From: Alsobacter soli
GTDB taxonomy: Bacteria; Pseudomonadota; Alphaproteobacteria; Rhizobiales; Beijerinckiaceae
Length of the DNA stretch: 64,000 bases
Reading direction: 5' to 3'
NCBI RefSeq assembly: GCF_003004785.1
Contig: NZ_PVZS01000005.1
Span: 124,001-188,000 of the forward strand
Below are positions 1 to 64,000 of the stretch, piece after piece (the stretch's first letter is position 1; each line of letters starts with the position of its first letter). The notes under the pieces were generated by a model. That model was not told the origin of the DNA. It saw nothing but the letters and a program-made list of their open reading frames with translations, and did no database searches. The position numbers and the translations under genes were made by a program.

Positions 1-300
1 AGCCGTTCCGTTCCCGTAAACTTAGCATGGTCCGCTTCAAGACCGAGCGCGCGGTTCCGCGGCATGGAGCAAAGCTGTCCACGCGCTTTGCCTCGGGCGC
101 ATCCTCGCGGGCGCGGAAATGGCCCACATTACGGCCCATGCCGCCCCTCGAAGTGCGCCGATGATGCACCCGGCGCAGCCCTTGGGAGCGATAGTGGCCC
201 GCCTGGCGCTCAGGACATCGCGTGGCGGGCTTCTTTTGCCTTCGCAGCAAGCCTTCGCCGAAGGTTCAGCCGGTGAGAACGTCGAACGGCACCGTAGGCG
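1..300. other. left-edge stretch without a convincing gene
   Basis: Only short GC-driven open frames of about 60-70 codons occur here and none resembles a protein family I know. No tRNA-like fold, hairpin with T-run or obvious promoter was seen. The adjacent response regulator gene is transcribed leftwards into this stretch, so it may simply be its 3' flank. Confidence 0.4.
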
Positions 301-672
301 CTAATGTCCCGATGCCCTGGCGATCATCTCCCTCATGAGCGCGACAAGCAGCCGATCGGGCACGGGTTTGGGCAGGAAAGGGCACCCGTCAGGAAGTTCG
401 CGGGACGGCAGCTCCTCGCCCGAGATCAGGATCACCGGTACTTCGGGCCAGCGGCTTCGGATCTCGTGCGCCAGCTCGACGCCATCCATCTCGCCGGGCA
501 TGTCGATATCGGACACTACGATGGCGAAGCTGTCAGCCTCAAGCAGAGAGAGCGCCTCATCGGCATCTCCCGCGCCGATGACCACAAAGCCGGTGTTCTC
601 CAGCATCTGCGCCATCATGAAGCGGAGTAGCAGCCCGTCCTCGACGAGCAGAACACGAGAGTGGTGGGGCAT
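301..672 (-). CDS. single-domain response regulator (REC)
   Basis: A 123-residue stand-alone receiver domain. It has the acidic pair E11/D12, the likely phospho-acceptor D55 in VVSDIDMPG, S84 in the ILISG strand and K102 in the PKP motif, which is the complete REC active site. No output domain follows, so it probably acts by protein contact or in a phosphorelay, as CheY/DivK-type regulators do. I chose the ATG at 672 because a GGAGG-like ribosome site lies just upstream; the frame stays open to 735. No histidine kinase is adjacent, so it is an orphan regulator here. The receiver call is firm; the signal and partner are unknown. Confidence 0.88.
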   Translation of the reverse strand: MPHHSRVLLVEDGLLLRFMMAQMLENTGFVVIGAGDADEALSLLEADSFAIVVSDIDMPGEMDGVELAHEIRSRWPEVPVILISGEELPSRELPDGCPFLPKPVPDRLLVALMREMIARASGH

Positions 673-879
673 TCGCGCCTCCAACCGATGGGGAATGCCC
701 GTTTCGCTTAAGCGGCCCCATTGAGCAAGTCTCATGGTAGCTTGGGAGCTATGCCGTGCTGTCTTAGAACAATTGAGAGGCTTCCGGCACGCGGGCGCTT
801 GGGTTCAAGCTTCGACGCTGGGCGCCCTCGAATAATCTCGGACCGGGTGCGGCAGCAGACCTTCCAACGGCTTCCCGCC

Positions 880-1777
880 AAGTCGATCCGTCGCGCCTCT
901 AGTTGACGAAGCGCGAAACCCGGACCACGGCCCGTGAGTGGCCACAGTCGCACTTCAAGGGCGCGCAGGCTGCGGTCGGCGGCGGCCCGACCGGCGTTGA
1001 GATGGCCGGTGCGATCGCGGAACTGTCCCGGTGGACGCTGGCGCGAGACTTTCGGCACATCGACCCCGCTTCGGCGCGCACGTTGCTCGTCGAGGAGGGA
1101 CCGCGACTGCTTGCCGCCTTTGCTGAAGAGCTGGCGCGACGTACGCCGCCGAGCGCCTGCGTGGACTGGGCGTCAAGGTGCTCGCGGGCGCAAGCGTGGA
1201 CGACGTTCGCCCGGGCTCGGTCGTGATCGCTGGGCGGGAGACGCCCTGCGGCGCCGTGGTCTGGGGCGGCCGGGATCCGGGCGACCAGCATCACCGGGCG
1301 CCCGGGGGGCCGCTCGACCGGGCCGGCCGGGTCAGCGTCGATCCGACCCTGGCCATCGCGGGGCGGGACGACGCCTATGCTATCGGCGACTGTGCTCTCT
1401 GCCTGCAGGACGGCCAGCCGTTGCCCGCCCTCGCCCAGGTTGCAAAACAGCAGGGCGAGTACCTCGGGCGCGTCCTTGGAAAACTAGGGGGGGTTCCGGA
1501 CCAGCCGTTCCTCTTCCAGAACCAGGGGAACGCGGCGGTCGTGGGCCGCAATGCGGCGGTGTTCGACTTCGGCAAGCACCATCTGCGAGGGCGTGTGGCT
1601 TGGCTACTTTGGGCGCTCGTGCATGTCTACTTGCTCGTCGGATTTGACAAGCGGCTGTTCGTAACCATGCAATGGGTCTGGCGCTATCTGACCTACGAAC
1701 GCGGCGCACAAATGATCATGCCGGACGGGCTGGTCTCTACGGTCGAGCCCTTCCTTCGCGAGCGCGCCCGAGGCTGA
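880..1777 (+). pseudogene. decayed type II NADH dehydrogenase (NDH-2)
   Basis: Remnant of an FAD-dependent NADH:quinone oxidoreductase. The nucleotide-binding motif VGGGPTGVEMAGAIAEL is read in one frame from about 975. Near 1137-1143 the frame shifts to give AAERLRGLGVKVLAGA. Near 1264 a second shift gives AAGIRATSITGRPGG, and near 1302 a compensating shift restores PLDRAGRV. From there the protein is intact through the FAD-site AIGD motif and the membrane-anchoring C-terminus (WLLWALVHVYLLVGF) to a stop at 1777. The two inner shifts lie in G runs. The N-terminal FAD-binding half is missing or unrecognisable; a trace (VDEARNPD, about 900-925) may be its linker. Either a true pseudogene or, less likely, a set of assembly errors. 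Confidence 0.8.
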
Positions 1778-2077
1778 AGCGATATCGGGCCGCAAATTGA
1801 TCCCGTGAGCGTTGGAGCTTCAGGGTGTAAATCGCGAGTCGGTTGGGGTGGCGTCGCTCGCCTAATGGTCCGCTCACTAGAACCCCAGGAAGCTCGCCAA
1901 GCTGCTCCCGAACCGCCCGCAGGTGAAGCTAGCCTGCGAAGGGAGGGGCCGTCGCTCTCACCTAGCCGGGGTCGTCGCCGGCCCTGTCGCCCTCGGGGCA
2001 AGACGGTTCGAAGGCCAGCCGAGCGTCTGGGCGGCCATCTCGTGCACCGCTCGTCGGAATGTGGCGAACGGCCGGTG
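1778..2077. other. gap without recognisable gene
   Basis: Open frames on both strands here are low-complexity arginine/proline-rich shadows with no family resemblance. No repeats or clear regulatory site were seen. Confidence 0.35.
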
Positions 2078-2314
2078 TCAGCGGTCCTCGGGCGAGTGCG
2101 TGATCCTCGGGGCCGTCACGGAATCCTCATTCGGGATATCCGGCCCCGCGCCGATCAACTCGCCCCGCTCGCGCGTCCGCGCCAAGTCCAGCCACATCTC
2201 GGCCATGTGCAGCAGCATCGCCTTATCGGTCGAGTCGCTCACCAGGCGCGCCTGTTCGAGGCATCGCTGAGCACGTTCCCGCAAGTTGCTCGCCGTTCCA
2301 GAAGGTTCACTCAT
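2078..2314 (-). CDS. small conserved hypothetical protein
   Basis: A 78-residue soluble, mostly helical protein (core NLRERAQRCLEQARLVSD, then a repeated-helix segment LLHMAEMWLDLARTRERG). Proteins with this pattern of amphipathic helices rich in Arg, Glu and Leu are common, unnamed small ORFs of Hyphomicrobiales; I know no function. The ATG at 2314 is preferred over the upstream one at 2344 because the family-like sequence starts at MSEPSG. It stands alone, with no close co-directional neighbour. Confidence 0.6.
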   Translation of the reverse strand: MSEPSGTASNLRERAQRCLEQARLVSDSTDKAMLLHMAEMWLDLARTRERGELIGAGPDIPNEDSVTAPRITHSPEDR

Positions 2315-2480
2315 GGCAGCCGAAACCGAAGAGCATGGAACCAAGTTCCAGAACGAAGTTCGTCAATGTCCGACGCCGCGATGACGCTTGCACGGCGCTT
2401 AGGGATGAGCTGGCTTCCCCGTCCTGTCGGGAGAAGCCCAAGCCGTATGCCTGCCTGAGCCCCTCCGCCAGTGAAGGCGA

Positions 2481-2975
2481 CTACGCGGGCTGGGCCACCT
2501 TCTTCGAACGCCCCCGCTTACCCGGCGCCTTGGCGGGCTCAGGCGGTTGAACCGGCTCGGGCTGCTTCCTGCGGTCCAGTCCAAGGCCCATGCCCTTGGC
2601 CAAGGCTGAGCGCGCCGCGGCGTAGCTCGGGGCGACCATGGGATAGTCCTTCGGTAGGCCCCACTTGGTCCGGTACTCGGCCGGGGTCATGCCGTACTTG
2701 GTCATGAGATGGCGCCTCAGCGACTTGAACGCCTTGCCGTCCTCCAGGCAAATGATCGCGTCCGGCCTGATCGACTTCCTGACTGGAACCGCCGGCGTCT
2801 GGGGCTCGGGTGCCGGGTCGGGTTCCGGTCCGAGGCCAGCAAGAGCGCCATGCACGCTTTGGATCAGGGCAGGAAGCTCAGCAGCCTGCAGCTTGTTGTG
2901 GGAAAGATAGGCCGAGACGATATCGGCAACCAGGTCGATTGTTTCCGTTTGTTGTTCTGTGCTCGTGGGGGACAT
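2481..2975 (-). CDS. MucR/Ros-family transcriptional regulator
   Basis: A 164-residue protein. Residues 8-48 form the conserved N-terminal helical region (IVSAYLSHNKLQAAELPALI), residues 50-66 a proline-rich linker, residues 70-125 the Ros/MucR zinc-finger-like DNA-binding fold ending in MTPAEYRTKWGLPKDYPMVAP, and the tail is basic. MucR proteins bind AT-rich DNA and repress exopolysaccharide, motility and symbiosis or virulence genes. The finger looks degenerate: C76 is present, but the position of the second Cys is D79 and the second His is replaced by Lys (RRHLMTK). Related alphaproteobacterial members with missing ligands are known to stay folded. Start chosen at ATG 2975 where homology begins. 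It is divergent from the GAF gene. Confidence 0.85.
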   Translation of the reverse strand: MSPTSTEQQTETIDLVADIVSAYLSHNKLQAAELPALIQSVHGALAGLGPEPDPAPEPQTPAVPVRKSIRPDAIICLEDGKAFKSLRRHLMTKYGMTPAEYRTKWGLPKDYPMVAPSYAAARSALAKGMGLGLDRRKQPEPVQPPEPAKAPGKRGRSKKVAQPA

Positions 2976-3081
2976 TTGCGTCACTCCGTTACAGGCAGCG
3001 CGCACGCTAGTCATCGGCGAGGCACAAGCAACTCTTTTTTCTGGGCGCCAGCGCGGTGCCTTAACTCGCCGAGATGCAAAC

Positions 3082-3106
3082 GGCCCCGCCCGGTCATGGC
3101 GGGGCC
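3082..3106. repeat. perfect 9-bp inverted repeat between mucR-like and GAF genes
   Basis: GGCCCCGCC, a 7-nt loop, then GGCGGGGCC: a very stable GC hairpin in the divergent intergenic space. No T-run follows on either strand, so a simple intrinsic terminator is not supported. It is flanked by a short direct repeat GCAAAC at 3076 and 3114. It could terminate a small transcript or be an operator or RNA element. Confidence 0.6.
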
Positions 3107-3244
3107 AGTGCTTGCAAACTAGCCAGGCTCTTGGGCGGCCTGCCAGATAATTCTGCTCGCTTTTTCTTAAAGGTCGGTTCTCAACACGTTCACTGCCCAT
3201 CAATGATTCATGGACAAGGTAAGCTCCATTGTGTGGGGGCGCGA

Positions 3245-3745
3245 ATGCCTGAGTCGAGACGCATCGAAACTCTCGAGGACCTTGGCATCCTCTATACGGG
3301 TTCCACTGCCTTCGACCGTATCTGCTTCTTGGCGACCGAGGGGCTTGGGTTTCCAATTTCGACCGTGTCGTTCCTCTATCAGGACGAGCAATGGTTCAAG
3401 GCCGCGGTTGGCCTTCAGGTGCGCTCGGCCCCTCGCGCCCATTCCTTCTGCCAGGAGGTCATCAAAGCCGACGGGGTCCTCGTTGTGCCGGATGCAGCCA
3501 AGGACTTCCGCTTTAGGCCTAACCCGCTCGTCGATGGGCCACCCTACATTCGCACCTATGCCGGCGCTCCAATCATCTACGCGCCGGGCCTGCGTCTTGG
3601 GGCTGTGTGCATCATCGACACCGCTCCCCGTGAGATCACCGCACGACATACGGCCTTTTTGGAGACGCTTGCCTTGATCTGTGTGGACCAGCTCCGGCTC
3701 GTCAAGGCCAGCAGGCTTGCTCGGCACTCCCGGGCAGCCGCTTAG
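3245..3745 (+). CDS. GAF-domain protein
   Basis: A 166-residue single-domain GAF protein, a cytosolic small-molecule or redox sensor fold. Typical GAF landmarks are visible: ICFLATEGLGFPISTVSFLY, the middle segment SFCQEVIKADGVLVVPDA, and the end strand YAGAPIIYAPGLRLGAVCIID followed by a terminal helix. This subtype (dark FCxxxI signature, no output domain) is widespread in alphaproteobacteria, often fused to kinases; here nothing is fused, so it may signal in trans. I chose the ATG at 3245 (MPESRR); ATG 3203 is an alternative. Confidence 0.78.
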   Translation: MPESRRIETLEDLGILYTGSTAFDRICFLATEGLGFPISTVSFLYQDEQWFKAAVGLQVRSAPRAHSFCQEVIKADGVLVVPDAAKDFRFRPNPLVDGPPYIRTYAGAPIIYAPGLRLGAVCIIDTAPREITARHTAFLETLALICVDQLRLVKASRLARHSRAAA

Positions 3746-3767
3746 ATGCCACACCGCCCGCCAAGGC

Positions 3768-4202
3768 CTAGGTCTTGCGCCCCTCAGGCGGTATGCGGCG
3801 ATCGGCAAGCCACCAGCATGCCCGTCCGTCGTAGCGAACGCTCTGGAGTTCGGACGATTGCGACAGGTTCGACGAAAGCGAGCTTTTGGAAACCCCGTGA
3901 CCCTGCTTGCGCATCTCGCCAACGATTTCGGCAGTGCTCAGGGGAACATTGGCCTTGGCCACAAGCTCCCGGGCCAAGACCCTTTGCCCGGTAACACGAG
4001 GTTTGCGCGCCGCTGCTCCTGGGGCCGACTGGCTTCCGGTGACTTCCTTTATGGCCTGGTCAAGGGCGATGTAGATGCGGAAATCGGGCTCGCTTCGCAT
4101 GAGCTTATCCCGCAGCTCATTGCGCAGGGCCTTGAGGAGCCCGAGAGGCGTTGTCTGGTGCGCCAGTTGCAAGGGCGAAGCGTCTTTTTGGTTTACTATC
4201 AT
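3768..4202 (-). CDS. hypothetical protein with C-terminal winged-helix-like domain
   Basis: A 144-residue protein in two parts. Residues 20-55 are a helical segment (LLKALRNELRDKLMRSEPDFRIYIALDQAI); residues 70-136 have the helix/turn pattern of a small winged helix (LSTAEIVGEMRKQGHGVSKS, then a wing ending SVRYDGRACWWLADR). This resembles the HTH region found in uncharacterised methylobacterial proteins, so DNA binding is plausible but unproven. It converges with the GAF gene with a 22-bp gap. The overlapping plus-strand frame has no family-like sequence and was rejected. Confidence 0.6.
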   Translation of the reverse strand: MIVNQKDASPLQLAHQTTPLGLLKALRNELRDKLMRSEPDFRIYIALDQAIKEVTGSQSAPGAAARKPRVTGQRVLARELVAKANVPLSTAEIVGEMRKQGHGVSKSSLSSNLSQSSELQSVRYDGRACWWLADRRIPPEGRKT

Positions 4203-4576
4203 GGCGGGTCACAACCTGTGATCCGCCGCTCCCGCCGTCAATGAGCGAGCTTCGCGTGTCGGCGCGCCTCGCACGCTTCTGAGTAATAGCCCGTCTCCGG
4301 CCCAGCAATCGCCAGGTCGAGCTTCGTCCGGACAGACCCATCTCTGCTCTTCTCTCGTTGGCGATGGCGCGCGTGCTGGCCGCGTTTCGGCTGGCCAGCT
4401 CGTTACCCAAGCCCTGGCTGGCCAACGGCTCCACCGCAGACGGTTGTGGCGAGACGGTCTTCAACTGGGGGCATTAGGAGCGGGACGAGGCTTACCTCTG
4501 GAACATTCGCTCCGCCCAAAGCCGGATTTAACCAAGGTCAGCTGTCCGGCACCATCGTCAGGAACGAACCTGCGGC
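4203..4576. other. gap without recognisable gene
   Basis: The space between two divergent genes. It probably holds promoters for both, but no clear -35/-10 pair, palindrome or repeat could be assigned. Open frames here are shadows. Confidence 0.35.
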
Positions 4577-5395
4577 ATGCCGGTTTGCTTGGCCGCAATG
4601 GTCCTCGTGTTGCGTGATCCCGGCTCCGTGCGCCTCGCCTCGCTGCTTCCCTCGTTGCTCGGGCGTGCGGGGAGGCGGGCCTGCGCGCCGGGCCTGACAG
4701 CCGAACCGATCATCCGCATTCGGCCTCCCCGCCAGCGCCTTAGGGGGCGGACGCTCGCCGGGGTGGCGCTGCTCTCCGCCGTGCTCGCGACCGGCTGCGT
4801 TGCTTGGCTCAAGCGCGGCACGCAGCCGGCGAGGCGCGAGGCTCCCATCTCGGCCGTCGATGTGAGCGTGCCGTTGCCTCCCCCTGTGGCGCCGCCGGTT
4901 GTGCCGCCAGCCCCGCCACAGGTTCCTGCTGCCCCGACCCTGTCTCCGCCGGGCTTCATCGCGCCCGCCGTTCCCGGGCTTGACGAGGGCCCGCCTGCCG
5001 CTCCCACCCCGGAGGCGCCCGCCTCGGTTGCGCCGCTGGACCCGTCTCCGGCTGCGCCCCGAGCCGCCCCGGCGCCTGAGTCCACAGCCCCTGTGTCTTC
5101 TGCGCCCGCAGACTCTAGCAAGCCCGCTCCCGACCAGCCCGGCGGGGCCGCGGGGCCTGCGCCCCACCCGGCGGCCCCACCTGCCTCCACGCTCCGACAG
5201 GCCGCGCATGCACATAGGCCGCAGCCGCGGCCTGCTGCCCACCCCGCCACGCCTGCCCCGCGGCTGGAAGAGCCTCCGGCGAGGTCGCGCCACCCCACCC
5301 ATCGCTTGACGCAGCGGCGGCCGTCCCGGCCCGCCTCGGATCGTCCTATCGAGCTTCCCGAATCCCTGAGGCCCTCCAGCGAGCCAGTCCAATGA
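4577..5395 (+). CDS. proline/alanine-rich single-span membrane protein
   Basis: A 272-residue protein. A basic N-terminal region precedes one predicted membrane span (TLAGVALLSAVLATGCVAWL, about residues 58-77). The rest is a low-complexity Pro/Ala-rich stalk (VPLPPPVAPPVVPPAPPQ and onwards) with His/Arg-rich patches near the end. Such stalks usually cross the periplasm or cell wall. It ends 10 bp before the next co-directional gene, so they probably form an operon. I do not recognise a family and start choice is uncertain (ATG 4577 or 4598). A long minus-strand frame overlaps but is a codon-composition shadow. Confidence 0.5.
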   Translation: MPVCLAAMVLVLRDPGSVRLASLLPSLLGRAGRRACAPGLTAEPIIRIRPPRQRLRGRTLAGVALLSAVLATGCVAWLKRGTQPARREAPISAVDVSVPLPPPVAPPVVPPAPPQVPAAPTLSPPGFIAPAVPGLDEGPPAAPTPEAPASVAPLDPSPAAPRAAPAPESTAPVSSAPADSSKPAPDQPGGAAGPAPHPAAPPASTLRQAAHAHRPQPRPAAHPATPAPRLEEPPARSRHPTHRLTQRRPSRPASDRPIELPESLRPSSEPVQ

Positions 5396-5405
5396 GGTTT
5401 CACCC

Positions 5406-6374
5406 ATGAGAAGAGTTGCGCATTTGATTGTCTTCGCGTTGCTCGTTTCCGCCGCCCATGCGGAGGTCGCGGGCGGCGGGGGAGGTTCGTCCGGCGCCGG
5501 CGGAGGTGGAAGCAGTGGCGGCGGACGCGGCGGTGGATTGGGCGGCGCGGTCGGGGGCGCCGTCGGTTCGGTGGGAGGAGCCGTTAGTGGGGCGGTCGGC
5601 TCAGCTGGCGGGTCTGTTGGGGGCGCGGTGGGCGCCGCAGGCGGCAGCGTTGGAGGCGCGGTGGGCAACGCCGCCGGCTCGGTGGGCGGCGCCGTTGGCG
5701 GCGTGTCCGGGGCCGTGGGGGGTGCTGTCGGCAACGCTGCGGGCGCCGTTTCAGGAGTATCCGGATCGGTCGGGGGCGCCGTCTCCGGCGCAGTCGGCGG
5801 CGTCACAGGGGCCGTGGGTGGGGCGGTTTCCGGAGTGACCGGGTCCGTCTCGGGCGTGGCGAGCGGGGCCACGGGGTCTGTGTCTGCGACGGGCTCGGCC
5901 CCTGGTTCCAGCGGGTCAGTCGCCGCCGCGGCGGCCCGAGACGCGCAGGGCTTCGTCCCGGTCGGCGTCGACGACAGCCACGGCGGTGACATTGTCTTGC
6001 CAAGGCGCCTGCTTCCATCGGAGGCGACCAGGGGTGGCGGGCGCCGCATGGTTCTCGCCAGCGTCGGCAATCTCGGATGGGTGCGGGGGGACCCTGACGC
6101 AGTGTCCTCGCTCGGGCGCGCGATGAGCCCCTCCGGGAACGTCCCAACGGGCACAGTCTCGGCCTGCCGGGCCGCCGTGGCGCGCGCCGCTAAGCGCTAC
6201 GGGGCGGTTGCTGTCGAGGCGGTCGGGTCCGGCGAGCGCGAGCGGGCGGGGCAGGGCTGGGTGGCGCCGCTCCGCATGAGGGTCCTATATGCGCGGGCCG
6301 GAGGCTACGAAGTCCGCCAGTCCGCCGTGCGGTGCAGGCTCGACGCCCGCGGCATTGTCACGGGGGCGAGCTGA
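5406..6374 (+). CDS. secreted glycine-rich repeat protein
   Basis: A 322-residue protein with a clear signal peptide (MRRVAHLIVFALLVSAAHA). A Gly/Ser linker follows, then a long repeat region at residues 43-168 built from 4-residue steps of the GGAV / GSV / GNAA type. The C-terminal domain (about residues 250-322: CRAAVARAAKRYGAVAVEAV ... GYEVRQSAVRCRLDARG) has paired cysteines and is of a type seen in rhizobial secreted proteins. It follows the proline-rich membrane protein closely. A surface or extracellular matrix role is inference; no enzyme motif is present. Confidence 0.68.
   Translation: MRRVAHLIVFALLVSAAHAEVAGGGGGSSGAGGGGSSGGGRGGGLGGAVGGAVGSVGGAVSGAVGSAGGSVGGAVGAAGGSVGGAVGNAAGSVGGAVGGVSGAVGGAVGNAAGAVSGVSGSVGGAVSGAVGGVTGAVGGAVSGVTGSVSGVASGATGSVSATGSAPGSSGSVAAAAARDAQGFVPVGVDDSHGGDIVLPRRLLPSEATRGGGRRMVLASVGNLGWVRGDPDAVSSLGRAMSPSGNVPTGTVSACRAAVARAAKRYGAVAVEAVGSGERERAGQGWVAPLRMRVLYARAGGYEVRQSAVRCRLDARGIVTGAS
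5532..5909 (+). repeat. coding tandem repeat (GGAVG-type)
   Basis: Degenerate GC-rich repeats encoding Gly-Gly-Ala-Val-Gly/Ser units, with variants GNAAG, GSVG, GVSG and GVTG. Period is 12 bp with longer 24-36 bp super-units. Such arrays expand and contract easily, so length variation between strains is expected. Confidence 0.75.
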
Positions 6375-6684
6375 GGATCGTCAGCCACAGGCGGCGGATA
6401 CAGGCTGGTGCACGACCTATTTGCCAGCGACATTCCTGGCGATGATCATTGCCGTGGTCATGTAGCCGAATGCCGGGGGGCAGCCAGATGACGCTCACGT
6501 AAGCGGGGGAGCAACCCCGGAGGAGCTCGTTCGGCGGCCGACATCCTGGCCGTTACGGCGGCGGTCAACCGCGGGCTGCTCTGCGGGAGTGCGCCGAAGC
6601 GAGAGGCCGCTCCCAGGGAACCGGAGGCAGGTCTGCTTTCCACCCTCTCCGGACCTTCTACGGACGCCGGGTAAACGCCCACCC

Positions 6685-6815
6685 AAACCGAATTATTCAG
6701 TTCAATTGAGTATACCTGAACCGAACCATCGGCCCGGTCACGTTACCGGTTCGGTTTGAGCCCCTTTCAGAACTCTAATCGAACCCCCAGATTTCGAACT
6801 GAGCAAATCGAACTG
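6685..6815 (+). promoter_or_regulatory. putative res site of the adjacent serine recombinase
   Basis: The AT-richer 130 bp just before the recombinase holds several related short motifs: AAACCGAA at 6685, GAACCGAACC at 6718-6727, its near-perfect inverse GGTTCGGTTT at 6748-6757, and direct copies of TCGAACTG at 6794-6801 and 6808-6815. Resolvase genes commonly sit beside a res site made of three imperfect inverted repeats that also covers their own promoter. The motif spacing here fits that picture; the exact crossover dinucleotide is not identified. Confidence 0.5.
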
Positions 6816-6826
6816 GGAGCACGACA

Positions 6827-7429
6827 GTGTTCGTCCGAGCCTACCTGAGAGCCTCGACAGCCGATCAGGACGCGCAACGTGCTCGCGCTGATCTGGAGCG
6901 CTTCGCCGATGAGCATGGCCTGAAGGTCGCGAGCGTCTACGTCGAGAATGAAAGCGGCGCGTCGCTGCAGCGCCCTGAGTTGTTCCGCTTGCTCCGGGAC
7001 TGCCGGAAGGGCGACATCCTTTTGGTCGAACAGGTCGACCGGCTTTCACGTCTCAACGCTGATGACTGGGAGCGCCTCAAAACCCTAATCATCGAGAAGG
7101 GCGTCCGCGTGGTGGCGTTGGACCTGCCCACTTCGTGGATTATGGCCGGCGCGGCCGACGAGATCCAGGCGCGTATGTTCGCCGCCATCAACGCCATGAT
7201 GCTGGACATGTTGGCAGCGATTGCGCGGAAGGACTACGAGGACCGGCGACGCCGCCAAGCGCAGGGGATTGCCAAAGCGAAGACCGAGGGACGTTACAAG
7301 GGTCGCCCGGAAAACAAGAGCCGAAACGACGCGATCTTACGGATGCTTCGGGGCGGCCAGCCATGGTCGGCGATCATCGCGGCAACTGGCGCGTCAAGGT
7401 CGACCTTGGCTCGTCTAGCGAAACGCTGA
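6827..7429 (+). CDS. serine recombinase (resolvase family)
   Basis: A 200-residue small serine recombinase. Catalytic Ser10 (YLRASTADQD), the DRLSR motif at 71-75 and the E-helix region (MFAAINAMMLDMLAAIARKDY) are intact, as is the C-terminal HTH (NDAILRMLRGGQPWSAII ... STLARLAKR). The family resolves cointegrates of Tn3-type transposons or plasmid multimers. GTG start at 6827, with GGGAG 8 bases upstream and homology starting at the first residue. It probably binds the repeated motifs directly upstream and autoregulates. No transposase is next to it, so it may be a relic of a larger mobile element or serve an unrecognised one. Confidence 0.88.
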   Translation: MFVRAYLRASTADQDAQRARADLERFADEHGLKVASVYVENESGASLQRPELFRLLRDCRKGDILLVEQVDRLSRLNADDWERLKTLIIEKGVRVVALDLPTSWIMAGAADEIQARMFAAINAMMLDMLAAIARKDYEDRRRRQAQGIAKAKTEGRYKGRPENKSRNDAILRMLRGGQPWSAIIAATGASRSTLARLAKR

Positions 7430-7537
7430 TCTGGCCTTCGATCGCGTCCGCCACCTCCTCTTTCCCCTACGTGACGCCCCCAAAGGCTACGCTCATCCGG
7501 TGGGGGCTTTGATGCACTGCGAGCGAAGGGCGTTACC

Positions 7538-7957
7538 ATGCCTCCCAAGCGGCCACGCCGAGCCGAAGGCGTCACTCGGTATTTGATCGTCGAGCGCAGC
7601 GAATGCCGTCTCGGCACGAATTACGCAATCAAGTGGGGCAGCCCGCACTCGGCCTACATCCAGTTCTACGGGCGCCTCCATGAGCCGCTGAAGGGGATCA
7701 GCCAAGCCTCCTTGCAGGTATCCTTGGACGAGGAACTTGAGGCGCGTGACGACCAGAACGGGGTGGGAGGGATCATCGCCGTGAAGCCCTCTATCACTTG
7801 CGTCATCAACACGACGCTCGGACATTTCGATCGCCTGTGGCAGCTTGCGTTCTGCGGAGCTTGTCGATCCGTCTACCTCTCGTGCGACGTGCCGAAGCGC
7901 GGGAAAGCTCTCATCCACTCGTGGTCGGCATCGACCGGACTGCCCGAGGATGAGTAG
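7538..7957 (+). CDS. hypothetical protein
   Basis: A 139-residue protein with ordinary globular composition (RYLIVERSECRLGTNYAIKW ... INTTLGHFDRLWQLAFC) and no membrane span or known motif. It may be cargo of the recombinase region: it starts 108 bp after that gene in the same direction. Its 3' end overlaps the convergent FkbM gene by 47 bp. The antisense frame looks less protein-like. Function unknown. Confidence 0.5.
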   Translation: MPPKRPRRAEGVTRYLIVERSECRLGTNYAIKWGSPHSAYIQFYGRLHEPLKGISQASLQVSLDEELEARDDQNGVGGIIAVKPSITCVINTTLGHFDRLWQLAFCGACRSVYLSCDVPKRGKALIHSWSASTGLPEDE

Positions 7958-8996
7958 CTGCAAGACCATGCAAGGGTCCGGCCTCAGTCAGCTTGAGGGT
8001 GGGGTCGGCATTCGACCCTAACCCGAGCTTCAGGTACTCGGAGCCGAGCACTGCCCACAAATCAGGTGTCGTGATCTGGCCTCCGTCGTACCCGCACGCA
8101 ATCCGACCCAGCGCGGCCCGGAAAGCGTCCGTGTCGATTTCAGCCTGTGCTTTCGCCACCGTTTCGGGAGTGAACTCCCAGCCTCGCCCTCGCACCAGAA
8201 TGCGGGCGAGCGCTTCCGGGGAGATGTGCGGAAGATCGGCCCACATGCCCTGAGCCAATGCTCTGGCGAGGGCGTGGTCCGGATGACCGGGGTTCTCGGG
8301 CGCACGACCGATTTCATACATGTGAGTCGCCGCACTCCAATCGGCGCGTTCGGCGGGCAGCCGCTCAAAGACGTCCGGGCGCTCCTCGGCGACGTAGAAC
8401 CTGTTGAGCGTGTCGAACAGGCGGAACCGGTATCCTTGCGCCAGCAGCGCTGGCTCCCACTCGTCCCAGGCGCGCTCTCCCGCGCCCGGCGTCACTGCTT
8501 CCGCGACCACCACGACCGGGCGGAAGCGCGACCAGTTATTGCCGGCCAGCACGTCCGCCTCGGCGCCTTCCACGTCGATCTTCAGGATGTCGATGGCGGT
8601 GACGCCGTGCCGCTCGCAGAGGGTGGCCAGCGTCGCGCAGGGCAGCGTGTGCGTCTCGTAGGTCACCCCGAAGGCGCCCGCGCCGCGGGCGTGCTCCTCG
8701 ACCGTGGTCGAGAATCCGTGCAGGCGGTCGACTTGGTGGAAACGAGCCTCGCCGTCGTGTCGGCCGACCAGGCCTTGGTGCACGACATCCCGGGGCCGCA
8801 ACCTGGCGTAGAGCGCCGCCAAGGCCGGCTGCGGCTCCGCCACGATGCCCCGCCAACCCCGCTCATAAAAGAACTGCGTCACGTTGTCGGCGACGGGATG
8901 GCCTGCGCCGACATCGATATAGAAGCCCCCTGGTTGGCCAGCGAAGGCCAGGGCAAGGTGATAATCTTCCAGGTTCTGCGTGTACGACAGCAGCAT
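7911..8996 (-). CDS. FkbM-family SAM-dependent methyltransferase
   Basis: A 361-residue protein whose residues 1-200 carry the FkbM fold: SYTQNLEDYHLALAF at the start, the SAM-binding loop FYIDVGAGHP, VAEPQPALAALYARL, and the TAIDILKIDVEGAEADVLAG signature. The last 150 residues are not recognised. FkbM enzymes O-methylate sugars or other hydroxyls of surface polysaccharides and secondary metabolites; the substrate here cannot be inferred because no glycosyltransferases are adjacent. ATG 8996 was chosen (AAGG upstream; domain begins MLLSY) over the longer frame from 9068. Confidence 0.85.
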   Translation of the reverse strand: MLLSYTQNLEDYHLALAFAGQPGGFYIDVGAGHPVADNVTQFFYERGWRGIVAEPQPALAALYARLRPRDVVHQGLVGRHDGEARFHQVDRLHGFSTTVEEHARGAGAFGVTYETHTLPCATLATLCERHGVTAIDILKIDVEGAEADVLAGNNWSRFRPVVVVAEAVTPGAGERAWDEWEPALLAQGYRFRLFDTLNRFYVAEERPDVFERLPAERADWSAATHMYEIGRAPENPGHPDHALARALAQGMWADLPHISPEALARILVRGRGWEFTPETVAKAQAEIDTDAFRAALGRIACGYDGGQITTPDLWAVLGSEYLKLGLGSNADPTLKLTEAGPLHGLAATHPRAVRSMPTTSG

Positions 8997-9103
8997 GTGG
9001 CGCCTTGGTGGGCATTCGGGGGCCGCAATCAGTACGAGAGCAGCGGGCCGACTATCGTTACCAGACACGACGCTGGCTAGCAGTGTTCTTGAAGGGGCGC
9101 TGC

Positions 9104-10453
9104 CTAGTGGTGATGCCCCGGTGGCTCGACCATCCGGAACGGAAGCTGCTCCTCCCGGCCGTGGAACCGCAGCGCCAGCGTGGCGTCGAACTCATGCGGC
9201 TCCTCGGGGGCCGCCTCGCTCTCGAACACGTCCTCCGAGCCTTCGGCGCGCAAAGCGAGCCCCTCGACGCGTCCGCCCGGGCGCAGGATCTCAACCCTGG
9301 CATCCATCCCCGGCGCGGGATGATCCAGGCGCAGGCGCATCCTCTCGCCGGCGGGCGTGTCGACGATCTCCAGCCGGCCGGCTACAAGCGCGGTCGCGAA
9401 CACAAAAGGCTCGGGCGCATGATGGTGCCCATGCCCCTTTGTATGCGCCGCCTCGGCCGCCTCTGAAGCGGGCCGAATGGCGATATGGGCCGCTTCGAGG
9501 GCCGGCAGGTGCGCGGCCAGCTCGCGCTCCAGATCGGTCCGGACGCGCTCCGCCTCGACAAGGCTCATTCCGGGGTCGACCAGGGCCGTGGCCTGGACGT
9601 GCAGGCGGTGGCCGAGCCAGCGGAGTTTGAGATCATGCAGGCCCTGCAGGCCGGGAACGTGCTCCGCGGCGTGGCGCGCCTCCGCCGCGAGCCCCGGCTC
9701 GACGCCGTCGATCATCCGGCGCACGACGGAGCTCGCGGACTGCCAAACAATGCCGAAGATCGCCAGCGTGATGAGCAGACCGATGATGGGGTCCGCCAGC
9801 GGGAATCCAAGCCAGACGCCTGCGGCGCCCAGCACCACCGCGAGGCTCGTCAGCCCGTCCACGCGGGCGTGGTAGCCGTCCGCGATGAGCGCGGCGCTGT
9901 TGATGCGCCGGCCGACCCGGATGCGGAACACGGCGACAGCCTCGTTGCCCAGGAAGCCGACCACGCCGGCCGCCGCCACCCAGCCGAGTTGCCGGATCGG
10001 TTCGGGGTGGAGCAGCTTGTTCACGGCCTCGTAGCCGGCGACCAGCGCGCTCGCGAAGATGATCAGCACGATGACAATGCCGGCGAGGTCCTCGACCTTG
10101 CCGTAGCCATAGGTGAACGTCGCCGTGGGCCGCCGGCGCACAAGGCGGAAGGCGACCCACAACGGGATGGCCGTGGTGGCGTCGGCGACGTTGTGGATGG
10201 TGTCCGCCAGCAGCGCGACCGAGCCGGACGCGATGACCACGAGAACCTGCAGGAAGGCCGTGACCGCCAGAATCACGAAGGACCACTTGATGGCCCAGAT
10301 CCCCTGTGAGGTCGTGGCGATGGTCGGATCGATCACCCCGTGCGTGTGGCCGTGGTCGCCATGGCCGTGATGATGGCCGTGGCCGTGGTGGTGGCCATGC
10401 TGATGATGGTCGTCGTGGCCGAAACCCAGCCAGCTCCTCGCCTTGCCGAGCAT
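9104..10453 (-). CDS. dmeF: DmeF-like CDF cobalt/nickel exporter with C-terminal extension
   Basis: A 449-residue cation diffusion facilitator. Residues 12-38 are a His-rich cytosolic segment, then six membrane spans follow. The metal site has the HxxxD pair in span 2 (H87/D91 in DTIHNVAD) and the matching H195/D199 in span 5 (YHARVDG). The cytoplasmic ferredoxin-like domain covers about 255-328. DmeF exporters pump Co2+/Ni2+ out of the cytosol. An unusual extra 110-residue tail (340-449) is bounded by GHGHHH and a terminal GHHH. The gene starts 8 bp after the repressor gene, giving a dmeRF-like operon. DmeF versus other CDF clades is inferred from operon and His-rich segment. Confidence 0.85.
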   Translation of the reverse strand: MLGKARSWLGFGHDDHHQHGHHHGHGHHHGHGDHGHTHGVIDPTIATTSQGIWAIKWSFVILAVTAFLQVLVVIASGSVALLADTIHNVADATTAIPLWVAFRLVRRRPTATFTYGYGKVEDLAGIVIVLIIFASALVAGYEAVNKLLHPEPIRQLGWVAAAGVVGFLGNEAVAVFRIRVGRRINSAALIADGYHARVDGLTSLAVVLGAAGVWLGFPLADPIIGLLITLAIFGIVWQSASSVVRRMIDGVEPGLAAEARHAAEHVPGLQGLHDLKLRWLGHRLHVQATALVDPGMSLVEAERVRTDLERELAAHLPALEAAHIAIRPASEAAEAAHTKGHGHHHAPEPFVFATALVAGRLEIVDTPAGERMRLRLDHPAPGMDARVEILRPGGRVEGLALRAEGSEDVFESEAAPEEPHEFDATLALRFHGREEQLPFRMVEPPGHHH

Positions 10454-10461
10454 CGGCGTCC

Positions 10462-10728
10462 TCACAGGTACTTGGTGATGGCGGTGACCTCGGCCAGCGC
10501 CTCCTTGGCCTTGCGGCCGCCCTGGCCAATGGCGTCCTCCAGGCAGTGGTTGATGTGATCCTGGATGAGTTCGCGCTTGGCGTTGGCGACGGCCTTCTCG
10601 ACCGCGTGCAGTTGCTGCGCGAGGTCGAGACAGGGGCGGCCGGCCTCGACCATGCCGATCACGGAGGCGAGGTGGCCCTGGGCCCGCTTGAGCCGGGCGA
10701 TGATGTCGGGGTGGCTGGGGTGCATCAT
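10462..10728 (-). CDS. CsoR/RcnR-family metal-sensing repressor (NreA/DmeR-like)
   Basis: An 88-residue all-helical DUF156 protein. Candidate metal ligands are H3, C33, H58 and C62: the spacing of the family fingerprint, with Cys rather than His in the last position (DHINHCL). RcnR/DmeR-type Ni/Co sensors generally use His there, while CsoR Cu sensors use Cys. The overall sequence (MHPSHPDIIARLKRAQGH) is closest to the NreA-like branch linked to nickel resistance. It should repress itself and the exporter until metal binds. Two adjacent ATGs exist (10728 and 10725). A GC-tract inverted repeat lies 12 bp upstream. Confidence 0.85.
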   Translation of the reverse strand: MMHPSHPDIIARLKRAQGHLASVIGMVEAGRPCLDLAQQLHAVEKAVANAKRELIQDHINHCLEDAIGQGGRKAKEALAEVTAITKYL

Positions 10729-10740
10729 GCGGCAGCACCT

Positions 10741-10757
10741 ATCCCCCCGGAGGGGAT
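10741..10757 (-). promoter_or_regulatory. probable operator of the metal-sensing repressor
   Basis: Perfect inverted repeat ATCCCC-CCGGA-GGGGAT directly upstream of the repressor gene. CsoR/RcnR family operators are G/C tracts flanked by A/T inverted halves, so this is a good autoregulatory site for the two-gene operon. It lies 12-28 bp before the start codon and could block the promoter or ribosome access. Confidence 0.6.
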
Positions 10758-10841
10758 CCGTCAAGCGGCAGCCCGGGCCCCGGCCACGAACCGCGCTAGG
10801 CCACGGTCTCCCCGCCTCCCGCCCCCAGGATTACAGGGTCG

Positions 10842-12068
10842 CTATCGCCAGCCGGGCGCCTGCCGCATGTCTTCGAGCGTGGCTTTTGAGTCCGGCGGGG
10901 CGCCGTTCCGAAATTTGAACATGGTCCCGGCGGGGAAGAGCCTGTCCGCGTCCGGGAAGAAGCGGCGGAAGATCTCTCGCACCCGCGCCCGCACCAGCTC
11001 CTCGTCGGCTCCGTAGTAGCCCTTGAGGATCACGAGGACGTAGTCGAAGAAGTGATGGCCGAGGAACTGGTCGTAGACGAGGCTGTAATGGCCTTGGACC
11101 TCCTCGTCCGTGTCGGCCGCCATGCCACGTCCGAGAAACGGCATGGCGAGACCCGCCCGCCGCCGCGCCCCGGGGTCGATCCACACGTCCAGATCGCGAT
11201 GGACCACTCTCCGGGGGACCATGTCCCGGTCGACCTCGATCAGCGTGTTTTGCGCATGCGACTCCAGGAGGATGCCGCGTTCGCGGGCGACCGTCGCCCA
11301 GCACGCGACGATTGGGCCGAGCACGCGGTCGATGACGAATGGAACCGGGTCGACGCCCAGCCTGGCGATCATCTGCACCAGGAGAGGCGGCGACTCGGGG
11401 TGCTTCAGGTCGCCGGCGTACAAGGCGAAGCACGGGATCAAAAACCTTCCGGCAACAAAGGGCCGGGCCCGCGCCTCTCGCACCAGAAATCCCCAGGCCC
11501 GTCCGCCGGCGCCGAGGGCGACGCCCAGCGAGTCCGGCAGATAGGCGAAGCTGTCGAACAGGACGTGCGCGAGATCGGAGCACACGGCGACACTGTTGTG
11601 GATATTCTTGAGCCGAAGCTCCCGGTTGAAGCGCGAGATCCGGACCGGGTAGTGGAGCTTGATGTAGTGATCGGGAACACCTTGCAGTTGCTCCAAGGCG
11701 AGCACCGTCCTGGTCGAGGCGGTCGGGGCCACCTGAATGGGCGTGCTCGGCGGTAAGGCGCGGATGTCCTCAATACCTTCGGCGGCGTCGTTCCTCCACG
11801 TTGCAGGATGCACAGGAAACAGCACCCCTTCCGGCCTGACGAAGTGGCGAAGAAGCCCAGGAACCGGATCGGCCTGGAACAGCGAGACGCGATCCCGTGG
11901 GGCGCAGACTGTGACGAGACCGAAGGACGGCGCCTCGTTTTCCGGTTGGTAGCGCACCGCGGCCTCGGTCCGACTTGCGAGCGGGCTGTAGGTCTTGGCA
12001 CCCTCGATGACGTAGCGCTCCATATAGAGGAAGGCGCGGGCGCCCTGGCCCACGGCTGCGAGTTCCAT
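10842..12068 (-). CDS. IucA/IucC-family siderophore-synthetase-like protein
   Basis: A 408-residue protein. The IucA/IucC signature segments are visible: the phosphate/substrate strand HYIKLHYPVRISRFNREL (about 140-157), a central helical region, and RGILLESHAQNTLIEVD followed by RRVVHRDLDVW, equivalent to the ATP/Mg site of NIS synthetases. It is shorter than the usual 550-600 residues and lacks much of the N-terminal palm. NIS synthetases couple carboxylates to amines or alcohols in siderophores such as aerobactin. No acyltransferase, monooxygenase or receptor is nearby, so a role outside classical siderophore synthesis is possible. Start at ATG 12068 has GGGAG upstream. Confidence 0.68.
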   Translation of the reverse strand: MELAAVGQGARAFLYMERYVIEGAKTYSPLASRTEAAVRYQPENEAPSFGLVTVCAPRDRVSLFQADPVPGLLRHFVRPEGVLFPVHPATWRNDAAEGIEDIRALPPSTPIQVAPTASTRTVLALEQLQGVPDHYIKLHYPVRISRFNRELRLKNIHNSVAVCSDLAHVLFDSFAYLPDSLGVALGAGGRAWGFLVREARARPFVAGRFLIPCFALYAGDLKHPESPPLLVQMIARLGVDPVPFVIDRVLGPIVACWATVARERGILLESHAQNTLIEVDRDMVPRRVVHRDLDVWIDPGARRRAGLAMPFLGRGMAADTDEEVQGHYSLVYDQFLGHHFFDYVLVILKGYYGADEELVRARVREIFRRFFPDADRLFPAGTMFKFRNGAPPDSKATLEDMRQAPGWR

Positions 12069-12237
12069 GTGACAACTCCCGCGAGGGGCCGGCTCGCCCG
12101 TATGGCTGCCAACCCGGCCCAGGGTTCGGCAGGGAGGCCCGGATCGCCGCCCGACTTTGCCATCGCGGCGCGATCTTTATTCAGCGCGAGGAGCGCCGGG
12201 CGCGGGGTTCAGGCCCGGTGCGGGCCGCAGTCAGCCG

Positions 12238-12846
12238 TCAGCCCCTCGCGGCGGAGGCTGCGGTCAGCCCGGCCAGGAGCCGGTCGGCGTTGCCCCAGCG
12301 GATCGTCTCCATGAAGGTGTCCACGTAGGTCACCGCCTTGGCGCCGTAGTCCATGTGGTAGGAGTGCTCGTACATATCGAGCGCCAGGATGGGGACGCCG
12401 CCGGCCAGGGTGTGGCAATGGTCGGCCGCCCACTGGTTGACGAGCCGGCCGTCGCGCGGCGACCAGCACAGGAGCACCCAGCCGGAGCCGCCGGCGAGCG
12501 CCTTCCCCGTCGCGACGAACTCGGCGCGCCAGCGCTCGTATGAGCCAAAGTCCCGGGTGAGCGCCTCTTTCAGGGCGGGCCCGGGCTCGCTGGCGTCACC
12601 CAGCCCGTCGAAGAACAGCTCGTGCAGGATCATCGAGTTCGTGGCGATCAGCTCCTCGCGCTTGAGCCCGTTCAGCAGGAAGCCGGGCGCCGCGGCGTAG
12701 TCGAGGTCGGCCAGCCGCTCCTGGATCAGGTTCAGGCGCTTCACCGCGCCGCCGTAGTTGTTCTTGTAGTGGCTGATGATCATGCGCTCCGACATGCCCT
12801 TGATGCGGGCGGGGTCGCAGCCCAGCGGCTTCATGGCGTAAGTCAT
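12238..12846 (-). CDS. sodB: Fe/Mn superoxide dismutase
   Basis: A 202-residue SOD. Metal ligands H26 (ISHYKNNYGG), H75 (ILHELFF), D157 and H161 (LALDMYEHSYHMDYG) are all present. It dismutates superoxide in the cytosol. The sequence is divergent compared with housekeeping SodB (for example GSGWVLLCWSPRDG in place of the usual GSGW-VWL-V), so it may be an accessory copy in this stress cluster. The frame stays open upstream to 13917 but the family starts at MTYAMKPLG (ATG 12846). It follows the beta-propeller gene by 25 bp, a likely operon. Fe versus Mn cannot be decided. Confidence 0.92.
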   Translation of the reverse strand: MTYAMKPLGCDPARIKGMSERMIISHYKNNYGGAVKRLNLIQERLADLDYAAAPGFLLNGLKREELIATNSMILHELFFDGLGDASEPGPALKEALTRDFGSYERWRAEFVATGKALAGGSGWVLLCWSPRDGRLVNQWAADHCHTLAGGVPILALDMYEHSYHMDYGAKAVTYVDTFMETIRWGNADRLLAGLTAASAARG

Positions 12847-12871
12847 GGGTTTCCTCCCGTCCTCGCTCGCC

Positions 12872-13867
12872 TCAGGGCGCCGGCCGAAAAACGAGCAGCT
12901 CCGCCTGTCCTCCCGATGCAGGGCTCGCGACGTAGAGCCGGTCCGTCTCGGGGACGAAAAGCGAGGTTCTCGCCCCCTTCGAGGTCGCGATCCTCGCGGG
13001 AGCCACGTTCGGGTCGTCCGGCTGCACGTCGACGAAGCCCTCCCCGCAGCTGACATAGAACCTGCGGCGGCGCGCGTCGTAGAAGACGTCGTCGGCGTCC
13101 CCGCACGTGGCTTTCCGCCACAAAAGCGAGCCGTCGAGCCCGTAGCGCAGCAGGGTGGCCGGCTTCCGGGCCACAATCGCCAGACCTGCGGGATCACCGC
13201 CGTAGGCCATCGGGAAGGTCGCCCGGAACTCGCCCGTCCGCCAGCTCGCGGCCCGCCGCCCGGACTGGATGTCCACGACGGCGACTTCGCCCCGGTCGGG
13301 AACGTTGACGAACGCCCGCTGGCCGGAGGCGTCCAGCTGGAACCCCTCCGGGTGGCCGCCCAACTCGATGACGGCCTTCTTCGCCCTGTCCCTCGGGTCG
13401 ATGACGGCGAGGGCGCCCTCGCCATACCCGACCACGACGCGGTCGCCGCGGATGCGGACGTTGTCCGCATCCTGCTTGAGGTCGATCCGACCGGAAGGCG
13501 CCAGGGTCTTGCCGTCGAACAGGCGCACAGAGCCGTCCCGGGCGTTGGCCACGTAAAGCGTATCCGTCGAGGGCTCGTAGCCCACCCCCTGGGGCTCCGC
13601 CAGGCCGGCGATTCCGGCGGCGACCTTGGCCTGCTCGATGTCGACGACGCCGACGCTGTCGTTGCCGAGCTCGGCCACGAACAGGCGTTTCCCAGCCAGG
13701 TCAACCGCGAGGTGGTCGATGCGCCCCCCGACGGGACCGAGCGGAATCCGTGCCTCCAGAACGAGGCCTTCAGCCGCCTGCGCTCCAACGGCGTACAGCA
13801 TGAGGCCGAGCGCGCAGACGCACGCGCACGTCGTCTGTGAAGGCGTCCTCGTTGCTGCCCATCCCAT
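12872..13867 (-). CDS. secreted YncE-like beta-propeller protein
   Basis: A 331-residue protein with a signal peptide (about residues 1-33, ending AVGAQAA) and five to seven repeats of the YVTN-type blade (for example GIAGLAEPQGVGYEPSTDTL, VYGEGALAVIDPRD, GGHPEGFQLDASG). Periplasmic propellers of this class bind ligands or proteins and often accompany redox or metal enzymes; no catalytic residues can be named. The ATG at 13867 has a strong AAGGAGG site; an upstream ATG at 13921 would add an unlikely extension. It is transcribed into the sod gene. Confidence 0.78.
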   Translation of the reverse strand: MGWAATRTPSQTTCACVCALGLMLYAVGAQAAEGLVLEARIPLGPVGGRIDHLAVDLAGKRLFVAELGNDSVGVVDIEQAKVAAGIAGLAEPQGVGYEPSTDTLYVANARDGSVRLFDGKTLAPSGRIDLKQDADNVRIRGDRVVVGYGEGALAVIDPRDRAKKAVIELGGHPEGFQLDASGQRAFVNVPDRGEVAVVDIQSGRRAASWRTGEFRATFPMAYGGDPAGLAIVARKPATLLRYGLDGSLLWRKATCGDADDVFYDARRRRFYVSCGEGFVDVQPDDPNVAPARIATSKGARTSLFVPETDRLYVASPASGGQAELLVFRPAP

Positions 13868-13917
13868 GGCGACCTCCTTGGGGACACACCGGACCAGGTG
13901 GGGCGTCTCGCGAGCAC

Positions 13918-14319
13918 TCATAATTGCGGCGACAGGAAGAGGCACCGGGTGCCTGTGATCTCGTAGCCGTAGCCCCCCGGGTCTGCTCGGACATGCGGGC
14001 ACACCCAGGCTCTGCCGTCAGGGCTGAGGCTGCCTATTACGCTGTCTCCCGTCACCTGGTAGCGCTGTTCGCCGATCTGCACCTCAAGACCGCCGCCCTC
14101 AGACCGGGTGACGGCGCTGGTGGCTATCGGACGACAGTCATTGTTGCCGCAGCACAGCGCCCCGCTCCCGTTCCGGATCCCCTCAAGCCAGTCGTTGGAC
14201 GGATCCCCGTCCGTCTTGGTGTCATGCGCTCCCGCAGCGGAAGCCTGAAGGAGTACGGCCAGCGCTGCCGCGAATGCCCGCAAGCGTGTTGGCCCGCACC
14301 TGACGCTCAGCCTCTGCAT
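13918..14319 (-). CDS. secreted cysteine-containing hypothetical protein
   Basis: A 133-residue protein with a signal peptide (FAAALAVLLQASAAGAHD) and a mature domain containing the cysteine cluster ALCCGNNDC plus later cysteines (WVCPHV, TRCLFL), likely disulphides or a metal site in the periplasm. Homologues occur as unnamed secreted proteins in Bradyrhizobium-like genomes. Start ATG 14319 has GGAGGAACG upstream. It precedes the beta-propeller and SOD genes on the same strand with a 50-bp gap. Confidence 0.68.
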   Translation of the reverse strand: MQRLSVRCGPTRLRAFAAALAVLLQASAAGAHDTKTDGDPSNDWLEGIRNGSGALCCGNNDCRPIATSAVTRSEGGGLEVQIGEQRYQVTGDSVIGSLSPDGRAWVCPHVRADPGGYGYEITGTRCLFLSPQL

Positions 14320-14419
14320 AATCGTTCCTCCCTGGCCGGCTCGCGATGGGCGGCAGCGGCCATCCACCCCGCGGCGCCGCCCCTCTCCAGATTTCGCGAG
14401 AGGTCGTTCCAGCCGCCAG

Positions 14420-14710
14420 CTAGTCGTCGTCCTCGTCGTCCTCGGCGACGGCCTTCCCGGTCTGGGCATTGACGGTCATGTTCTCCGTCTTCCCGTTCTT
14501 CTGCCCCGAGATGAGGAGGTTCGCGCCCTGTCTTTGCACCTGGACGTTGGAGTAGCCCTCCGACTGCATCTTCTGAACGATCTGCTCTTGAGTCATCGGC
14601 TGGCCGCCGGCGGTGAAATCCGGCCTCTGGTCCGCCGCGAACGCGACCAGAGCGGCGGCTCCGAGCGCCAGAGCTCCTGCGGAGGCGATCAATATGGGTT
14701 TTGCGGGCAT
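14420..14710 (-). CDS. small secreted PepSY-like protein
   Basis: A 96-residue protein with an N-terminal signal or anchor (ILIASAGALALGAAALVAFA). A PepSY-type core follows (MTQEQIVQKMQSEGYSNVQVQ ... VNAQTGKAVAEDDEDDD), where the strand ending in DxxTG is the usual PepSY signature. The C-terminus is an acidic tail of Asp/Glu that could bind cations. PepSY domains act in periplasmic inhibition or metal handling. Start ATG 14710 begins the family; a longer frame reaches 14863. Confidence 0.7.
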   Translation of the reverse strand: MPAKPILIASAGALALGAAALVAFAADQRPDFTAGGQPMTQEQIVQKMQSEGYSNVQVQRQGANLLISGQKNGKTENMTVNAQTGKAVAEDDEDDD

Positions 14711-14981
14711 CGTGCTCTCCTGTGGTGCTGAGCCCCCCAGATTGGTTCTCGCTAGCGCGAGCCGGCGCCTTCTTCCACCGAGCAGCCGTTGCTTGCGCCG
14801 GATTGGGCGGCCGAAGTTCGATGCACCAGGACCGCCACGTGCGCTTGCCAAGCGACTGGACATTCGCCAGAAGGTCGGCTGACGCTAACGCCCCGAGCGG
14901 GCCGGGACCCGCAGCCCGCTAAGATGTGCCGGCCGGACGCATCCATCCGGACGCAGGCCCTGGTATGGCCGGACGCGAAGC

Positions 14982-15962
14982 TTACTCCTGCTGCTGTCCG
15001 CACTTGGCGACTTCGTCCGCGCTGTGCTGCTTCTGCGCCGCCACGACCTCCTTGCACTGCGGGTCCATGCCGGCCTTGGGCGCGCCGCCCGCCAGGCTGA
15101 CCTTGTCGAGCGCGGCGCGAAGCCCGGTCGCGACCTTGCCAGCCTCGTCATTGGCCCAGAAGTGCATGAAGAACAGCCGCGGCTCGTCGGCCAGCATGTG
15201 GTTATGGATGGCGGTCACCTCGATGCCGTTGGCCCGCAACGCCTTCAGCACCGGGTTCACCTCGTCAGCTGTCAGAACAAAGTCCCCTGTCGTAGCGACC
15301 TTGCCGCCCCCGGTCGGCTGCATGTTGATGCCGATGGCGGATCCCATGGATTCCGGTACGTCCATGCCCTCGTCCTTGACCGGCTGCCCCCGCGCCGCCG
15401 AGAACTGCAGCACGCCGCCGTTGACCTTGCCCTTCTGGCCGAGGGTCTTCTCGATGGCCGCCTGGTCGAGGTCGAGCGCTGTCGCAGGCGCGGCCGCCGT
15501 GGTGAGCGCCATGGGTGTTGCGCTGAGCGCCAGCGCTTCGTGCAGCGCGGCCGCGAGCTTCACCGGGTCGCCGCGGCCGGCGACGTGCATGTAGAGCGTA
15601 AAGGGCTCCGCCCGCAGCAGGTGGTTGTGGACGGCAGTGATCGTGATCCCGCTCTCGGAAAGTTTGGCCATCACAGGGTTGATCTCCTGCTGCGTGAGCA
15701 CGAGGTCGCCCATCACCATGGCCTCTGAGCCCATGGGCCGGAACGCGAGCCAGCCGCCCAGCGCGAGCGCCGGCTTGATCTCGACGCCGTCCACCCGGAC
15801 CCTGAGGTCGGTGCGCGGCAAGCCGACCCGGTAGACGTCGCCCTGCATGGAGCCCTCACGCCCGAGGGCCTTTCCAACGGCGCCCCAGTCGGGCGCGGCC
15901 AGGACGGCGGAACCGGTCAGAATCGCGGCGGACGCTACAAAGACTGCGATGGCTCGGCGCAT
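14982..15962 (-). CDS. DUF1259 (LpqO-like) tandem-domain protein
   Basis: A 326-residue secreted protein (signal peptide to about residue 22, SAVLAA). It has two copies of the DUF1259 domain, each with a VVLT-type turn followed by a conserved H-N-H motif: ITAVHNHLL in copy 1 and VTAIHNHML in copy 2. Copy 1 spans about 25-155, copy 2 about 165-295. The HNH-like pair followed by phenylalanine-rich FxxMH strands suggests a metal-binding surface; the function of the family is not known. The C-terminus ends in Lys/Gln-rich sequence with two cysteines. It lies 35 bp after the small membrane protein gene and may be the last gene of the chromate operon. Confidence 0.8.
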   Translation of the reverse strand: MRRAIAVFVASAAILTGSAVLAAPDWGAVGKALGREGSMQGDVYRVGLPRTDLRVRVDGVEIKPALALGGWLAFRPMGSEAMVMGDLVLTQQEINPVMAKLSESGITITAVHNHLLRAEPFTLYMHVAGRGDPVKLAAALHEALALSATPMALTTAAAPATALDLDQAAIEKTLGQKGKVNGGVLQFSAARGQPVKDEGMDVPESMGSAIGINMQPTGGGKVATTGDFVLTADEVNPVLKALRANGIEVTAIHNHMLADEPRLFFMHFWANDEAGKVATGLRAALDKVSLAGGAPKAGMDPQCKEVVAAQKQHSADEVAKCGQQQE

Positions 15963-15997
15963 GGCGCTTCTCCTGTTCGCCCCCTGGGTTCGCCCCT

Positions 15998-16231
15998 CTA
16001 GGCATGGCGGCCAGGCTGCTCCTCCGGCGGCCGCACGTGGCGGAAGGTCCAGAGCAGCAGCAGGTCGTAGGCGATCTTGAGGGCCGTGAGGTACACGGGC
16101 AGCAGCGCCGCCACGAACCCGTCGCCGAAGTCGCGCAACGCCCGCCCCCAATAGAGCCGCGCGACCAAATATGCATCCGCGGCCACCAGCCGGAGGTCCA
16201 GTCCACGCCCTATCGTGGTGACGTGCTGCAC
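15998..16231 (-). CDS. small hypothetical membrane-associated protein
   Basis: A 77-residue protein with one hydrophobic amphipathic stretch (FGDGFVAALLPVYLTALKIAYDLLLLW). It lies 8 bp after its upstream neighbour and 35 bp before the DUF1259 gene on the same strand, which supports a real operon member. No family recognised. Confidence 0.48.
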   Translation of the reverse strand: MQHVTTIGRGLDLRLVAADAYLVARLYWGRALRDFGDGFVAALLPVYLTALKIAYDLLLLWTFRHVRPPEEQPGRHA

Positions 16232-16239
16232 GGCCCGCC

Positions 16240-16608
16240 TCAGCTTCTGCTCGAAGGGCGCTGCAAGATCCCTTCTTCGGGGATGGAGGGGCCGTCCTCC
16301 CGCAGCTGAACCCGTTCCCCCGCTCGCCAGACCTCGTAGCAGCGCTCGGCCTCATCCGACCGGGTCAGGCAGAGCCGATCCTTGTCTTGCCGCCACCGTC
16401 CGGCGCCGCGTCGGCCCATCGCCACCGCCCCCAAACGGCCGCCGCGCTGGAAAAAGTAGGCCCAGTGCACCGCGTCGGTGAACTCCATGCCGGGGACCGT
16501 CCGGCGGATCTCGGGGGCCCCGAGCTTCCGGAAGCCGTCCTCCGCCTGGGCGGGCCCGGAGCAGACGAGGAGGCCGGAGACGGCCAAGAGCAGCCAGTGC
16601 GTTCTCAT
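16240..16608 (-). CDS. secreted hypothetical protein
   Basis: A 122-residue protein with a signal peptide (LLLAVSGLLVCSGPAQA). The mature part contains two tryptophan/arginine strands (VHWAYFFQRGGRLGAVAMG and RWRQDKDRLCL ... CYEVWRAGERVQL) that resemble small all-beta periplasmic domains found as unnamed proteins in Rhizobiales. Its ATG overlaps the stop of the upstream gene (ATGA, 16605-16608), indicating translational coupling in the chromate operon. Role unknown. Confidence 0.66.
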   Translation of the reverse strand: MRTHWLLLAVSGLLVCSGPAQAEDGFRKLGAPEIRRTVPGMEFTDAVHWAYFFQRGGRLGAVAMGRRGAGRWRQDKDRLCLTRSDEAERCYEVWRAGERVQLREDGPSIPEEGILQRPSSRS

Positions 16609-17240
16609 GGCGCCATCCTCGCCGAGATGCGGTCAAAGCGCGCGATGGTGTCCGCCTCAGTCCACAGCGCCAGATGGCCGGCCACCCCGAACGCGGTGTC
16701 GCGGACGGTGAAGAGTTCGGCTCCCTCGAACGAGACGGTGAAGGCGTCGCCCGCGGCCCGCAGTCCAAGCTCGTGCCAGGTCGCGGTCGCGACGGGCTGC
16801 ACCACACCTTGGATCTCCTCAAGCCGCCCTGCCACGACCCGGTTCAGCGTGATCCTGTTCGCGATGCAGTCGGCAACGGCGACGTAGTAGTTGTTCTCGT
16901 CGATGACGCGCACGGCCAGGCCGGCAGCCTGGTGGACGTGACCGGCCACCGACTTGAAGCGTACGGTCGCGCCCACGTCTTTGGCGCTGAAAAGCGAGTA
17001 GATGGCGAGAGGAAACCTGTTGCTCGTTTGGTCCGGCGTCCGTTGCTCAAAGGCGACCCCGCCCGCGGCTCCGCCGTCGCGAACCGTGGTCCACAGGCCG
17101 ACAAGGCCGTCCCCCGTGAGCCCGATCTGGAACCCGGCCGGGACCTCGCCCATCCCCAACCGCTCGAAGGTCACCGTCTGGGCAGAGGCCGGTGCGGTTA
17201 TAAGGAGAGCGGCGAGCGCCGCGAGTGCGCGCCGGGTCAC
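16605..17240 (-). CDS. secreted concanavalin/laminin-like beta-sandwich protein
   Basis: A 211-residue protein with a signal peptide (ALAALAALLITAPASAQ). The mature domain has the pattern of a family-16/LamG-like jelly roll (GLAVRVIDENNYYVAVADC, then a strand TWHELGLRAAGDAFTVSFEG and ARFDRI at the end). Such domains bind carbohydrates or act as cell-surface modules. The start is a GTG at 17240 that overlaps the stop of chrA in a GTGA unit, so it is co-translated with chrA. Its linkage to chromate transport is unexplained. Confidence 0.68.
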   Translation of the reverse strand: MTRRALAALAALLITAPASAQTVTFERLGMGEVPAGFQIGLTGDGLVGLWTTVRDGGAAGGVAFEQRTPDQTSNRFPLAIYSLFSAKDVGATVRFKSVAGHVHQAAGLAVRVIDENNYYVAVADCIANRITLNRVVAGRLEEIQGVVQPVATATWHELGLRAAGDAFTVSFEGAELFTVRDTAFGVAGHLALWTEADTIARFDRISARMAP

Positions 17241-18640
17241 GCGATCGCTCCCGCAAAGTAGAGCCCCACTCCGGCCGCCGAGCAGGCCGCCAGCGTCCGG
17301 ATCATGCCGACCTTGTAGCGGAACATCGCGATGACCGCCGCGGTCGCCAACGCCAGCGCCCATGGGTCCACGCTCGTGAAGACGGGCCTGTCGAAGTCGA
17401 GCCCCCAGGCGTGCACCGGCTCCACCTGCCGGAACAGGGCGTGGATGGCGAACCAGATCGCCAGGTTCAGGATGACACCCACGACGGCCGCGGTGATGGC
17501 CGAGAGCGCGCCTGCGAGGGCCTTGTTGCCGCGTAGGATCTCGATGTAGGGCGCCCCTAGGAAGATCCAGAGGAAGCAGGGCGCGAAGGTGACCCAAGTC
17601 GCGAGCAGCCCGCCAAGGGTTCCCGCCAGCATGGGCGGCAGCGCGCCGGGGTCGCGAAAGGCCGCCATGAAGCCCACGAACTGGAGCACCATGATCAGCG
17701 GGCCGGGCGTCGTCTCAGCCATGCCGAGCCCGTCCAGCATCTCGCCGGGCTTCAGCCACCCGTAGGCGTCGACGGCTTGCTGGGCCACGTAGGCCAGCAC
17801 GGCGTAGGCTCCGCCGAAGGTGACCATGGCCATCTTGGAGAAGAACAGGGCGATCTGGCTGAAGGTGGCGGAGGGCCCGAGCGCCAGCAGCAGCGCGCCG
17901 ACCGGGACCAGCCAGAGCGCCGCCGCAACGGCGGCGGCCCGCATCGCGTTGGCCCGGCTCGGCGCCTCAGGGCCCGAGCCGTCGTCGGCCAGCAGGTAGG
18001 CGACGGGCGGCCCGGCCTTGCCCTTCGAGGGGCCGTGTCCGCCGCCGACGGCGAACTGCGGAAGGCCAGCGCGACCGCCCGCGAAGCCGATGAGACCCGC
18101 CGCCAACACGATCGCCGGGAACGGCGCGCCGAAGAAGAAGATGGCCACGAAGGCGGCGGCCGCGAGCGTGATCATGAGCCGGTTCTTCAGCGCCTTGGAG
18201 CCGACCCGCAGCACGGCTTCCAGCACCACCGCGAGCACGGCCGCCTTGAGGCCGAAGAACAGGGCGGTGACGAAGCCCACGGCGCCGAAAGCGGCGTAGA
18301 TCCAGCTCAGCGCCATGATGGCGACGATGCCCGGCACGACGAACAGGCCGCCGGCGACCACCCCGCCCCGCCGCCCGTGCAGCAGCCAGCCGACATAGGT
18401 GGCGAGCTGCTGGGCCTCGGGGCCGGGCAGGAGCATGCAGTAGTTCAGCGCGTGCAGGAACCGGTTCTCCGAAATCCAGCGCTTCTCGTCGACCAGGATG
18501 CGGTGCATGACGGCGATCTGGCCGGCGGGACCACCGAACGACAGGGCGGCGACCCTGGCCCAGACGACAACGGCCTCGCGGAAGGAGGGGTGGGCCGGAG
18601 GCGCTGTCGCGGCGCCGGCGCGGTCGACCACGGCGTCCAT
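17237..18640 (-). CDS. chrA: chromate transporter ChrA
   Basis: A 467-residue inner-membrane protein of the CHR family, two homologous halves of about six spans each. The FGGP motif is in the first half (ALSFGGPAGQIAVMH, about 34-48) and the diverged FGGAY in the second (MVTFGGAYAVLAYVAQQ). The conserved PGPEAQQLATYVGWLL and TTPGPLIMVLQFVGF segments are also present. ChrA exports chromate using the proton motive force. Start at ATG 18640, 2 bp after the upstream stop; downstream stop overlaps the next gene. The operon position after a ChrB-domain protein supports the assignment. Confidence 0.93.
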   Translation of the reverse strand: MDAVVDRAGAATAPPAHPSFREAVVVWARVAALSFGGPAGQIAVMHRILVDEKRWISENRFLHALNYCMLLPGPEAQQLATYVGWLLHGRRGGVVAGGLFVVPGIVAIMALSWIYAAFGAVGFVTALFFGLKAAVLAVVLEAVLRVGSKALKNRLMITLAAAAFVAIFFFGAPFPAIVLAAGLIGFAGGRAGLPQFAVGGGHGPSKGKAGPPVAYLLADDGSGPEAPSRANAMRAAAVAAALWLVPVGALLLALGPSATFSQIALFFSKMAMVTFGGAYAVLAYVAQQAVDAYGWLKPGEMLDGLGMAETTPGPLIMVLQFVGFMAAFRDPGALPPMLAGTLGGLLATWVTFAPCFLWIFLGAPYIEILRGNKALAGALSAITAAVVGVILNLAIWFAIHALFRQVEPVHAWGLDFDRPVFTSVDPWALALATAAVIAMFRYKVGMIRTLAACSAAGVGLYFAGAIA

Positions 18641-18642
18641 GG

Positions 18643-19464
18643 TCACGCCCCCGGCCGGTTCGTGGGCCAGTTGTGCGTCTCGTCCGTGGCGTCTCGGCAC
18701 CAGCGGTAGAAGGCGTCATAGAGCACCATTCCGGCGTCGAGCTGCTCAAGGTCGTCGACGAAGTTGCGGGACAGCCCGAGTGACGCCGCAAGGAGGCCGG
18801 CGGCCGGCGGTTCGAGATCGAGCCGGTCGGTGTCGGCGGCGCGCACGATGCGGGCGAGGTGCGACAGCCCCGGGCTCGAAAGCCCGAGTTCCTCAACCAT
18901 GACGTCAAACGAGCAGAGCTCGCCCCGGTGGCTCCAGAATACGTCCTCGACGTCGAAGGGCGTGGCGTCGAAGCGGCTCGCGACGCCAGCCACCTCGGAG
19001 GCCTTCACGTAGAGGAAGACCGCAGCTGGGTCGACAAAGCGCTGGATCAGCCAGGGACAGGCGATCCGGTCGATCTTGGGTCGCTCGCGCGTGACCCAGA
19101 CGGTGCGCCCGAGGCCGTCCCGCGGCGGTAGCTTGTCGGCGATTACGCGGGGCTGGTCGGCCCGTCCCCAGCCCTCGGTGCCGCCGTCCAGGCTTTCGGC
19201 TGTGGCCGCGCCGGCGTGCCGCAACCAAGCTGCGACACCGTGGCTGAGCTTGAGACCCTGCTGGCAGACGACCACGACCGAATGGCCCGCGTAGGCGTCC
19301 GCCCATGCCGCCACGTCCTTGTGCGAGCGGCGCACCGAGCCGGGCACCAGGAAGGGCTCGGCGTCGAAGTCCTCGTCCGTCCGCACGTCCACGATTGTGG
19401 GGCAGGCGGCGGTGCCGATAAGGCGGGCGAGCTTGTCGATGGATATGGAGTTTACAGAAGGCAT
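18643..19464 (-). CDS. rhodanese-ChrB fusion chromate-resistance protein
   Basis: A 273-residue protein. Residues 10-100 are a rhodanese domain (ACPTIVDVRTDEDF, loop VVVVCQQGLKLSHG with the catalytic-type Cys and a full-length loop). Residues 118-265 are the ChrB C-terminal domain (WVTRERPKIDRIACPWLIQRF, DVEDVFWSHRGELCSFD, FVDDLEQLDAGMVLYDAFYRW). ChrB-type proteins regulate or assist chromate resistance; the rhodanese fusion suggests a thiol or sulphur-transfer step, such as sensing chromate through a cysteine. It heads the operon leading into chrA. The long frame reaches 19683, but homology starts at ATG 19464. Confidence 0.88.
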   Translation of the reverse strand: MPSVNSISIDKLARLIGTAACPTIVDVRTDEDFDAEPFLVPGSVRRSHKDVAAWADAYAGHSVVVVCQQGLKLSHGVAAWLRHAGAATAESLDGGTEGWGRADQPRVIADKLPPRDGLGRTVWVTRERPKIDRIACPWLIQRFVDPAAVFLYVKASEVAGVASRFDATPFDVEDVFWSHRGELCSFDVMVEELGLSSPGLSHLARIVRAADTDRLDLEPPAAGLLAASLGLSRNFVDDLEQLDAGMVLYDAFYRWCRDATDETHNWPTNRPGA

Positions 19465-19851
19465 GACGCGTCCCCGGCTTGAAAAAGCGAACCTGGACGC
19501 GATGCTTCGGCCGTAGCCTCTTGAGGGGACCGCAACCCCCAGGCCGGGGATCAGAGCGCGGGGCCGAGGTGCTGTCAAGCGACATCGCCTTGACGAGCCC
19601 GTCTGTACGACGGCGAAGGCGGCGATCTCTGGAGTACCGCTTACCACCCCAAGCGGACCTGACGGGCGGTTCTCGATGAACACCAGAACGGGATTACGAC
19701 GCTGAGCGCCACGGCAGAGGCTAAGCTCGCCACCAGCTTGTCATAGCGGACCGCCACGCGGCGGTGTGCTCGTCCGACGACCATAGCAGGAAACGGGATG
19801 TCGGCTCTGGGAGCGGCGTCTAACTTCCCGCCGCTCGCCCAGGAGAGCCCC
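19465..19851. other. gap with IS scrap and no intact gene
   Basis: Between the chromate operon and the EamA gene. It contains the transposase fragment annotated separately; 19465-19670 shows only GC-rich shadow frames. Promoters for the two divergent genes are presumably here but were not resolved. Confidence 0.45.
19671..19781 (-). pseudogene. IS5-family transposase C-terminal fragment
   Basis: In one minus-strand frame the sequence reads GRAHRRVAVRYDKL followed by VASLASAVALSVVIPFW. This matches the conserved end of IS5-type DDE transposases (RRVATRYDKLA, then a short hydrophobic helix). Only this terminus remains, with no catalytic core and no terminal inverted repeat found, so it is a degraded insertion at the border between the chromate operon and the integrated-element side. 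Confidence 0.6.
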
Positions 19852-20784
19852 ATGCAATCACCCCAAATCCGAGGCATGACCTCCACTGAATGGACCATGC
19901 TGGTCGCCCTCTCGATCCTGTGGGGCGGCTCGTTCTTCTTCACGGGGGTGGCCATCAAAGCGCTGCCGCCACTGACCCTCGTGCTGCTTCGGGTTGGGCT
20001 GGCGGCCATCGTCCTCCACGCGGTCATCCGCTTGGTGGGGGCGAGGATGCCCTACACAAGACCCGTATGGGCCGCCTTCTTCGGCATGGGGCTCCTTAAC
20101 AACGCCGTCCCGTTCTGCCTGATCGTGTGGGGGCAAACCCACATTGCGTCGGGCTTGGCGGCGATCTTGAACGCCACTACGCCACTGTGGACTGTCGTGG
20201 TGGCCCACTTCCTCACAGCCGATGAGAAGATGACGGGCAATCGTCTTGTTGGCGTTCTAGTCGGCTTGGTCGGGGTCGTCGTCATGGTCGGCCCCGCCGT
20301 GCTCTCGGACGTGGCCGCATCGGGGTTTGCTCAGGTCGCCGTGCTTGGCGCTGCCCTGTCCTATGCCTTCGCGGGCGTCTTCGGGAGGCGGTTCGGGCGG
20401 ATGGAAGTCCCGCCTCTCGCCACGGCCGCAGGACAGGTCACGGCGTCCTCCGTCATGCTCCTCCCGATCGCGTTGTTCTTCGACCGGCCGTTGACGCTGC
20501 CCGTTCCCGACCTCGCCGTGTGGGCGGGGGTGTTCGGCCTCGCGACCTTCTCGACCGCGCTCGCCTACGTTCTCTACTTCCGCATTCTGGCCACGGCCGG
20601 GGCGACCAACCTGCTGCTCGTGACCTTCCTGATCCCGATTTCCGCCATCCTGCTCGGCACGCTGGCGCTCGGCGAGCGGCTCGATCCGCGACACTTCGTT
20701 GGTATTGCCCTGATTGGGTGCGGCCTCGCCGCAATTGACGACCGCCTACTCAATCGGTTTCGCCATCCAGTGGTGACGACATAG
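19852..20784 (+). CDS. EamA-family (DMT superfamily) transporter
   Basis: A 310-residue inner-membrane protein with ten predicted spans arranged as two EamA repeats. Repeat 1 starts LVALSILWGGSFFFTGVAIK, the link holds TTPLWTVVVAHFL, and repeat 2 ends in VTFLIPISAILLGTLALGE. EamA proteins export amino acids, metabolites or drugs; this subtype is of the RhaT/PecM-like class with unknown substrate. ATG 19852 has CAGGAGAG upstream and starts the family, whereas the longer frame from 19798 does not. Confidence 0.86.
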   Translation: MQSPQIRGMTSTEWTMLVALSILWGGSFFFTGVAIKALPPLTLVLLRVGLAAIVLHAVIRLVGARMPYTRPVWAAFFGMGLLNNAVPFCLIVWGQTHIASGLAAILNATTPLWTVVVAHFLTADEKMTGNRLVGVLVGLVGVVVMVGPAVLSDVAASGFAQVAVLGAALSYAFAGVFGRRFGRMEVPPLATAAGQVTASSVMLLPIALFFDRPLTLPVPDLAVWAGVFGLATFSTALAYVLYFRILATAGATNLLLVTFLIPISAILLGTLALGERLDPRHFVGIALIGCGLAAIDDRLLNRFRHPVVTT

Positions 20785-20886
20785 GTGGCGGGCCAGCACC
20801 GCCAAAGTGGTGGCCTTGTGCCCAGGTAACATCAGCCTGAGTGACCGGTGGCGAACGGGACCGGTTTGCAGGACCGGCGAGCATCA

Positions 20887-21795
20887 TCATGCAGCCTGAT
20901 CCGACCTTCGATTAACTCGAAGCCGGCCGGCCACTTTGAGCAAATTGAGCCGAGCCCTCTTGAGCTCTGCGATGTCATGCTGTCTCGCAAAAAGCCGCTG
21001 TTTGCACTCACCCGCGCTTTCGAACCACGCGGCCTCTGGCGCATGAGGCGGGATCCAGATTACGCCGAGGAGGTGCCGGCTCAAATCCGTGATCGTGGCC
21101 CAGACGGCTTCTTCGCACTCTGTAATCCCATTCGGACGGCCGCCCAGATCATCCCACCACCCCTCATCTCGGGGCTCCAGCCTATAACGCTGCTTCAGTG
21201 TTCGCCGATTGAGGACGAGGATGCAGCCCAGAGGCTCGGCATCGTCTCTTCCTTCCATAAGGGCAAAGTGCGCGGCGACATCGACGGACCGCGTCAAGAA
21301 TACGCCCGGGAAGCCCGAAGGTGAGCGATACATCGCATTATCGTCCAGCATAGACTGGCCGTATCGGCTCCCATGGAACAGCGCTTCCTCGCCCCGAGGG
21401 ACCAGGCGCCGCCAGTGGCGCGACGTTGCCCATTCGTAAACGCACGGCAGAATTTCCCCATTGCGAGCGGGCGGGACCCGTTTCAACTCGGGCAGGCGCG
21501 GCAGCATGTGTTCCGGCAAGAGGTCACCGGCCTCTTCGAGCCGTTCTTTCAGCTTCGAGTTAAATGCGTGCCGCATCAGATCGAAGACGCGTTCCGGGTC
21601 AAGTTTCTCCGCCATAGTGAGTTCGCGAACACAGGCGCAGGCCAGATCACATAACGTATGGCTCGTGGGCTTGGGCATTTCTCCTTCTCGCATCTCGTCT
21701 TGGACGAGAGCCGCGTAGGCCCTTATCAGGCTTTCGGCGATGCTTTCCGGCGTGGGACGTTCTACGATGGCTTGCTCTGTCACGACGTGCTCCAT
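20887..21795 (-). CDS. hypothetical protein, possible ADP-ribosyltransferase-like fold
   Basis: A 302-residue protein. Residues 1-135 are helical and unrecognised. Residues 138-250 resemble the ART fold: ALFHGSRYGQ (H141-G-S), a turn with FPGVFLTRSVDVAAHFALM (the FLT/S..A..YA strand of ART domains), and ECEEAVWATITDLSRHLLG near E226-E229, where ART enzymes place the catalytic glutamate. This is pattern recognition, not homology I can confirm. If correct, it would transfer ADP-ribose to a protein or nucleic acid and could be a toxin, anti-phage or host-manipulation gene of the integrated element. It is the last gene of the element, 29 bp downstream of an HGG-motif gene. Confidence 0.45.
   Translation of the reverse strand: MEHVVTEQAIVERPTPESIAESLIRAYAALVQDEMREGEMPKPTSHTLCDLACACVRELTMAEKLDPERVFDLMRHAFNSKLKERLEEAGDLLPEHMLPRLPELKRVPPARNGEILPCVYEWATSRHWRRLVPRGEEALFHGSRYGQSMLDDNAMYRSPSGFPGVFLTRSVDVAAHFALMEGRDDAEPLGCILVLNRRTLKQRYRLEPRDEGWWDDLGGRPNGITECEEAVWATITDLSRHLLGVIWIPPHAPEAAWFESAGECKQRLFARQHDIAELKRARLNLLKVAGRLRVNRRSDQAA
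20894..20903 (+). repeat. left copy of candidate 10-bp att repeat
   Basis: GCCTGATCCG occurs here, inside the last codons of the ART-like gene, and again at 28634-28643 just outside the integrase start. Including flanks, 15 of 19 positions agree (CAT...GCCTGATCCG.CC). The pair brackets all element genes, as attL/attR would. A 10-bp match by chance between the two flanks is possible at a few per cent. Confidence 0.35.
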
Positions 21796-21824
21796 TGGCG
21801 GCCCGTTCTGGCGGGCAGGTTTAG

Positions 21825-22076
21825 TCAGGATTTCGGGAAAGCCTTGAGGATGGCCCGCAGGGCGTCGTTCTCTGCCTCGCTCTCGACCGTGAAGCGGCCG
21901 TGCTTGTAGCTCCCGTTGCGCTCGCCCTTGGGCGCGCCGGCGCCCTTTCCGCAGCCATGGATCTGGCATCGGGGGCGACCACGAAGGGCTGGCTTCTGGC
22001 AGGTTCCGCCTGAGCGGGTCCGGGCGCCGCAACGGGGCGCGTTCCGAAGGCGGGCAGGCTGGTTGTCGATCGACAT
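21825..22076 (-). CDS. small zinc-binding-like HGG-motif protein
   Basis: An 83-residue basic protein with the pattern CGARTRSGGTCQKPALRGRP followed by CQIHG. This is the HGG-type small protein widespread in phages and integrated elements of alphaproteobacteria, where two CxxC-like pairs and HGG suggest metal binding. A basic Lys/Gly linker (GAGAPKGERNGSYKHGRF) precedes an acidic helical tail. Its role is unknown; nucleic-acid binding is inferred from charge. It ends 29 bp before the ART-like gene and starts 3 bp after the helicase stop. Confidence 0.7.
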   Translation of the reverse strand: MSIDNQPARLRNAPRCGARTRSGGTCQKPALRGRPRCQIHGCGKGAGAPKGERNGSYKHGRFTVESEAENDALRAILKAFPKS

Positions 22077-22079
22077 GGC

Positions 22080-23468
22080 TTATTCCCCCGCCTGCGAGCC
22101 GTCCGAAGGCCGCCAACTCTCGCGAAGGCCGCCAACATCGCCATGGCGGTCTTCGGCGTTCTTGACGGAGTTCGGCAGCGAGATGAGCCAGGGGCCCTTC
22201 ATCGCTGCCTTCTCCGACCTGATGCCCAGGGCCGCTCGGGCGCGCTCCAGGTTGCGTCCCGAGATCCCCAATTGGCGGGCTTCCTCCTCGACCTCTGAGG
22301 TCGGGCGCGCACCATCAGCAAGGGCTTCCCGCAGGAAGTCGCATGCTTGGTCCACCTTCGACAGTCGGTCCGTGGGTTGGCTCTTCCCGACTGTGTCGGC
22401 CGTGTGAAGGACGGGCGTGTCGAGGAACTCCACGCAGGATGTCCGGATGCCTTCTCCGACCGTCTTGCCCACGATCTCGAACGCGAGCCCTGGCGTGCGT
22501 GCCAGGTTCGTCTTCTGAGGCAGCAGCAAGCGGCGATCCTCGTCATCAGGATCTTGCGCGACCAGGAGGGCGGATCGGGCAGCTGCGATCAGCTCGCCGG
22601 ATCCTTTCACGGCAGAGATGGCGTTCCGCCCGCCGCGCTTGTTGAGGTGCGTGACGAGAACCACCGCGACCCGATGCTTGGCCGCCAGTTGTTGCAGCCG
22701 CCCCATGAGGGCGCGCACGGACGTGCCCTCATTCATGCCCTTGGGGCCGCCATAGGCGCTTATGGGATCGATGACGACGAGGCGCACGTCTCCAAGCTGT
22801 TCGAGCGCCTGGCCGAGCCTCTCGATGTCCTGGTGCAGATCCACCTGACGATGAGCGCTGCCGGTCGCCGCCGTGCCGGTGATTACGTGCACGCGCCTGA
22901 TGTCCGCCCCAGCAGCAGCGATGCGGGGCTTGATGGTGTCCGTCACGCCGTCCTCGCAGTTCAGCAGGATGGCGCTCCCGACGGGCAGGTCCGACCCGCC
23001 AGGGAGTTCCACGCCAGCAGTCGCAGCGGCCGCAAGCATGGCTGTGAGCTGGCTCTTGCCGAGGCCCGGATCGCCCGAAATGACAGTCACGTGGCCAATC
23101 GGGATGCGTCCTTCCCAGAACCACTCAATGGCCTCTTCCTTCACTTCGGAGAGTGACACAAGGATCAGGTCGCCGGGCGTGTACGCCGGCCCAGCGAGGA
23201 CAACGTGATCTCTCTCTTCGGCGACGGGCAGTACCGCGTCGAGATTTTGCTGGACGGGTAACTCGATGTCGGCGAGCGCCGGCTCCACATGTTGGGCAGG
23301 TGATCTGAGGGCAGCCAGAAGAGCGTCAGCTCGGTGCTTCTCAGGCCTAAGGAGCGGCCCGCATGCTCGGACCAATTCCCCAGGCTGCTTGTCGATAGCC
23401 CGCGCAATGTGGGGCAGTTTTATTCCAGCCCGGCGGGTCGCCCGCCGTAACTCTCGATACGTGGTCAC
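22080..23468 (-). CDS. RepA/DnaB-like AAA ATPase (replicative helicase)
   Basis: A 462-residue P-loop ATPase. The N-terminal 60 residues resemble an HTH-like helical segment. Walker A is GDPGLGKS (132-139) and Walker B is RLVVIDPIS, with the RecA-type sensor loop VVLVTHLNKRGG. The C-terminal domain (SKVDQACDFLREALADGAR onwards) is the winged helix seen in prophage primase-helicases of the RepA family. Such proteins unwind the element's origin for replication. It is the largest gene of the element, flanked by an unknown gene 9 bp upstream and the HGG protein 3 bp downstream. The N-terminus has no primase motif, so priming must come from elsewhere. Confidence 0.83.
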   Translation of the reverse strand: MTTYRELRRATRRAGIKLPHIARAIDKQPGELVRACGPLLRPEKHRADALLAALRSPAQHVEPALADIELPVQQNLDAVLPVAEERDHVVLAGPAYTPGDLILVSLSEVKEEAIEWFWEGRIPIGHVTVISGDPGLGKSQLTAMLAAAATAGVELPGGSDLPVGSAILLNCEDGVTDTIKPRIAAAGADIRRVHVITGTAATGSAHRQVDLHQDIERLGQALEQLGDVRLVVIDPISAYGGPKGMNEGTSVRALMGRLQQLAAKHRVAVVLVTHLNKRGGRNAISAVKGSGELIAAARSALLVAQDPDDEDRRLLLPQKTNLARTPGLAFEIVGKTVGEGIRTSCVEFLDTPVLHTADTVGKSQPTDRLSKVDQACDFLREALADGARPTSEVEEEARQLGISGRNLERARAALGIRSEKAAMKGPWLISLPNSVKNAEDRHGDVGGLRESWRPSDGSQAGE

Positions 23469-23477
23469 TGCGCCCTC

Positions 23478-23858
23478 CTACAACGGCAAGTCGTCGTCAA
23501 GAGGAGAACTCCTGCTTTCGGCTTGCTCTCGTTCGTCGGTGCTCGCCGCCGCTCTGCGCGCGTCCAAGTAGTCCAAGTGCTGCTCAAGATCGTCCTTGCC
23601 GTATAGGACGTGTTCGACCTCCTCTCGGTAGGTCGTGAGCATCGCGACGGCCACCTCGTGGACGGCCTCCGCGTAGTCCTTCGCCGCGTCTCGTTCGAGA
23701 CGCGTTAGGCTCTTGTCGCCCTCGATGGCGAACTTGAATGCCTTGCCATCTCCTGGGCAGAACGGCTCATACGTGTCGTCCTCAAGCGCGCGCTGCAGAA
23801 CGATGGCCGCCTTGAACATCTTCCGGCAGGCGTGCTTGAGCGTCATCTTCTCGGTCAC
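23478..23858 (-). CDS. hypothetical protein of the element
   Basis: A 126-residue soluble acidic protein, mostly helical (MFKAAIVLQRALEDDTYEP, then VHEVAVAMLTTYREEVEHVL) with a low-complexity Ser/Asp-rich tail ending DDDLPL. No family known to me. It lies immediately upstream of the helicase gene on the same strand, so a replication accessory role is plausible but unproven. Confidence 0.6.
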   Translation of the reverse strand: MTEKMTLKHACRKMFKAAIVLQRALEDDTYEPFCPGDGKAFKFAIEGDKSLTRLERDAAKDYAEAVHEVAVAMLTTYREEVEHVLYGKDDLEQHLDYLDARRAAASTDEREQAESRSSPLDDDLPL

Positions 23859-23919
23859 CTTAGATCTCCATTATTGGTTCGGTGGGGTTGGCCGCCGAAA
23901 AACAACCAGCCCCTCTCGC

Positions 23920-24228
23920 TCACGCCGCCTTGCTGGCCTGGGCCTGCTTCTCGGCCCTGCGGGCCAAGCGATCGGCGACCTGCCAGACCTCCAGCCGGCT
24001 GACATGGCTGAAGAGCTTTTCCTGCTCTTGGGTGAGCTGGTCCGCTTCGTGCGCTTCAAGGGCCTTAAACAGGCACTCGGCCTTCAGGCCCGGCTGCTCT
24101 TGAAATTCCAGCGAGCGGGGAAAGCCGAACGAGATCGCGAGGCAGTGGCAGTAGAAGGTCACGTCATCGGAAAACTGGCCGATCCGCCGAGGATTGGTGC
24201 TGGAGCTGGTTGTCGGGGTGGTTTTCAT
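23920..24228 (-). CDS. hypothetical protein of the element
   Basis: A 102-residue protein with a Ser/Thr-rich start and a helical core (LKAECLFKALEAHEADQLTQ ... RLEVWQVADRLARRAEKQ). Composition is normal for coding sequence and it sits between two co-directional element genes (61 bp and 63 bp gaps). Function unknown. Confidence 0.55.
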   Translation of the reverse strand: MKTTPTTSSSTNPRRIGQFSDDVTFYCHCLAISFGFPRSLEFQEQPGLKAECLFKALEAHEADQLTQEQEKLFSHVSRLEVWQVADRLARRAEKQAQASKAA

Positions 24229-24291
24229 CCTGTTTCTCTGGTTGCTGGAGCGGGCGAGTGGAGGCCGCCCGGATGCCTCGTGGGGGTCACG

Positions 24292-24909
24292 TCAGCTCGC
24301 CACCCCCTTCCTCGTGGTGACCGTTCCCACGATGGCGTTCGCCCCTTCATTGATGTTCAGGCGCTCGACGCGGATGAGCTGGGCGGTGGGGCGGCGGAGG
24401 CGCACGAGGGCCTCGACTTGCCGCCCGAAGGCGCGGAAGAACTTGGCGGCGATGTTTCCCGCCGAGGCGAAGTCGGCATGAAGCGGGTCCGTGCTCATGA
24501 GCCGCCCGGCGAGGCGGAGGCTCACGGCATGAACGACCGCCATTTGCGTCGCGAGAGCCCCTTCGACCTCATTCTGCGGCTCGACCCCCGCCACGAGGGC
24601 GATCGCGCTGTTCATCTCCGCTTCCGTGGGTGGACGGCCCAGGCCGGTGGAGAGGGTCTTGAACAGGGCGTCCAGCTGCGCCTGCGCGAAGTCGTCAGAG
24701 TTGGTCCCAAAGAGGGCCCTCAACTGCGCGCGTGCAGGTTCAGGATCAGCGCCCTCGATGAGCCCGTATGTGAGGCGTCCTTTCTGGTCCTGCCCCACCC
24801 GAACCTGAGGAGGAGCAGGACGGTCCTTTGCGGGGGACAGGGGTGACGAGGGTTCGCCGCCAGTGAGGGGCGTGAGCCGCTGATCCAGGCTCAGAAGGTT
24901 GGCGCTCAT
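24292..24909 (-). CDS. hypothetical protein coupled to rep
   Basis: A 205-residue soluble protein with a proline-rich N-terminus and a helical centre (ARAQLRALFGTNSDDFAQAQ, VEGALATQMAVVHAVSLRLA). Its ATG overlaps the stop of the Rep gene (ATGA, 24906-24909), so the two are translationally coupled. Similar-looking proteins occur in prophage-like loci; no function is known. Confidence 0.66.
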   Translation of the reverse strand: MSANLLSLDQRLTPLTGGEPSSPLSPAKDRPAPPQVRVGQDQKGRLTYGLIEGADPEPARAQLRALFGTNSDDFAQAQLDALFKTLSTGLGRPPTEAEMNSAIALVAGVEPQNEVEGALATQMAVVHAVSLRLAGRLMSTDPLHADFASAGNIAAKFFRAFGRQVEALVRLRRPTAQLIRVERLNINEGANAIVGTVTTRKGVAS

Positions 24910-25760
24910 CGAGCGTCCTCCGCACGGCCAAGCACGCCATTGCCGCGCAGGAGGGCCAGGCGAGAGAGGGCGTGAGAAGCTTCCTCGAAGGCCGCCAAGC
25001 TGCGGCCATCCCCATGCAGGGCCGCCACGAGGAGGGAGAAGGGAGATCCGCGATCGGATGGCGACCAGGAGCGAGCCAGATACGCGCCTAACCCTCGCGG
25101 GTCATGGACGATCCGCTCGTCCGTCGTAGCCTTCGAGACGGCGTAGCCCCGCCGTTCCAGCTGGCGCACATAGCGGGACGAGATCGCTTCAGCCGCAATG
25201 CGGGCCGACTTGAAGCTCTTCGCCGCCACGACGAGGTGGAGGTGAGCGTGCCAGCGTCCATTGGCGTGCGTAACGTGAAGGGCTCGCAGAAAGCCCGCCA
25301 CCCCATGTTCGTGCCTCAGGCGCTTGTAAGGCGATCCGTCGCGAGCCCGCCCGAGGAGGTCGGTGGTGATCCGGATCTGGTCCGCCAAGCGGCCAAAGGG
25401 GAAGCCTTCAACCGTCAGCGTGAGGAGCCACAGGCCGTAGCCCTCGCGAGCGGCGCGCTGGAGCCTATCGACGGCCATGCGGCGGTAAGCGCGCATGCGG
25501 TCGGCGTGGCACACGGGGCAGAGGAGGTGCCGGCAGCGGCGCAGGCCCTTGCGGTAGGGGATGGGCCAGACGCCACGGAGCAGGTAGGCGGCGGCTTCGG
25601 CTTGGAGGAGGGCTTGGCAGGAGCTGGCCCAGCTTGGAGGAGAGGTCCACGGGAGAGGCAGAGCGGGGGTCGCGGAAGTCAGTCCCTTAAACCCAGACCG
25701 AATGGTCCAGCGGCCTCGATCTGAACCAGTGGCCGGCGGAACGTGACTGGAAGCGGTCAT
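24906..25760 (-). CDS. HUH-type replication initiator (Rep)
   Basis: A 284-residue rolling-circle Rep-like protein. A zinc-knuckle-like CRHLLCPVCHADR (C76, C81, C84) precedes motif 1 WLLTLTVEGF (about 111-120), the HUH motif GRWHAHLHLVV (H171/H173/H175) and a candidate nicking tyrosine in GAYLARSW (Y227). This order (strand, HUH, Tyr helix) is that of plasmid Rep_1-like initiators, which nick and ligate the origin strand. It starts at ATG 25760 with a strong GGAGGGAG site and overlaps the HTH gene by ATGA. Which Tyr is catalytic is not settled. Confidence 0.78.
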   Translation of the reverse strand: MTASSHVPPATGSDRGRWTIRSGFKGLTSATPALPLPWTSPPSWASSCQALLQAEAAAYLLRGVWPIPYRKGLRRCRHLLCPVCHADRMRAYRRMAVDRLQRAAREGYGLWLLTLTVEGFPFGRLADQIRITTDLLGRARDGSPYKRLRHEHGVAGFLRALHVTHANGRWHAHLHLVVAAKSFKSARIAAEAISSRYVRQLERRGYAVSKATTDERIVHDPRGLGAYLARSWSPSDRGSPFSLLVAALHGDGRSLAAFEEASHALSRLALLRGNGVLGRAEDAR

Positions 25761-25954
25761 CGCACTCCCTCCTTGGTCGCGCCAAGGCGAGCCCGAACCC
25801 AGGCATCCAAGTCTTCCGGCCGATAGACTGCACACCGCCCGAAGCGGCTGTACGCGGGACCGCCTCCCGCTGCCGCCAGCTTGGCCAGTGTCGCGCGGGC
25901 GCACTGCAGCCCCCAGCGGGCGGCAATGTATTCCGCAGCTTGAACTCGCGTCAT
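25757..25954 (-). CDS. small HTH (AlpA/excisionase-like) protein
   Basis: A 65-residue protein with an MerR-type winged helix: MTRVQAAEYIAARWGLQC (first helix pair), RATLAKLAAAGGGPAYSRFG and the wing RCAVYRPEDLDAWVRAR. This is the classic DNA-binding layout of AlpA/excisionase proteins that control integration or early transcription in mobile elements. ATGA overlap with rep at 25757-25760. ATG 25954 preferred over the longer frame from 26047. Confidence 0.78.
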   Translation of the reverse strand: MTRVQAAEYIAARWGLQCARATLAKLAAAGGGPAYSRFGRCAVYRPEDLDAWVRARLGATKEGVR

Positions 25955-26373
25955 GTAGGTCTGAGTTCTGACTTCCAAGGCTGGTTGTCCTTGCTCCGGG
26001 TGGTCATGCAAATAATAGCTTCGGGATCGGACGCCATCAATGCCCAAGTACTCAGAGACCGGGTAATAGATGTTCAGCGAATAACAACGAACAACAGCGG
26101 CACCATGATGCCTTACCTGGAACCGGCAAAATGACGGTTTGGCGCAGACTTCGGATCGTCTTGGGGCCCAGCAGACACCCTGCGCTGGCAGGCCGCCGCT
26201 GCGAGGCGCGGATCGCTCGGTAATCCGACCGTTCGATGCCGCCTCCCGGTACCCCGGCGTGGTAGATATAGATGTGTCCCCGACGGCGGACCGTGCATGA
26301 CGTCCAGAACGGCTGATCAGTCAGACGACAGGGACTGCAAGCAGGCCGGAGCCGCCGGGGTGAGGGAGTACAG
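25955..26373. other. gap inside the element, possible origin region
   Basis: 419 bp upstream of the HTH/rep genes. It is relatively AT-rich in part (GCAAATAATAGC; short repeats AATAACAACGAACAACAG near 26079). No iteron array or clear nick-site palindrome was found, but the position before rep makes it a candidate replication origin and promoter. Minus-strand frame 26052-26435 has no family-like sequence. Confidence 0.35.
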
Positions 26374-26817
26374 TCAGGCCAGAGGGTCAGCGCGACCGTC
26401 AGATCGGACCGTGTTTCGGTTTGGAGCCCAGGCACGATAGGCGTTGCTGGGAGCCTGGTTGCTCAGATTGCAGGCCTCATCGGTCAGCCGATATTCGGCC
26501 GCACGCTTGGCCTTCCAGCCGAACGAACTGGGAGCGACGACCTCCAGGAAGCCGCGCTGAACCAGCTGGCGGAGCGCCTTGGCGGCAGTGTCCTTTGAGA
26601 CGCCAAGCCGTTCGGCAAGGGCCCTGGCGGAAACCGCCAGGGCGCCATTGTTTCGCCCGTTGTAGACGCGCTTGACTTCCACAAGGGCGGATCGAGCAAC
26701 CGGGGTCAGGCTGAGGTAGGCGGATGAGTTCAGGACCTCGTGCGTGAGCCTGACGTATCGGCCGCTACCCTTCGTCTTTCCCTGGTTGTTCGGCTTCGGG
26801 AACCGACGCCGGCTCAC
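26374..26817 (-). CDS. winged-helix DNA-binding protein of the element
   Basis: A 147-residue protein. After a basic N-terminus (RRRFPKPNNQGKTKGSGRYV), residues 30-110 form a replication-initiator-like wHTH: LNSSAYLSLTPVARSALVEV, LAVSARALAERLGVSKDTAA and KALRQLVQRGFLEVVAPSSF. This layout is common to phage/plasmid initiator or regulator proteins of MarR/GntR-like fold. It overlaps the AlpA-like gene by ATGA (26814-26817), so both are expressed together. Confidence 0.7.
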   Translation of the reverse strand: MSRRRFPKPNNQGKTKGSGRYVRLTHEVLNSSAYLSLTPVARSALVEVKRVYNGRNNGALAVSARALAERLGVSKDTAAKALRQLVQRGFLEVVAPSSFGWKAKRAAEYRLTDEACNLSNQAPSNAYRAWAPNRNTVRSDGRADPLA

Positions 26818-27020
26818 GCGGGCACCATCGGCTCCAAGTCATCATCAGGGCCCGTTGAGCGATTTTTGGCTACGAGCCTGTGAACGTCTTCTACCCAGAC
26901 CAAGCGACGCCGCCCGATCTTGACGGAGGGCAGTTCGCCCGATTTGAGCAGCTCGTTCACCTTGGTGGGACCGAGCGACAACATTCGGCATACCTCTTTC
27001 ACGCTGATTGCGTACTTCAT
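26814..27020 (-). CDS. AlpA-like excisionase/regulator
   Basis: A 68-residue HTH protein: YAISVKEVCRMLSLGPTKVN, ELLKSGELPSVKIGRRRLVW and VEDVHRLVAKN, the textbook excisionase-type MerR fold. Such proteins direct the integrase towards excision or activate early genes. It lies between the integrase gene (transcribed from the right end) and the rep cluster, downstream of several TGTCAC repeats that could be its or the integrase's arm sites. Confidence 0.82.
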   Translation of the reverse strand: MKYAISVKEVCRMLSLGPTKVNELLKSGELPSVKIGRRRLVWVEDVHRLVAKNRSTGPDDDLEPMVPA

Positions 27021-27361
27021 GGGTTATTTCCCGGTTATCGGCACGTCGCCGACAAAGTATCCATCGCGATCGCTCGCGAGCCGCAACGGCCATGAGCCAC
27101 ACGTATGCATGGATTTACATGCGACAAGAGGGTAAAACAAAATAGATCCATCCGATTTTCTGTCACGCTTCCTGCCACGCCGCAGGTACTGAAAGTATCG
27201 GCGTCGCTTATGCCGTGACAGCTGTGACAGCCAAAGGAATTTCAATTACTTGACCGTATGGTCCCGCCGGGCCCCGTTGGGGTCGGCGACACAGAGTACG
27301 TGGCCGCCTGTCACGCGGGCCAAGCGTCTGTCACGGGGCAGTTCGGGTTTTGCCACAGCCT
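27021..27361. other. intergenic control region of the element
   Basis: 341 bp between the AlpA-like gene and the integrase 3' end. It contains the TGTCAC cluster described separately and an AT-richer stretch 27130-27160 (AAACAAAATAGATCC) that probably holds the promoter of the leftward operon. No protein-coding frame is convincing. Confidence 0.5.
27161..27334. repeat. cluster of five TGTCAC motifs
   Basis: TGTCAC occurs at 27161-27166, 27309-27314 and 27329-27334, and its inverse GTGACA at 27215-27220 and 27224-27229, all within 174 bp between the integrase and AlpA genes. Pairing of direct and inverse copies with a 9-bp centre spacing (27215/27224) looks like protein binding sites. Candidates are Xis or AlpA operators or replication iterons. 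Confidence 0.45.
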
Positions 27362-28615
27362 CTACGAGAGCGGCCCGGGTGGCGTGCGGTCAGGACGGCC
27401 GGGCTTCTGCGTGGTCGGGAGCGCACAGTAGGCCGCCCAAGCCTCCATGAGCTTCCGCCGCTTCTCCAGGGCATCCCCTCGCCGATAGGCCCGTTCGGTC
27501 CGATCTCCGACCACGTGCGCCAGCGCTGCTTCTATCACCTCACGGGCGAACTCGGTCTCTTCACCCGCCCAGTCCCGGAAGGACGAGCGGAAGCCGTGGA
27601 CGGTGAGGCCGCGTTCCTTCAGGCCGAGCCGCCGGACCAGCATGTCGAGAGCCATGTTGGACAGCCCGCCGCCGCTCCGGCGTCCTGGAAAGATGTGCGA
27701 TGCTGCATCGCCTCCAAGCTTCGCCATCTCACGGAGGATCTCGACTGCGCGGGGCGCGAGGGGAACGCGGTGCTCCTTGCCGGCTTTCATGCGGCCAGGG
27801 GTCACTATCCAAAGCTTGCGGTCGAAGTCGATCTCCGCCCAGGTCGCTCCCAAGACCTCGCCGGTGCGCGCAGCCGTGAGGACGAGGAACTCCAGCGCGA
27901 GACAGGAGATGCCGCCCCGTTCGTGCAGGCGCGTTACGAACTTGCGCAGTTCGGCATAGGGCATGGCTCCGTGATGGCCGCGAGAAAGCCGGTGCCGCGG
28001 CGGCAGTAGTGTGTCGAGGTGGTTGCGCCAGGCGGCTGGGTTTGGCCCGGAACGGTGGCCTTGCGCTGTGGCCGCCGCGAGGACGCGCTCCATTCGGCCC
28101 CTCAGGCGGGAGGCAGTTTCTGGCTTGGCCAGCCAGATGGGCTGGAGGACGGCCAAGACGTCGGCGGTCGTAATCTCGTTGACGGGTCGGGCGCGAAGCT
28201 CACCGCAGTAGTCCCGGAGCGTGTTGCGCCACTGCTGGCGATGCTTCGGGTTGCGCCACGATGCCTCGTTCCCGGCAATGAACGCATCTGCGACTTCGCC
28301 GAATGTGGGAACGCGGGGCGTATCTGTCGCGCTCTCGGCCTGTCGCTTCCGGCGCTCCTCGATCGGGTCCTTGCCCTCCTTGACGAGCATGCGGGCCTCG
28401 GCGGCCAGTTCGCGCGCGCGGTGGAGCGTGACCCCACCCTTCCCGGCTCGGCCAAGGCCCATCTCGCGCCTCTTCCCATTGGCCGTCCAGAAGAACAGCC
28501 AACGCGAACGGCCCTCGCCGTCGCGCTCCAGGTAGAGGCCGCCCCCGTCGGAATGCCGCCCAGCGCCGAGCGTTTCGACCTGTCTCGCGGTCAGCCTGTG
28601 CAACACCCGCGCCAT
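27362..28615 (-). CDS. int: tyrosine-family integrase
   Basis: A 417-residue phage-type integrase. The DUF4102-like N-terminal arm domain (LTARQVETLGAGRHSDGGGL) leads into a core-binding domain (about 95-190) and the catalytic domain with Arg in TAARTGEVLGATW, HGFRSSFRDW (HxxR), second His in ALAHVVGD and the tyrosine in RAYRRGDAL. P4/DUF4102 integrases usually insert at tRNA 3' ends. Starts at ATG 28615 (MARVLHR); ATG 28630 adds MAGFL. Its promoter region carries a 12-bp tandem repeat and the candidate att. This is the firmest evidence that the leftward cluster is a mobile element. Confidence 0.92.
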   Translation of the reverse strand: MARVLHRLTARQVETLGAGRHSDGGGLYLERDGEGRSRWLFFWTANGKRREMGLGRAGKGGVTLHRARELAAEARMLVKEGKDPIEERRKRQAESATDTPRVPTFGEVADAFIAGNEASWRNPKHRQQWRNTLRDYCGELRARPVNEITTADVLAVLQPIWLAKPETASRLRGRMERVLAAATAQGHRSGPNPAAWRNHLDTLLPPRHRLSRGHHGAMPYAELRKFVTRLHERGGISCLALEFLVLTAARTGEVLGATWAEIDFDRKLWIVTPGRMKAGKEHRVPLAPRAVEILREMAKLGGDAASHIFPGRRSGGGLSNMALDMLVRRLGLKERGLTVHGFRSSFRDWAGEETEFAREVIEAALAHVVGDRTERAYRRGDALEKRRKLMEAWAAYCALPTTQKPGRPDRTPPGPLS

Positions 28616-28633
28616 CAGAAACCCCGCCATTGG

Positions 28634-28643
28634 GCCTGATCCG
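28634..28643 (+). repeat. right copy of candidate 10-bp att repeat
   Basis: GCCTGATCCG, identical to 20894-20903 at the other end of the element, 19 bp outside the integrase start codon. It runs directly into a tandem 12-bp repeat. See the left copy for caveats. Confidence 0.35.
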
Positions 28644-28672
28644 GCCCCACTTCCGGCCCCACTACATGGGGC
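28640..28672. repeat. 12-bp tandem repeat and hairpin at the integrase promoter
   Basis: TCCGGCCCCACT occurs twice in tandem (28640-28651 and 28652-28663), followed by GCCCCA-CTACA-TGGGGC (28656-28672), a 6-bp inverted repeat. Tandem arm-type sites beside int are typical of attP. They may be integrase binding sites or a local duplication from insertion. Confidence 0.45.
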
Positions 28673-28786
28673 GGCTCAGGCCGAGGTACAACGGTGGCAC
28701 GCGAACGAAGTGCAATCAAATCTGTTGCGTTTTCCGCAATGTAGGCATCGGTTCGTGATTGTCAGCGGACGATGGCGAGCCTTAGT

Positions 28787-28809
28787 TTGGCGGACCCCCT
28801 CTCCGCCAA
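28787..28809. repeat. 8-bp perfect hairpin with tRNA-like 3' end
   Basis: TTGGCGGA, 7-nt loop CCCCCTC, TCCGCCAA. The right half with its loop reads CCCTCTCCGCCA, the usual 3' end of bacterial tRNA-Ser, so it might be the att fragment left by a tRNA-targeting integrase. The rest of a tRNA is absent here and no intact serine tRNA was found in the window. Confidence 0.35.
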
Positions 28810-28893
28810 TTTCCCCATCTCCTGAAACCGGCAAAGCCCTGCGAAACCAGGCCTTCTTGACGCGCCGCGGACGCCCATCCGGAGCGTTTTGCC

Positions 28894-29100
28894 GTGCCTG
28901 TACCAGGAAATGTACCAGCGGCCCGACCCGACGGCGGTCCCGCTGAAGAGATCGCGGCCGAGCCGCCGCGCGAGGCGGCGGCCGCTCGGCCGGGCCCGCC
29001 GCGGGCGCCGAGCTACCTGATCGGCGCCGCCTCCGGCTGGGGCTTCCAGATGCGGCTGCCCGGGTTGCTGCGGCCGGACTCGCCAGGAGCATCGGTCTAA
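28894..29100 (+). pseudogene. possible N-terminal remnant of a second integrase
   Basis: The 68-codon frame ends in SYLIGAASGWGFQMRLPG, the motif of a DUF6538 N-terminal domain (YLxxRGGxYYFRRRxP-like) that starts many alphaproteobacterial tyrosine recombinases. It stops after 25 further residues with no catalytic domain, so it would be a broken gene or chance resemblance. If real, it indicates repeated integrations at this spot. Confidence 0.3.
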
Positions 29101-29380
29101 CCATATCGCTTGATCTTCGTCAGTATGGCCAACCAACGCTGGCGCAATACTGACCCAAGTCTCCGAGCGGCAAACGGCTTGGTGCGGGAGACATGCGGCC
29201 ATCCTCCAAGCCGCATGATGGAAATCGCGCCGCCTGCGCTTTTGTGAGCGCGCGTGGCCCGGACCACAGCAGGCCTGTCTGCGGGTATGCACGACAGCCG
29301 ACTGTGAGCCCAGCTTCTTGAGTTCAGAAACCGGGGACTCGCGACCGCGATGCCCTCATCTCGGGCCAAGGGAGTGGCGC

Positions 29381-31939
29381 ATGACGCACCGCCTCAGTGT
29401 AGGGCTACGTGGTGTAACGCTGGCCGTGTTCGCCTTGTGGGGCGCCATCCTGCTGGCTCCGGGCGCAGCGTCGGCGCAAGAGCCGCCCCCGCCAGGGTCC
29501 CCCGACGCGACAAGAACCATTGATGGACGCCAGCTTCCGGCGCCCGACCCGGAGTTCGGGGGCGTCATCCGGAACGACGCGCTCCAGTCCAAGGCGTGGT
29601 GGGCGCCCCGAATCGTGCCGCCGGCGCAAGCTCCGAACGTCCTGCTGATCATCACGGACGACGCTGGGTTCGGCGTTCCGAGCACTTTTGGCGGGGTCAT
29701 CCCGACGCCCACCCTGGACCGCATCGCCAACGAGGGCCTGCGCTACAACAACCTGCACTCGACGGCGCTGTGCTCGCCCACCCGCGCCGCCCTGATCACG
29801 GGGAGGAACCATCACTCGGTCGGTTTCGGGGTTATCTCGGAGCAGTCGACAGGGTTCCCCGGCTACAACAGCATCATCGGCAAGGACAAAGCGACGGTCG
29901 GGCGGATCCTGCTCGACAATGGCTACGCCACCTCCTGGTTCGGCAAGGACCACAACACGCCGGCATTTGAAGCGAGCCAGGCCGGGCCCTTCGACCAGTG
30001 GCCCACCGGCATGGGCTTTGAATACTTCTACGGGTTCGTGGGGGGCGACGCGAACCAGTGGCAGCCGAACCTGTTCCGCAACACCACGCAGATCTATCCC
30101 TTCGGGGGCAAGCCGGGCTGGAACCTGGTCACGGGCATGGCGGACGACGCCATCGAATACCTCAATCGCCTCAACCAGACCGCGCCGGACAAGCCGTTCT
30201 TCATGAAATACGCGCCGGGCGCCACGCACGCGCCGCACCACCCGACCAAGGAGTGGGTCGACCGGATCAGCGCCATGCACCTCTTCGATGCGGGCTGGAA
30301 CAAGCTGCGCGATCAGATTTTTGAAAATCAGAAGCGGCTCGGAGTTATCCCGAAGGACACGCAGCTCGAGCCCTGGCCCTCCAAGGTCCTGAAGAACTGG
30401 GACGAATTGAGCGACCAGGAGAGAAAGCTCTTCGTCAGGCAGGCGGACGTGTTCGCCGCCTTCGTCGCCTACAGCGACCACGAGATCGGGCGCGTCGTCC
30501 AGGCCATCCAGGACATGGGCAAGCTCGACAATACCTTGATCATCTACATCAACGGCGACAACGGGACGAGCGCCGAGGGCGGCCCGCTCGGCACCCCCAA
30601 CGAGGTGGCCTTCTTCAACGGCGTCAACATGATGCCGGTTGAGGACCAGATGAAGTGGTACGACGTCTGGGGCACAGAGCAGACCTACAACCACATGTCG
30701 GCTGGTTGGTCCTGGGCCTTCGACACGCCATTCACCTGGTTCAAGCAGAACGCCTCGAAACTCGGCGGCATCGGGCAGAACATGGCGATCTCCTGGCCAG
30801 CGCGGATCCTGGACAAGGGCGGGATTCGCGAGCAGTTCACCCACGTCATCGACGTCGTCCCCACCATCCTGGAGGTTGCCGGCATTCGCGCGCCCGACAC
30901 CGTCGATGGGATACGGCAGGCGCCGATCGAGGGAACGAGCTTCGCCTACACCTTCGACAAGGAGAACGCCAAGGCGCCGACCCGGCACACGACACAGTAC
31001 TTCGAGATGATGGGCCAATGGGCGCTGTACCACGAGGGCTGGCTGATCAGCACGCAGGTGAACCGCGCGCCCTGGGAAGCCTTCGGCGAAGCGAACCCCG
31101 ACCCGCTCAACAACCAGGTGCTGGAGCTCTATGACCTGAACAAGGACTTCAGCCAGTCCAAGAACATTGCGGCCGAGAACCCCGACAAGGTCAAGGAGAT
31201 GAAGGCGAGGTTCATCGAGGAAGCCCGCAAGCACGGCGTGTTCCCGATGGACGCGTCCGTGGCGGCCCGGATCGTGGCGCCGCGGCCGAACATCACGGCC
31301 GGACGCACGGAATTCGTCTACACCCATCCCATGGTGGGGCTGCCGCAAGGAGATTCCCCATCACTCCTCAACACCTCCTACACGATCACAGCTGAACTCG
31401 ACGTGCCGCAAAGCGGCGCCGAAGGCATGATCGTGACCTCTGGGGGGCGCTTTGCGGGATACGGGTTCTATCTGCTCCAGGGCAAGCCCGTGTTCCTGTG
31501 GAACCTGGTCGACCTCAAGCGGGTGAAATGGGAAGGACCAGCGCCCCTGAGCCCCGGCCGGCACACGATCGAGTTCGATTTCCGCTACGATGGCCTGGGG
31601 GCGGGTACGCTTGCCTTCAACAACATGAGTGGCCTGGGCCGGTCCGGCGCCGGGGTGCTCAAGGTCGACGGCAAGGTCGTCGACACCCAGGCGCTGCCGC
31701 GCACCCTTCCTATGATCCTGCAGTGGGACGAGAGCTTCGACATCGGCTCTGACACGCTGACCGGCGTCAATGACGCCGACTACACGCCGCCGTTCAGGCT
31801 GACCGCCAAGCTGGTCAGGCTGACTCTGAAGGTGGATCGACCTCAGCTTTCTGAAGCCGACATCAAGAAGCTGGAGAACGCGGAGGCGGTCGCGGTGGAC
31901 GGAAGGCCGATTCATCACCTGCAGCCCGCGCCGCAGTAG
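29381..31939 (+). CDS. secreted arylsulfatase
   Basis: An 852-residue sulfatase with a signal peptide (VFALWGAILLAPGAASAQ). The formylglycine motif is C131-S-P-T-R (CSPTRAALITGR), the N-terminal metal pair DD93-94 (LIITDDAGFG), and the later metal strands INGDNGTSAEG and HVIDVVPTILEVAGI are present. It hydrolyses sulphate esters in the periplasm or outside, releasing sulphate; a C-terminal ~200-residue beta-sandwich (AEGMIVTSGGRFAGYGFYLL) is typical of this bacterial AtsA-like subtype. Cys131 must be converted to formylglycine by a sulfatase-maturating enzyme, which is not in the window. ATG 29381 has AAGGGAG upstream. A cytochrome-TPR gene follows 25 bp downstream. Confidence 0.93.
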   Translation: MTHRLSVGLRGVTLAVFALWGAILLAPGAASAQEPPPPGSPDATRTIDGRQLPAPDPEFGGVIRNDALQSKAWWAPRIVPPAQAPNVLLIITDDAGFGVPSTFGGVIPTPTLDRIANEGLRYNNLHSTALCSPTRAALITGRNHHSVGFGVISEQSTGFPGYNSIIGKDKATVGRILLDNGYATSWFGKDHNTPAFEASQAGPFDQWPTGMGFEYFYGFVGGDANQWQPNLFRNTTQIYPFGGKPGWNLVTGMADDAIEYLNRLNQTAPDKPFFMKYAPGATHAPHHPTKEWVDRISAMHLFDAGWNKLRDQIFENQKRLGVIPKDTQLEPWPSKVLKNWDELSDQERKLFVRQADVFAAFVAYSDHEIGRVVQAIQDMGKLDNTLIIYINGDNGTSAEGGPLGTPNEVAFFNGVNMMPVEDQMKWYDVWGTEQTYNHMSAGWSWAFDTPFTWFKQNASKLGGIGQNMAISWPARILDKGGIREQFTHVIDVVPTILEVAGIRAPDTVDGIRQAPIEGTSFAYTFDKENAKAPTRHTTQYFEMMGQWALYHEGWLISTQVNRAPWEAFGEANPDPLNNQVLELYDLNKDFSQSKNIAAENPDKVKEMKARFIEEARKHGVFPMDASVAARIVAPRPNITAGRTEFVYTHPMVGLPQGDSPSLLNTSYTITAELDVPQSGAEGMIVTSGGRFAGYGFYLLQGKPVFLWNLVDLKRVKWEGPAPLSPGRHTIEFDFRYDGLGAGTLAFNNMSGLGRSGAGVLKVDGKVVDTQALPRTLPMILQWDESFDIGSDTLTGVNDADYTPPFRLTAKLVRLTLKVDRPQLSEADIKKLENAEAVAVDGRPIHHLQPAPQ

Positions 31940-31964
31940 CCGTAGGCTCTCACGGGAGCGGGCG

Positions 31965-34346
31965 ATGGCTCGCCCGCTCCGTTTCCCGAGGCGACCGGTG
32001 CAGCCCTCCCACAACCTGAGATGCCTTTGGGGCGTCCTCGCGGCTTTCGCCGCGACCTTGCTGGTCTTTGCCGTGCACGGCCAGACGTCGCCATTTCGGC
32101 TGCCGGGGGGCGTCGGCGCCCTGAGCGCGCAGGCTCCGGCCGGCTACGCAGGATCCAACGCCTGCGCGGGCTGCCACGCTCCGGAGGCGACGGCCTGGGC
32201 GCAGTCGCATCACGCCGAAGCCATGAAGCAGGCGACTGCCGCGACGGTTCTGGGCGACTTCTCAGACGTCACCATCCAACATAAGGGATCCCGCGCGCGC
32301 TTCTTCCGAGACGGCGAGCGCTTTCTCGTCGAGATCCAGGAGTCGGACGGCAAGAGCGCGGTCTTCGAGATCGGCCACACCTTCGGCGTCGCTCCGCTGC
32401 AGCAATATCTGGTCGGGTCGCCCGACGGGCGGTTGCAGGCGCTCCCCTATGCGTGGGACTCGAGACCCAAGGACCAGGGCGGGCAGCGCTGGTTTAATCT
32501 CTATCCGGACGAGGTGATTGTGGCGGGCAGCCTCCTGCACTGGAAGGGACCGCAGCAAAACTGGAACTACATGTGCGCCGATTGCCACTCGACTGCGGTG
32601 CGCAAAGGCTATGACGCCGCCGCGAACACCTTTCGAACGACCTTCTCGGAGATCAGCGTCGGCTGCGAGGCCTGCCACGGTCCGGGAGCGGGCCACGTCG
32701 GGTGGGCGACCGGGGGACGCGATAACAAGGTGACCGGCAAGGGCTTCGCCCATGCGACCGCGCGCCGGCCGCAGCCGGACTGGACTCCCGATCCGGTTAC
32801 GGGCAGCCCAGCCCAGGGCGTCCCCCGTCCCGCTGCGGACGAGATGGAGACGTGCGGCACATGCCATTCGCGCCGGGGACAGTTCGCCGAAGGATGGACC
32901 CCGGGGCAGCCCCTCATGGACTTCTACCGGCCGGTGTTCCTGACGCCCGACCTGTTCGAGGACGATGGCGTGATGAAGGACGAGGTCTTCAACCTCGCCT
33001 CGTTCCAGCAAAGCAAGATGTTCGCCAAGGGCGTCATATGCAGCGACTGCCACGATCCCCATTCCGGGCGGCTCAAGGCTGGCGGGTCCTCCGTGTGCGC
33101 TCAATGTCACGCGCCCGCCCGGTTCGCGACCGCGGCGCACAGTGGCCACACGGACGCCGGGCAGCCTGACTGCATCGCGTGCCACATGCCGGCGCGCACC
33201 TACATGGTGGTGGATCGACGGCATGACCACGGGTTTCGCGTACCCCGGCCCGATCTGACCGCATCGCTCGGCGTTCCCAGCGCGTGCGCGGGATGCCACG
33301 CCGATAAACCCGCTCTTTGGGCGGCGGCGGCCGTCGAGCGCTGGCATGGGTCGGAGCGTAAGGGCTTTCAGACCTACGCGGCGGCGTTCCACGCGGCGCG
33401 CACGGGTTCAGAGCAGTCCCGATCGTTGCTGCTGGACGCCGCCGAGAAACCGGGCTCGCCCGCGGTCGCGCGCGCCACCGCCCTGGCGCTGCTGCAAGCC
33501 TGGCCGGCGGCCACGGTGGAAGCCGCCTGGGGGCGCGCGGCGAGGGACCCGGATCCCCTCGTTCGCTTGGCCACCGCCGAGGCTGCGGCCAGCTTGCCCC
33601 AGCAGCGGCGCTGGGGCGTATTGGGCCGCCTTCTTGCCGATCCCATCCGCGCGGTGCGCATCGAGGCCGCTTCGGCGCTCGCCGGCGCGCCGGCCGCCGA
33701 CCAAGTGGGTCGCCAAGCCTTCGCGAATGCCGCCGCCGAGTACGACAGCGCCGAACGATTCAACGCCGACCGGGTGGAAAGCCGGGCCAACCTGGGCCGT
33801 TTCCTGGCTCAGATAGGGGAGCCGGACCGTGCGGAGAGCGAGTTCCGGGCCGCGATGCGGCTGGGGCCTGCCGTCGCGGCCCGCGTGGGGCTCGCGGACC
33901 TGTTTCGGGTCCTTGGGCGCGAAAACGACGCCGAACTGCTGCTGCGCCAGACCGTCAGCCTCGCCCCGGACGCTCCAGAGCCCCGCCATGCGCTTGGCTT
34001 GGCTCTTATTCGCCAGCACCGTCTCCCGGAGGCTCTGGAGCCTCTCCGGCGGGCATACGAGCTCGCTCCCGCCCAGCCCCGCTTCGGTTTCGTGTACGCC
34101 TTGGGGCTGCAGTCAGCCGGACGGCCTGACGACGCGCTGGCTGTCCTGCGGGCGGCCGCCGCGATCTCGCCGTGGGCCGTTGATCTGCAATCCGCCCTGC
34201 TCCAGGTCGCCCTGCAAAACCGAGATGTTCGTTCGGCGATACAGCACGCCCAGCGGCTGCGCACTCTGGAACCGGACGACGCAGCTCTGGAGCGGCTCGC
34301 AGAACAACTCCGGCGAGCTCAATCTTCCGCAGGAGCCCCACCATAA
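31965..34346 (+). CDS. octaheme c-type cytochrome with HEAT and TPR repeats
   Basis: A 793-residue protein. After a signal/anchor segment (residues 20-38), eight CxxCH heme c sites are seen, starting at C67, C204, C234, C297, C359, C378, C403 and C441. Several motifs resemble pentaheme/octaheme cytochromes of nitrite or hydroxylamine metabolism (GCEACHGPGAGH; CIACHMPAR). Residues 460-570 form short HEAT-like helices, and 590-790 form TPR repeats (ANLGRFLAQIGEPDRAESEF; ALGLALIRQHRLPEALEPLR). It lies 25 bp after the arylsulfatase, suggesting one transcript. It could be an electron carrier or scaffold; the substrate, if any, is unknown. Confidence 0.86.
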   Translation: MARPLRFPRRPVQPSHNLRCLWGVLAAFAATLLVFAVHGQTSPFRLPGGVGALSAQAPAGYAGSNACAGCHAPEATAWAQSHHAEAMKQATAATVLGDFSDVTIQHKGSRARFFRDGERFLVEIQESDGKSAVFEIGHTFGVAPLQQYLVGSPDGRLQALPYAWDSRPKDQGGQRWFNLYPDEVIVAGSLLHWKGPQQNWNYMCADCHSTAVRKGYDAAANTFRTTFSEISVGCEACHGPGAGHVGWATGGRDNKVTGKGFAHATARRPQPDWTPDPVTGSPAQGVPRPAADEMETCGTCHSRRGQFAEGWTPGQPLMDFYRPVFLTPDLFEDDGVMKDEVFNLASFQQSKMFAKGVICSDCHDPHSGRLKAGGSSVCAQCHAPARFATAAHSGHTDAGQPDCIACHMPARTYMVVDRRHDHGFRVPRPDLTASLGVPSACAGCHADKPALWAAAAVERWHGSERKGFQTYAAAFHAARTGSEQSRSLLLDAAEKPGSPAVARATALALLQAWPAATVEAAWGRAARDPDPLVRLATAEAAASLPQQRRWGVLGRLLADPIRAVRIEAASALAGAPAADQVGRQAFANAAAEYDSAERFNADRVESRANLGRFLAQIGEPDRAESEFRAAMRLGPAVAARVGLADLFRVLGRENDAELLLRQTVSLAPDAPEPRHALGLALIRQHRLPEALEPLRRAYELAPAQPRFGFVYALGLQSAGRPDDALAVLRAAAAISPWAVDLQSALLQVALQNRDVRSAIQHAQRLRTLEPDDAALERLAEQLRRAQSSAGAPP

Positions 34347-34390
34347 AAGCCAGCAGCGCGCGACTCTGAGGCGGCCGAAGCGCCTTGTCG

Positions 34391-35287
34391 TCAGCGAAAG
34401 GCGCCCGGGGACAGCGCTGGCGCCTCGTTGATCAGCGTGATCGTCACCCGTCCGTTTGACGCGAGGTAAGGATTGTCGGGGAAGACCGGCTCGGTTTCGG
34501 CGCGTCCCGCCACGAAGGTGAAGCGGTCGCCGGGGAACCCGGCGCCCGACAGGATCTCGCGCACGGCGATCGCGCGCCCGGCGGTGAGGCCCCAGGAATC
34601 GATGGCCCGCGAGCCCGGGCGCGCGGCGGCCGTGTGGCCGGTGACTGACAGGCGGTTGGGCATCCGGCGCAGGGTGGGCGCGAGCGTCTCCAGCACGCGA
34701 CGGGTGCGCTCGTAGGGGTTCACCGAGCCCTCGGGGAACATGGAGCGGCCGTCCTGGTCCGTGAGGGACACGTTCAATCCTTCCTTGGTGGACTCGATCA
34801 CGATGTTTCGCGACACCTCGGCGTAATCGGGCATTTTCTGAAGCGCCTGCCGGATGCTGGCCGCGGCGCTTTGGTTGGCCTGCTCGCTGGGGGCCGGGCG
34901 ACTGACCTCGCGGTCGCTGGCGGCCGGGTCGCTGACCTCACGGTCGCTGGCGGTCGGGCGGCTGACCTCGCGGGCGCTGGCGCGATTCGGACTCCATGGC
35001 GTGTCGCGGGGATCCGACGCCTTGGCGCCTGCCTTGTCTATGGTGGTGCCCAACAGGACGCCGCCAGAGCCGCTGGTGGTGGGACTCACATTCGGCGGCG
35101 AGAAGTAGTTCGCCAGGCCGGTCTTCTGCTCCTTGGTCGTCATGCTGATCAGCCACATCAGCAGGAAGAACGCCATCATGGCGGTCACGAAGTCCGCATA
35201 GGCGATCTTCCAGGCCCCGCCATGGTGCGCATGAGCGGCCTTCTTGACCTTCTTGACCATAATGATCGGCTGGGTGGACTTAGCCAT
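34391..35287 (-). CDS. motB: flagellar motor stator protein MotB
   Basis: A 298-residue protein: short basic cytosolic N-terminus, one membrane span with the stator aspartate (AYADFVTAMMAFFLLMWLI; D32), and a C-terminal OmpA-like peptidoglycan-binding domain (NRLSVTGHTAAARPGSRAID; VFPDNPYLASNGRVTI). Residues 104-133 hold three 10-residue repeats (SxREVSxPxA). With MotA it converts proton flow into torque. The gene follows motA with a 23-bp gap, and no other flagellar genes are in the window. ATG 35287 (MAKSTQP) is the family-like start; the frame opens at 35314. Confidence 0.93.
   Translation of the reverse strand: MAKSTQPIIMVKKVKKAAHAHHGGAWKIAYADFVTAMMAFFLLMWLISMTTKEQKTGLANYFSPPNVSPTTSGSGGVLLGTTIDKAGAKASDPRDTPWSPNRASAREVSRPTASDREVSDPAASDREVSRPAPSEQANQSAAASIRQALQKMPDYAEVSRNIVIESTKEGLNVSLTDQDGRSMFPEGSVNPYERTRRVLETLAPTLRRMPNRLSVTGHTAAARPGSRAIDSWGLTAGRAIAVREILSGAGFPGDRFTFVAGRAETEPVFPDNPYLASNGRVTITLINEAPALSPGAFR
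34889..34978 (-). repeat. three 30-bp tandem repeats inside motB
   Basis: Encodes SAREVSRPTA, SDREVSDPAA and SDREVSRPAP in the flexible linker between the span and the OmpA domain. The repeats may vary the stator-to-peptidoglycan reach and could change copy number. Confidence 0.8.
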
Positions 35288-35310
35288 CGAGGATCCTGCT
35301 GGCGATGGGG

Positions 35311-36174
35311 TCAAACGGTGGCGGGGAGATCGGCCATGGCCGCTTCCACTTCGCTGTAGGTCGGCCGGACTTCGCTGAACAATGCCTTGCGGGCGAATTC
35401 GACCGACATCACCGGCGGCTGACCGCCGATATGGGCGAGAAGGCCTGCCTTGAGCGAAAGGTAGTACTTGGATTCCGCTTCGAAGGTGCTCTTAAGCGAA
35501 GCCGCCATAGGCGCGAAGAAGCCATAGGCGACGAAGACGCCGAAGAAGGTGCCGACCAGCGCGCCACCGATCAGATGTCCCAGCACCTCCGGGGGTTCGG
35601 AGATCGCCCCCATCGTCTTGATCACGCCGAGCACGGCGGCGACGATGCCGAGCGCCGGCGTCCCATCGGCGAGCGACTGCATGGCCGCCACGATGCGCTC
35701 TTGCTCCTGGTGGTGCGTCTCCAGTTCCTCGTCCATGAGAGCTTCGATCTCATAAGGACTGTCGGCGCCCATCGTCAGCATACGCATGTAATCGCAGACG
35801 AACTCGACCGCATGATGGTTGGATGCAAAAGTCGGGAAGGCGTTGAACAGGGTCGACTCGCTCGGATTTTCAATGTGCGGCTCGATCGCGGTCATGCCCT
35901 TCTGCTTCGCAAGCTTGTAGAGGGAAAACTGCATCGCCAGCAGTTCTACATAGCATTCTTGCTTGTGCTTGGGGCCCTTCACGAGCGTGCCGATCATGGC
36001 GGGCACGGCCTTGAGCACCGGCGCGGGATTGCCGATGATGAAGGCGCCGATCGCGGCGCCGAGGATGATCACAAACTCGAATGGCTGCCAAAGGACCTCG
36101 AGGTGGCCACCCATAACCGCGTAGCTGCCGAAGACGCAGACGAAGACGAGGATTGTGCCGACGATGAGCCGCAT
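35311..36174 (-). CDS. motA: flagellar motor stator protein MotA
   Basis: A 287-residue inner-membrane protein with four predicted spans: VGTILVFVCVFGSYAVMG, FVIILGAAIGAFIIG, and later LGIVAAVLGVIKTMG and GTFFGVFVAYGFFAPMA. Between spans 2 and 3 lies the cytosolic loop with conserved charged residues (VLLAMQFSL-like, ELETHHQEQERIV). It pairs with MotB to form the proton-driven stator. Start ATG 36174 has AAGGATGG upstream. Stand-alone motAB away from other flagellar genes is common in Hyphomicrobiales. Confidence 0.95.
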   Translation of the reverse strand: MRLIVGTILVFVCVFGSYAVMGGHLEVLWQPFEFVIILGAAIGAFIIGNPAPVLKAVPAMIGTLVKGPKHKQECYVELLAMQFSLYKLAKQKGMTAIEPHIENPSESTLFNAFPTFASNHHAVEFVCDYMRMLTMGADSPYEIEALMDEELETHHQEQERIVAAMQSLADGTPALGIVAAVLGVIKTMGAISEPPEVLGHLIGGALVGTFFGVFVAYGFFAPMAASLKSTFEAESKYYLSLKAGLLAHIGGQPPVMSVEFARKALFSEVRPTYSEVEAAMADLPATV

Positions 36175-36576
36175 GGCTTGCCATCCTTGCGGGTGTCCCC
36201 GCTAAACTACAACTTGGCAGGGAAATGACTGATGCAGGTTAAGAACCAGTTTAGAACCCGGCAGGCTTGCAAGAGTCATCGTCCAGCCACCGCTTTGAGG
36301 CTTTGGGTGGCAGGGTAGGCCCAGGGGGAGGAAATCAGCGTGCGATGAGCCTCCGCAATCCCGGTAATCGGCGTTCTATGGAGGATGGCTTCCCGGGTGG
36401 CATCGACGCTGTGGCGCGGCGAGGCTGAGGATGGCGCCTGGGCCTTACAAGCGCGGCAGAATTGGCTCCCCCCGCAATCCTTCAGGATTGAGCCTGGACC
36501 CTGCCCCCGAGCCGGGAGATCACGCCATTGGGAGCGCCGCGGTCGGAACAGTCCGGGCCAGCCTGGATTGGGCGGG
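36175..36576. other. gap between motA and the small membrane protein gene
   Basis: 402 bp with shadow frames only. It should hold the divergent promoters of motA and the 108-residue protein, but no clear flagellar sigma-28-type or -35/-10 element was resolved. No palindrome of note. Confidence 0.35.
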
Positions 36577-36903
36577 ATGACTTCGCCTCGTTCCTTGATG
36601 ACCCGCGCCGGCACGTGGTTGGCCCGGCCGGGCGCGTTCGCGCTCTTTGCGGCCTATGTGGCGGCTTGGCTGATCTTTTCGCGCGAGTCGCTGTTCGAGT
36701 GGCACGCGATCGCCACGGCCGCGACCTGGGCGATGACGCTGTTCATCCAGCGTTCGGAGCATCGCGACACTCAGGCCATCCACGCCAAACTCGACGAGAT
36801 CCTTCGCGCCCGGGGCGAGATGAACTCGCAGCTCACCCACGTCGACGACCAAGAGCCCGAGGAGATCGAGCAGCTGCGCGAGAAGACGCGTTCTGCCGAG
36901 TGA
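36577..36903 (+). CDS. low-affinity iron permease-like small membrane protein
   Basis: A 108-residue protein with two short spans (RPGAFALFAAYVAAWLIFS and WHAIATAATWAMTLFIQ) and a coiled-coil-like C-terminus (RDTQAIHAKLDEILRARGEM). This fits the low-affinity iron permease family (PF04120), although many members of that family have no proven iron transport role. ATG 36577 begins the family pattern. A GGCGGG site is upstream. No iron-uptake gene is adjacent. Confidence 0.78.
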   Translation: MTSPRSLMTRAGTWLARPGAFALFAAYVAAWLIFSRESLFEWHAIATAATWAMTLFIQRSEHRDTQAIHAKLDEILRARGEMNSQLTHVDDQEPEEIEQLREKTRSAE

Positions 36904-37196
36904 GGCCGCCCACAACGGCCAGCGCCATTCCGACTGCGGCGATCACGCGGTAGTTCGGACTCGGCCCCGGCTGTTCGCGCCAGAAGACGTTCTGCTTCGG
37001 CTGACACAGCGTCCTGGGCATCTCGGCGTCTTACCCCAAGTGACCAGCGTGGCTGACGCACCCTGAAGAGGTCCTGCCTGCCAGGGGCCCGCATCAGGCG
37101 GCTCGCGTCCTGCCCCTCGCTCCTTGCAAACGAAGCGGAGCTGAATGGTCCGTCCCCTCCGCAATTCGCCGGGCCCGCGCAGCCAGGAGATCCTTT
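36904..37196. other. gap without recognisable gene
   Basis: 293 bp between convergent genes; shadow frames only, no clear terminator hairpin. Confidence 0.3.
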
Positions 37197-39569
37197 CTAG
37201 CCACGTCGACAGGGTGCGTTTGGCGTGATGCTCAGGCGCCGGTCGGCGTCCGTCCATTCTCCGCTCGTAAGATCCTGCACCGAGAAGACGATAAAGCTTG
37301 CGTCGCCCAATTCCTCGGGACCAAGTTCGACAACGTGCAAGCCGAGCATGGCCGAGCGGGAAACAGCGTCGGTAGCGGCCGACCAGTCGTTCTTGCTCCA
37401 ATGCACCAGTGTGGGACCCTCGAAGATGAAACGGAGAGCCTGGCCCCGGCGCATCGTCGCCACCGGCATCCGGCGTGTCCAATGCGCACATTCCCAAACC
37501 GGGGTACGGCCACCGTAGCGAAGCCAGACGGCTTCAGGGCGATCGATCGGACGACCCAGCCTGAGCCCAAGCGCGAGCTTGGCGAATTCCGAGTGGGCCC
37601 ACACCAGCGGCATGGCCGAGCCCGACGGCTTGCCGGCCTGCAGGTTGAAGCGCGGCAAAGGCGCCGCGTCCCAAACTTGCTCGGGGATCAGGCCACACCG
37701 GCCGGCCATGCCCAACATGGCCCGGAGAAGGCCCCGGGCTCCTTCCAAATTTCCTGAGCACAATTCGAAATGGCCCCGTTCGCCGGTCAGCAACGGCCAG
37801 GGCCGTCCGATGCCTGTGCCGTTGAAGGGCGAGCCGTCCTCGTGCTCCCCGTAGCCGTCCCCGTTGTAGCGCTTCCAAGACGGGCCGGATGGCGTCTCCA
37901 CTTTGAGCAGCGCGTCGATCAACGTCAGCGTGTCCCGCACGACAGGATCGTCCGGCGCGCGCAGGCCGAAGCGAACGAGTTGCAGGGCGTCCGTCGAGAT
38001 CAGCTGGGAAGCCGGCACCAGGTGTTCGCCCGCGTGATTGCGGACGGGAACCGGACTCGTGATGGCGTCATGGACCTGGATCACCGCCGCCGGAGCGCAC
38101 CGCACATAGTAGCGCGAAACGCCGTGGCGAGCGCAGAGGTCAGGGTCCGAGGCGGCCAGCCAATCCTCGAGGCGGGCGTTCAAGTCATCGGCCAGCAGCA
38201 GCAGGTCCCGCCGATGCTTGAGGTTCGCCAGATCCGCGCCGCACACCATCGCGGCGATCACGACGGCAAGCGTGAACGCGTTGATACCCGGCGTCTCCTC
38301 CCAGCGGTCCTGGTCGCTGCAAGGGCCGTTGAGGACGACGAAGCGCAGCGCCCGGCGGACCATCTCCTCGACCACGATGCCGTCGAGCGCGTCGGCTTCC
38401 GAGAGAGCGTGCGCCAGCAGCACCGGAAAGGCGATTTCGTCGAGCTGGATCCCGGACCAATGAGGCCGGCCACCCAGCCACTGGTTTTGCGACCAGCTGC
38501 CATCAACGTGCTGCGTTGCGATGAGGTAGCGGAGGACGTCGCGAGCTTCGCGCTCGGCGCCAAGCCCGAGCAGCGCGCCAGCGCTTTCCACAAGATCGCG
38601 GGGCCAGACCAGGTGGTAGCCGCCAGTGTCGTCGGTGCTGCTGCCCCATGGGATGCTGAGGCTGGCCACCATGGCGCCCGGGTAGGTCTTGTCCTGGTGC
38701 GTGCGCAGGATCATGGCAGCCACCCGGATGGCCTCTCCGAACTCGTCGGGGCATCGCTCGGGATCGACGCTGTCGGCCTGCCATCGCTCCCATTCCCGCA
38801 CGTGCCGACGCCACACGATGTCGAAAGGCCGGAGCAGCGCGGAGATGGCGAGCGTCGCGGCGGCCTCCTCTTCCCGGCCGAAGCCAAGGGCGAGAACCGC
38901 CGACCGGGTTTTCACCTCACCGAGAAGTGCGACGTTGCCCGGCCCGGCGCGCTCACAAGCCCAGGTCATGCGGCCGTTCTGGGCAAAATCCTGCCATCCG
39001 TCGCTGGCCCCCACATAGCCTGCGCTGGCGCGGCCCCAAGCGTCGCCTTGCGTCTGAGAATCGGCGCATGCAAGCGCCAGCGCAAACGGGCCCTGCTCGG
39101 CGCACAGGGCGGTGCGGCCGCGGTTCATGAAGACTCGGGCGGTGTTATCGAACCCGGTGCCCCCCAGATGCGGCGCGAGCAGGACGTAGAGCCCGAGCTC
39201 ATCATCGCCAGTCAGGCGCGCTTCGATCAGCAGCACGTCCCTGTCCGGGTCGGGGCAGATGCGGAGCGCCAATTCGAAACGGGGATGGCGGTGAAGGATC
39301 TGGACCGCCGGCACGCCCGGGCCCGGGGTCGTCAGCATGTAGTCGGCGTTGCGCTTCAGCTCTATCCAGAAGCCTTCGCCGTCGCTGACGATGAAGCCGA
39401 GATCGCGGATCTGGGGGCTGTCGACCCGAGGGTAGTACACCTCGTTGACGATGCCGTAGCCGATCGTGAACCACAGCCGCGAGGGGCCGAGCGCTGTCCC
39501 GACCATGTCTTTCGCGCTGCTCGTCCAGGTCGGCGGGATTCCGGGTTGGCCGGGCGCGTCCATCAGCAT
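37197..39569 (-). CDS. GH15 glucoamylase/glucodextranase-like hydrolase
   Basis: A 790-residue protein. The N-terminal beta-sandwich of bacterial GH15 (about residues 15-270) starts TALGPSRLWFTIGYGIVNEV; the (alpha/alpha)6 catalytic domain covers about 290-720. Typical GH15 landmarks: WGSSTDDTGGYHLVWPRDLV, IQLDEIAFPVLLA with the candidate acid Glu, and GLIPEQVWDAAPL with the candidate base. It releases glucose from starch- or glucan-type oligosaccharides. No signal peptide was evident, so cytosolic glycogen/maltodextrin use is likely. Start ATG 39569 or 39563. Confidence 0.9.
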   Translation of the reverse strand: MLMDAPGQPGIPPTWTSSAKDMVGTALGPSRLWFTIGYGIVNEVYYPRVDSPQIRDLGFIVSDGEGFWIELKRNADYMLTTPGPGVPAVQILHRHPRFELALRICPDPDRDVLLIEARLTGDDELGLYVLLAPHLGGTGFDNTARVFMNRGRTALCAEQGPFALALACADSQTQGDAWGRASAGYVGASDGWQDFAQNGRMTWACERAGPGNVALLGEVKTRSAVLALGFGREEEAAATLAISALLRPFDIVWRRHVREWERWQADSVDPERCPDEFGEAIRVAAMILRTHQDKTYPGAMVASLSIPWGSSTDDTGGYHLVWPRDLVESAGALLGLGAEREARDVLRYLIATQHVDGSWSQNQWLGGRPHWSGIQLDEIAFPVLLAHALSEADALDGIVVEEMVRRALRFVVLNGPCSDQDRWEETPGINAFTLAVVIAAMVCGADLANLKHRRDLLLLADDLNARLEDWLAASDPDLCARHGVSRYYVRCAPAAVIQVHDAITSPVPVRNHAGEHLVPASQLISTDALQLVRFGLRAPDDPVVRDTLTLIDALLKVETPSGPSWKRYNGDGYGEHEDGSPFNGTGIGRPWPLLTGERGHFELCSGNLEGARGLLRAMLGMAGRCGLIPEQVWDAAPLPRFNLQAGKPSGSAMPLVWAHSEFAKLALGLRLGRPIDRPEAVWLRYGGRTPVWECAHWTRRMPVATMRRGQALRFIFEGPTLVHWSKNDWSAATDAVSRSAMLGLHVVELGPEELGDASFIVFSVQDLTSGEWTDADRRLSITPNAPCRRG

Positions 39570-39825
39570 CCTCCGCGAATGGCAGCACACCGACGCGGCC
39601 CGCCCGCAGGCAAGCTAGTGCCTCGGTCGCAAGTTGTCATGGGTGGCTCTTGGCCAACCGGCGCAAACGGCTCCTTCCATGGCGTGCGATTGGCGGAGCT
39701 TCGGGCACGGGGTGAACCGGACGCTCAACGCCGCGCTCACCTGCCCCAGGATGCTCGTGAAACTCAGTCAGGAAAGCGGCGCAGGCGGCCACTGCGGCGG
39801 CAAGTGGCCAAGATCGGCAGCACGC

Positions 39826-40617
39826 TCAGGACCGTGACCAAACGTCCCGGTAGGCGCGCCACGTGCCGTGCCCGAGCAGCGGAAAACCGATCACGAGACC
39901 CGCCATGCCGCTCGCGACGCAGAGGAGAAAGACTGCGAGGGCGATGACGCCCCAGGCCAGCATCACAGGAAGATTGTTCCAGACCAGAGCCACGCTCCGC
40001 CCCATGGCGGTGAACGCGTCGACCTGCTCGGCCAGCAGCATAGGAACTGCGATGACGCTCACGGCGAAGGCGAATGACGCGAAAAGGCTACCCACGACCG
40101 AGCCGACGACCAGCATGGTCCAACCTGTGGGCGTGGTGAACAGCATCGCGGTGACGTGGCCCAAGCCAGGGAAGGGGCGCAGCCCGAAGAACAGGGCATA
40201 GACGATGACCGCGGCCCGCATCCAGAGCAGGAACAGAACGCACAAGAGCACCCCGACGAACAAGATCTGTCCCCCCGACGCCGCGCGCACGCGAAGCAGA
40301 TCGGCCAGCCGGACTGGCTCGCCCGCCTCGAGCCTCCGGCTTTTCTCATAGAGGCCCGTCGCGAGCAGCGGGCCCACGACCATGAAGCCAGCCAGAGCGG
40401 GGAACAGGATGTAGTCCCATCCGGAGAAAAGCATGCCGCCAACGAGCGACGCGGACGCGAAGAAGATCGCGAAGCCGTATGCAAGGCTCGGCCAAGGAGC
40501 GGCCCAGAGGTCGCTCCAACCGCCGGCGAGCCAAGCGCACGCTCGCGTCGGAGGCAAGTGGCGCTCGAAGGGGCGCAGGCGGGGGAGAGGCGGCTGCGTT
40601 GCCGGAAGGAGGGTCAT
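39826..40617 (-). CDS. DUF2189 membrane protein
   Basis: A 263-residue protein with six or seven predicted spans (GFAIFFASASLVGGMLFSG; LFVGVLLCVLFLLWMRAAV; AWGVIALAVFLLCVASGMAG) and the DUF2189 motif of repeated W/P-containing turns (WSDLWAAPWPSLAYG). DUF2189 proteins are frequent neighbours of cytochrome oxidase genes in alphaproteobacteria. It follows the small cco-linked protein by 12 bp, so it probably belongs to the ccoNOQP transcript. Function unknown; a role in oxidase assembly is inference. Confidence 0.82.
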   Translation of the reverse strand: MTLLPATQPPLPRLRPFERHLPPTRACAWLAGGWSDLWAAPWPSLAYGFAIFFASASLVGGMLFSGWDYILFPALAGFMVVGPLLATGLYEKSRRLEAGEPVRLADLLRVRAASGGQILFVGVLLCVLFLLWMRAAVIVYALFFGLRPFPGLGHVTAMLFTTPTGWTMLVVGSVVGSLFASFAFAVSVIAVPMLLAEQVDAFTAMGRSVALVWNNLPVMLAWGVIALAVFLLCVASGMAGLVIGFPLLGHGTWRAYRDVWSRS

Positions 40618-40629
40618 GGGCTTTACTCG

Positions 40630-40845
40630 TTAGCGCGAGGGCGTACAGGCGGACTGCGCGGCGCCAAAGGCGCGCCCGGGCGCGGACTCGCCGCTCCGGA
40701 CGTGGGGGACGCACCCAGGCTCCGACGTGAGGGCCACATAGACCAGGTGCGCGTTCGCCCCGGCCACGACCGCGAACCCGATCGCGACGGCGATCGCGAC
40801 CGAAAGCCTGATCGGGCGACGCTCAGGCGGGGAGGCAGTACTCAC
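40630..40845 (-). CDS. small cco-linked membrane protein
   Basis: A 71-residue protein with one membrane span (LSVAIAVAIGFAVVAGANAHL) followed by VYVALTSEPGCVPHV and a second cysteine near the end. The position directly after ccoP, overlapping by ATGA, matches small conserved proteins after cbb3 operons and partly recalls the N-terminus of FixH/CcoH (span plus short periplasmic part). It is too short to be a full CcoH. The cysteines could bind copper; that is inference. Confidence 0.66.
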   Translation of the reverse strand: MSTASPPERRPIRLSVAIAVAIGFAVVAGANAHLVYVALTSEPGCVPHVRSGESAPGRAFGAAQSACTPSR

Positions 40846-41717
40846 GGCTGCTCCTTCCGACGAAGATCGACGATGTACAGCGCCAGCAGCTTGCGCTCGG
40901 CCTCCGTCAGCCTGGCCTCCCAGGTCGGCATGTGGCCCTGGCGTCCCTGCGTCAGGGTCCGGCGCAGCGACTCGACGTCGCCGCCGTAAAGCCAGAACGA
41001 GTCCGTCAGGTTGGGCGCGCCGGCGCCGATCCCCTTCGCGTCGTCACCGTGGCAAGCGGCGCAGTTCGCGGCGAAGAGATCGCGGCCGCTTTCGACCTGC
41101 GCCGCCGGCGCCGATCTCGGCTGCGAGGACAGGGAGCGCACATACGTGATGACGTCCTCGATCTGCCGGGGCTCAAGCATCTTGTCCCGGCCGAAGGCGG
41201 GCATCTGCGAGACGCGGCTGTCCTTGTGGGCGGAGTTGACGCCCACCCGGATGGTTTCCGCGATGGTCTCCGGGTCGCCGCCCCATAGCCACGATGAAGT
41301 GGTCAGGTCGGGGAAGCCGGGCCCGCCCCTCGCTTCCCGGCCATGGCAAGCGGCGCAATTGTCGGCGAACAGCGTGCGCCCGGTTTCCCGCACGCGCTGC
41401 ATGAGACCGGCATCCGCCTGGATCGCCGGGAGCGCTTCCGTCTCGATGCGCTTCATCCAGGCGGATCGCTCAAGCGCAGCCTGCTTCAATTCGCTCGTCA
41501 CGCTCGTGCGCTGGTCCATGCCGAGGAGCCCCTTGGTGTAGGTCCGCCCGACAGGCCATGCGGGCATGAGGACCCAGTACACGACGGCGAAGAGGGCGGT
41601 CAGGGCCAGGAAAAGGTAGACGGGGCGCGGCACCGGTGTGTTCAGTTCCTTGATGCCGTTCCACTCGTGACCGGTGGTCAGGTAACCCGAGTGAGGGTCG
41701 CGTTCCTCTACCGCCAT
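40842..41717 (-). CDS. ccoP: cbb3 oxidase subunit III (diheme CcoP)
   Basis: A 291-residue protein: N-terminal cytosolic stretch (GHEWNGIKELNTPVPRPV, highly conserved in CcoP), one membrane anchor (YLFLALTALFAVVYWVL) and two c-type heme domains, each with CAACH, near residues 122 and 214, with distal Met in MPAF and MPTW segments. It passes electrons from the bc1 complex or soluble cytochromes to CcoO/CcoN. It starts inside the last codons of ccoQ (10-bp overlap) and its stop overlaps the following small gene by ATGA. Confidence 0.96.
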   Translation of the reverse strand: MAVEERDPHSGYLTTGHEWNGIKELNTPVPRPVYLFLALTALFAVVYWVLMPAWPVGRTYTKGLLGMDQRTSVTSELKQAALERSAWMKRIETEALPAIQADAGLMQRVRETGRTLFADNCAACHGREARGGPGFPDLTTSSWLWGGDPETIAETIRVGVNSAHKDSRVSQMPAFGRDKMLEPRQIEDVITYVRSLSSQPRSAPAAQVESGRDLFAANCAACHGDDAKGIGAGAPNLTDSFWLYGGDVESLRRTLTQGRQGHMPTWEARLTEAERKLLALYIVDLRRKEQP

Positions 41718-41872
41718 GGCTTGTCCTCGTCGTCGACGACGGCGCGGGCCGCCTGCTGGAACCTGCTCTGGTTGGATGGCCAGTACGTGTAGACGAGCAC
41801 CCCGGCCGCCATCGCCATCAGCCAGAACAGACCGAAGGACTTGGAGAACCAGACAAGGAAATCATGGGTCAT
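41708..41872 (-). CDS. ccoQ: cbb3 oxidase subunit CcoQ
   Basis: A 54-residue single-span protein. It reads MTHDFLVWFSKSFGLFWLMA, then AAGVLVYTYWPSNQSRFQQA and a charged C-terminus. It stabilises the cbb3 oxidase under air. It lies between ccoO and ccoP with a 10-bp gap from ccoO and a 10-bp overlap with ccoP, the standard gene order N-O-Q-P. The hydrophobic core and the Lys/Asp-rich tail fit the family. Confidence 0.9.
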   Translation of the reverse strand: MTHDFLVWFSKSFGLFWLMAMAAGVLVYTYWPSNQSRFQQAARAVVDDEDKPWR

Positions 41873-41882
41873 CAGGACCTCC

Positions 41883-42614
41883 CTATTCGGCCGCCTGCGC
41901 CTGCTGCGCCTTGGCCACGTCCGTCAGGCGCCCGAGCACCTGGAGGTAGGCCACGAGGGCGTCCATCTCGGTGGGGTCGCCCTGTCGGCCCATAAAGGCC
42001 CGAACCTGGGTCGCCTCCCCGTATCGCTGGGCGACGCCGGCCGCGTAGGGACTGTCCGGAGCGGCCTGGCCGTAGGCGTCCGCGGGGGCGTTGGCGACCA
42101 TCTCGCCCGTGTAGGGCACGCCCACCTTGCGCAGGGCTTTCAGATGCAGCCCCAGGTCGCTCGTCTTCAGCGGCGTGCGCCCAAGGAAGGCGTAGGACGG
42201 CATCTTGGACTCGGGCACGACAGCGCGGGGATCCTGGAGATGAGCGACCTGCCACTCGTCGGAATACTTACCCCCGATCCTGGCGAGGTCGGGGCCCGTG
42301 CGCTTGGAGCCCCACAGCATGGGGTGGTCGTACTTCGACTCGACCGCGAGCGAGTATGGGCCATAGCGCTCCACGTCGTCCCGCAGCGTACGGATCATCT
42401 GCGAGTGGCACGCGTAGCAGCCTTCGCGCATGTAGATGTTGCGCCCGGCGACCTCCAGCGGCGTGTAGAGGCGCATGTCAGGCGCGGCCTCGACCGTTTC
42501 GGAGATGGTGAACAGCGGCGCAATCTCGACGAAGCCGCCGATCCCGGCGACGAGGATGACAGCGATCACAAAACGGAGCGCATGACGCTCGAGCCGGTAG
42601 TGAAATCCGAACAT
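41883..42614 (-). CDS. ccoO: cbb3 oxidase subunit II (monoheme CcoO)
   Basis: A 243-residue protein with an N-terminal membrane anchor (FVIAVILVAGIGGFVEIAPL) and a single c-type heme site CYACH (REGCYACHSQMIRTL), followed by the typical CcoO segments GPYSLAVESKYDHPMLWGSK and KMPSYAFLGRTPL with the distal Met. It carries electrons to CcoN. The gene begins 5 bp after ccoN stop. Confidence 0.96.
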   Translation of the reverse strand: MFGFHYRLERHALRFVIAVILVAGIGGFVEIAPLFTISETVEAAPDMRLYTPLEVAGRNIYMREGCYACHSQMIRTLRDDVERYGPYSLAVESKYDHPMLWGSKRTGPDLARIGGKYSDEWQVAHLQDPRAVVPESKMPSYAFLGRTPLKTSDLGLHLKALRKVGVPYTGEMVANAPADAYGQAAPDSPYAAGVAQRYGEATQVRAFMGRQGDPTEMDALVAYLQVLGRLTDVAKAQQAQAAE

Positions 42615-42619
42615 GACGA

Positions 42620-44272
42620 CTACTCCGCAGCGGCCAGCGTCGGGGCCGCGCGTGCGGGCGCCTCGGCGAAATCCCCGATTTCGGCGAGGGCCGGCGTGCG
42701 CATGGTCCGCCAGATGTTGTAGGCGCCGACCACCGTGCCGATCAGGAAAAGAAGCCCGCCGACTGCGCGCATCACGTAGTAGGGATGCATCGCCACGAGG
42801 GAGTCGACGAAGGAATAGGCGAGCGTTCCGCTATCGTTGTAGGTGCGCCACATCAGGCCCTGGACGATGCCCGAGTTCCACATCGAGATGACGTAGACAA
42901 GGGTTCCAGCGATCGCGAGCCAGTAGTGGACCTCGACGAGCCGCGGCGAATACATGGCTCGCTTGCCCCACAGGGACGGCACGATGCTGTAGAGCGAGCC
43001 GAAGGTGATCAGAGCCACCCAACCCAGCGCGCCGGCGTGCACGTGGCCGATGGTCCAGTCCGTGTAATGCGAGAGCGAGTTGACCGGCCGAATGGCCATG
43101 AACGACCCTTCGAAGGTCGTCAGGCCGTAGAACACCGCGGCCGTCATCATGAAGCGGAGGGTGGCGTCGTCACGGACCTTGTGCCAGGCCCCGTTGAGCG
43201 TCAGGAGCGCGTTGGTGGCTGACGCCCACGAGGGGACGAGGAGCATGAGCGAGAAAGTCATGCCCAAGGTCTGAACCCACTGGGGCAGGGCGGTGTAGTG
43301 CAGGTGGTGCGATCCCGCCCACATATACATGAACGTGATGCCCCAGAAGCTGATGATGGAGAGCCGGTAGGAGAAGATCGGGCGTCCGGCGCGCTTCGGC
43401 ATGAAGTAATACATCATGCCCAGGAAGCCGGAGGTCAGGAAGAACGCCACCGCGTTGTGCCCGTACCACCACTCCGTCATCGCATCCTGGACGCCAGCGA
43501 AGGCCGAATAGCTCTTGGCGTGTCCCAGGGAGACCGGAACGGCCAGGTTGTTGACGATGTGAAGCACCGCAACCACCAGGATGAACGCCAGGTAGTACCA
43601 GTTGGAGACGTAGATGTGCGGCTCCTTGCGCCGCGCCAGGGTGCGCAGGTAGAGCCCGAAATACGCGACCCACACGATCACGAGCCAGATGTCGGCGTAC
43701 CATTCGGGCTCGGCGTATTCCTTCGACTGGGTGATCCCCATCAGGTAGCCGGACGCCGCAAGAATGCAGAACAGGTTGAAGCCGAGCAGCACGAACCAAG
43801 GGCTCACCTGATCCGGCAGCCGGGCGCGGCTGGTCCGCTGGACCACGTAGAAGGATGTGGCGATCAGGGCATTGCCGCCGAACCCGAAGATGACGCCGGA
43901 CGTGTGCACGGGCCGGAGGCGACCGAAGCTCGACCAAGCTGCGTCGAAAGTCAGGTCCGGCGAGACCAGCAGCCAAGCCACCCAGTCGCCGACCGCCATG
44001 GCGACGATCGCCCAGATCATCGCGAAGACGATCCCCGCGCGAGTGGGGTCGTCATAGTAGGACGAGAGGCGCTCCGGGCTGGGCGACGGTGCGTAGAACC
44101 CGCGCATCACCACAATGGCCACGACCACGCCGCATGCGATCACGAGCGCCCCATGCGTCCCGAGGAGATCGTCGCGGCCGAGGACCGCCATCGTCAGGCC
44201 GAGGCCGGCCACGAGACAGGCGAGTGCGAGCGCGGCCCGTCGTTCGGGCAACGTCAGTTGGGCTACGTACAT
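42620..44272 (-). CDS. ccoN: cbb3 oxidase catalytic subunit CcoN
   Basis: A 550-residue heme-copper oxidase of twelve spans. Conserved segments include the histidine-rich low-spin heme/binuclear regions GAHNAVAFFLTSG-type (WYGHNAVAFFLTSGFLG), AGSHHLHYTALPQWVQTLGM and TDWTIGHVHAGALGWV. It reduces oxygen to water at high affinity and pumps protons. Start chosen at ATG 44272 (MYVAQLTLPERR), the first family residue; the frame opens at 44323. It is the first gene of ccoNOQP, followed by two small proteins. The assembly genes ccoGHIS are not in the window. Confidence 0.95.
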   Translation of the reverse strand: MYVAQLTLPERRAALALACLVAGLGLTMAVLGRDDLLGTHGALVIACGVVVAIVVMRGFYAPSPSPERLSSYYDDPTRAGIVFAMIWAIVAMAVGDWVAWLLVSPDLTFDAAWSSFGRLRPVHTSGVIFGFGGNALIATSFYVVQRTSRARLPDQVSPWFVLLGFNLFCILAASGYLMGITQSKEYAEPEWYADIWLVIVWVAYFGLYLRTLARRKEPHIYVSNWYYLAFILVVAVLHIVNNLAVPVSLGHAKSYSAFAGVQDAMTEWWYGHNAVAFFLTSGFLGMMYYFMPKRAGRPIFSYRLSIISFWGITFMYMWAGSHHLHYTALPQWVQTLGMTFSLMLLVPSWASATNALLTLNGAWHKVRDDATLRFMMTAAVFYGLTTFEGSFMAIRPVNSLSHYTDWTIGHVHAGALGWVALITFGSLYSIVPSLWGKRAMYSPRLVEVHYWLAIAGTLVYVISMWNSGIVQGLMWRTYNDSGTLAYSFVDSLVAMHPYYVMRAVGGLLFLIGTVVGAYNIWRTMRTPALAEIGDFAEAPARAAPTLAAAE

Positions 44273-44600
44273 GTTGAACCATCGCCGGTTGGGGGAGAGG
44301 CTCTTTCGGCCTGCTGGGTTCAATAACTCCGATGAAAATTGATGGACTATAGGGGTGAATGCGTATTCGTTTTGATTTTATTGGGAAAATGGCGTAAACA
44401 TATCTATCGCTGACTTCGTAATCAGCTTGTCGGAACGAAATTGTTCAAGCCACAGGGCGTTACGTGTGGTGTCTGTGCTTCGGTGTCGTCTACGGACCTT
44501 TGGCAAAAGCGGGGGGCATGGCGTGCTCCTCAGGCGACGTTGATCTACCCGCGAAAATAGGTATTGTAAATACCCAATTTACCGACCCAGGGAGGCCTCC
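44273..44600. promoter_or_regulatory. divergent control region between ccoN and DUF6522
   Basis: 328 bp of AT-richer DNA for the leftward ccoN operon and the rightward DUF6522 gene. TTGAT half-sites of the FNR type occur at 44339 and 44372, but no full TTGAT-N4-ATCAA pair was found. A separate 15-bp palindrome at 44560-44574 lies closer to DUF6522. Confidence 0.5.
44560..44574 (+). promoter_or_regulatory. 15-bp palindromic operator candidate
   Basis: GGTATT-GTA-AATACC: a perfect 6-bp inverted repeat with a 3-bp centre, 26 bp before the DUF6522 start codon. The layout is like sites for dimeric Rrf2-type regulators, but the sequence does not match the known NsrR/IscR consensus closely. Confidence 0.5.
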
Positions 44601-44891
44601 ATGACAGAGGTGAAGCTCGAGGCGGCAGGCGGCGGCCCGGAAGCGGTCGAAATCAGCCTTGGCGAGGTCGCACGGACCCTCGGGATTTCGCCCGATCTTG
44701 CTTGGGCCGAACTCAAGGCTGGCCGTCTCACAAGCGTGCTTGAGCAGGGAGCGGGACAGGACGAGGGGCGTCTCCGCCTGAACTTTTTCTACGGGTGCAA
44801 ACGCGGCAGGATCGTCCTGTCCGGCGGGGGCGAGGTGCTGCAACGCAGCTGCGTCGATTTCGGCGAACTCCGTCGCGCCAGCCGGAAGTGA
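44601..44891 (+). CDS. DUF6522 family protein
   Basis: A 96-residue protein of the DUF6522 type: GEVARTLGISPDLAWAELKAG, LTSVLEQGAGQDEGRLRLNF and FYGCKRGRIVLSGGGEVLQR. Small proteins of this family sit next to nitrogen-oxide and cbb3 oxidase genes in Hyphomicrobiales; the biochemical role is not known. A GGAGG ribosome site precedes ATG 44601, and a perfect palindrome lies upstream. It precedes narK by 249 bp. Confidence 0.76.
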   Translation: MTEVKLEAAGGGPEAVEISLGEVARTLGISPDLAWAELKAGRLTSVLEQGAGQDEGRLRLNFFYGCKRGRIVLSGGGEVLQRSCVDFGELRRASRK

Positions 44892-45073
44892 CCGCCCTCC
44901 TGGGACCTTCTGGTGTCCCTGGCCAGCGTGACTCATTCCAGTGCTCTGGGGTGGTCTCCGCCTTCACTGGGCTGGCGGGGCACGGTCGTCCGATCGGAGC
45001 GGTCGCGGAGGGTTAAATTGACTTATAGCAAATTCATGTAGTCTTTCCTCGCGAAGGGTAACTTTCTCCTTTT

Positions 45074-45087
45074 TTGACTCGTATCAA
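45074..45087 (+). promoter_or_regulatory. FNR/CRP-type box upstream of narK
   Basis: TTGAC-TCGT-ATCAA: nine of ten bases match the anaerobic FNR (or DNR/NnrR-type) consensus TTGAT-N4-ATCAA. It lies 53 bp before the chosen narK ATG; activation from a -41.5 position would place the transcript start near 45122. Confidence 0.75.
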
Positions 45088-45140
45088 CGAACTTCGACTG
45101 GCTGTCTGTTTCGATGGCGTCCAGCCACAGGAGGCTGGAC

Positions 45141-47888
45141 ATGGAGCGGGATGCGTCGCCCTCTCGGGCGCTCTGGACATCGACCATCGCCTTTACTGTC
45201 TGCTTTGCAGTCTGGACGATCTTCTCGATCATCGGAATCCAGATCAAACAGCAGCTGGGATTGACCGAAACCCAGTTCGGCTTGCTGGTTGGGACGCCCA
45301 TTCTTACTGGATCCCTGATCCGCATCTTTCTCGGGGTCTGGACCGACCAATACGGCGGCCGTCGCATCTACTCGCTGGTGATGGCGGCAGGCGCGATCGC
45401 GACGTTTCTTCTCTCCTGGGCCCATACCTATCCGCAGATGCTGCTCGCAGCGCTCGGGGTCGGCATCGCCGGCGGCTCCTTCGCGGTGGGCGTCGCCTAT
45501 GTGTCGAAGTGGTATCCGGCCGGCAAGCAGGGAACCGCGCTCGGGATCTTCGGCGCAGGCAATGTCGGCGCGGCGGTCACCAAGTTCTGCGCGCCCTTCG
45601 TGCTCGTCGCGTACGGCTGGCAGACCGTGGCCCAGGTCTGGGCCGCCGGGCTGCTGCTCATGGCGGCCGTATTCTGGCTCGTGACGAAAGAGGACCCGGT
45701 CACGCTGGAACGGCGCGCCGAAGGGCTGAAGCCCGAGCCGATGCTCAAGCAGTTCGCGCCCCTGATGAATGTCCAGGTCTGGCGGTTTTCGCTTTACTAC
45801 TTCTTCGTGTTCGGGGCCTTCGTGGCCCTCTCGCTCTGGCTGCCCCAATACCTGATCAAGGTCTATGGCTTCGACATCAAGACGGCGGGCATGTTGGCCG
45901 CCTTCTTCTCGGTGCCGGCGAGCCTGCTGCGCGCCTATGGGGGCCACCTGTCGGACCGCTATGGGGCTCGCACGGTGATGTACTGGACCTTCCTGGTCTC
46001 AGTCGCCTGCACCTTCCTGCTCTCCTATCCGCCGACCGACTACGTGGTCCGGGGAGTGAACGGCCCAATCGCCTTCCACCTGGAAATCGGCCCCGGCCTT
46101 TTCGTGACGTTGGTCTTCGTACTCGGCTTCTTCATGGCGCTGGGCAAGGCGGCGGTGTTCAAGCACATCCCCGTCTATTACCCGAACCGCGTCGGGGCCG
46201 TCGGTGGCCTCGTCGGCATGATCGGGGGGCTCGGCGGCTTCGTCCTGCCTCTCGTCTTCGGCGTCCTCAACGACCTCACAGGATTGTGGACGAGCTGCTT
46301 CATGCTGCTCTTCCTGCTCGTCTCGGCTTCGCTGCTGTGGATGCACCTCGCCATCCGTCGCATGGAACTGGAAGCCGGCGGCCGTGCGCTGGAGATGCTC
46401 CCGCAATTGCCCGAGATGGAGGAGATCCACGGGCCCGAGCACGTCGGGGCGCTCGCCGGTGGCAAGGTGCTCGCCGACTGGCGGCCGGAAGACAAGACGT
46501 TCTGGGACACCCAGGGCCGGGCCATCGCGCGCCGCAACCTGTGGATCTCGATCCCGGCTCTGCTGCTCTCTTTCGCCATCTGGCAGGTCTGGTCGGTGGT
46601 GGTCGCCAAGCTGCCGCTCGTGGGCTTCAAGTTCACAACGGACGAGCTGTTCTGGCTCGCGGCGCTGCCAGGCATCTCCGGGGCCACGCTGCGGATCTTC
46701 TACTCGTTCATGGTGCCGATCTTCGGCGGGAGGCTGTGGACGACGCTCGCAACCTGGTCGCTGATCATCCCGGCCGTCGGCATCGGCTACGCCGTTCAGA
46801 ACCCGGAGACGCCGTACTTCGTGCTGCTCGGGCTCGCCCTGCTGTGCGGCTTCGGGGGCGGCAACTTCGCCTCCTCCATGGCCAACATCTCGTTCTTCTT
46901 TCCGAAGGCCGAGAAGGGCAACGCCCTGGCCCTCAACGCGGGGCTCGGCAATCTCGGCGTCAGCGTCGTGCAATTCCTGGTGCCGCTCGTCATCACCGCG
47001 GGCGTGTTCGGCTGGCTGGGCGGCGACCCGGCCACCGTGAAGGAGGGGGCGAAGGAATACCCGCTCTGGCTGCAGAACGCCGGCTTCGTGTGGGTCCCCT
47101 TTATCGCGGCTTCGGCCTTCGCGGCCTGGTTCGGCATGAACGACATCGCCTCGGCCAGGGCCTCCTTCGCCGAGCAGTCGGTCATCTTCCAGCGCAGGCA
47201 CAACTGGATCATGTGCTGGCTCTACACCGGCACCTTCGGATCCTTCATCGGCTATTCCGCGGGCTTCCCGCTGCTGACGAAGATCCTGTTTCCCGAAGTG
47301 AACGCGCTCCAGCTCGCCTTCATCGGTCCGCTGGTCGGCGCCCTGTCGCGCTCGCTTACGGGTTGGGTCGCCGACCGGTGGGGCGGGGGACGCGTCACCT
47401 TCTGGGTGTTCGCCCTGATGATGGCGGGGGTTCTCGGCGTCCTCTACTTCGTCGGCGCCAAGGACCAGCCCTACGCCTTCTATGGCTTCTTCGGGATGTT
47501 TCTTGTCCTGTTCTTCGCCACGGGCGTGGGCAACGCCTCCACCTTCCAGATGATCCCCGCGATCATGCGCAAGGAGATGGACCGCCTGATGCCCGGCGCC
47601 GAACCGGCCGCGCGCCTGCGCCAGGCCGAGAAGGAATCGGCCGCCATCACCGGCTTCACCTCGGCGATCGCCGCCTTCGGGGCCTTCTTCATTCCGAAGG
47701 CCTACGGCACCTCGCTCGCCCTCACCGGCGGGGTGGAGGCGGCGCTCTACGGCTTCTTCGCCTTCTACGTCACCTGCCTGGTCATCACCTGGGCCGTCTA
47801 CACCCGCAAGGGCGGCGTCCTGCACGACATCGAGCGCCGCGGCGGCCCCACGGGCCCGAGCCGCGCCGCGCCACAGCCCGCCGAATGA
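45141..47888 (+). CDS. narK: fused NarK1-NarK2 nitrate/nitrite transporter
   Basis: A 915-residue double-MFS transporter with 24 predicted spans. Half 1 (about 1-410) carries the NarK1-type signatures TQFGLLVGTPILTGSLIR, GIAGGSFAVGVAYVSKWY and GKQGTALGIFGAGNVGAA; a 60-residue linker follows; half 2 (about 470-900) is the NarK2-type nitrate/nitrite antiporter (CGFGGGNFASSMANISFFFP; IGYSAGFPLL). This fusion occurs in Paracoccus-like denitrifiers, where the first half is a nitrate/proton symporter and the second a nitrate/nitrite exchanger. ATG 45141 follows AGGAGG. narG starts 10 bp downstream. Confidence 0.95.
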   Translation: MERDASPSRALWTSTIAFTVCFAVWTIFSIIGIQIKQQLGLTETQFGLLVGTPILTGSLIRIFLGVWTDQYGGRRIYSLVMAAGAIATFLLSWAHTYPQMLLAALGVGIAGGSFAVGVAYVSKWYPAGKQGTALGIFGAGNVGAAVTKFCAPFVLVAYGWQTVAQVWAAGLLLMAAVFWLVTKEDPVTLERRAEGLKPEPMLKQFAPLMNVQVWRFSLYYFFVFGAFVALSLWLPQYLIKVYGFDIKTAGMLAAFFSVPASLLRAYGGHLSDRYGARTVMYWTFLVSVACTFLLSYPPTDYVVRGVNGPIAFHLEIGPGLFVTLVFVLGFFMALGKAAVFKHIPVYYPNRVGAVGGLVGMIGGLGGFVLPLVFGVLNDLTGLWTSCFMLLFLLVSASLLWMHLAIRRMELEAGGRALEMLPQLPEMEEIHGPEHVGALAGGKVLADWRPEDKTFWDTQGRAIARRNLWISIPALLLSFAIWQVWSVVVAKLPLVGFKFTTDELFWLAALPGISGATLRIFYSFMVPIFGGRLWTTLATWSLIIPAVGIGYAVQNPETPYFVLLGLALLCGFGGGNFASSMANISFFFPKAEKGNALALNAGLGNLGVSVVQFLVPLVITAGVFGWLGGDPATVKEGAKEYPLWLQNAGFVWVPFIAASAFAAWFGMNDIASARASFAEQSVIFQRRHNWIMCWLYTGTFGSFIGYSAGFPLLTKILFPEVNALQLAFIGPLVGALSRSLTGWVADRWGGGRVTFWVFALMMAGVLGVLYFVGAKDQPYAFYGFFGMFLVLFFATGVGNASTFQMIPAIMRKEMDRLMPGAEPAARLRQAEKESAAITGFTSAIAAFGAFFIPKAYGTSLALTGGVEAALYGFFAFYVTCLVITWAVYTRKGGVLHDIERRGGPTGPSRAAPQPAE

Positions 47889-47898
47889 GGAGCGCCTT

Positions 47899-50800
47899 AT
47901 GAGCCACTTTCTCGACCGGCTGAGCTTCTTCTCGCGGCAGCAGGAAGAGTTCGCCGACGGCCACGGCATCGTGACGACCGAGAGCCGCGCCTGGGAGGAC
48001 GGCTACCGCAAGCGCTGGCAGCACGACAAGATCGCGCGCTCCACGCATGGGGTGAACTGCACGGGCTCGTGCTCGTGGAAGGTCTACGTCAAGGGCGGCA
48101 TCGTCACCTGGGAAACCCAGCAGACGGACTATCCTCGCACCCGGCCGGATCTGCCAAACCACGAGCCGCGGGGTTGCGCGCGAGGGGCGAGCTATTCCTG
48201 GTACCTCTACTCGGGAAACCGGGTGAAGTACCCGCTGGTGCGCTCGCGGCTACTCAAGCTGTGGCGCGAAGCCAGGCAGAGCCTGCCGCCGGTGGCGGCG
48301 TGGAAGTCGATCGTTGAGGATCCGCAGAAGCGCGCCTCCTACGTGACCAAGCGCGGGCAGGGCGGCTTCGTGCGCGGGACCTGGGACGAGGTCAACGAAC
48401 TCGTGGCCGCGGCCAACGCCTACACGGCCAAGACGTGGGGTCCGGACCGGATCTTCGGCTTTTCGCCGATCCCGGCCATGTCGATGGTCAGCTACGCTGC
48501 AGGCTCGCGCTACCTGTCGCTGATGGGGGGCGTGTGCATGTCCTTCTACGACTGGTACTGCGACCTGCCCCCGGCGTCGCCCATGACCTGGGGCGAGCAG
48601 ACCGACGTGCCGGAGAGCGCCGACTGGTACAATTCCGGGTTCCTGATCCTGTGGGGCTCGAACGTGCCGCAGACGCGCACGCCGGACGCCCATTTCTACA
48701 CCGAGGTCCGCTACAAGGGCGCCAAGAGCGTCGTGATCTGCCCGGACTACTCCGAGGCCTCCAAGTTCGCGGACATGTGGATCTCCGTGAAGCAGGGCAC
48801 GGACGCCGCCCTCGCCATGGCGATGGGCCACGTGATCCTCAAGGAGTTCTACGTCGACCGGCAGGTCCCGTACTTCGTCGACTACGCCCGGCGCTACACC
48901 GACATGCCGATGCTGGTGCGGCTGGCGAAGCAGGACGGGCGCTACGTGCCCGAGCGGCTGCTCCGGGCGTCGGACTTCGACACGAAGCTCGGCGAGGCCA
49001 ATAACCCCGACTGGAAGACCGTCGCGTATGACGACGCCTCTGGCAGTCTCGTCGCGCCCAACGGCTCGGTCGGCTTCCGCTGGGGCGAACAGGGCAAGTG
49101 GAACCTCGAGGAGCGTGCCGCCGGCGGCGAGACGAAGCTGCGGCTGTCACTTGCCGAGCATCACGACGGCATGGCCGAGGTCGCGTTCCCCTATTTCGGA
49201 AACCGCGAGCACGACCACTTCAAGGGCACGGACCATCCGGACGTGCTGCTGCGCAACGTGCCGGTGAAGACGCTCGCGCTCGCCGACGGCGAGACGAAGG
49301 TCGCCACGGTGTACGACCTGTTCCTGGCCAACTACGGCGTGGACCGCGGCTTCGGCGGCGGCAACGTCGCCAAGGACTATGCAGAGAACGTGCCCTACAC
49401 GCCCGGCTGGTGCGAGCGCATCTCCGGCGTGCCCCGGGCGCAGGTGGAGACGGTGGCCCGGGAATTCGCCCGGAACGCGGAGAAGACCAACGGCCGGTCC
49501 ATGATCATCGTCGGCGCGGCGATGAACCACTGGTTCCACATGGACATGAACTACCGTGGCGTCATCAACATGCTGGTGATGTGCGGCTGCATCGGCCAGT
49601 CCGGCGGCGGGTGGTCGCACTATGTCGGCCAGGAGAAGCTGCGCCCGCAGTCGGGATGGCTGCCGCTGGCCTTCGGGCTGGACTGGGGACGCCCGCCGCG
49701 GCAGCAGAACTCGACTTCGTGCTGGTACGCCCATACCGACCAGTGGCGCTACGAGACGCTGGATGTGAAGGAGATCCTTTCCCCCACCGCGCCGGCGGGC
49801 CCGTGGGATGGGGCGCTGATCGACTACAATGTCCGGGCGGAGCGCATGGGCTGGCTGCCTTCCGCGCCGCAGCTGAAGCAGAACCCGCTCACGATCGCGC
49901 AAAAGGCGGCCGCCGCCGACATGGAGCCGAAGGACTACGTCGCTCAGGCGCTGAAGTCCGGCGAGCTCCAGATGTCATGCGAGGATCCGGACGCGCCGGA
50001 GAACTGGCCGCGCAACCTCTTCGTCTGGCGCTCGAACCTGCTCGGCTCGTCCGGCAAGGGCCACGAGTATTTCCTGAAACATCTGCTCGGGACCCAGAAT
50101 GGCGTCCTCGGCAAGGACCTCGGGCACATCGGCGGGCAGAAGCCGCAGGATGTCGCCTGGCGTGAGGAGGCGCCCGAGGGCAAGCTCGACCTGCTCGTCA
50201 CGCTCGACTTCCGCATGTCGACGACGTGCGTCTACTCCGACGTCGTGCTCCCGACGGCCACCTGGTACGAAAAGAACGACCTCAACACCTCGGACATGCA
50301 CCCCTTCATCCACCCGCTCTCGGCGGCCGTGGACCCGGCGTGGGAGGCGCGCTCCGACTGGGAGATCTACAAGGGTCTAGCCAGGGCGTTCTCGACGGTG
50401 GCGCCGGAAGTGCTCGGCGTCGAGAAGGATGTCGTGCTCACGCCCATCCTGCACGACACGCCGGCCGAGATCGCCCAGGCGCTCGACGTGAAGGACTGGA
50501 AGCGGGGCGAATGCGAACCCGTCCCAGGCAGAACCATGCCGTCGGTCACGGTGGTCGAGCGCGACTATCCGAACCTCTACAAGCGCTTCACCTCGCTCGG
50601 CCCGCTGATGGACAAGATCGGCAACGGCGGCAAGGGCATGGCCTGGAACACGCAGCACGAGGTCGAAGTCCTGAAGGGCCTCAACGGCGTCGTGGGTGAG
50701 CCGGGGCCGACGGAGGGCCTGGCGCGCATCGAATCCGACATCGACGCCTGCGAGGTCATCCTGTCGCTCGCCCCGGAGACCAACGGCGAGGTCGCGGTGA

Positions 50801-51660
50801 AGGCCTGGGAGTCGCTCGGCAAGGCGACTGGGCGCGACCACACGCATCTCGCCATCCCCAAGGAGGACGAGAAAATCCGGTACCGCGACGTGGTCGCGCA
50901 GCCGCGCAAGATCATCTCCTCGCCGATCTGGTCGGGGCTGGAGAGCGAGAAGGTCTGCTACAACGCCGGCTATACCAACGTCCATGAGCTGATCCCCTGG
51001 CGCACGCTGACCGGTCGCCAGCAGCTGTACCAGGACCACCTCTGGATGCGCGCCTTCGGCGAGGGCTTCTGCGTCTACAGGCCGCCCATCGACACCCGGG
51101 CCGTGAAGCCGGTGATCGACAGCAAGCCGAACGGCGAGAAGCAGATCGTCCTCAATTTCATTACGCCGCACCAGAAGTGGGGCATCCACTCCACCTACAC
51201 CGACAACCTGCTCATGCTGACGCTGTCGCGCGGCGGACCGATCGTGTGGATTAGCGAGGTCGACGCCAGGAGGGCGGGGATCGCCGACAACGACTGGATC
51301 GAAGCCTACAACGTGAACGGAGCCCTCGTGGCGCGCGCGGTCGTGTCCCAGCGCGTGAAGGAGGGCATGTGCATGATGTATCATGCGCAGGAGAAGATCG
51401 TGAACGTGCCGGGCTCGCAGATGACCGGCAAGCGCGGCGGCATCCACAACTCGGTCACGCGCGCGGTGCTGAAGCCGACCCACATGATCGGCGGCTACGC
51501 CCAGCAGTCCTATGGGTTCAACTACTACGGGACGGTGGGCTCAAACCGGGACGAGTTCGTCGTGATCCGAAGGCTCTCCGAGGTCGACTGGCTCGACCGG
51601 CCGGCCACCGACCAGCCCTCCGAGTTGAACTCCGCCCCCCGCATGGAGGCTGCAGAATGA
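47899..51660 (+). CDS. narG: respiratory nitrate reductase alpha subunit
   Basis: A 1253-residue molybdo-bis-MGD subunit. The FS0 cluster ligands H50, C54, C58 (HGVNCTGSCSW) and C93 (GCARG), and the Mo-ligand Asp D222 in YDWYCDLPPASP, are all in standard positions. It reduces nitrate to nitrite on the cytosolic face, taking electrons through NarH and NarI. A complete gene of normal length. Its stop overlaps narH (ATGA). Needs NarJ and Mo-cofactor insertion; the gene for Mo-cofactor synthesis is outside the window. Confidence 0.97.
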   Translation: MSHFLDRLSFFSRQQEEFADGHGIVTTESRAWEDGYRKRWQHDKIARSTHGVNCTGSCSWKVYVKGGIVTWETQQTDYPRTRPDLPNHEPRGCARGASYSWYLYSGNRVKYPLVRSRLLKLWREARQSLPPVAAWKSIVEDPQKRASYVTKRGQGGFVRGTWDEVNELVAAANAYTAKTWGPDRIFGFSPIPAMSMVSYAAGSRYLSLMGGVCMSFYDWYCDLPPASPMTWGEQTDVPESADWYNSGFLILWGSNVPQTRTPDAHFYTEVRYKGAKSVVICPDYSEASKFADMWISVKQGTDAALAMAMGHVILKEFYVDRQVPYFVDYARRYTDMPMLVRLAKQDGRYVPERLLRASDFDTKLGEANNPDWKTVAYDDASGSLVAPNGSVGFRWGEQGKWNLEERAAGGETKLRLSLAEHHDGMAEVAFPYFGNREHDHFKGTDHPDVLLRNVPVKTLALADGETKVATVYDLFLANYGVDRGFGGGNVAKDYAENVPYTPGWCERISGVPRAQVETVAREFARNAEKTNGRSMIIVGAAMNHWFHMDMNYRGVINMLVMCGCIGQSGGGWSHYVGQEKLRPQSGWLPLAFGLDWGRPPRQQNSTSCWYAHTDQWRYETLDVKEILSPTAPAGPWDGALIDYNVRAERMGWLPSAPQLKQNPLTIAQKAAAADMEPKDYVAQALKSGELQMSCEDPDAPENWPRNLFVWRSNLLGSSGKGHEYFLKHLLGTQNGVLGKDLGHIGGQKPQDVAWREEAPEGKLDLLVTLDFRMSTTCVYSDVVLPTATWYEKNDLNTSDMHPFIHPLSAAVDPAWEARSDWEIYKGLARAFSTVAPEVLGVEKDVVLTPILHDTPAEIAQALDVKDWKRGECEPVPGRTMPSVTVVERDYPNLYKRFTSLGPLMDKIGNGGKGMAWNTQHEVEVLKGLNGVVGEPGPTEGLARIESDIDACEVILSLAPETNGEVAVKAWESLGKATGRDHTHLAIPKEDEKIRYRDVVAQPRKIISSPIWSGLESEKVCYNAGYTNVHELIPWRTLTGRQQLYQDHLWMRAFGEGFCVYRPPIDTRAVKPVIDSKPNGEKQIVLNFITPHQKWGIHSTYTDNLLMLTLSRGGPIVWISEVDARRAGIADNDWIEAYNVNGALVARAVVSQRVKEGMCMMYHAQEKIVNVPGSQMTGKRGGIHNSVTRAVLKPTHMIGGYAQQSYGFNYYGTVGSNRDEFVVIRRLSEVDWLDRPATDQPSELNSAPRMEAAE

Positions 51661-53177
51661 AGATCCGCGCCCAGATCGCGATGGTGCTGAACCTCGACAA
51701 GTGCATCGGGTGTCACACCTGCAGCGTCACCTGCAAGAACGTGTGGACCAGCCGCGAAGGCATGGAATACGCGTGGTTCAACAACGTGGAGACCAAGCCG
51801 GGCGTCGGCTATCCCAAGGAGTGGGAGAACCAGAAGCGCTGGAAGGGCGGCTGGGTCCGCAAGCGCGACGGCTCCATCGAGCCGCGCATCGGCGGCAAGT
51901 GGCGGGTTCTCTCGAAAATCTTCGCCAATCCGGATCTGCCGGAGATCGACGACTACTACGAGCCCTTCACGTTCGACTACGAGCACCTGCAGAAGGCTCC
52001 CGAGATGGAGACCTTCCCGACGGCGCGCCCGCGCTCGCTGGTGTCGGGCGAGCGGATGGAGAAGGTTGAGTGGGGCCCGAACTGGGAGGAGATCCTGGGC
52101 GGCGAATTCGCGAAGCGCTCCAAGGACGCGAATTTCGAGGGCGTCCAGACCGAGATCTACGGCCAGTTCGAAAATACGTTCATGATGTACCTGCCGAGGC
52201 TGTGCGAGCACTGCCTCAACCCCGCCTGCGCCGCATCGTGCCCCTCTGGCGCGATCTACAAGCGCGAGGAGGACGGCATCGTCCTGATCGACCAGGACAA
52301 ATGCCGGGGCTGGCGCATGTGCGTTTCGGGCTGCCCCTATAAGAAAATCTATTACAACTGGTCCTCGGGAAAGTCGGAGAAGTGCATCTTCTGCTATCCC
52401 CGCATTGAGGCGGGGCAGCCGACCGTCTGCTCGGAGACCTGCGTAGGCCGCATCCGTTACCTCGGGGTCGTGCTCTACGACGCCGACCGGATCCAGGCTG
52501 CGGCGTCCGCGCCGAGCGACCGCGATCTCTACCACGCGCAACTCGACGTCTTCCTCGACCCCCACGACCCGGTGATCGCCCGCAAGGCGGCCGAGCAGGG
52601 TATCCCGTCCGCCTGGATCGAGGCCGCCCAGCGCTCGCCCGTCTGGAAAATGGCGATGGAGTGGGGCGTGGCCTTTCCGCTCCACCCGGAGTACCGGACC
52701 CTGCCCATGGTCTGGTACGTGCCGCCGCTCTCTCCGATCCAGTCGGCGGCGGAAGCGGGCTCCATCGGCATGGACGGCGAGATGCCGGACGTGCGCTCTC
52801 TACGCATCCCCCTCCGCTACCTCGCCAACCTGCTTACCGCGGGAGACGAGGAGCCGGTAGCCAAGGCGCTGGAGCGCATGCTCGCCATGCGGGCCTATAT
52901 GCGGGCCAAGACCATCGACGGCGTCATCGACGAGCCGGTCGCGCGCAAGGTGGGCCTCACCGGCGCGCAGATCGAGGAGATGTACCACGTCATGGCGATC
53001 GCCAATTACGAGGATCGCTTCGTCATCCCGACCGCGCACCGCGAGCTGGGCGCAGACGCCTACGACCTGCGCGGCTCCTGCGGCTTCTCTTTCGGGAACG
53101 GCTGCTCGGGCGGCGAGAGCGAGGTCAACCTCTTTGGCGGGGCGCGCAAGGCGAAGACTCCGATGGAGGTGGGGTGA
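51657..53177 (+). CDS. narH: respiratory nitrate reductase beta subunit
   Basis: A 506-residue iron-sulphur subunit with four cysteine clusters: CIGCHTCSVTC, CEHCLNPACAASCPSG, CRGWRMCVSGCPYKK (Trp in place of a Cys, which makes the 3Fe-4S cluster) and CIFCYPRIEAGQPTVCSETC. It passes electrons between NarI hemes and NarG. Starts at ATG 51657 overlapping narG stop. Confidence 0.97.
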   Translation: MKIRAQIAMVLNLDKCIGCHTCSVTCKNVWTSREGMEYAWFNNVETKPGVGYPKEWENQKRWKGGWVRKRDGSIEPRIGGKWRVLSKIFANPDLPEIDDYYEPFTFDYEHLQKAPEMETFPTARPRSLVSGERMEKVEWGPNWEEILGGEFAKRSKDANFEGVQTEIYGQFENTFMMYLPRLCEHCLNPACAASCPSGAIYKREEDGIVLIDQDKCRGWRMCVSGCPYKKIYYNWSSGKSEKCIFCYPRIEAGQPTVCSETCVGRIRYLGVVLYDADRIQAAASAPSDRDLYHAQLDVFLDPHDPVIARKAAEQGIPSAWIEAAQRSPVWKMAMEWGVAFPLHPEYRTLPMVWYVPPLSPIQSAAEAGSIGMDGEMPDVRSLRIPLRYLANLLTAGDEEPVAKALERMLAMRAYMRAKTIDGVIDEPVARKVGLTGAQIEEMYHVMAIANYEDRFVIPTAHRELGADAYDLRGSCGFSFGNGCSGGESEVNLFGGARKAKTPMEVG

Positions 53178-53905
53178 TGGGCGCGATCAGCTTCCGGGTC
53201 CTCTCTGCGCTGCTGGTCTACCCGTCGGCGGACCAGATCGCCGCGGTCCCCGAGTTCAGGACGGCGCTCGACGCGGAGGGTCTCGTCCCCGCGGCCGAGC
53301 GGTCAGCGCTGGAGCCGCTGCTCGCGAATCTGGCGACCGGTGACATCTACGAGCTGCAGGAGGTCTACGGCCTGCTGTTCGACCGCAGCCGCGCTCTATC
53401 GCTGCACCTTTTCGAGCACGTCCACGGCGAGAGCCGCGACCGCGGCCAGGCGATGGTCGACCTGCTCGGCATGTACGAGACGGCCGGGTTGCGGGCCACC
53501 ACATCCGAGTTGCCCGACTTCCTGCCGCTTTTCCTCGAGTTCCTGTCGACGCAGCCGCTCGACGGCGCGGTCCGCCACCTCGGCCAGACCGCGCACATCC
53601 TCGAGGCGATGGCGGAACGGCTGAAGAAGCGGAACTCGGCCTACGAGGCCGTGTTCCGCGCGCTCTGTGCGGTGGCGGAGGCCAGGCCGGAGCAGGGGGA
53701 TGTCGACACGCTCCTGCAGGGGCCAGACCCGGATCCCATGGACCTGGCGGCGCTCGACGCCGCCTGGGAGGAGGAAGAGGTGCGCTTCGGTCCTGGCGCC
53801 CAGTCCGCGGCCGGATCCTGCTCGGGCGACGGGCTGATCGCGCGCATGCGCCATGCCCGCCGCGCCGTCCCGAACGAAGCCGCCGGGGCCGGAGGAGGCC
53901 AGTGA
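53177..53905 (+). CDS. narJ: nitrate reductase assembly chaperone
   Basis: A 242-residue TorD-type helical chaperone. The region LSLHLFEHVHGESRDRGQAM is typical of NarJ; the C-terminus is low-complexity (SAAGSCSGDGL). It holds apo-NarG during Mo-cofactor insertion and membrane attachment. TGATG coupling with narH (53175-53179) and with narI. Confidence 0.92.
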   Translation: MGAISFRVLSALLVYPSADQIAAVPEFRTALDAEGLVPAAERSALEPLLANLATGDIYELQEVYGLLFDRSRALSLHLFEHVHGESRDRGQAMVDLLGMYETAGLRATTSELPDFLPLFLEFLSTQPLDGAVRHLGQTAHILEAMAERLKKRNSAYEAVFRALCAVAEARPEQGDVDTLLQGPDPDPMDLAALDAAWEEEEVRFGPGAQSAAGSCSGDGLIARMRHARRAVPNEAAGAGGGQ

Positions 53906-54630
53906 TGCAGACGCTCAACTCGATTCTGTTCGGCTGGTACCCGTATCTCTGCCTGACCGTGTTCCTGCTCGGCAGCCTCTTGCGCTACGAGCGCGAGCAG
54001 TACACGTGGCGCTCGGGCTCGAGCCAGCTCCTGCGCCGCAGGCAACTCGTGCTCGGCTCCAACCTCTTCCACATTGGCATCCTGACGATCTTCGCGGGCC
54101 ACTTCGTCGGACTGCTGACGCCCATCCAGGTCTTCGACGCGCTCGGCATATCGCACGGCTTCAAGCAGGGCATGGCCATCGTCATCGGCGGGCTCGCCGG
54201 GCTGGTGTGCCTCGTGGGCATCACGCTGCTGACGCATCGCCGGCTCTATGATCCACGGATCAGGGCGACCTCTTCCTTCGCGGATACGGCGATCCTGCTG
54301 ATGCTCTTCGCGCAGCTCGTGCTCGGGCTGCTCACCATCTTCGTTTCGCTCGGCCATCTCGACGGGCATGAGATGACGAAGTTCATGAGCTGGGCGCAGG
54401 GCATCCTCGTGCTGCAGCCGGGCGCCGCGGATTTCGTCGCCGACGTGAACCCGTTGTTCAAGCTGCATCTCTTGCTCGGCATGACGATCTTTCTCGTCTT
54501 CCCCTTCACGCGGCTTGTCCACGTCTGGAGCGCGCCCGTCTGGTATCTCGGCCGCAAGGGCTACCAGGTCGTGCGCACCACCCGGACCCTGCCGCAGTCC
54601 GGCACGCGCCCGGTGCAGCCGGCGGAGTGA
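53905..54630 (+). CDS. narI: nitrate reductase gamma subunit (cytochrome b)
   Basis: A 241-residue protein with five membrane spans (for example YPYLCLTVFLLGSLLRY, NLFHIGILTIFAGHFVGLLT, LHLLLGMTIFLVFPFTRLVH). Heme-ligand histidines are H in NLFHIGI, GHFVGLL, KLHLLLG and RLVHVW. It takes electrons from quinol and delivers them to NarH. Start taken as ATG 53905 (GTG 53902 precedes it in frame), with GGAGGAGG upstream. Confidence 0.95.
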   Translation: MQTLNSILFGWYPYLCLTVFLLGSLLRYEREQYTWRSGSSQLLRRRQLVLGSNLFHIGILTIFAGHFVGLLTPIQVFDALGISHGFKQGMAIVIGGLAGLVCLVGITLLTHRRLYDPRIRATSSFADTAILLMLFAQLVLGLLTIFVSLGHLDGHEMTKFMSWAQGILVLQPGAADFVADVNPLFKLHLLLGMTIFLVFPFTRLVHVWSAPVWYLGRKGYQVVRTTRTLPQSGTRPVQPAE

Positions 54631-54634
54631 GACG

Positions 54635-55459
54635 ATGAGCTGCTCCGTCCAAACCGTGTCACCCTCCCGCAAGGTCGTCAGCGTGAACGGAAAGGTGATC
54701 CCGCGCGCGGCCATCGCCCGGGAGAGCCAGCACCATCCCTCGGCGAAGCCGGTCGAGGCCTGGCAGGCCGCGGCGCGGGCCCTGGTCGTACGCGAGCTCC
54801 TCCTCCAGGAGGCGGATCGTTTGGCGGTCGAGGCTGTCCCGCTCACGGACGAGGAGGGGCGGCGCGAGACCGACGAGGAGGCGCGGATGCGCGCCCTCGT
54901 GGAGCGCGAAGTCCGCACGCCCGAGCCGGACGAGGAGACCTGTCAGAGATTCTACGAGAGCAACCGCGCGCGCTTCCGCTCCGGCGACCTGTTCGAGGTG
55001 CGCCACATCCTGTTTGCGGCCCGTCCGGACGACCCTGCGGCGTCGGCGCAGGCGCTGGGCGGGGCCGAGAGCGCGCATCGCGCGTTGCTCGAAAGGCCGG
55101 CCTCTTTCGAGCAACTTGCCCGCGAAGTTTCCGATTGCCCGAGCGCCGGGGTCGGCGGAAGCCTCGGCCAGATCGGCCCCGGCCAGACCGCGCCCGAGTT
55201 CGATCGGGCCATCGCGGCACTGCGGCCTGGGGAGGTCTCTGCGCCCGTGCGCACTCGGTACGGGTACCACATCATCCGGGTCGACCGGCGCATCGAGGGC
55301 CAGGTGCTGCCTTTCGAGGCCGTCCGGAGCCGCATCGCCGCCTATCTCGCCGAGGCGGTCGCCCGGCGGGCCTTGTCGCAATTCGTCGGCATCCTCGCGG
55401 GCCGGGCCGAGATCGAAGGCTTCGATCTCGCGGTCGCGCGAGGGCCGCTCCTTCAGTGA
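54635..55459 (+). CDS. parvulin-type peptidyl-prolyl isomerase
   Basis: A 274-residue protein. Residues 1-110 are a helical chaperone-like N-terminus (no signal peptide); about 120-220 is the PpiC parvulin domain (LFEVRHILFAARPDDP, FEQLAREVSDCPSAGVGGSLG and TRYGYHIIRVDRR). It is like NifM/Cbf2-type cytosolic isomerases. Its 4-bp spacing after narI implies a role in maturation of the nitrate reductase, as with NifM for nitrogenase; that role is inference. Confidence 0.85.
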   Translation: MSCSVQTVSPSRKVVSVNGKVIPRAAIARESQHHPSAKPVEAWQAAARALVVRELLLQEADRLAVEAVPLTDEEGRRETDEEARMRALVEREVRTPEPDEETCQRFYESNRARFRSGDLFEVRHILFAARPDDPAASAQALGGAESAHRALLERPASFEQLAREVSDCPSAGVGGSLGQIGPGQTAPEFDRAIAALRPGEVSAPVRTRYGYHIIRVDRRIEGQVLPFEAVRSRIAAYLAEAVARRALSQFVGILAGRAEIEGFDLAVARGPLLQ

Positions 55460-55469
55460 GGATCGCGCG

Positions 55470-55796
55470 ATGTTGCTGGGAGATGTCATCACCGCGCTCG
55501 ACGACGAGGTGGTCGCGTCCGAGGTCCTGGTTCTCTGTGGCGATCTCGGCCTCATGGCTTCCGTTGCCCAGGCGGCGTCCAGCCGAGGCGAGACCAAGGG
55601 GCGTTACGCCCAAGCCGCCGTGCGGCGGTTCGCGGACGGCGCTGATGAAGAGGACTGGTTCGCCTTGCTGAACGCGGTTGGACGGGATCCCGAGCCGGCC
55701 TCGGCGGCCCTCGTGACCATGCTCCGGTGGGCGCTGAGCAACGAGCCGTCCGCAGCTGCCGACTTGACCTGCGGATGCGGCGGATCTTGCCGATGA
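55470..55796 (+). CDS. hypothetical protein of the nar operon
   Basis: A 108-residue protein, helical with no membrane span, ending in a cysteine-rich tail (DLTCGCGGSCR). It starts 10 bp after the isomerase in the same direction, so it is part of the nar transcript. The CxCxxxC-type tail looks like a metal or Fe-S carrier motif. Not a family I can name. Confidence 0.66.
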   Translation: MLLGDVITALDDEVVASEVLVLCGDLGLMASVAQAASSRGETKGRYAQAAVRRFADGADEEDWFALLNAVGRDPEPASAALVTMLRWALSNEPSAAADLTCGCGGSCR

Positions 55797-55926
55797 GCAC
55801 CGAGGTGTGATGCTCGGGCGCAGGCATCCAGCAACGGGGTCAGGGTCCGGCTGGGCCAAAACGGGTGATCCGTCCTGCTTCTCCTGTCCTCCCACGCGAG
55901 GCGGCGCCCCGCCCGGGGGCGCGGCG

Positions 55927-56253
55927 TCAATCCCGTTTCGGATCATGGCCGAGAAGGGCGGGCGCCTTTTGATGCACCAATGCCTGGACGCGGTCGGCGA
56001 AGGCTGCGAGGAGCCAGGGCAACAGCACTTCGATGCGGACATAGTCGTCCTTCACGTCGACAGTCCCGCGCACGGTCTGGCCAAGCGCGCGGAGGCCGAG
56101 GTCGAGACGGTCGTCGTTCCATTCGTCTTTGACCACGGCGACGCGATACTGGCTGAGCATCTGACGAGCGGTCCCGATGCGCTCCTTCAAGCGTGCAACG
56201 GCTTGCTCGCGGCCCAGCGAATGGGAGATCGTCACGACAAGAGGCTTCGGCAT
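55927..56253 (-). CDS. polyhydroxyalkanoic-acid-system family protein
   Basis: A 108-residue protein with the PHA_gran_rgn pattern (TISHSLGREQAVARLKERIG, RVAVVKDEWNDDRLDLGLR, GTVDVKDDYVRIEVLLPWLL). Such proteins are coded near PHA synthesis genes and may associate with storage granules or membranes. No PHA genes are in the window. Start ATG 56253 is the family start; the frame is open to 56292. Confidence 0.78.
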   Translation of the reverse strand: MPKPLVVTISHSLGREQAVARLKERIGTARQMLSQYRVAVVKDEWNDDRLDLGLRALGQTVRGTVDVKDDYVRIEVLLPWLLAAFADRVQALVHQKAPALLGHDPKRD

Positions 56254-56355
56254 GGCGTGCTCGGTCAGTTGCGTGAAGCTGCCCGAACCCAAAGCGCAAC
56301 CGCGCCGAAGGTTTCAACCTCGAGCCGTCGGCGCCCAGCTTGCGCTCATGATAGC

Positions 56356-56817
56356 TCACGCCCGCGTCGTCAGGGTCGACAACTGGTCCGTGTCGTAGCG
56401 GTCGCGCAACGCGGAAAGCGCGTCCGGATCGGGCGCCCCGCGGGCGGCGAGTTCGGCAAGTTCTTCGAAGTAACGCTCGTGCCCGGGCGGCGAGACCGTC
56501 ATCAGCACGCGAGCCGGCTTGTCGCTCACATTGGTGATGTCATGAGGCACGCCCGGAGGGATGAAGAGGAATGTTCCCCGGGTAGCCCGGACAGTCTCCT
56601 CGCCGACATGCCACACGCACTCGCCTTCCAGGAGGAAGAAGGTCTCCTCCTGCACGCGGTGCACATGCCGCCCCGTGGCGAATCCCGCCGGGATCGTCCA
56701 GTCGAACATGCTCGTGTGCCTGGTGTGCTCGCCCGTGACGAGAAACGCCATCGGGTGGCCACGCAGCATGACGCCGGGGATCTCGCCGGCTGTGCGGATG
56801 AGGGCTTTGGCGCTCAT
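56356..56817 (-). CDS. cupin-domain protein
   Basis: A 153-residue single cupin. Metal-type motifs: GFATGRHVHRVQEETFFLLEG (motif 1 with HxH...E) and FLFIPPGVPHDITN (motif 2 with the PxxxH). It may be a dioxygenase, isomerase or binding protein. No partners are adjacent. Start ATG 56817 chosen where the family begins (MSAKALI). Confidence 0.85.
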   Translation of the reverse strand: MSAKALIRTAGEIPGVMLRGHPMAFLVTGEHTRHTSMFDWTIPAGFATGRHVHRVQEETFFLLEGECVWHVGEETVRATRGTFLFIPPGVPHDITNVSDKPARVLMTVSPPGHERYFEELAELAARGAPDPDALSALRDRYDTDQLSTLTTRA

Positions 56818-56921
56818 GATTGGCTCCTCGGCCGCGCCGAATGCGCGGAGACCGGGGGAGGATGGCGCTCGCGCAGCCCCGAGTCGTGAAACAGCCGCCA
56901 AGAATATGCTAAAAGTTCCGG

Positions 56922-58475
56922 GTGGCAGCGGGCGATCTCACCTACCGGTTCGGCCCCTTCCGCCTCGACACGGAGGCGGCCGTTCTCCTGCGCGCCGATG
57001 CGCCCACCATGCTGGGGCGGCGCGCGGTCGCCCTGCTGCAATTGCTGCTCGACAGGGCAGGCCTTCCGGTCTCGAAGGATGCGCTGGTCCATGCCGCCTG
57101 GGGCGGATCGGCCATGGCCGACAATAACCTCACGGTCCAGATCGCCGCGCTGCGGAAGGTTCTGTCCAGCGAAGCGGCTGCCGATAACTGGATCGAGACG
57201 CTGCCGCGCCGCGGCTACCGCTATGTCGGGCCCGCGGTGACCCGCAGCGACCCCGGCGAGGCGCGCCTAGGCCCGCCATTGCTCCTGCCCAACAAGGCGT
57301 CGATCGCGGTTCTGCCGTTCTCCAATCTGAGCGGGAACCCCGAGCACCGGTATCTCGCGGATGGCATGGTCGACGACGTCATCAGCGGCCTGTCTCGCAT
57401 CAAGTCGCTGTTTGTCGCGGCTCGCAACTCCAGCTTCACCTATCGTGGCGAGGCGGTGGACGTTCAGCGGGTCGGCCGCGAACTTGGCGTCCGCTACGTC
57501 CTCGAAGGGAGCGTGCGGAAAGAGGGCGGCCGTGTCCGCGTGACGGCGACCCTGATCGATTCACAGACCGGCGCGCAGATCTGGGCCGAACGCTATGACC
57601 GCTCTTCGGGCGACATCTTCGCGCTCCAGGACGAGATCGCGCAGTCGGTGGTCGGATCCATGGCCCCGAGCGTCCGTCGTGCGGAAATCGACCGCGTGAA
57701 ACGCAAGCGTCCCGAGAGCCTGGACGCCTACGACCTCGTGCTTCGCGCACAGATGGACGTCGATTCCGGGATGCCCGAACAAGTGGCCCGAGCGCTAACG
57801 CTGCTGGAGCGCGCTATCGCGCTCGATCCTTCCTATGCCTTGGCGCATGGGAACGCCGCCATGTGTCACCACTGCCTCTTCCTGCGGGCCGGGTTGCAGG
57901 AAGCGAACCGCGCAGCCTCGATCGATCACGCCCGTTCCGCGATGCTCCATGGATCCGACGACGCCGCCGCCCTGACCCTGGCCGGGTTCTCGCTCGGGAT
58001 GGACGGGCACGACAGAGGCGCGGCCTTCACGGCGCTTGAGGCGGCGCTGTCCATCAGTCCGTCCTCGGCGCTGGCCTATATTCTCGGGAGCGTCATTCTG
58101 GGCTGGGGCGGGGAGCCTGAGCGGGCCATTGAATGGAGTGAAAAGGGGCTGCGGCTCAGTCCCTTCGACCCGTGGGCGTTCGCAGCCTACGACGCGCAGG
58201 CGATGAGCCACGGCCTGCTCGGAAACCATGAAGAGGCTTGCCGCGCCGCCTACAGGTCGGTTCAGGCCAATCCGGCGCACAGCATCACCTATGTGCAACT
58301 GGCCGCCGCCCTGGTCAGGCTTGACAGATTGAGCGAGGCGCGAGCCGCAGCCGCTCGCGTCCTCGAACTTCATCCCAGCTTCCGCTTCGGTCGCCACTTC
58401 TCGGGCGTGAATTGCGCCCCGGCGCTCGCCGAAAGTCTCGGAAAGGCCTTACGGGAAGCCGGCTTGCCTGAATAG
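56922..58475 (+). CDS. CadC-like winged-helix regulator with TolB-like and TPR domains
   Basis: A 517-residue protein. Residues 5-105 are an OmpR/CadC-type winged helix (GPFRLDTEAAVLLRADAP, NNLTVQIAALRKVLSS, IETLPRRGYRYVGP). Residues 125-235 form the FlgO/TolB-like domain found in adenylate-cyclase-type regulators (SIAVLPFSNLSGNPEHRYLA, VLEGSVRKEGGRVRVTATLI). Residues 260-515 are TPR-like helices (RALTLLERAIALDPSYALAH; EWSEKGLRLSPFDPWAFAAY). There is no membrane span between domains, so it is a cytosolic one-component sensor rather than a membrane CadC. GTG start at 56922; the domain begins immediately. Confidence 0.83.
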   Translation: MAAGDLTYRFGPFRLDTEAAVLLRADAPTMLGRRAVALLQLLLDRAGLPVSKDALVHAAWGGSAMADNNLTVQIAALRKVLSSEAAADNWIETLPRRGYRYVGPAVTRSDPGEARLGPPLLLPNKASIAVLPFSNLSGNPEHRYLADGMVDDVISGLSRIKSLFVAARNSSFTYRGEAVDVQRVGRELGVRYVLEGSVRKEGGRVRVTATLIDSQTGAQIWAERYDRSSGDIFALQDEIAQSVVGSMAPSVRRAEIDRVKRKRPESLDAYDLVLRAQMDVDSGMPEQVARALTLLERAIALDPSYALAHGNAAMCHHCLFLRAGLQEANRAASIDHARSAMLHGSDDAAALTLAGFSLGMDGHDRGAAFTALEAALSISPSSALAYILGSVILGWGGEPERAIEWSEKGLRLSPFDPWAFAAYDAQAMSHGLLGNHEEACRAAYRSVQANPAHSITYVQLAAALVRLDRLSEARAAAARVLELHPSFRFGRHFSGVNCAPALAESLGKALREAGLPE

Positions 58476-58639
58476 CCAAGGCGCGCCTCGGTGCGGCCGC
58501 CGCAATTCGCGCCTGGGGCGGCGCCGAGCAACCCTCGGAACTGCATGGGCCATAGAGCCTCAAAGATCGGATGCCGCCGTGTTCAGGCCGGGCTAGCTTT
58601 AGGCCGACTTGCCATCGAAACCGAGGATGCGAGGCCAGA

Positions 58640-59686
58640 ATGCGCACTTTCTACCACCCTGATCAGGCGCTTCACGATCCGAAGCAGTTCATGCGTTTCG
58701 GCAAAGTCGTGGCGCCGAAGGATCTGCCGGAGCGGACGCAACGTCTCCTGGGCGCGCTGGCCAAGCACGGCATCGCTCCGGAGCGGCCGCCGGCCCATTG
58801 GCTCCAGCCGATCCTTGCCGTTCATGACGAGGGTTTCCTCACGTTCCTGCGCAGCGCATGGGAGCGCTGGCAGGAGCTGCCGGCGGAACGCGGTCCAGAG
58901 GCTTGGCCAAACACATTTCCGTACTGGAGCGGCAGGCCTGATGAGGACGTCCGGCCGCCATGCCGCCCGACGGGCTTCATCGGGCAACTGGGTTGGTACC
59001 TCGGGGATCTGTCCGTGCCAGTGGGCGAGCATTGTTGGATCTCGACCCTGCGCTCGGCCGAGACGGCTGTATCCGGCGCCGACGCCATCATCGCCGGGGA
59101 GCGTTTCGCCTATGCGCTTTGCCGTCCATCAGGACACCACGCCCGGTCCGACCGAGCCTCCGGCTTCTGTTATCTCAACAATTCCGCCATTGCGGCCCAG
59201 CGGCTGCGGAGCACCTTCTCCAAGATCGCCGTCCTCGATGTGGATGCTCATCACGGGGACGGCACCCAGCAGATCTTCTACCGCCGGCCCGACGTGCTCA
59301 CCATTTCGATTCACGCCGACCCGTCGAACTACTATCCCTTCTTCACTGGCTACTCGGACGAAACCGGCAACGGTCCAGGCGAGGGCTTCAATCTCAACTT
59401 GCCCCTGCGCCACGGAGCGGGCGGCGCGGAGATGGCTGCGGCTCTCGACAAGGCCGGGGACGCGATCCGGGCCTTCGGCGCCGAAGCGCTCGTCGTCCCC
59501 CTGGGGTTTGACGCCCACAAGGACGACCCAATCGGGGTCTTGAAGCTGGAGTCGGCTGATTTCGCCGCCATAGGAACAAAGGTGAAAGCGCTGGCCCTGC
59601 CGACGCTGGTCGTGCAGGAAGGCGGGTATGCAATCGAGGCGATCGGCAATTGCCTCGATGCATTCCTCGGCTCCGTCATGGAATAG
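58640..59686 (+). CDS. acetylpolyamine amidohydrolase / class II histone-deacetylase-like
   Basis: A 348-residue zinc deacetylase. The zinc and catalytic pattern is visible: RPSGHHARSDRASGFCYLNN, AVLDVDAHHGDGTQQIF, VPLGFDAHKDDPIGVL. Bacterial members remove acetyl groups from acetylated polyamines (AphA/AphB). The HDAC fold covers the full length. ATG 58640 starts the family. Confidence 0.9.
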   Translation: MRTFYHPDQALHDPKQFMRFGKVVAPKDLPERTQRLLGALAKHGIAPERPPAHWLQPILAVHDEGFLTFLRSAWERWQELPAERGPEAWPNTFPYWSGRPDEDVRPPCRPTGFIGQLGWYLGDLSVPVGEHCWISTLRSAETAVSGADAIIAGERFAYALCRPSGHHARSDRASGFCYLNNSAIAAQRLRSTFSKIAVLDVDAHHGDGTQQIFYRRPDVLTISIHADPSNYYPFFTGYSDETGNGPGEGFNLNLPLRHGAGGAEMAAALDKAGDAIRAFGAEALVVPLGFDAHKDDPIGVLKLESADFAAIGTKVKALALPTLVVQEGGYAIEAIGNCLDAFLGSVME

Positions 59687-59963
59687 GTTTGGTCATTCCA
59701 CGGCATCCCGGCTCGGCCTGCTTTCGAGGACTTCACGCCCCCGCCAGTTAGCCGCAGGACTTTCCGTGAGGGCCCGACGGTCGTCCGGATGACACACTGT
59801 CGCGTCGGAGGCGGAACCCTCCCCCCGACGCGATGTTGGGCGTGCGGTGGCGAGATGACGTTCCGGCGGCTCGCCCCCTTTCGTCAAGCCGCGATCGCCC
59901 AGCCTGCTCCCTGGAGGCGTCCAAGGTCGCATAGTTGGCCCGGCCGGGTGGAACAGGAACGCC

Positions 59964-62375
59964 ATGGCGCTGATGTCCCCGAAGTCACGCAAGGTCGCCT
60001 TCGCGGCCGGCGCTGTGCTCGTGCTGCTCGGATTGCCCACCGCGGCCAGCGGCGCTTGGCTGATCGCGAAGGGCGGCTCCTGGTACTACCTGCTGGCCGG
60101 AGCCGGCTTCCTGCTCACGGGCGCACTCCTGATGGCGGGGCGGCCAGCGGCCTTGCTCGTCTACGCCGTCGTGGTGCTCGGCACGGTCGCCTGGGCCCTG
60201 TGGGAGACCGGTCTCGACTGGTGGCAGCTCGCCCCGCGCGGCGACGTCGTGTTCCTGATCGGGCTCGGCCTTTTGACGCCTTGGGTCGTGCGCGGGGTGT
60301 CGCCCGCCGACCGGGCGCCATGGCGCGGCCTGGCCCTGCCGTTGCTCGTCTCTCTCCTGATCGCCGCCGCGGTGGGCGTCGCGGCGATGACGCAGGACCA
60401 GCATGACCTGAACGGCGCTCTCCCGACCGCGACCGGCGCGCGCCCGGCGAATTACGCCGGCGTGCCGGACCCGGATTGGCGCGCCTATGGCCGCTCCAAT
60501 TTCGGCGATCGCTACTCGCCGCTCGCCCAGATCACCCCCGACACCGTGGGCAAGCTCCAGGTCGCCTGGACCTACCACACGGGCGACATGAAGGGCCCGA
60601 ACGACCCGAACGAGACCACCTATGAGCTCACGCCCATCAAGGTGGGCGACACGGTCTACATCTGCACTCCGCACGACTGGGCGATCGCGCTCGACGCCGA
60701 AACGGGCAAGGAACGATGGAAGTACGATCCCAAGATCGACGAGAAAACCAACCTGCAGCACCTGACCTGCCGCGGCGTCTCCTACCATGACGCGGCGGAC
60801 CGCGCCGCGAGCCAGGGCGGCGAGTGCCCGCAGCGCATTTTCCTGCCCACCGCGGACGCCAGGCTGATCGCGCTCGACGCGAACACCGGAAAACCCTGTC
60901 CTGGCTTCGGCCAGAACGGCGCCGTGGACCTCTGGGCCGGCATGCCGGAGGCCCGTAGCGGCATGTATTATTCGACGTCGCCACCCGTGGTGACGCGCAA
61001 CCTCGTCATCATCGCCGGCGAGGTCACTGACAACTACTCGACCAGCGAGCCCTCCGGCGTCATCCGCGCTTATGACGTCCGAACGGGTCGCCTCATGTGG
61101 AACTGGGACCCCGGCAACCCGGACGCGACGGAGCCGATCGCCCCCGGCCAGAGCTACACCAAGAACTCGCCCAACAGCTGGATCGTCTCCAGCGCGGACG
61201 AGGACCTCGGCCTGATCTATGTCCCGCTCGGCAACCAGACGCCCGACCAGTGGGGCCCGGACCGTTCGGCGAACACGGAAAAGTTCGCCAGCTCCATCGT
61301 CGCCCTCGAGATCGCGACCGGCAAGGTGCGTTGGGTGTTCCAGACCGTCCACCACGACCTCTGGGACATGGACGTGCCCTCACAGCCGAGCCTGCTCGAT
61401 CTCGACACCCCGAACGGCAAGGTCCCGGCCCTGGTGCAATCCACCAAGCGCGGCGATGTCTACGTGCTCGACCGTCGCACCGGGAAGCCGATCATCCCCG
61501 TGGACGAACGTCCCGTGCCGCAGGGCGCGGTGAAGCCCGATTTCACCGCGCCGACGCAGCCCTTCTCGGCGCTGACGCTCGGGCCGGAGCGGAAGATCGA
61601 GGAGCGGGACATGTGGGGGGCCACGATGTTCGACCAGCTCGCCTGCCGCATCAAGTTCCGTTCCCTGCGCTACGACGGCATGTTCACGCCGCCTTCGCTC
61701 CAGGGCTCCATCGTGTTCCCGGGCAATTTCGGCGTGATCGACTGGGGTGGCGTGGCCGTCGACCCGGTGCGGCAGGTGGCTTTCGCCAATCCCGACTACA
61801 TGGCGTTTCTCAGCCGCCTCGTGCCCCGGGACCAAGAGCGGGCGCAAGGCAAGCGCGAGAGCGTGCAGCGCCCTGCAGGCGGGTCTGACGTCGCGGGCAG
61901 CAAGGCGGACGAAAGCGGGGCCAACCCCATGCTTGGCACCCCCTACTCGGTGGAGCTCAACGCCTTCCTGTCCCCGATCGGCCTGCCCTGCCAGGCGCCG
62001 CCCTGGGGTTACGTGGCGGGCCTCGACCTGCGCTCGGGCAAGGTGGTCTACAAGCTCAAGAACGGCACCGTCCGCGACCTCGCGCCCGTCCCGCTGCCGT
62101 TCAAGATGGGAGTGCCGAGCCTGGGCGGGCCCATCGTCACGGCGGGCGGCGTGGCGTTCCTCACGTCGACCCTGGACTACTACGTCCGCGCGTATGACCT
62201 GACGACAGGCAAGGTCCTGTGGTCGGATCGGCTCCCGGCCGGCGGACAGGCCACGCCGATGTCCTACCAGTCCGGCTCCGGTCGGCAATTCGTGGTCGTC
62301 GTCGCGGGCGGGCACGGGTCGCTTGGCACAAAGACCGGCGACTCCGTGATCGCCTATGCGCTGCCGAAGCCCTGA
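59964..62375 (+). CDS. gcd: membrane-bound PQQ-dependent glucose dehydrogenase
   Basis: An 803-residue quinoprotein of normal family length. The N-terminal 150 residues hold five spans (VLVLLGLPTAASGAWLIAKG ... LALPLLVSLLIAAAVGVAAM); the rest is the eight-bladed PQQ propeller (DWRAYGRSNFGDRYSPLAQI, HTGDMKGPNDPNETTYELTP, TPHDWAIALDAETGKERWKY, WSDRLPAGGQATPMSY). It oxidises glucose or other aldoses/quinate in the periplasm and passes electrons to quinone. PQQ synthesis genes are not in the window. ATG 59964 or 59973. Convergent with ppsA. Confidence 0.92.
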   Translation: MALMSPKSRKVAFAAGAVLVLLGLPTAASGAWLIAKGGSWYYLLAGAGFLLTGALLMAGRPAALLVYAVVVLGTVAWALWETGLDWWQLAPRGDVVFLIGLGLLTPWVVRGVSPADRAPWRGLALPLLVSLLIAAAVGVAAMTQDQHDLNGALPTATGARPANYAGVPDPDWRAYGRSNFGDRYSPLAQITPDTVGKLQVAWTYHTGDMKGPNDPNETTYELTPIKVGDTVYICTPHDWAIALDAETGKERWKYDPKIDEKTNLQHLTCRGVSYHDAADRAASQGGECPQRIFLPTADARLIALDANTGKPCPGFGQNGAVDLWAGMPEARSGMYYSTSPPVVTRNLVIIAGEVTDNYSTSEPSGVIRAYDVRTGRLMWNWDPGNPDATEPIAPGQSYTKNSPNSWIVSSADEDLGLIYVPLGNQTPDQWGPDRSANTEKFASSIVALEIATGKVRWVFQTVHHDLWDMDVPSQPSLLDLDTPNGKVPALVQSTKRGDVYVLDRRTGKPIIPVDERPVPQGAVKPDFTAPTQPFSALTLGPERKIEERDMWGATMFDQLACRIKFRSLRYDGMFTPPSLQGSIVFPGNFGVIDWGGVAVDPVRQVAFANPDYMAFLSRLVPRDQERAQGKRESVQRPAGGSDVAGSKADESGANPMLGTPYSVELNAFLSPIGLPCQAPPWGYVAGLDLRSGKVVYKLKNGTVRDLAPVPLPFKMGVPSLGGPIVTAGGVAFLTSTLDYYVRAYDLTTGKVLWSDRLPAGGQATPMSYQSGSGRQFVVVVAGGHGSLGTKTGDSVIAYALPKP

Positions 62376-62399
62376 AAGCGCTGCTGCCAGCCCGGAAGC

Positions 62400-64000
62400 T
62401 CATGGCGTCTCGGCGTAAAGCTTCTTTTCCAGTTCCAGGATCCGCCGGGTGGTAACGAGCACGCTGTCGGGATTCAGGCTGAGGGAGTCGATCCCGAGCC
62501 GAACCAGGTATTCGGCCATGTCCGGGTAGTCCGAAGGGGCCTGGCCGCAGATGCCGCAGGGACGGCCGTTTCTGTGCGCCCCCTCGATGGCCTGGCGGAG
62601 CATCATCTTCACGCCAGGGTCGCGCTCGTCGAAGTCGAAGGCCACAATCTCCGAGTCCCGGTCGACCCCCAGCACCAGCTGCGTGAGGTCGTTGGAGCCG
62701 ATCGAGAAGCCATCGAAGCGCTGGGCGAAATCGTCGATGAGCACGACATTGTTCGGGATTTCGCACATGACATAGACCTCGAGGCCGCCGCGGCCCCGCT
62801 CAAGGCCGTTGCGGGCCATGGCGGCCAGCACGGCGTCCGCCTCTTCGATCCGGCGGCAGAACGGGATCATGACCCGCACGTTCGCGAGGCCCATGTCGTC
62901 GCGGACGCGCTTAATGGCCGCGCATTCCAGCGCGAAAGCGTCGGCATAAGCGGGATGGGCGTAACGCGAGGCGCCGCGGAACCCGATCATCGGGTTGGCT
63001 TCCGCAGGCTCGAAGGACCCGCCCCCGACCAGCTTCGCGTACTCGTTCGTCTTGAAGTCCGACAGCCGCACGATCACGGGCCTGGGGTGGAACGCGGCGG
63101 CGATGAGACCGACGCCTTCCGATAGCTTCTCGACGAAGAAGTCCGCCGGGCTGCCAGACCCTGCGGCCAGGGCGGCGATACGGTCGCGCTCGGCCGGATC
63201 GGCGACCCGATCGGGGTGGGCCAGCGCCATCGGGTGGGCCTTGATGAACTCCGTGATGATGAATTCCATCCGGGCGAGCCCGACCCCGTCATTGGGCAGA
63301 GCCGCGAGCCTGAAGGCCTGCTCCGGGTCGCCGACGTTCAGCATGATCTTCGTGCGGGGGCGCGGCAGGGCGGAGAGGTCCACCTGCTCGATGCGGAACG
63401 AAGCCGCACCCGGGTAGACACGGCCGATGTCGCCCTCGGCGCACGACACCGTCACGAGATCGCCCGTCCGGATCGCCTGGGAGCCGCGCTCCGTGCCCAC
63501 GATCGCCGGAACGCCCGCTTCGCGGGCGACGATCGCGGCATGGCACGTACGCCCGCCTTTGTCGGTCACGATGCCCGCCGCCCGCTTCATCACGGTCCCC
63601 CAGTCGGGCGACGTGGTCTCGGCGACCAGGATCTCGCCGTTCTCGAAGGAGGCGAGATCTTCGGGCCGGCCTATCACGCGCGCCTTGCCTACTGCGACGC
63701 TGGCGCCGACGGCGTGGCCCGTCGCGATAGCGGGTGGCGCATGGTCCAGGACGTAGGTGGTCAGGATCTGCCGCTTTCGGCGCGAAGCGACGGTCTCGGG
63801 GCGGGCCTGGATGACATAGAGCTCACCGTCCACGCCGTCCTTCGCCCATTCAATGTCCATGGGCCGCCACGCACCCGCGCGCCTGCTGTAGTGGTCCTCG
63901 ATCGCGAGCGCCTGGGCGGCGAGCGTCAGGATCTCCGGATCCGAGAGGCACAGGCGGGCCCGGTCGGGTTCGGGCGTGGGCTCCGTGCGCGTCGCCGCCT
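62400..64000 (-). CDS. ppsA: phosphoenolpyruvate synthase (3' part, cut by window)
   Basis: The frame runs off the right edge; at least 533 residues of the C-terminal side are present. The swivel domain has the phospho-histidine in GGRTCHAAIVAREAGVPAIV. The C-terminal PEP/pyruvate-binding barrel includes RMEFIITEFIKAHPMAL, VRVMIPFCRRIEEADAVLA and FDGFSIGSNDLTQLVLGVD. Upstream part visible includes DIEWAKDGVDGELYVIQARP. It forms PEP from pyruvate with ATP hydrolysis, for gluconeogenesis. The 5' end lies beyond 64000. Confidence 0.95.
   Translation of the reverse strand, partial: AATRTEPTPEPDRARLCLSDPEILTLAAQALAIEDHYSRRAGAWRPMDIEWAKDGVDGELYVIQARPETVASRRKRQILTTYVLDHAPPAIATGHAVGASVAVGKARVIGRPEDLASFENGEILVAETTSPDWGTVMKRAAGIVTDKGGRTCHAAIVAREAGVPAIVGTERGSQAIRTGDLVTVSCAEGDIGRVYPGAASFRIEQVDLSALPRPRTKIMLNVGDPEQAFRLAALPNDGVGLARMEFIITEFIKAHPMALAHPDRVADPAERDRIAALAAGSGSPADFFVEKLSEGVGLIAAAFHPRPVIVRLSDFKTNEYAKLVGGGSFEPAEANPMIGFRGASRYAHPAYADAFALECAAIKRVRDDMGLANVRVMIPFCRRIEEADAVLAAMARNGLERGRGGLEVYVMCEIPNNVVLIDDFAQRFDGFSIGSNDLTQLVLGVDRDSEIVAFDFDERDPGVKMMLRQAIEGAHRNGRPCGICGQAPSDYPDMAEYLVRLGIDSLSLNPDSVLVTTRRILELEKKLYAETP

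What the first reader, a model, noticed from the sequence alone, without database searches (positions are those of the whole stretch)
14982..19464. Chromate operon carrying three extra small proteins and perhaps a tandem DUF1259 protein
Rhodanese-ChrB, ChrA, a GTGA-coupled beta-sandwich secreted protein, an ATGA-coupled small secreted protein and another small protein are tightly spaced, with DUF1259 35 bp further. The secreted proteins have no known role in chromate resistance, yet coupling suggests co-function in the periplasm.
Basis: partly seen in the sequence, partly recalled or inferred. Interest (0 to 1): 0.55.

Follow-up and report, generated by a model that had tools for sequence, protein, structure and literature searches.

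The report
Chromate operon with known periplasmic helpers

Summary
In detail: chrB (rhodanese fusion), chrA, a ConA-like secreted protein (GTGA overlap), a small secreted protein (ATGA overlap), a short ORF and a tandem DUF1259 protein sit at 14982-19464 as described. The reading that the extras have no known link to chromate mostly fails: they match chr accessory genes (cep by domain and position; chrO and chrY/chrL by sequence; chrZ/chrK and chrC further downstream). The third small protein is a stub: both ends of the MFS transporter ChrP with about 1.02 kb missing. A second copy in the same genome keeps ChrP whole, lacks chrA, cep and chrO, and has a broken DUF1259 gene. The unit may run on to 10.8 kb and begins with the Rfam RNA chrB-a, which ends on the chrB start codon. 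Newest result: in nine Bradyrhizobium loci and one other, chrB is eroded or gone, yet the RNA survives beside an intact DUF1259 gene; in five of them it is 92% identical pairwise while its flanks are at 30-50%. The RNA may thus also control DUF1259, although most chrB-a genomes in a class sample lack DUF1259. Membership is ordinary; that link is worth testing.

The parts
19462..19545 (-). chrB-a cis-regulatory RNA (Rfam RF03078); its 3' stem covers the ribosome-binding region and it ends on the chrB ATG
   Evidence: 68.3 bits, gathering score 43.9; own model R2, of whose 18 training copies this is one, gives 77.3 bits
18643..19464 (-). chrB: rhodanese domain + ChrB_C
   Evidence: PF09828 155.8 bits, PF00581 28.7 bits
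17237..18640 (-). chrA: chromate efflux transporter, two CHR domains
   Evidence: PF02417 238.6 bits, two stretches; TIGR00937 202.6 bits
16605..17240 (-). ConA-like secreted protein; counterpart of 'cep' by domain type and position (no sequence comparison with cep itself); signal peptide by eye
   Evidence: Pfam only below cut-off; homologues in 9 plasmid records, e.g. C. metallidurans Ni-2 between a ChrB_C gene and a ChrO-like gene; that homologue passes PF06439
16240..16608 (-). ChrO-like small secreted protein; two Cys invariant in 12 aligned sequences
   Evidence: tblastn 41% identity to the chrO position of CH34 pMOL28, E 7e-9; alignment A3; predicted small beta-barrel, pLDDT 84
15998..16231 (-). 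Stub of ChrP (MFS transporter): about 26-29 N-terminal and 26 C-terminal residues joined in frame, middle missing
   Evidence: blastn against the intact copy on C78: pieces at L139 8425-8512 and from 9531, about 1.02 kb net missing between
14982..15962 (-). Tandem DUF1259 protein (ChrL/ChrY/LpqO family), signal peptide by eye; His clusters H112/H114/H126 and H253/H255/H267
   Evidence: PF07485 291.4 bits; the six His invariant in 16 sequences from 3 phyla and in 59 closer ones
14420..14710 (-). PepSY_2-like small protein, signal peptide by eye
   Evidence: 22.6 bits, under the cut-off of 24.3
13918..14319 (-). Cys-rich 133-aa protein, signal peptide by eye, no family
   Evidence: no family over cut-off, no plasmid homologue at E 0.01
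12872..13867 (-). YncE-type beta-propeller, counterpart of ChrZ/ChrK
   Evidence: TIGR02276 43.7 bits; matches CH34 and FB24 propellers (53 and 73 bits); C78 copy 69% DNA identity
12238..12846 (-). Fe/Mn superoxide dismutase, counterpart of ChrC
   Evidence: PF02777 81.5 bits; 315 bits to the CH34 SOD
10842..12068 (-). IucA/IucC-FhuF-like (NIS synthetase-like) protein; membership of the same transcript not shown
   Evidence: PF04183 33.0 (cut-off 25), PF06276 29.3 (cut-off 25.2); homologues beside DUF1259/chr genes

Best explanation
It is an extended chromate-resistance (chr) operon of the kind known from Cupriavidus and Arthrobacter. The chrB-a leader RNA gates translation of chrB (inferred: its 3' helix and an alternative pseudoknot compete next to the ribosome-binding site); the overlapping start and stop codons would carry that control through chrA, cep and chrO. 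ChrA pumps chromate out of the cytoplasm (established for the family). The secreted proteins (ConA-like, ChrO, DUF1259/ChrL, and probably PepSY-like, Cys-rich and YncE propeller) then deal with chromium in the periplasm; DUF1259 most likely binds a metal, perhaps Cr(III) or Fe, through two invariant three-histidine clusters (inferred). SOD (ChrC) removes superoxide formed when chromate is reduced (established idea for ChrC, recalled). The short ORF 15998-16231 is a dead or nearly dead remnant of ChrP; the genome keeps an intact ChrP in a second, complementarily broken copy of the operon on another contig. Shown here: membership, order, homology, the stub, the second copy, the RNA. Inferred: regulation and the periplasmic chemistry.
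For: Families and couplings. The same parts beside chr genes in CH34, Ni-2, Aminobacter, Methylobacterium and Arthrobacter plasmids. Literature, passages read: chrO, N, P, Y, Z induced by chromate in CH34, data not given there (PMC2864759); ChrO, ChrN and ChrY proteins found only or mainly after a metal mix that included chromate (PMC11647595); chrL up to about 95-fold induced, and deletion of chrJ, chrK, chrL said to lower resistance (PMC2751784). chrA-like match in the flank of 51 of 80 DUF1259 loci. ChrP stub and reciprocal second copy. RNA at 68.3 bits; 41 matches in 100 sources (18 of them the training copies, 10 more in loci fetched for having the RNA), 29 running straight into a full-length chrB-type ORF; helix 1 covaries and the pseudoknot pairs in 99% of cells.
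Against: No expression or phenotype data for this organism. 23 of 80 DUF1259 loci show no chrA/chrB-type gene in the fetched stretch, several on short contigs. The ConA-like > ChrO > DUF1259 order is rare (5 of 80); the ConA-like protein has a match in 1 of 150 order genomes, the own one. The leader folds no better than shuffles (z 0.16). The DUF1259 model has no informative PDB match, so metal binding rests on conservation alone. A 271-bp gap after DUF1259 could end the transcript there; the terminator scan found 9 terminator-like sites against 4.2 expected, the six on this strand all inside genes.
Confidence: 0.62

Rival explanations
1. The leader is not an RNA switch but a DNA operator or mRNA-stability element, and the accessory genes are controlled by a protein regulator.
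For: ChrB is called a transcriptional regulator of a chr operon in Ochrobactrum (search listing only); energy z-score 0.16.
Against: For helix 1, pseudoknot and small hairpin taken together no shuffle of 500 reaches the observed covariation score, most of it from helix 1, and pairing falls from 95% to 35-54% when slid; a pseudoknot in 'chrB RNA' was found independently (PMC7657543, passage); the block is kept where chrB itself is gone.
Confidence: 0.15
2. The short ORF 15998-16231 is a genuine two-helix membrane protein with its own role.
For: The ORF is open and the deletion kept the frame.
Against: Its halves match the two ends of ChrP at 82% and 83% DNA identity to the intact copy, much like the neighbouring chrB (82%) and DUF1259 end (88%); no relative of the short form was found in plasmids (0 of 39 records cover 80% of it).
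Confidence: 0.08
3. The secreted proteins serve carbohydrate or envelope chemistry unrelated to chromium and travel with chr genes only as cargo of the same mobile islands.
For: The Ni-2 homologue matches 3-keto-disaccharide hydrolase; 23 of 80 DUF1259 loci lack chrA/chrB in view.
Against: Overlapping genes inside the operon, the same adjacency in Alpha- and Betaproteobacteria, chromate induction and deletion effects of counterparts.
Confidence: 0.1
4. The accessory part makes and handles a chromium- or iron-binding small molecule: an IucA/IucC-like ligase (or a Cj0069-family protein elsewhere), the ChrP exporter and periplasmic binding proteins.
For: An IucA/IucC-like gene follows the operon; it lies beside DUF1259/chr genes in 4 of 5 other places in 199 family genomes and in Methylocystis plasmids (G614:C2 has the length of one of these plasmids, so these sets overlap), there directly followed by ChrP (L010, L169); Cj0069-family match in 32 of 80 DUF1259 loci; iron-type ABC genes beside some.
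Against: The ligase is only just above the Pfam cut-offs, has no NCBIfam hit and no PDB sequence relative; in this genome ChrP is on another contig; G633 has the ligase with none of the other 15 query proteins within the 20 kb fetched.
Confidence: 0.07

Closest known systems
C. metallidurans CH34 pMOL28 chrIB1A1CEF1-chrO-chrN-chrP-chrY-chrZ
   Same: ChrA, SOD, rhodanese and ChrB_C, ChrO, ChrP, DUF1259 (ChrY), YncE (ChrZ)
   Different: Here rhodanese and ChrB_C are fused; no match to ChrI or ChrN in the window; ConA-like, PepSY-like and Cys-rich genes added; ChrP reduced to a stub; SOD at the far end; chrB-a leader (no R2 match in the CH34 stretch)
Arthrobacter sp. FB24 CRD (chrL, chrK, chrJ)
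   Same: DUF1259 lipoprotein chrL and propeller chrK, reported as needed for full resistance
   Different: Different phylum, other gene order; no SOD, ConA-like or ChrO-like match in the stretch searched
C. neocaledonicus STM 6070 chrB2A2CF-cep-chrL
   Same: ConA-like exported protein directly before chrL, as the paper describes it
   Different: No chrO; separate chrF; reported frame change in chrB2; sequences not compared here
Rfam chrB-a RNA (RF03078)
   Same: Sequence, structure and position on the chrB start codon
   Different: The window copy is ordinary; loci with chrB eroded and DUF1259 kept were not met in the papers searched (the library holds open-licence papers only)

Membership tests
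Extended chr operon (CH34/FB24 type) | ChrA with two Chromate_transp domains | tested here: met
   PF02417 238.6 bits, two stretches
Extended chr operon (CH34/FB24 type) | ChrB_C protein in the operon | tested here: met
   PF09828 155.8 bits
Extended chr operon (CH34/FB24 type) | DUF1259 (ChrL/ChrY) accessory protein | tested here: met
   PF07485 291.4 bits; 45% identical to FB24 ChrL
Extended chr operon (CH34/FB24 type) | Chromate-induced expression | not testable with these tools
   no expression data
chrB-a RNA (RF03078) | Score above gathering threshold, directly upstream of chrB | tested here: met
   68.3 vs 43.9 bits, ends on chrB ATG
chrB-a RNA (RF03078) | Ligand binding / regulation | not testable with these tools
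   -
ChrP (MFS transporter) | Full-length transporter | tested here: not met
   77-aa stub; intact relative on C78, 417 aa
ChrO | Sequence homology to Rmet_6198 | tested here: met
   41% identity over 83% of the query, E 7e-9; gene identified by its place and the naming
3-keto-disaccharide hydrolase / ConA-like families | Window protein matches a Pfam model above its cut-off | tested here: not met
   below cut-off for two lectin-like families; of two homologues scanned, Ni-2 passes PF06439 and L028 passes PF21708
NIS synthetase (IucA/IucC) | IucA_IucC and FhuF domains above cut-off | tested here: met
   33.0 vs 25 and 29.3 vs 25.2 bits
NIS synthetase (IucA/IucC) | Siderophore-type ligase activity | not testable with these tools
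   -

The most novel reading that the evidence does not exclude
The orphan chrB-a RNA controls, besides chrB-chrA efflux, a separable periplasmic chromium-handling module centred on DUF1259: in several lineages chrB beside it has decayed away while the RNA stays under selection with DUF1259 next to it. DUF1259 would be a two-site histidine metal binder, and its substrate would narrow the search for the RNA's ligand.
Probability: 0.3. Interest if true: 0.6.

Novelty: new member of a known kind. Interest (0 to 1): 0.38.

Why it matters
How the chr accessory proteins work is unknown although they were reported to matter in 2009, and I met no ligand for chrB-a in the papers searched. Loci where the RNA outlives chrB but keeps DUF1259 tie the two unknowns together and make both testable: a reporter for the RNA and a metal-binding assay for DUF1259.

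Tried and rejected
Rejected: three extra small proteins as new chromate factors. Two have counterparts near chr genes; the third is a ChrP stub. Rejected: that the ConA-like protein is a proven glycosidase (below cut-offs). Led nowhere: a genome-contig scan with the ConA-like protein alone (no relative confirmed); a search of 150 order genomes with it (only the own genome); PDB fold searches with the ChrO and DUF1259 models, which gave only weak lipocalin-like and ferredoxin-like/shell-protein matches and are not used as evidence of function; PDB sequence searches (none; one chance-level match, E 0.7); homologues of the Cys-rich 133-aa protein in plasmids (none); a sigma-70 scan (no site against 0.6 expected, so it says little about internal promoters). 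In one search locus L016 is listed as ConA-like > ChrO > DUF1259 but mixes two clusters and is not counted. The pseudoknot is not claimed as new: one in 'chrB RNA' is mentioned in PMC7657543 (passage only). Alignment A6 was fitted to a model that includes helix 1 and the ribosome-site helix, so counts for those lean towards them; the pseudoknot and the GGC/GCC hairpin were not in the model. Of the 80 genome-contig loci, 61 were given to the RNA model search; 19, mostly near-identical Sphingomonadales copies, were left out. Loci L153-L161 were not given either.
Full report
The observation. ChrB is a rhodanese-ChrB_C fusion, ChrA a two-domain CHR transporter, and the DUF1259 protein has two copies of PF07485. 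By eye, the ConA-like, small, DUF1259, PepSY-like, Cys-rich and propeller proteins start with Sec-type signal peptides; no signal-peptide program was run.

More genes follow. Downstream on the same strand lie a PepSY_2-like protein (below its cut-off), a Cys-rich protein without family, a YncE-type propeller, a superoxide dismutase and an IucA/IucC-FhuF-like protein. Whether one transcript covers all of it is not shown; there are gaps of 271 bp after DUF1259 and about 170 bp before the IucA/IucC-like gene.

What the extras are. The small secreted protein is 41% identical to ChrO of CH34 pMOL28. The ConA-like protein has relatives in 9 plasmid records, among them C. metallidurans Ni-2, where it precedes a ChrO-like gene, a ChrN-like gene and DUF1259. 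DUF1259 is ChrY of CH34 and ChrL of Arthrobacter FB24; the propeller is ChrZ/ChrK; SOD is ChrC. In print (passages read, not whole papers): chrO, chrN, chrP, chrY and chrZ are induced by chromate in CH34, data not given there (PMC2864759); ChrO, ChrN and ChrY were detected after a metal mix that included chromate (PMC11647595); chrL is induced up to about 95-fold and deletion of chrJ, chrK and chrL is said to lower resistance (PMC2751784); an exported ConA-like protein 'cep' precedes chrL in C. neocaledonicus (PMC7060636; its sequence was not compared here). So 'no known role' does not hold for DUF1259 and is weak for the others, although no mechanism is known for any of them.

Conservation. 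Of the 80, at E up to 1e-3, chrA-like matches are in the fetched flank of 51, chrA or a chrB-type gene in 57, SOD in 39, Cj0069 in 32, ConA-like in 18, propeller in 17, ChrP-type MFS in 12, ChrO-like in 10. In a separate draw, DUF1259 occurs in 3 of 289 class and 9 of 99 family genomes, own genome counted in both; of the 11 non-own loci taken from them, 6 have chrA. Direct order ConA-like > ChrO > DUF1259 is seen in 5 of 80 and 1 of 11, and in none of 16 plasmid loci without a gene between.

The third small protein is a relic. Its matches are to the first helix region of proteins of which many are annotated as MFS transporters, one of them (Aminobacter) inside a chr cluster, and its second half matches their last helix by inspection. 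The same genome has another chr cluster on contig C78 (L139): chrB-a RNA, chrB, a full 417-aa ChrP-type MFS (PF07690), a DUF1259 gene broken by a loss of about 0.62 kb with a frame change, and the propeller; no chrA, cep or chrO match in the 20 kb fetched. Relative to it the window ORF lacks about 1.02 kb inside ChrP. The two copies thus have complementary losses; together they hold chrB, chrA, cep, chrO, chrP, DUF1259 and the propeller at least once each.

The leader. Aligning regions upstream of rhodanese-type chrB genes exposed a conserved block, which is Rfam chrB-a at 68.3 bits (gathering 43.9), ending on the chrB start codon; chrB-a is also in all 7 sources of a further scan, C78 among them, and in 24 of 289 class genomes, 23 over the gathering score. 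A model built from 18 copies found 41 matches in 100 sources, the 18 included and 10 more in loci fetched for having the RNA. Helix 1 covaries; a pseudoknot between its loop and the strand before the ribosome-site helix pairs in 99% of cells, with three of five pairs invariant and changes on both sides at one pair; the ribosome-site helix pairs in all cells. Pseudoknot and ribosome-site helix share two columns, so they cannot both form fully: a plausible switch, inferred. Against it, the window leader is no more stable than shuffles.

RNA without chrB. Of the 41 matches, 29 run into a full-length chrB-type ORF (259-283 aa, judged by length and start) and 12 do not. In 10 of the 12, nine Bradyrhizobium loci and G478, chrB is internally deleted (L056, L096), cut to its first 44-60 residues (L087, L099) or not detectable (L061, L085, L093, L094, L095, L130), and DUF1259 is the next gene among those searched for, apart from a weak PepSY-like match before it in four. 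The other two are M. nodulans, where chrB and chrA look broken but the ChrO-like, DUF1259, SOD and propeller genes remain, and a weak match in L024. In the five Bradyrhizobium loci with no chrB left, the RNA is on average 92% identical pairwise against 50% for the 75 nt upstream, 50% for the 75 nt downstream and 30% for the next 75; the same figures for loci with intact chrB were not computed. The genomes of 8 of these 10 loci could be searched: all 8 have chrA and 2-4 chrB-a copies, so the chrB-less unit exists beside other chr loci. I read this as selection on the RNA for control of DUF1259. Not excluded: recent loss, or use of the block by the divergent Cj0069 gene. Against a general link: of the 3 class genomes with DUF1259 only the own one is among the 24 with chrB-a, so in that sample each mostly occurs without the other.

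How DUF1259 may work. Six histidines, three per repeat, are invariant in 16 sequences from three phyla and in 59 closer ones. The model (pLDDT 86.9) shows two alpha/beta repeats; PDB matches are uninformative. Metal binding is an inference.

The IucA/IucC-like gene. Relatives were found in 5 of 199 family genomes including the own; of the 5 non-own places 4 lie beside DUF1259 or chr genes and one (G633) shows none of the other 15 query proteins in 20 kb. In Methylocystis the order is chrB-chrA-DUF1259-IucA/IucC-ChrP; one of the four places (G614:C2) has the length of a Methylocystis plasmid already in the plasmid list, so the two sets are not independent. A chelator pathway is possible but has no functional support. 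One literature search for this link listed no paper on it by title (listing only).

Verdict. A new member of a known kind, with one mis-called gene, a missed RNA, and a testable new link between that RNA and DUF1259.

Noticed in passing
G000:C78:71001-91000 (L139 7460-10949): Second chr cluster of the same genome with complementary losses: intact ChrP, broken DUF1259, no chrA, cep or chrO.
   Followed up: yes
L056, L061, L085, L087, L093-L096, L099, L130: Graded loss of chrB behind a conserved chrB-a RNA with DUF1259 kept; in L093 the RNA's start codon runs in frame into DUF1259.
   Followed up: partly
32 of 80 DUF1259 loci, e.g. L061 8188-9192: Cj0069-family gene (NF033816, DUF6815) next to or divergent from DUF1259, also where no chrA is in view.
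   Followed up: no
L097 13365-13412: chrB-b RNA (RF03086), a different chr-linked RNA, near a chrA-like and a ConA-like gene.
   Followed up: no
window 6827-7429 and 22080-23468: Serine recombinase and an AAA_25 ATPase on either side, possibly a mobile region.
   Followed up: no
L017, L021: Iron-type ABC transporter genes inside chr clusters of Sphingopyxis and Pedobacter plasmids.
   Followed up: no
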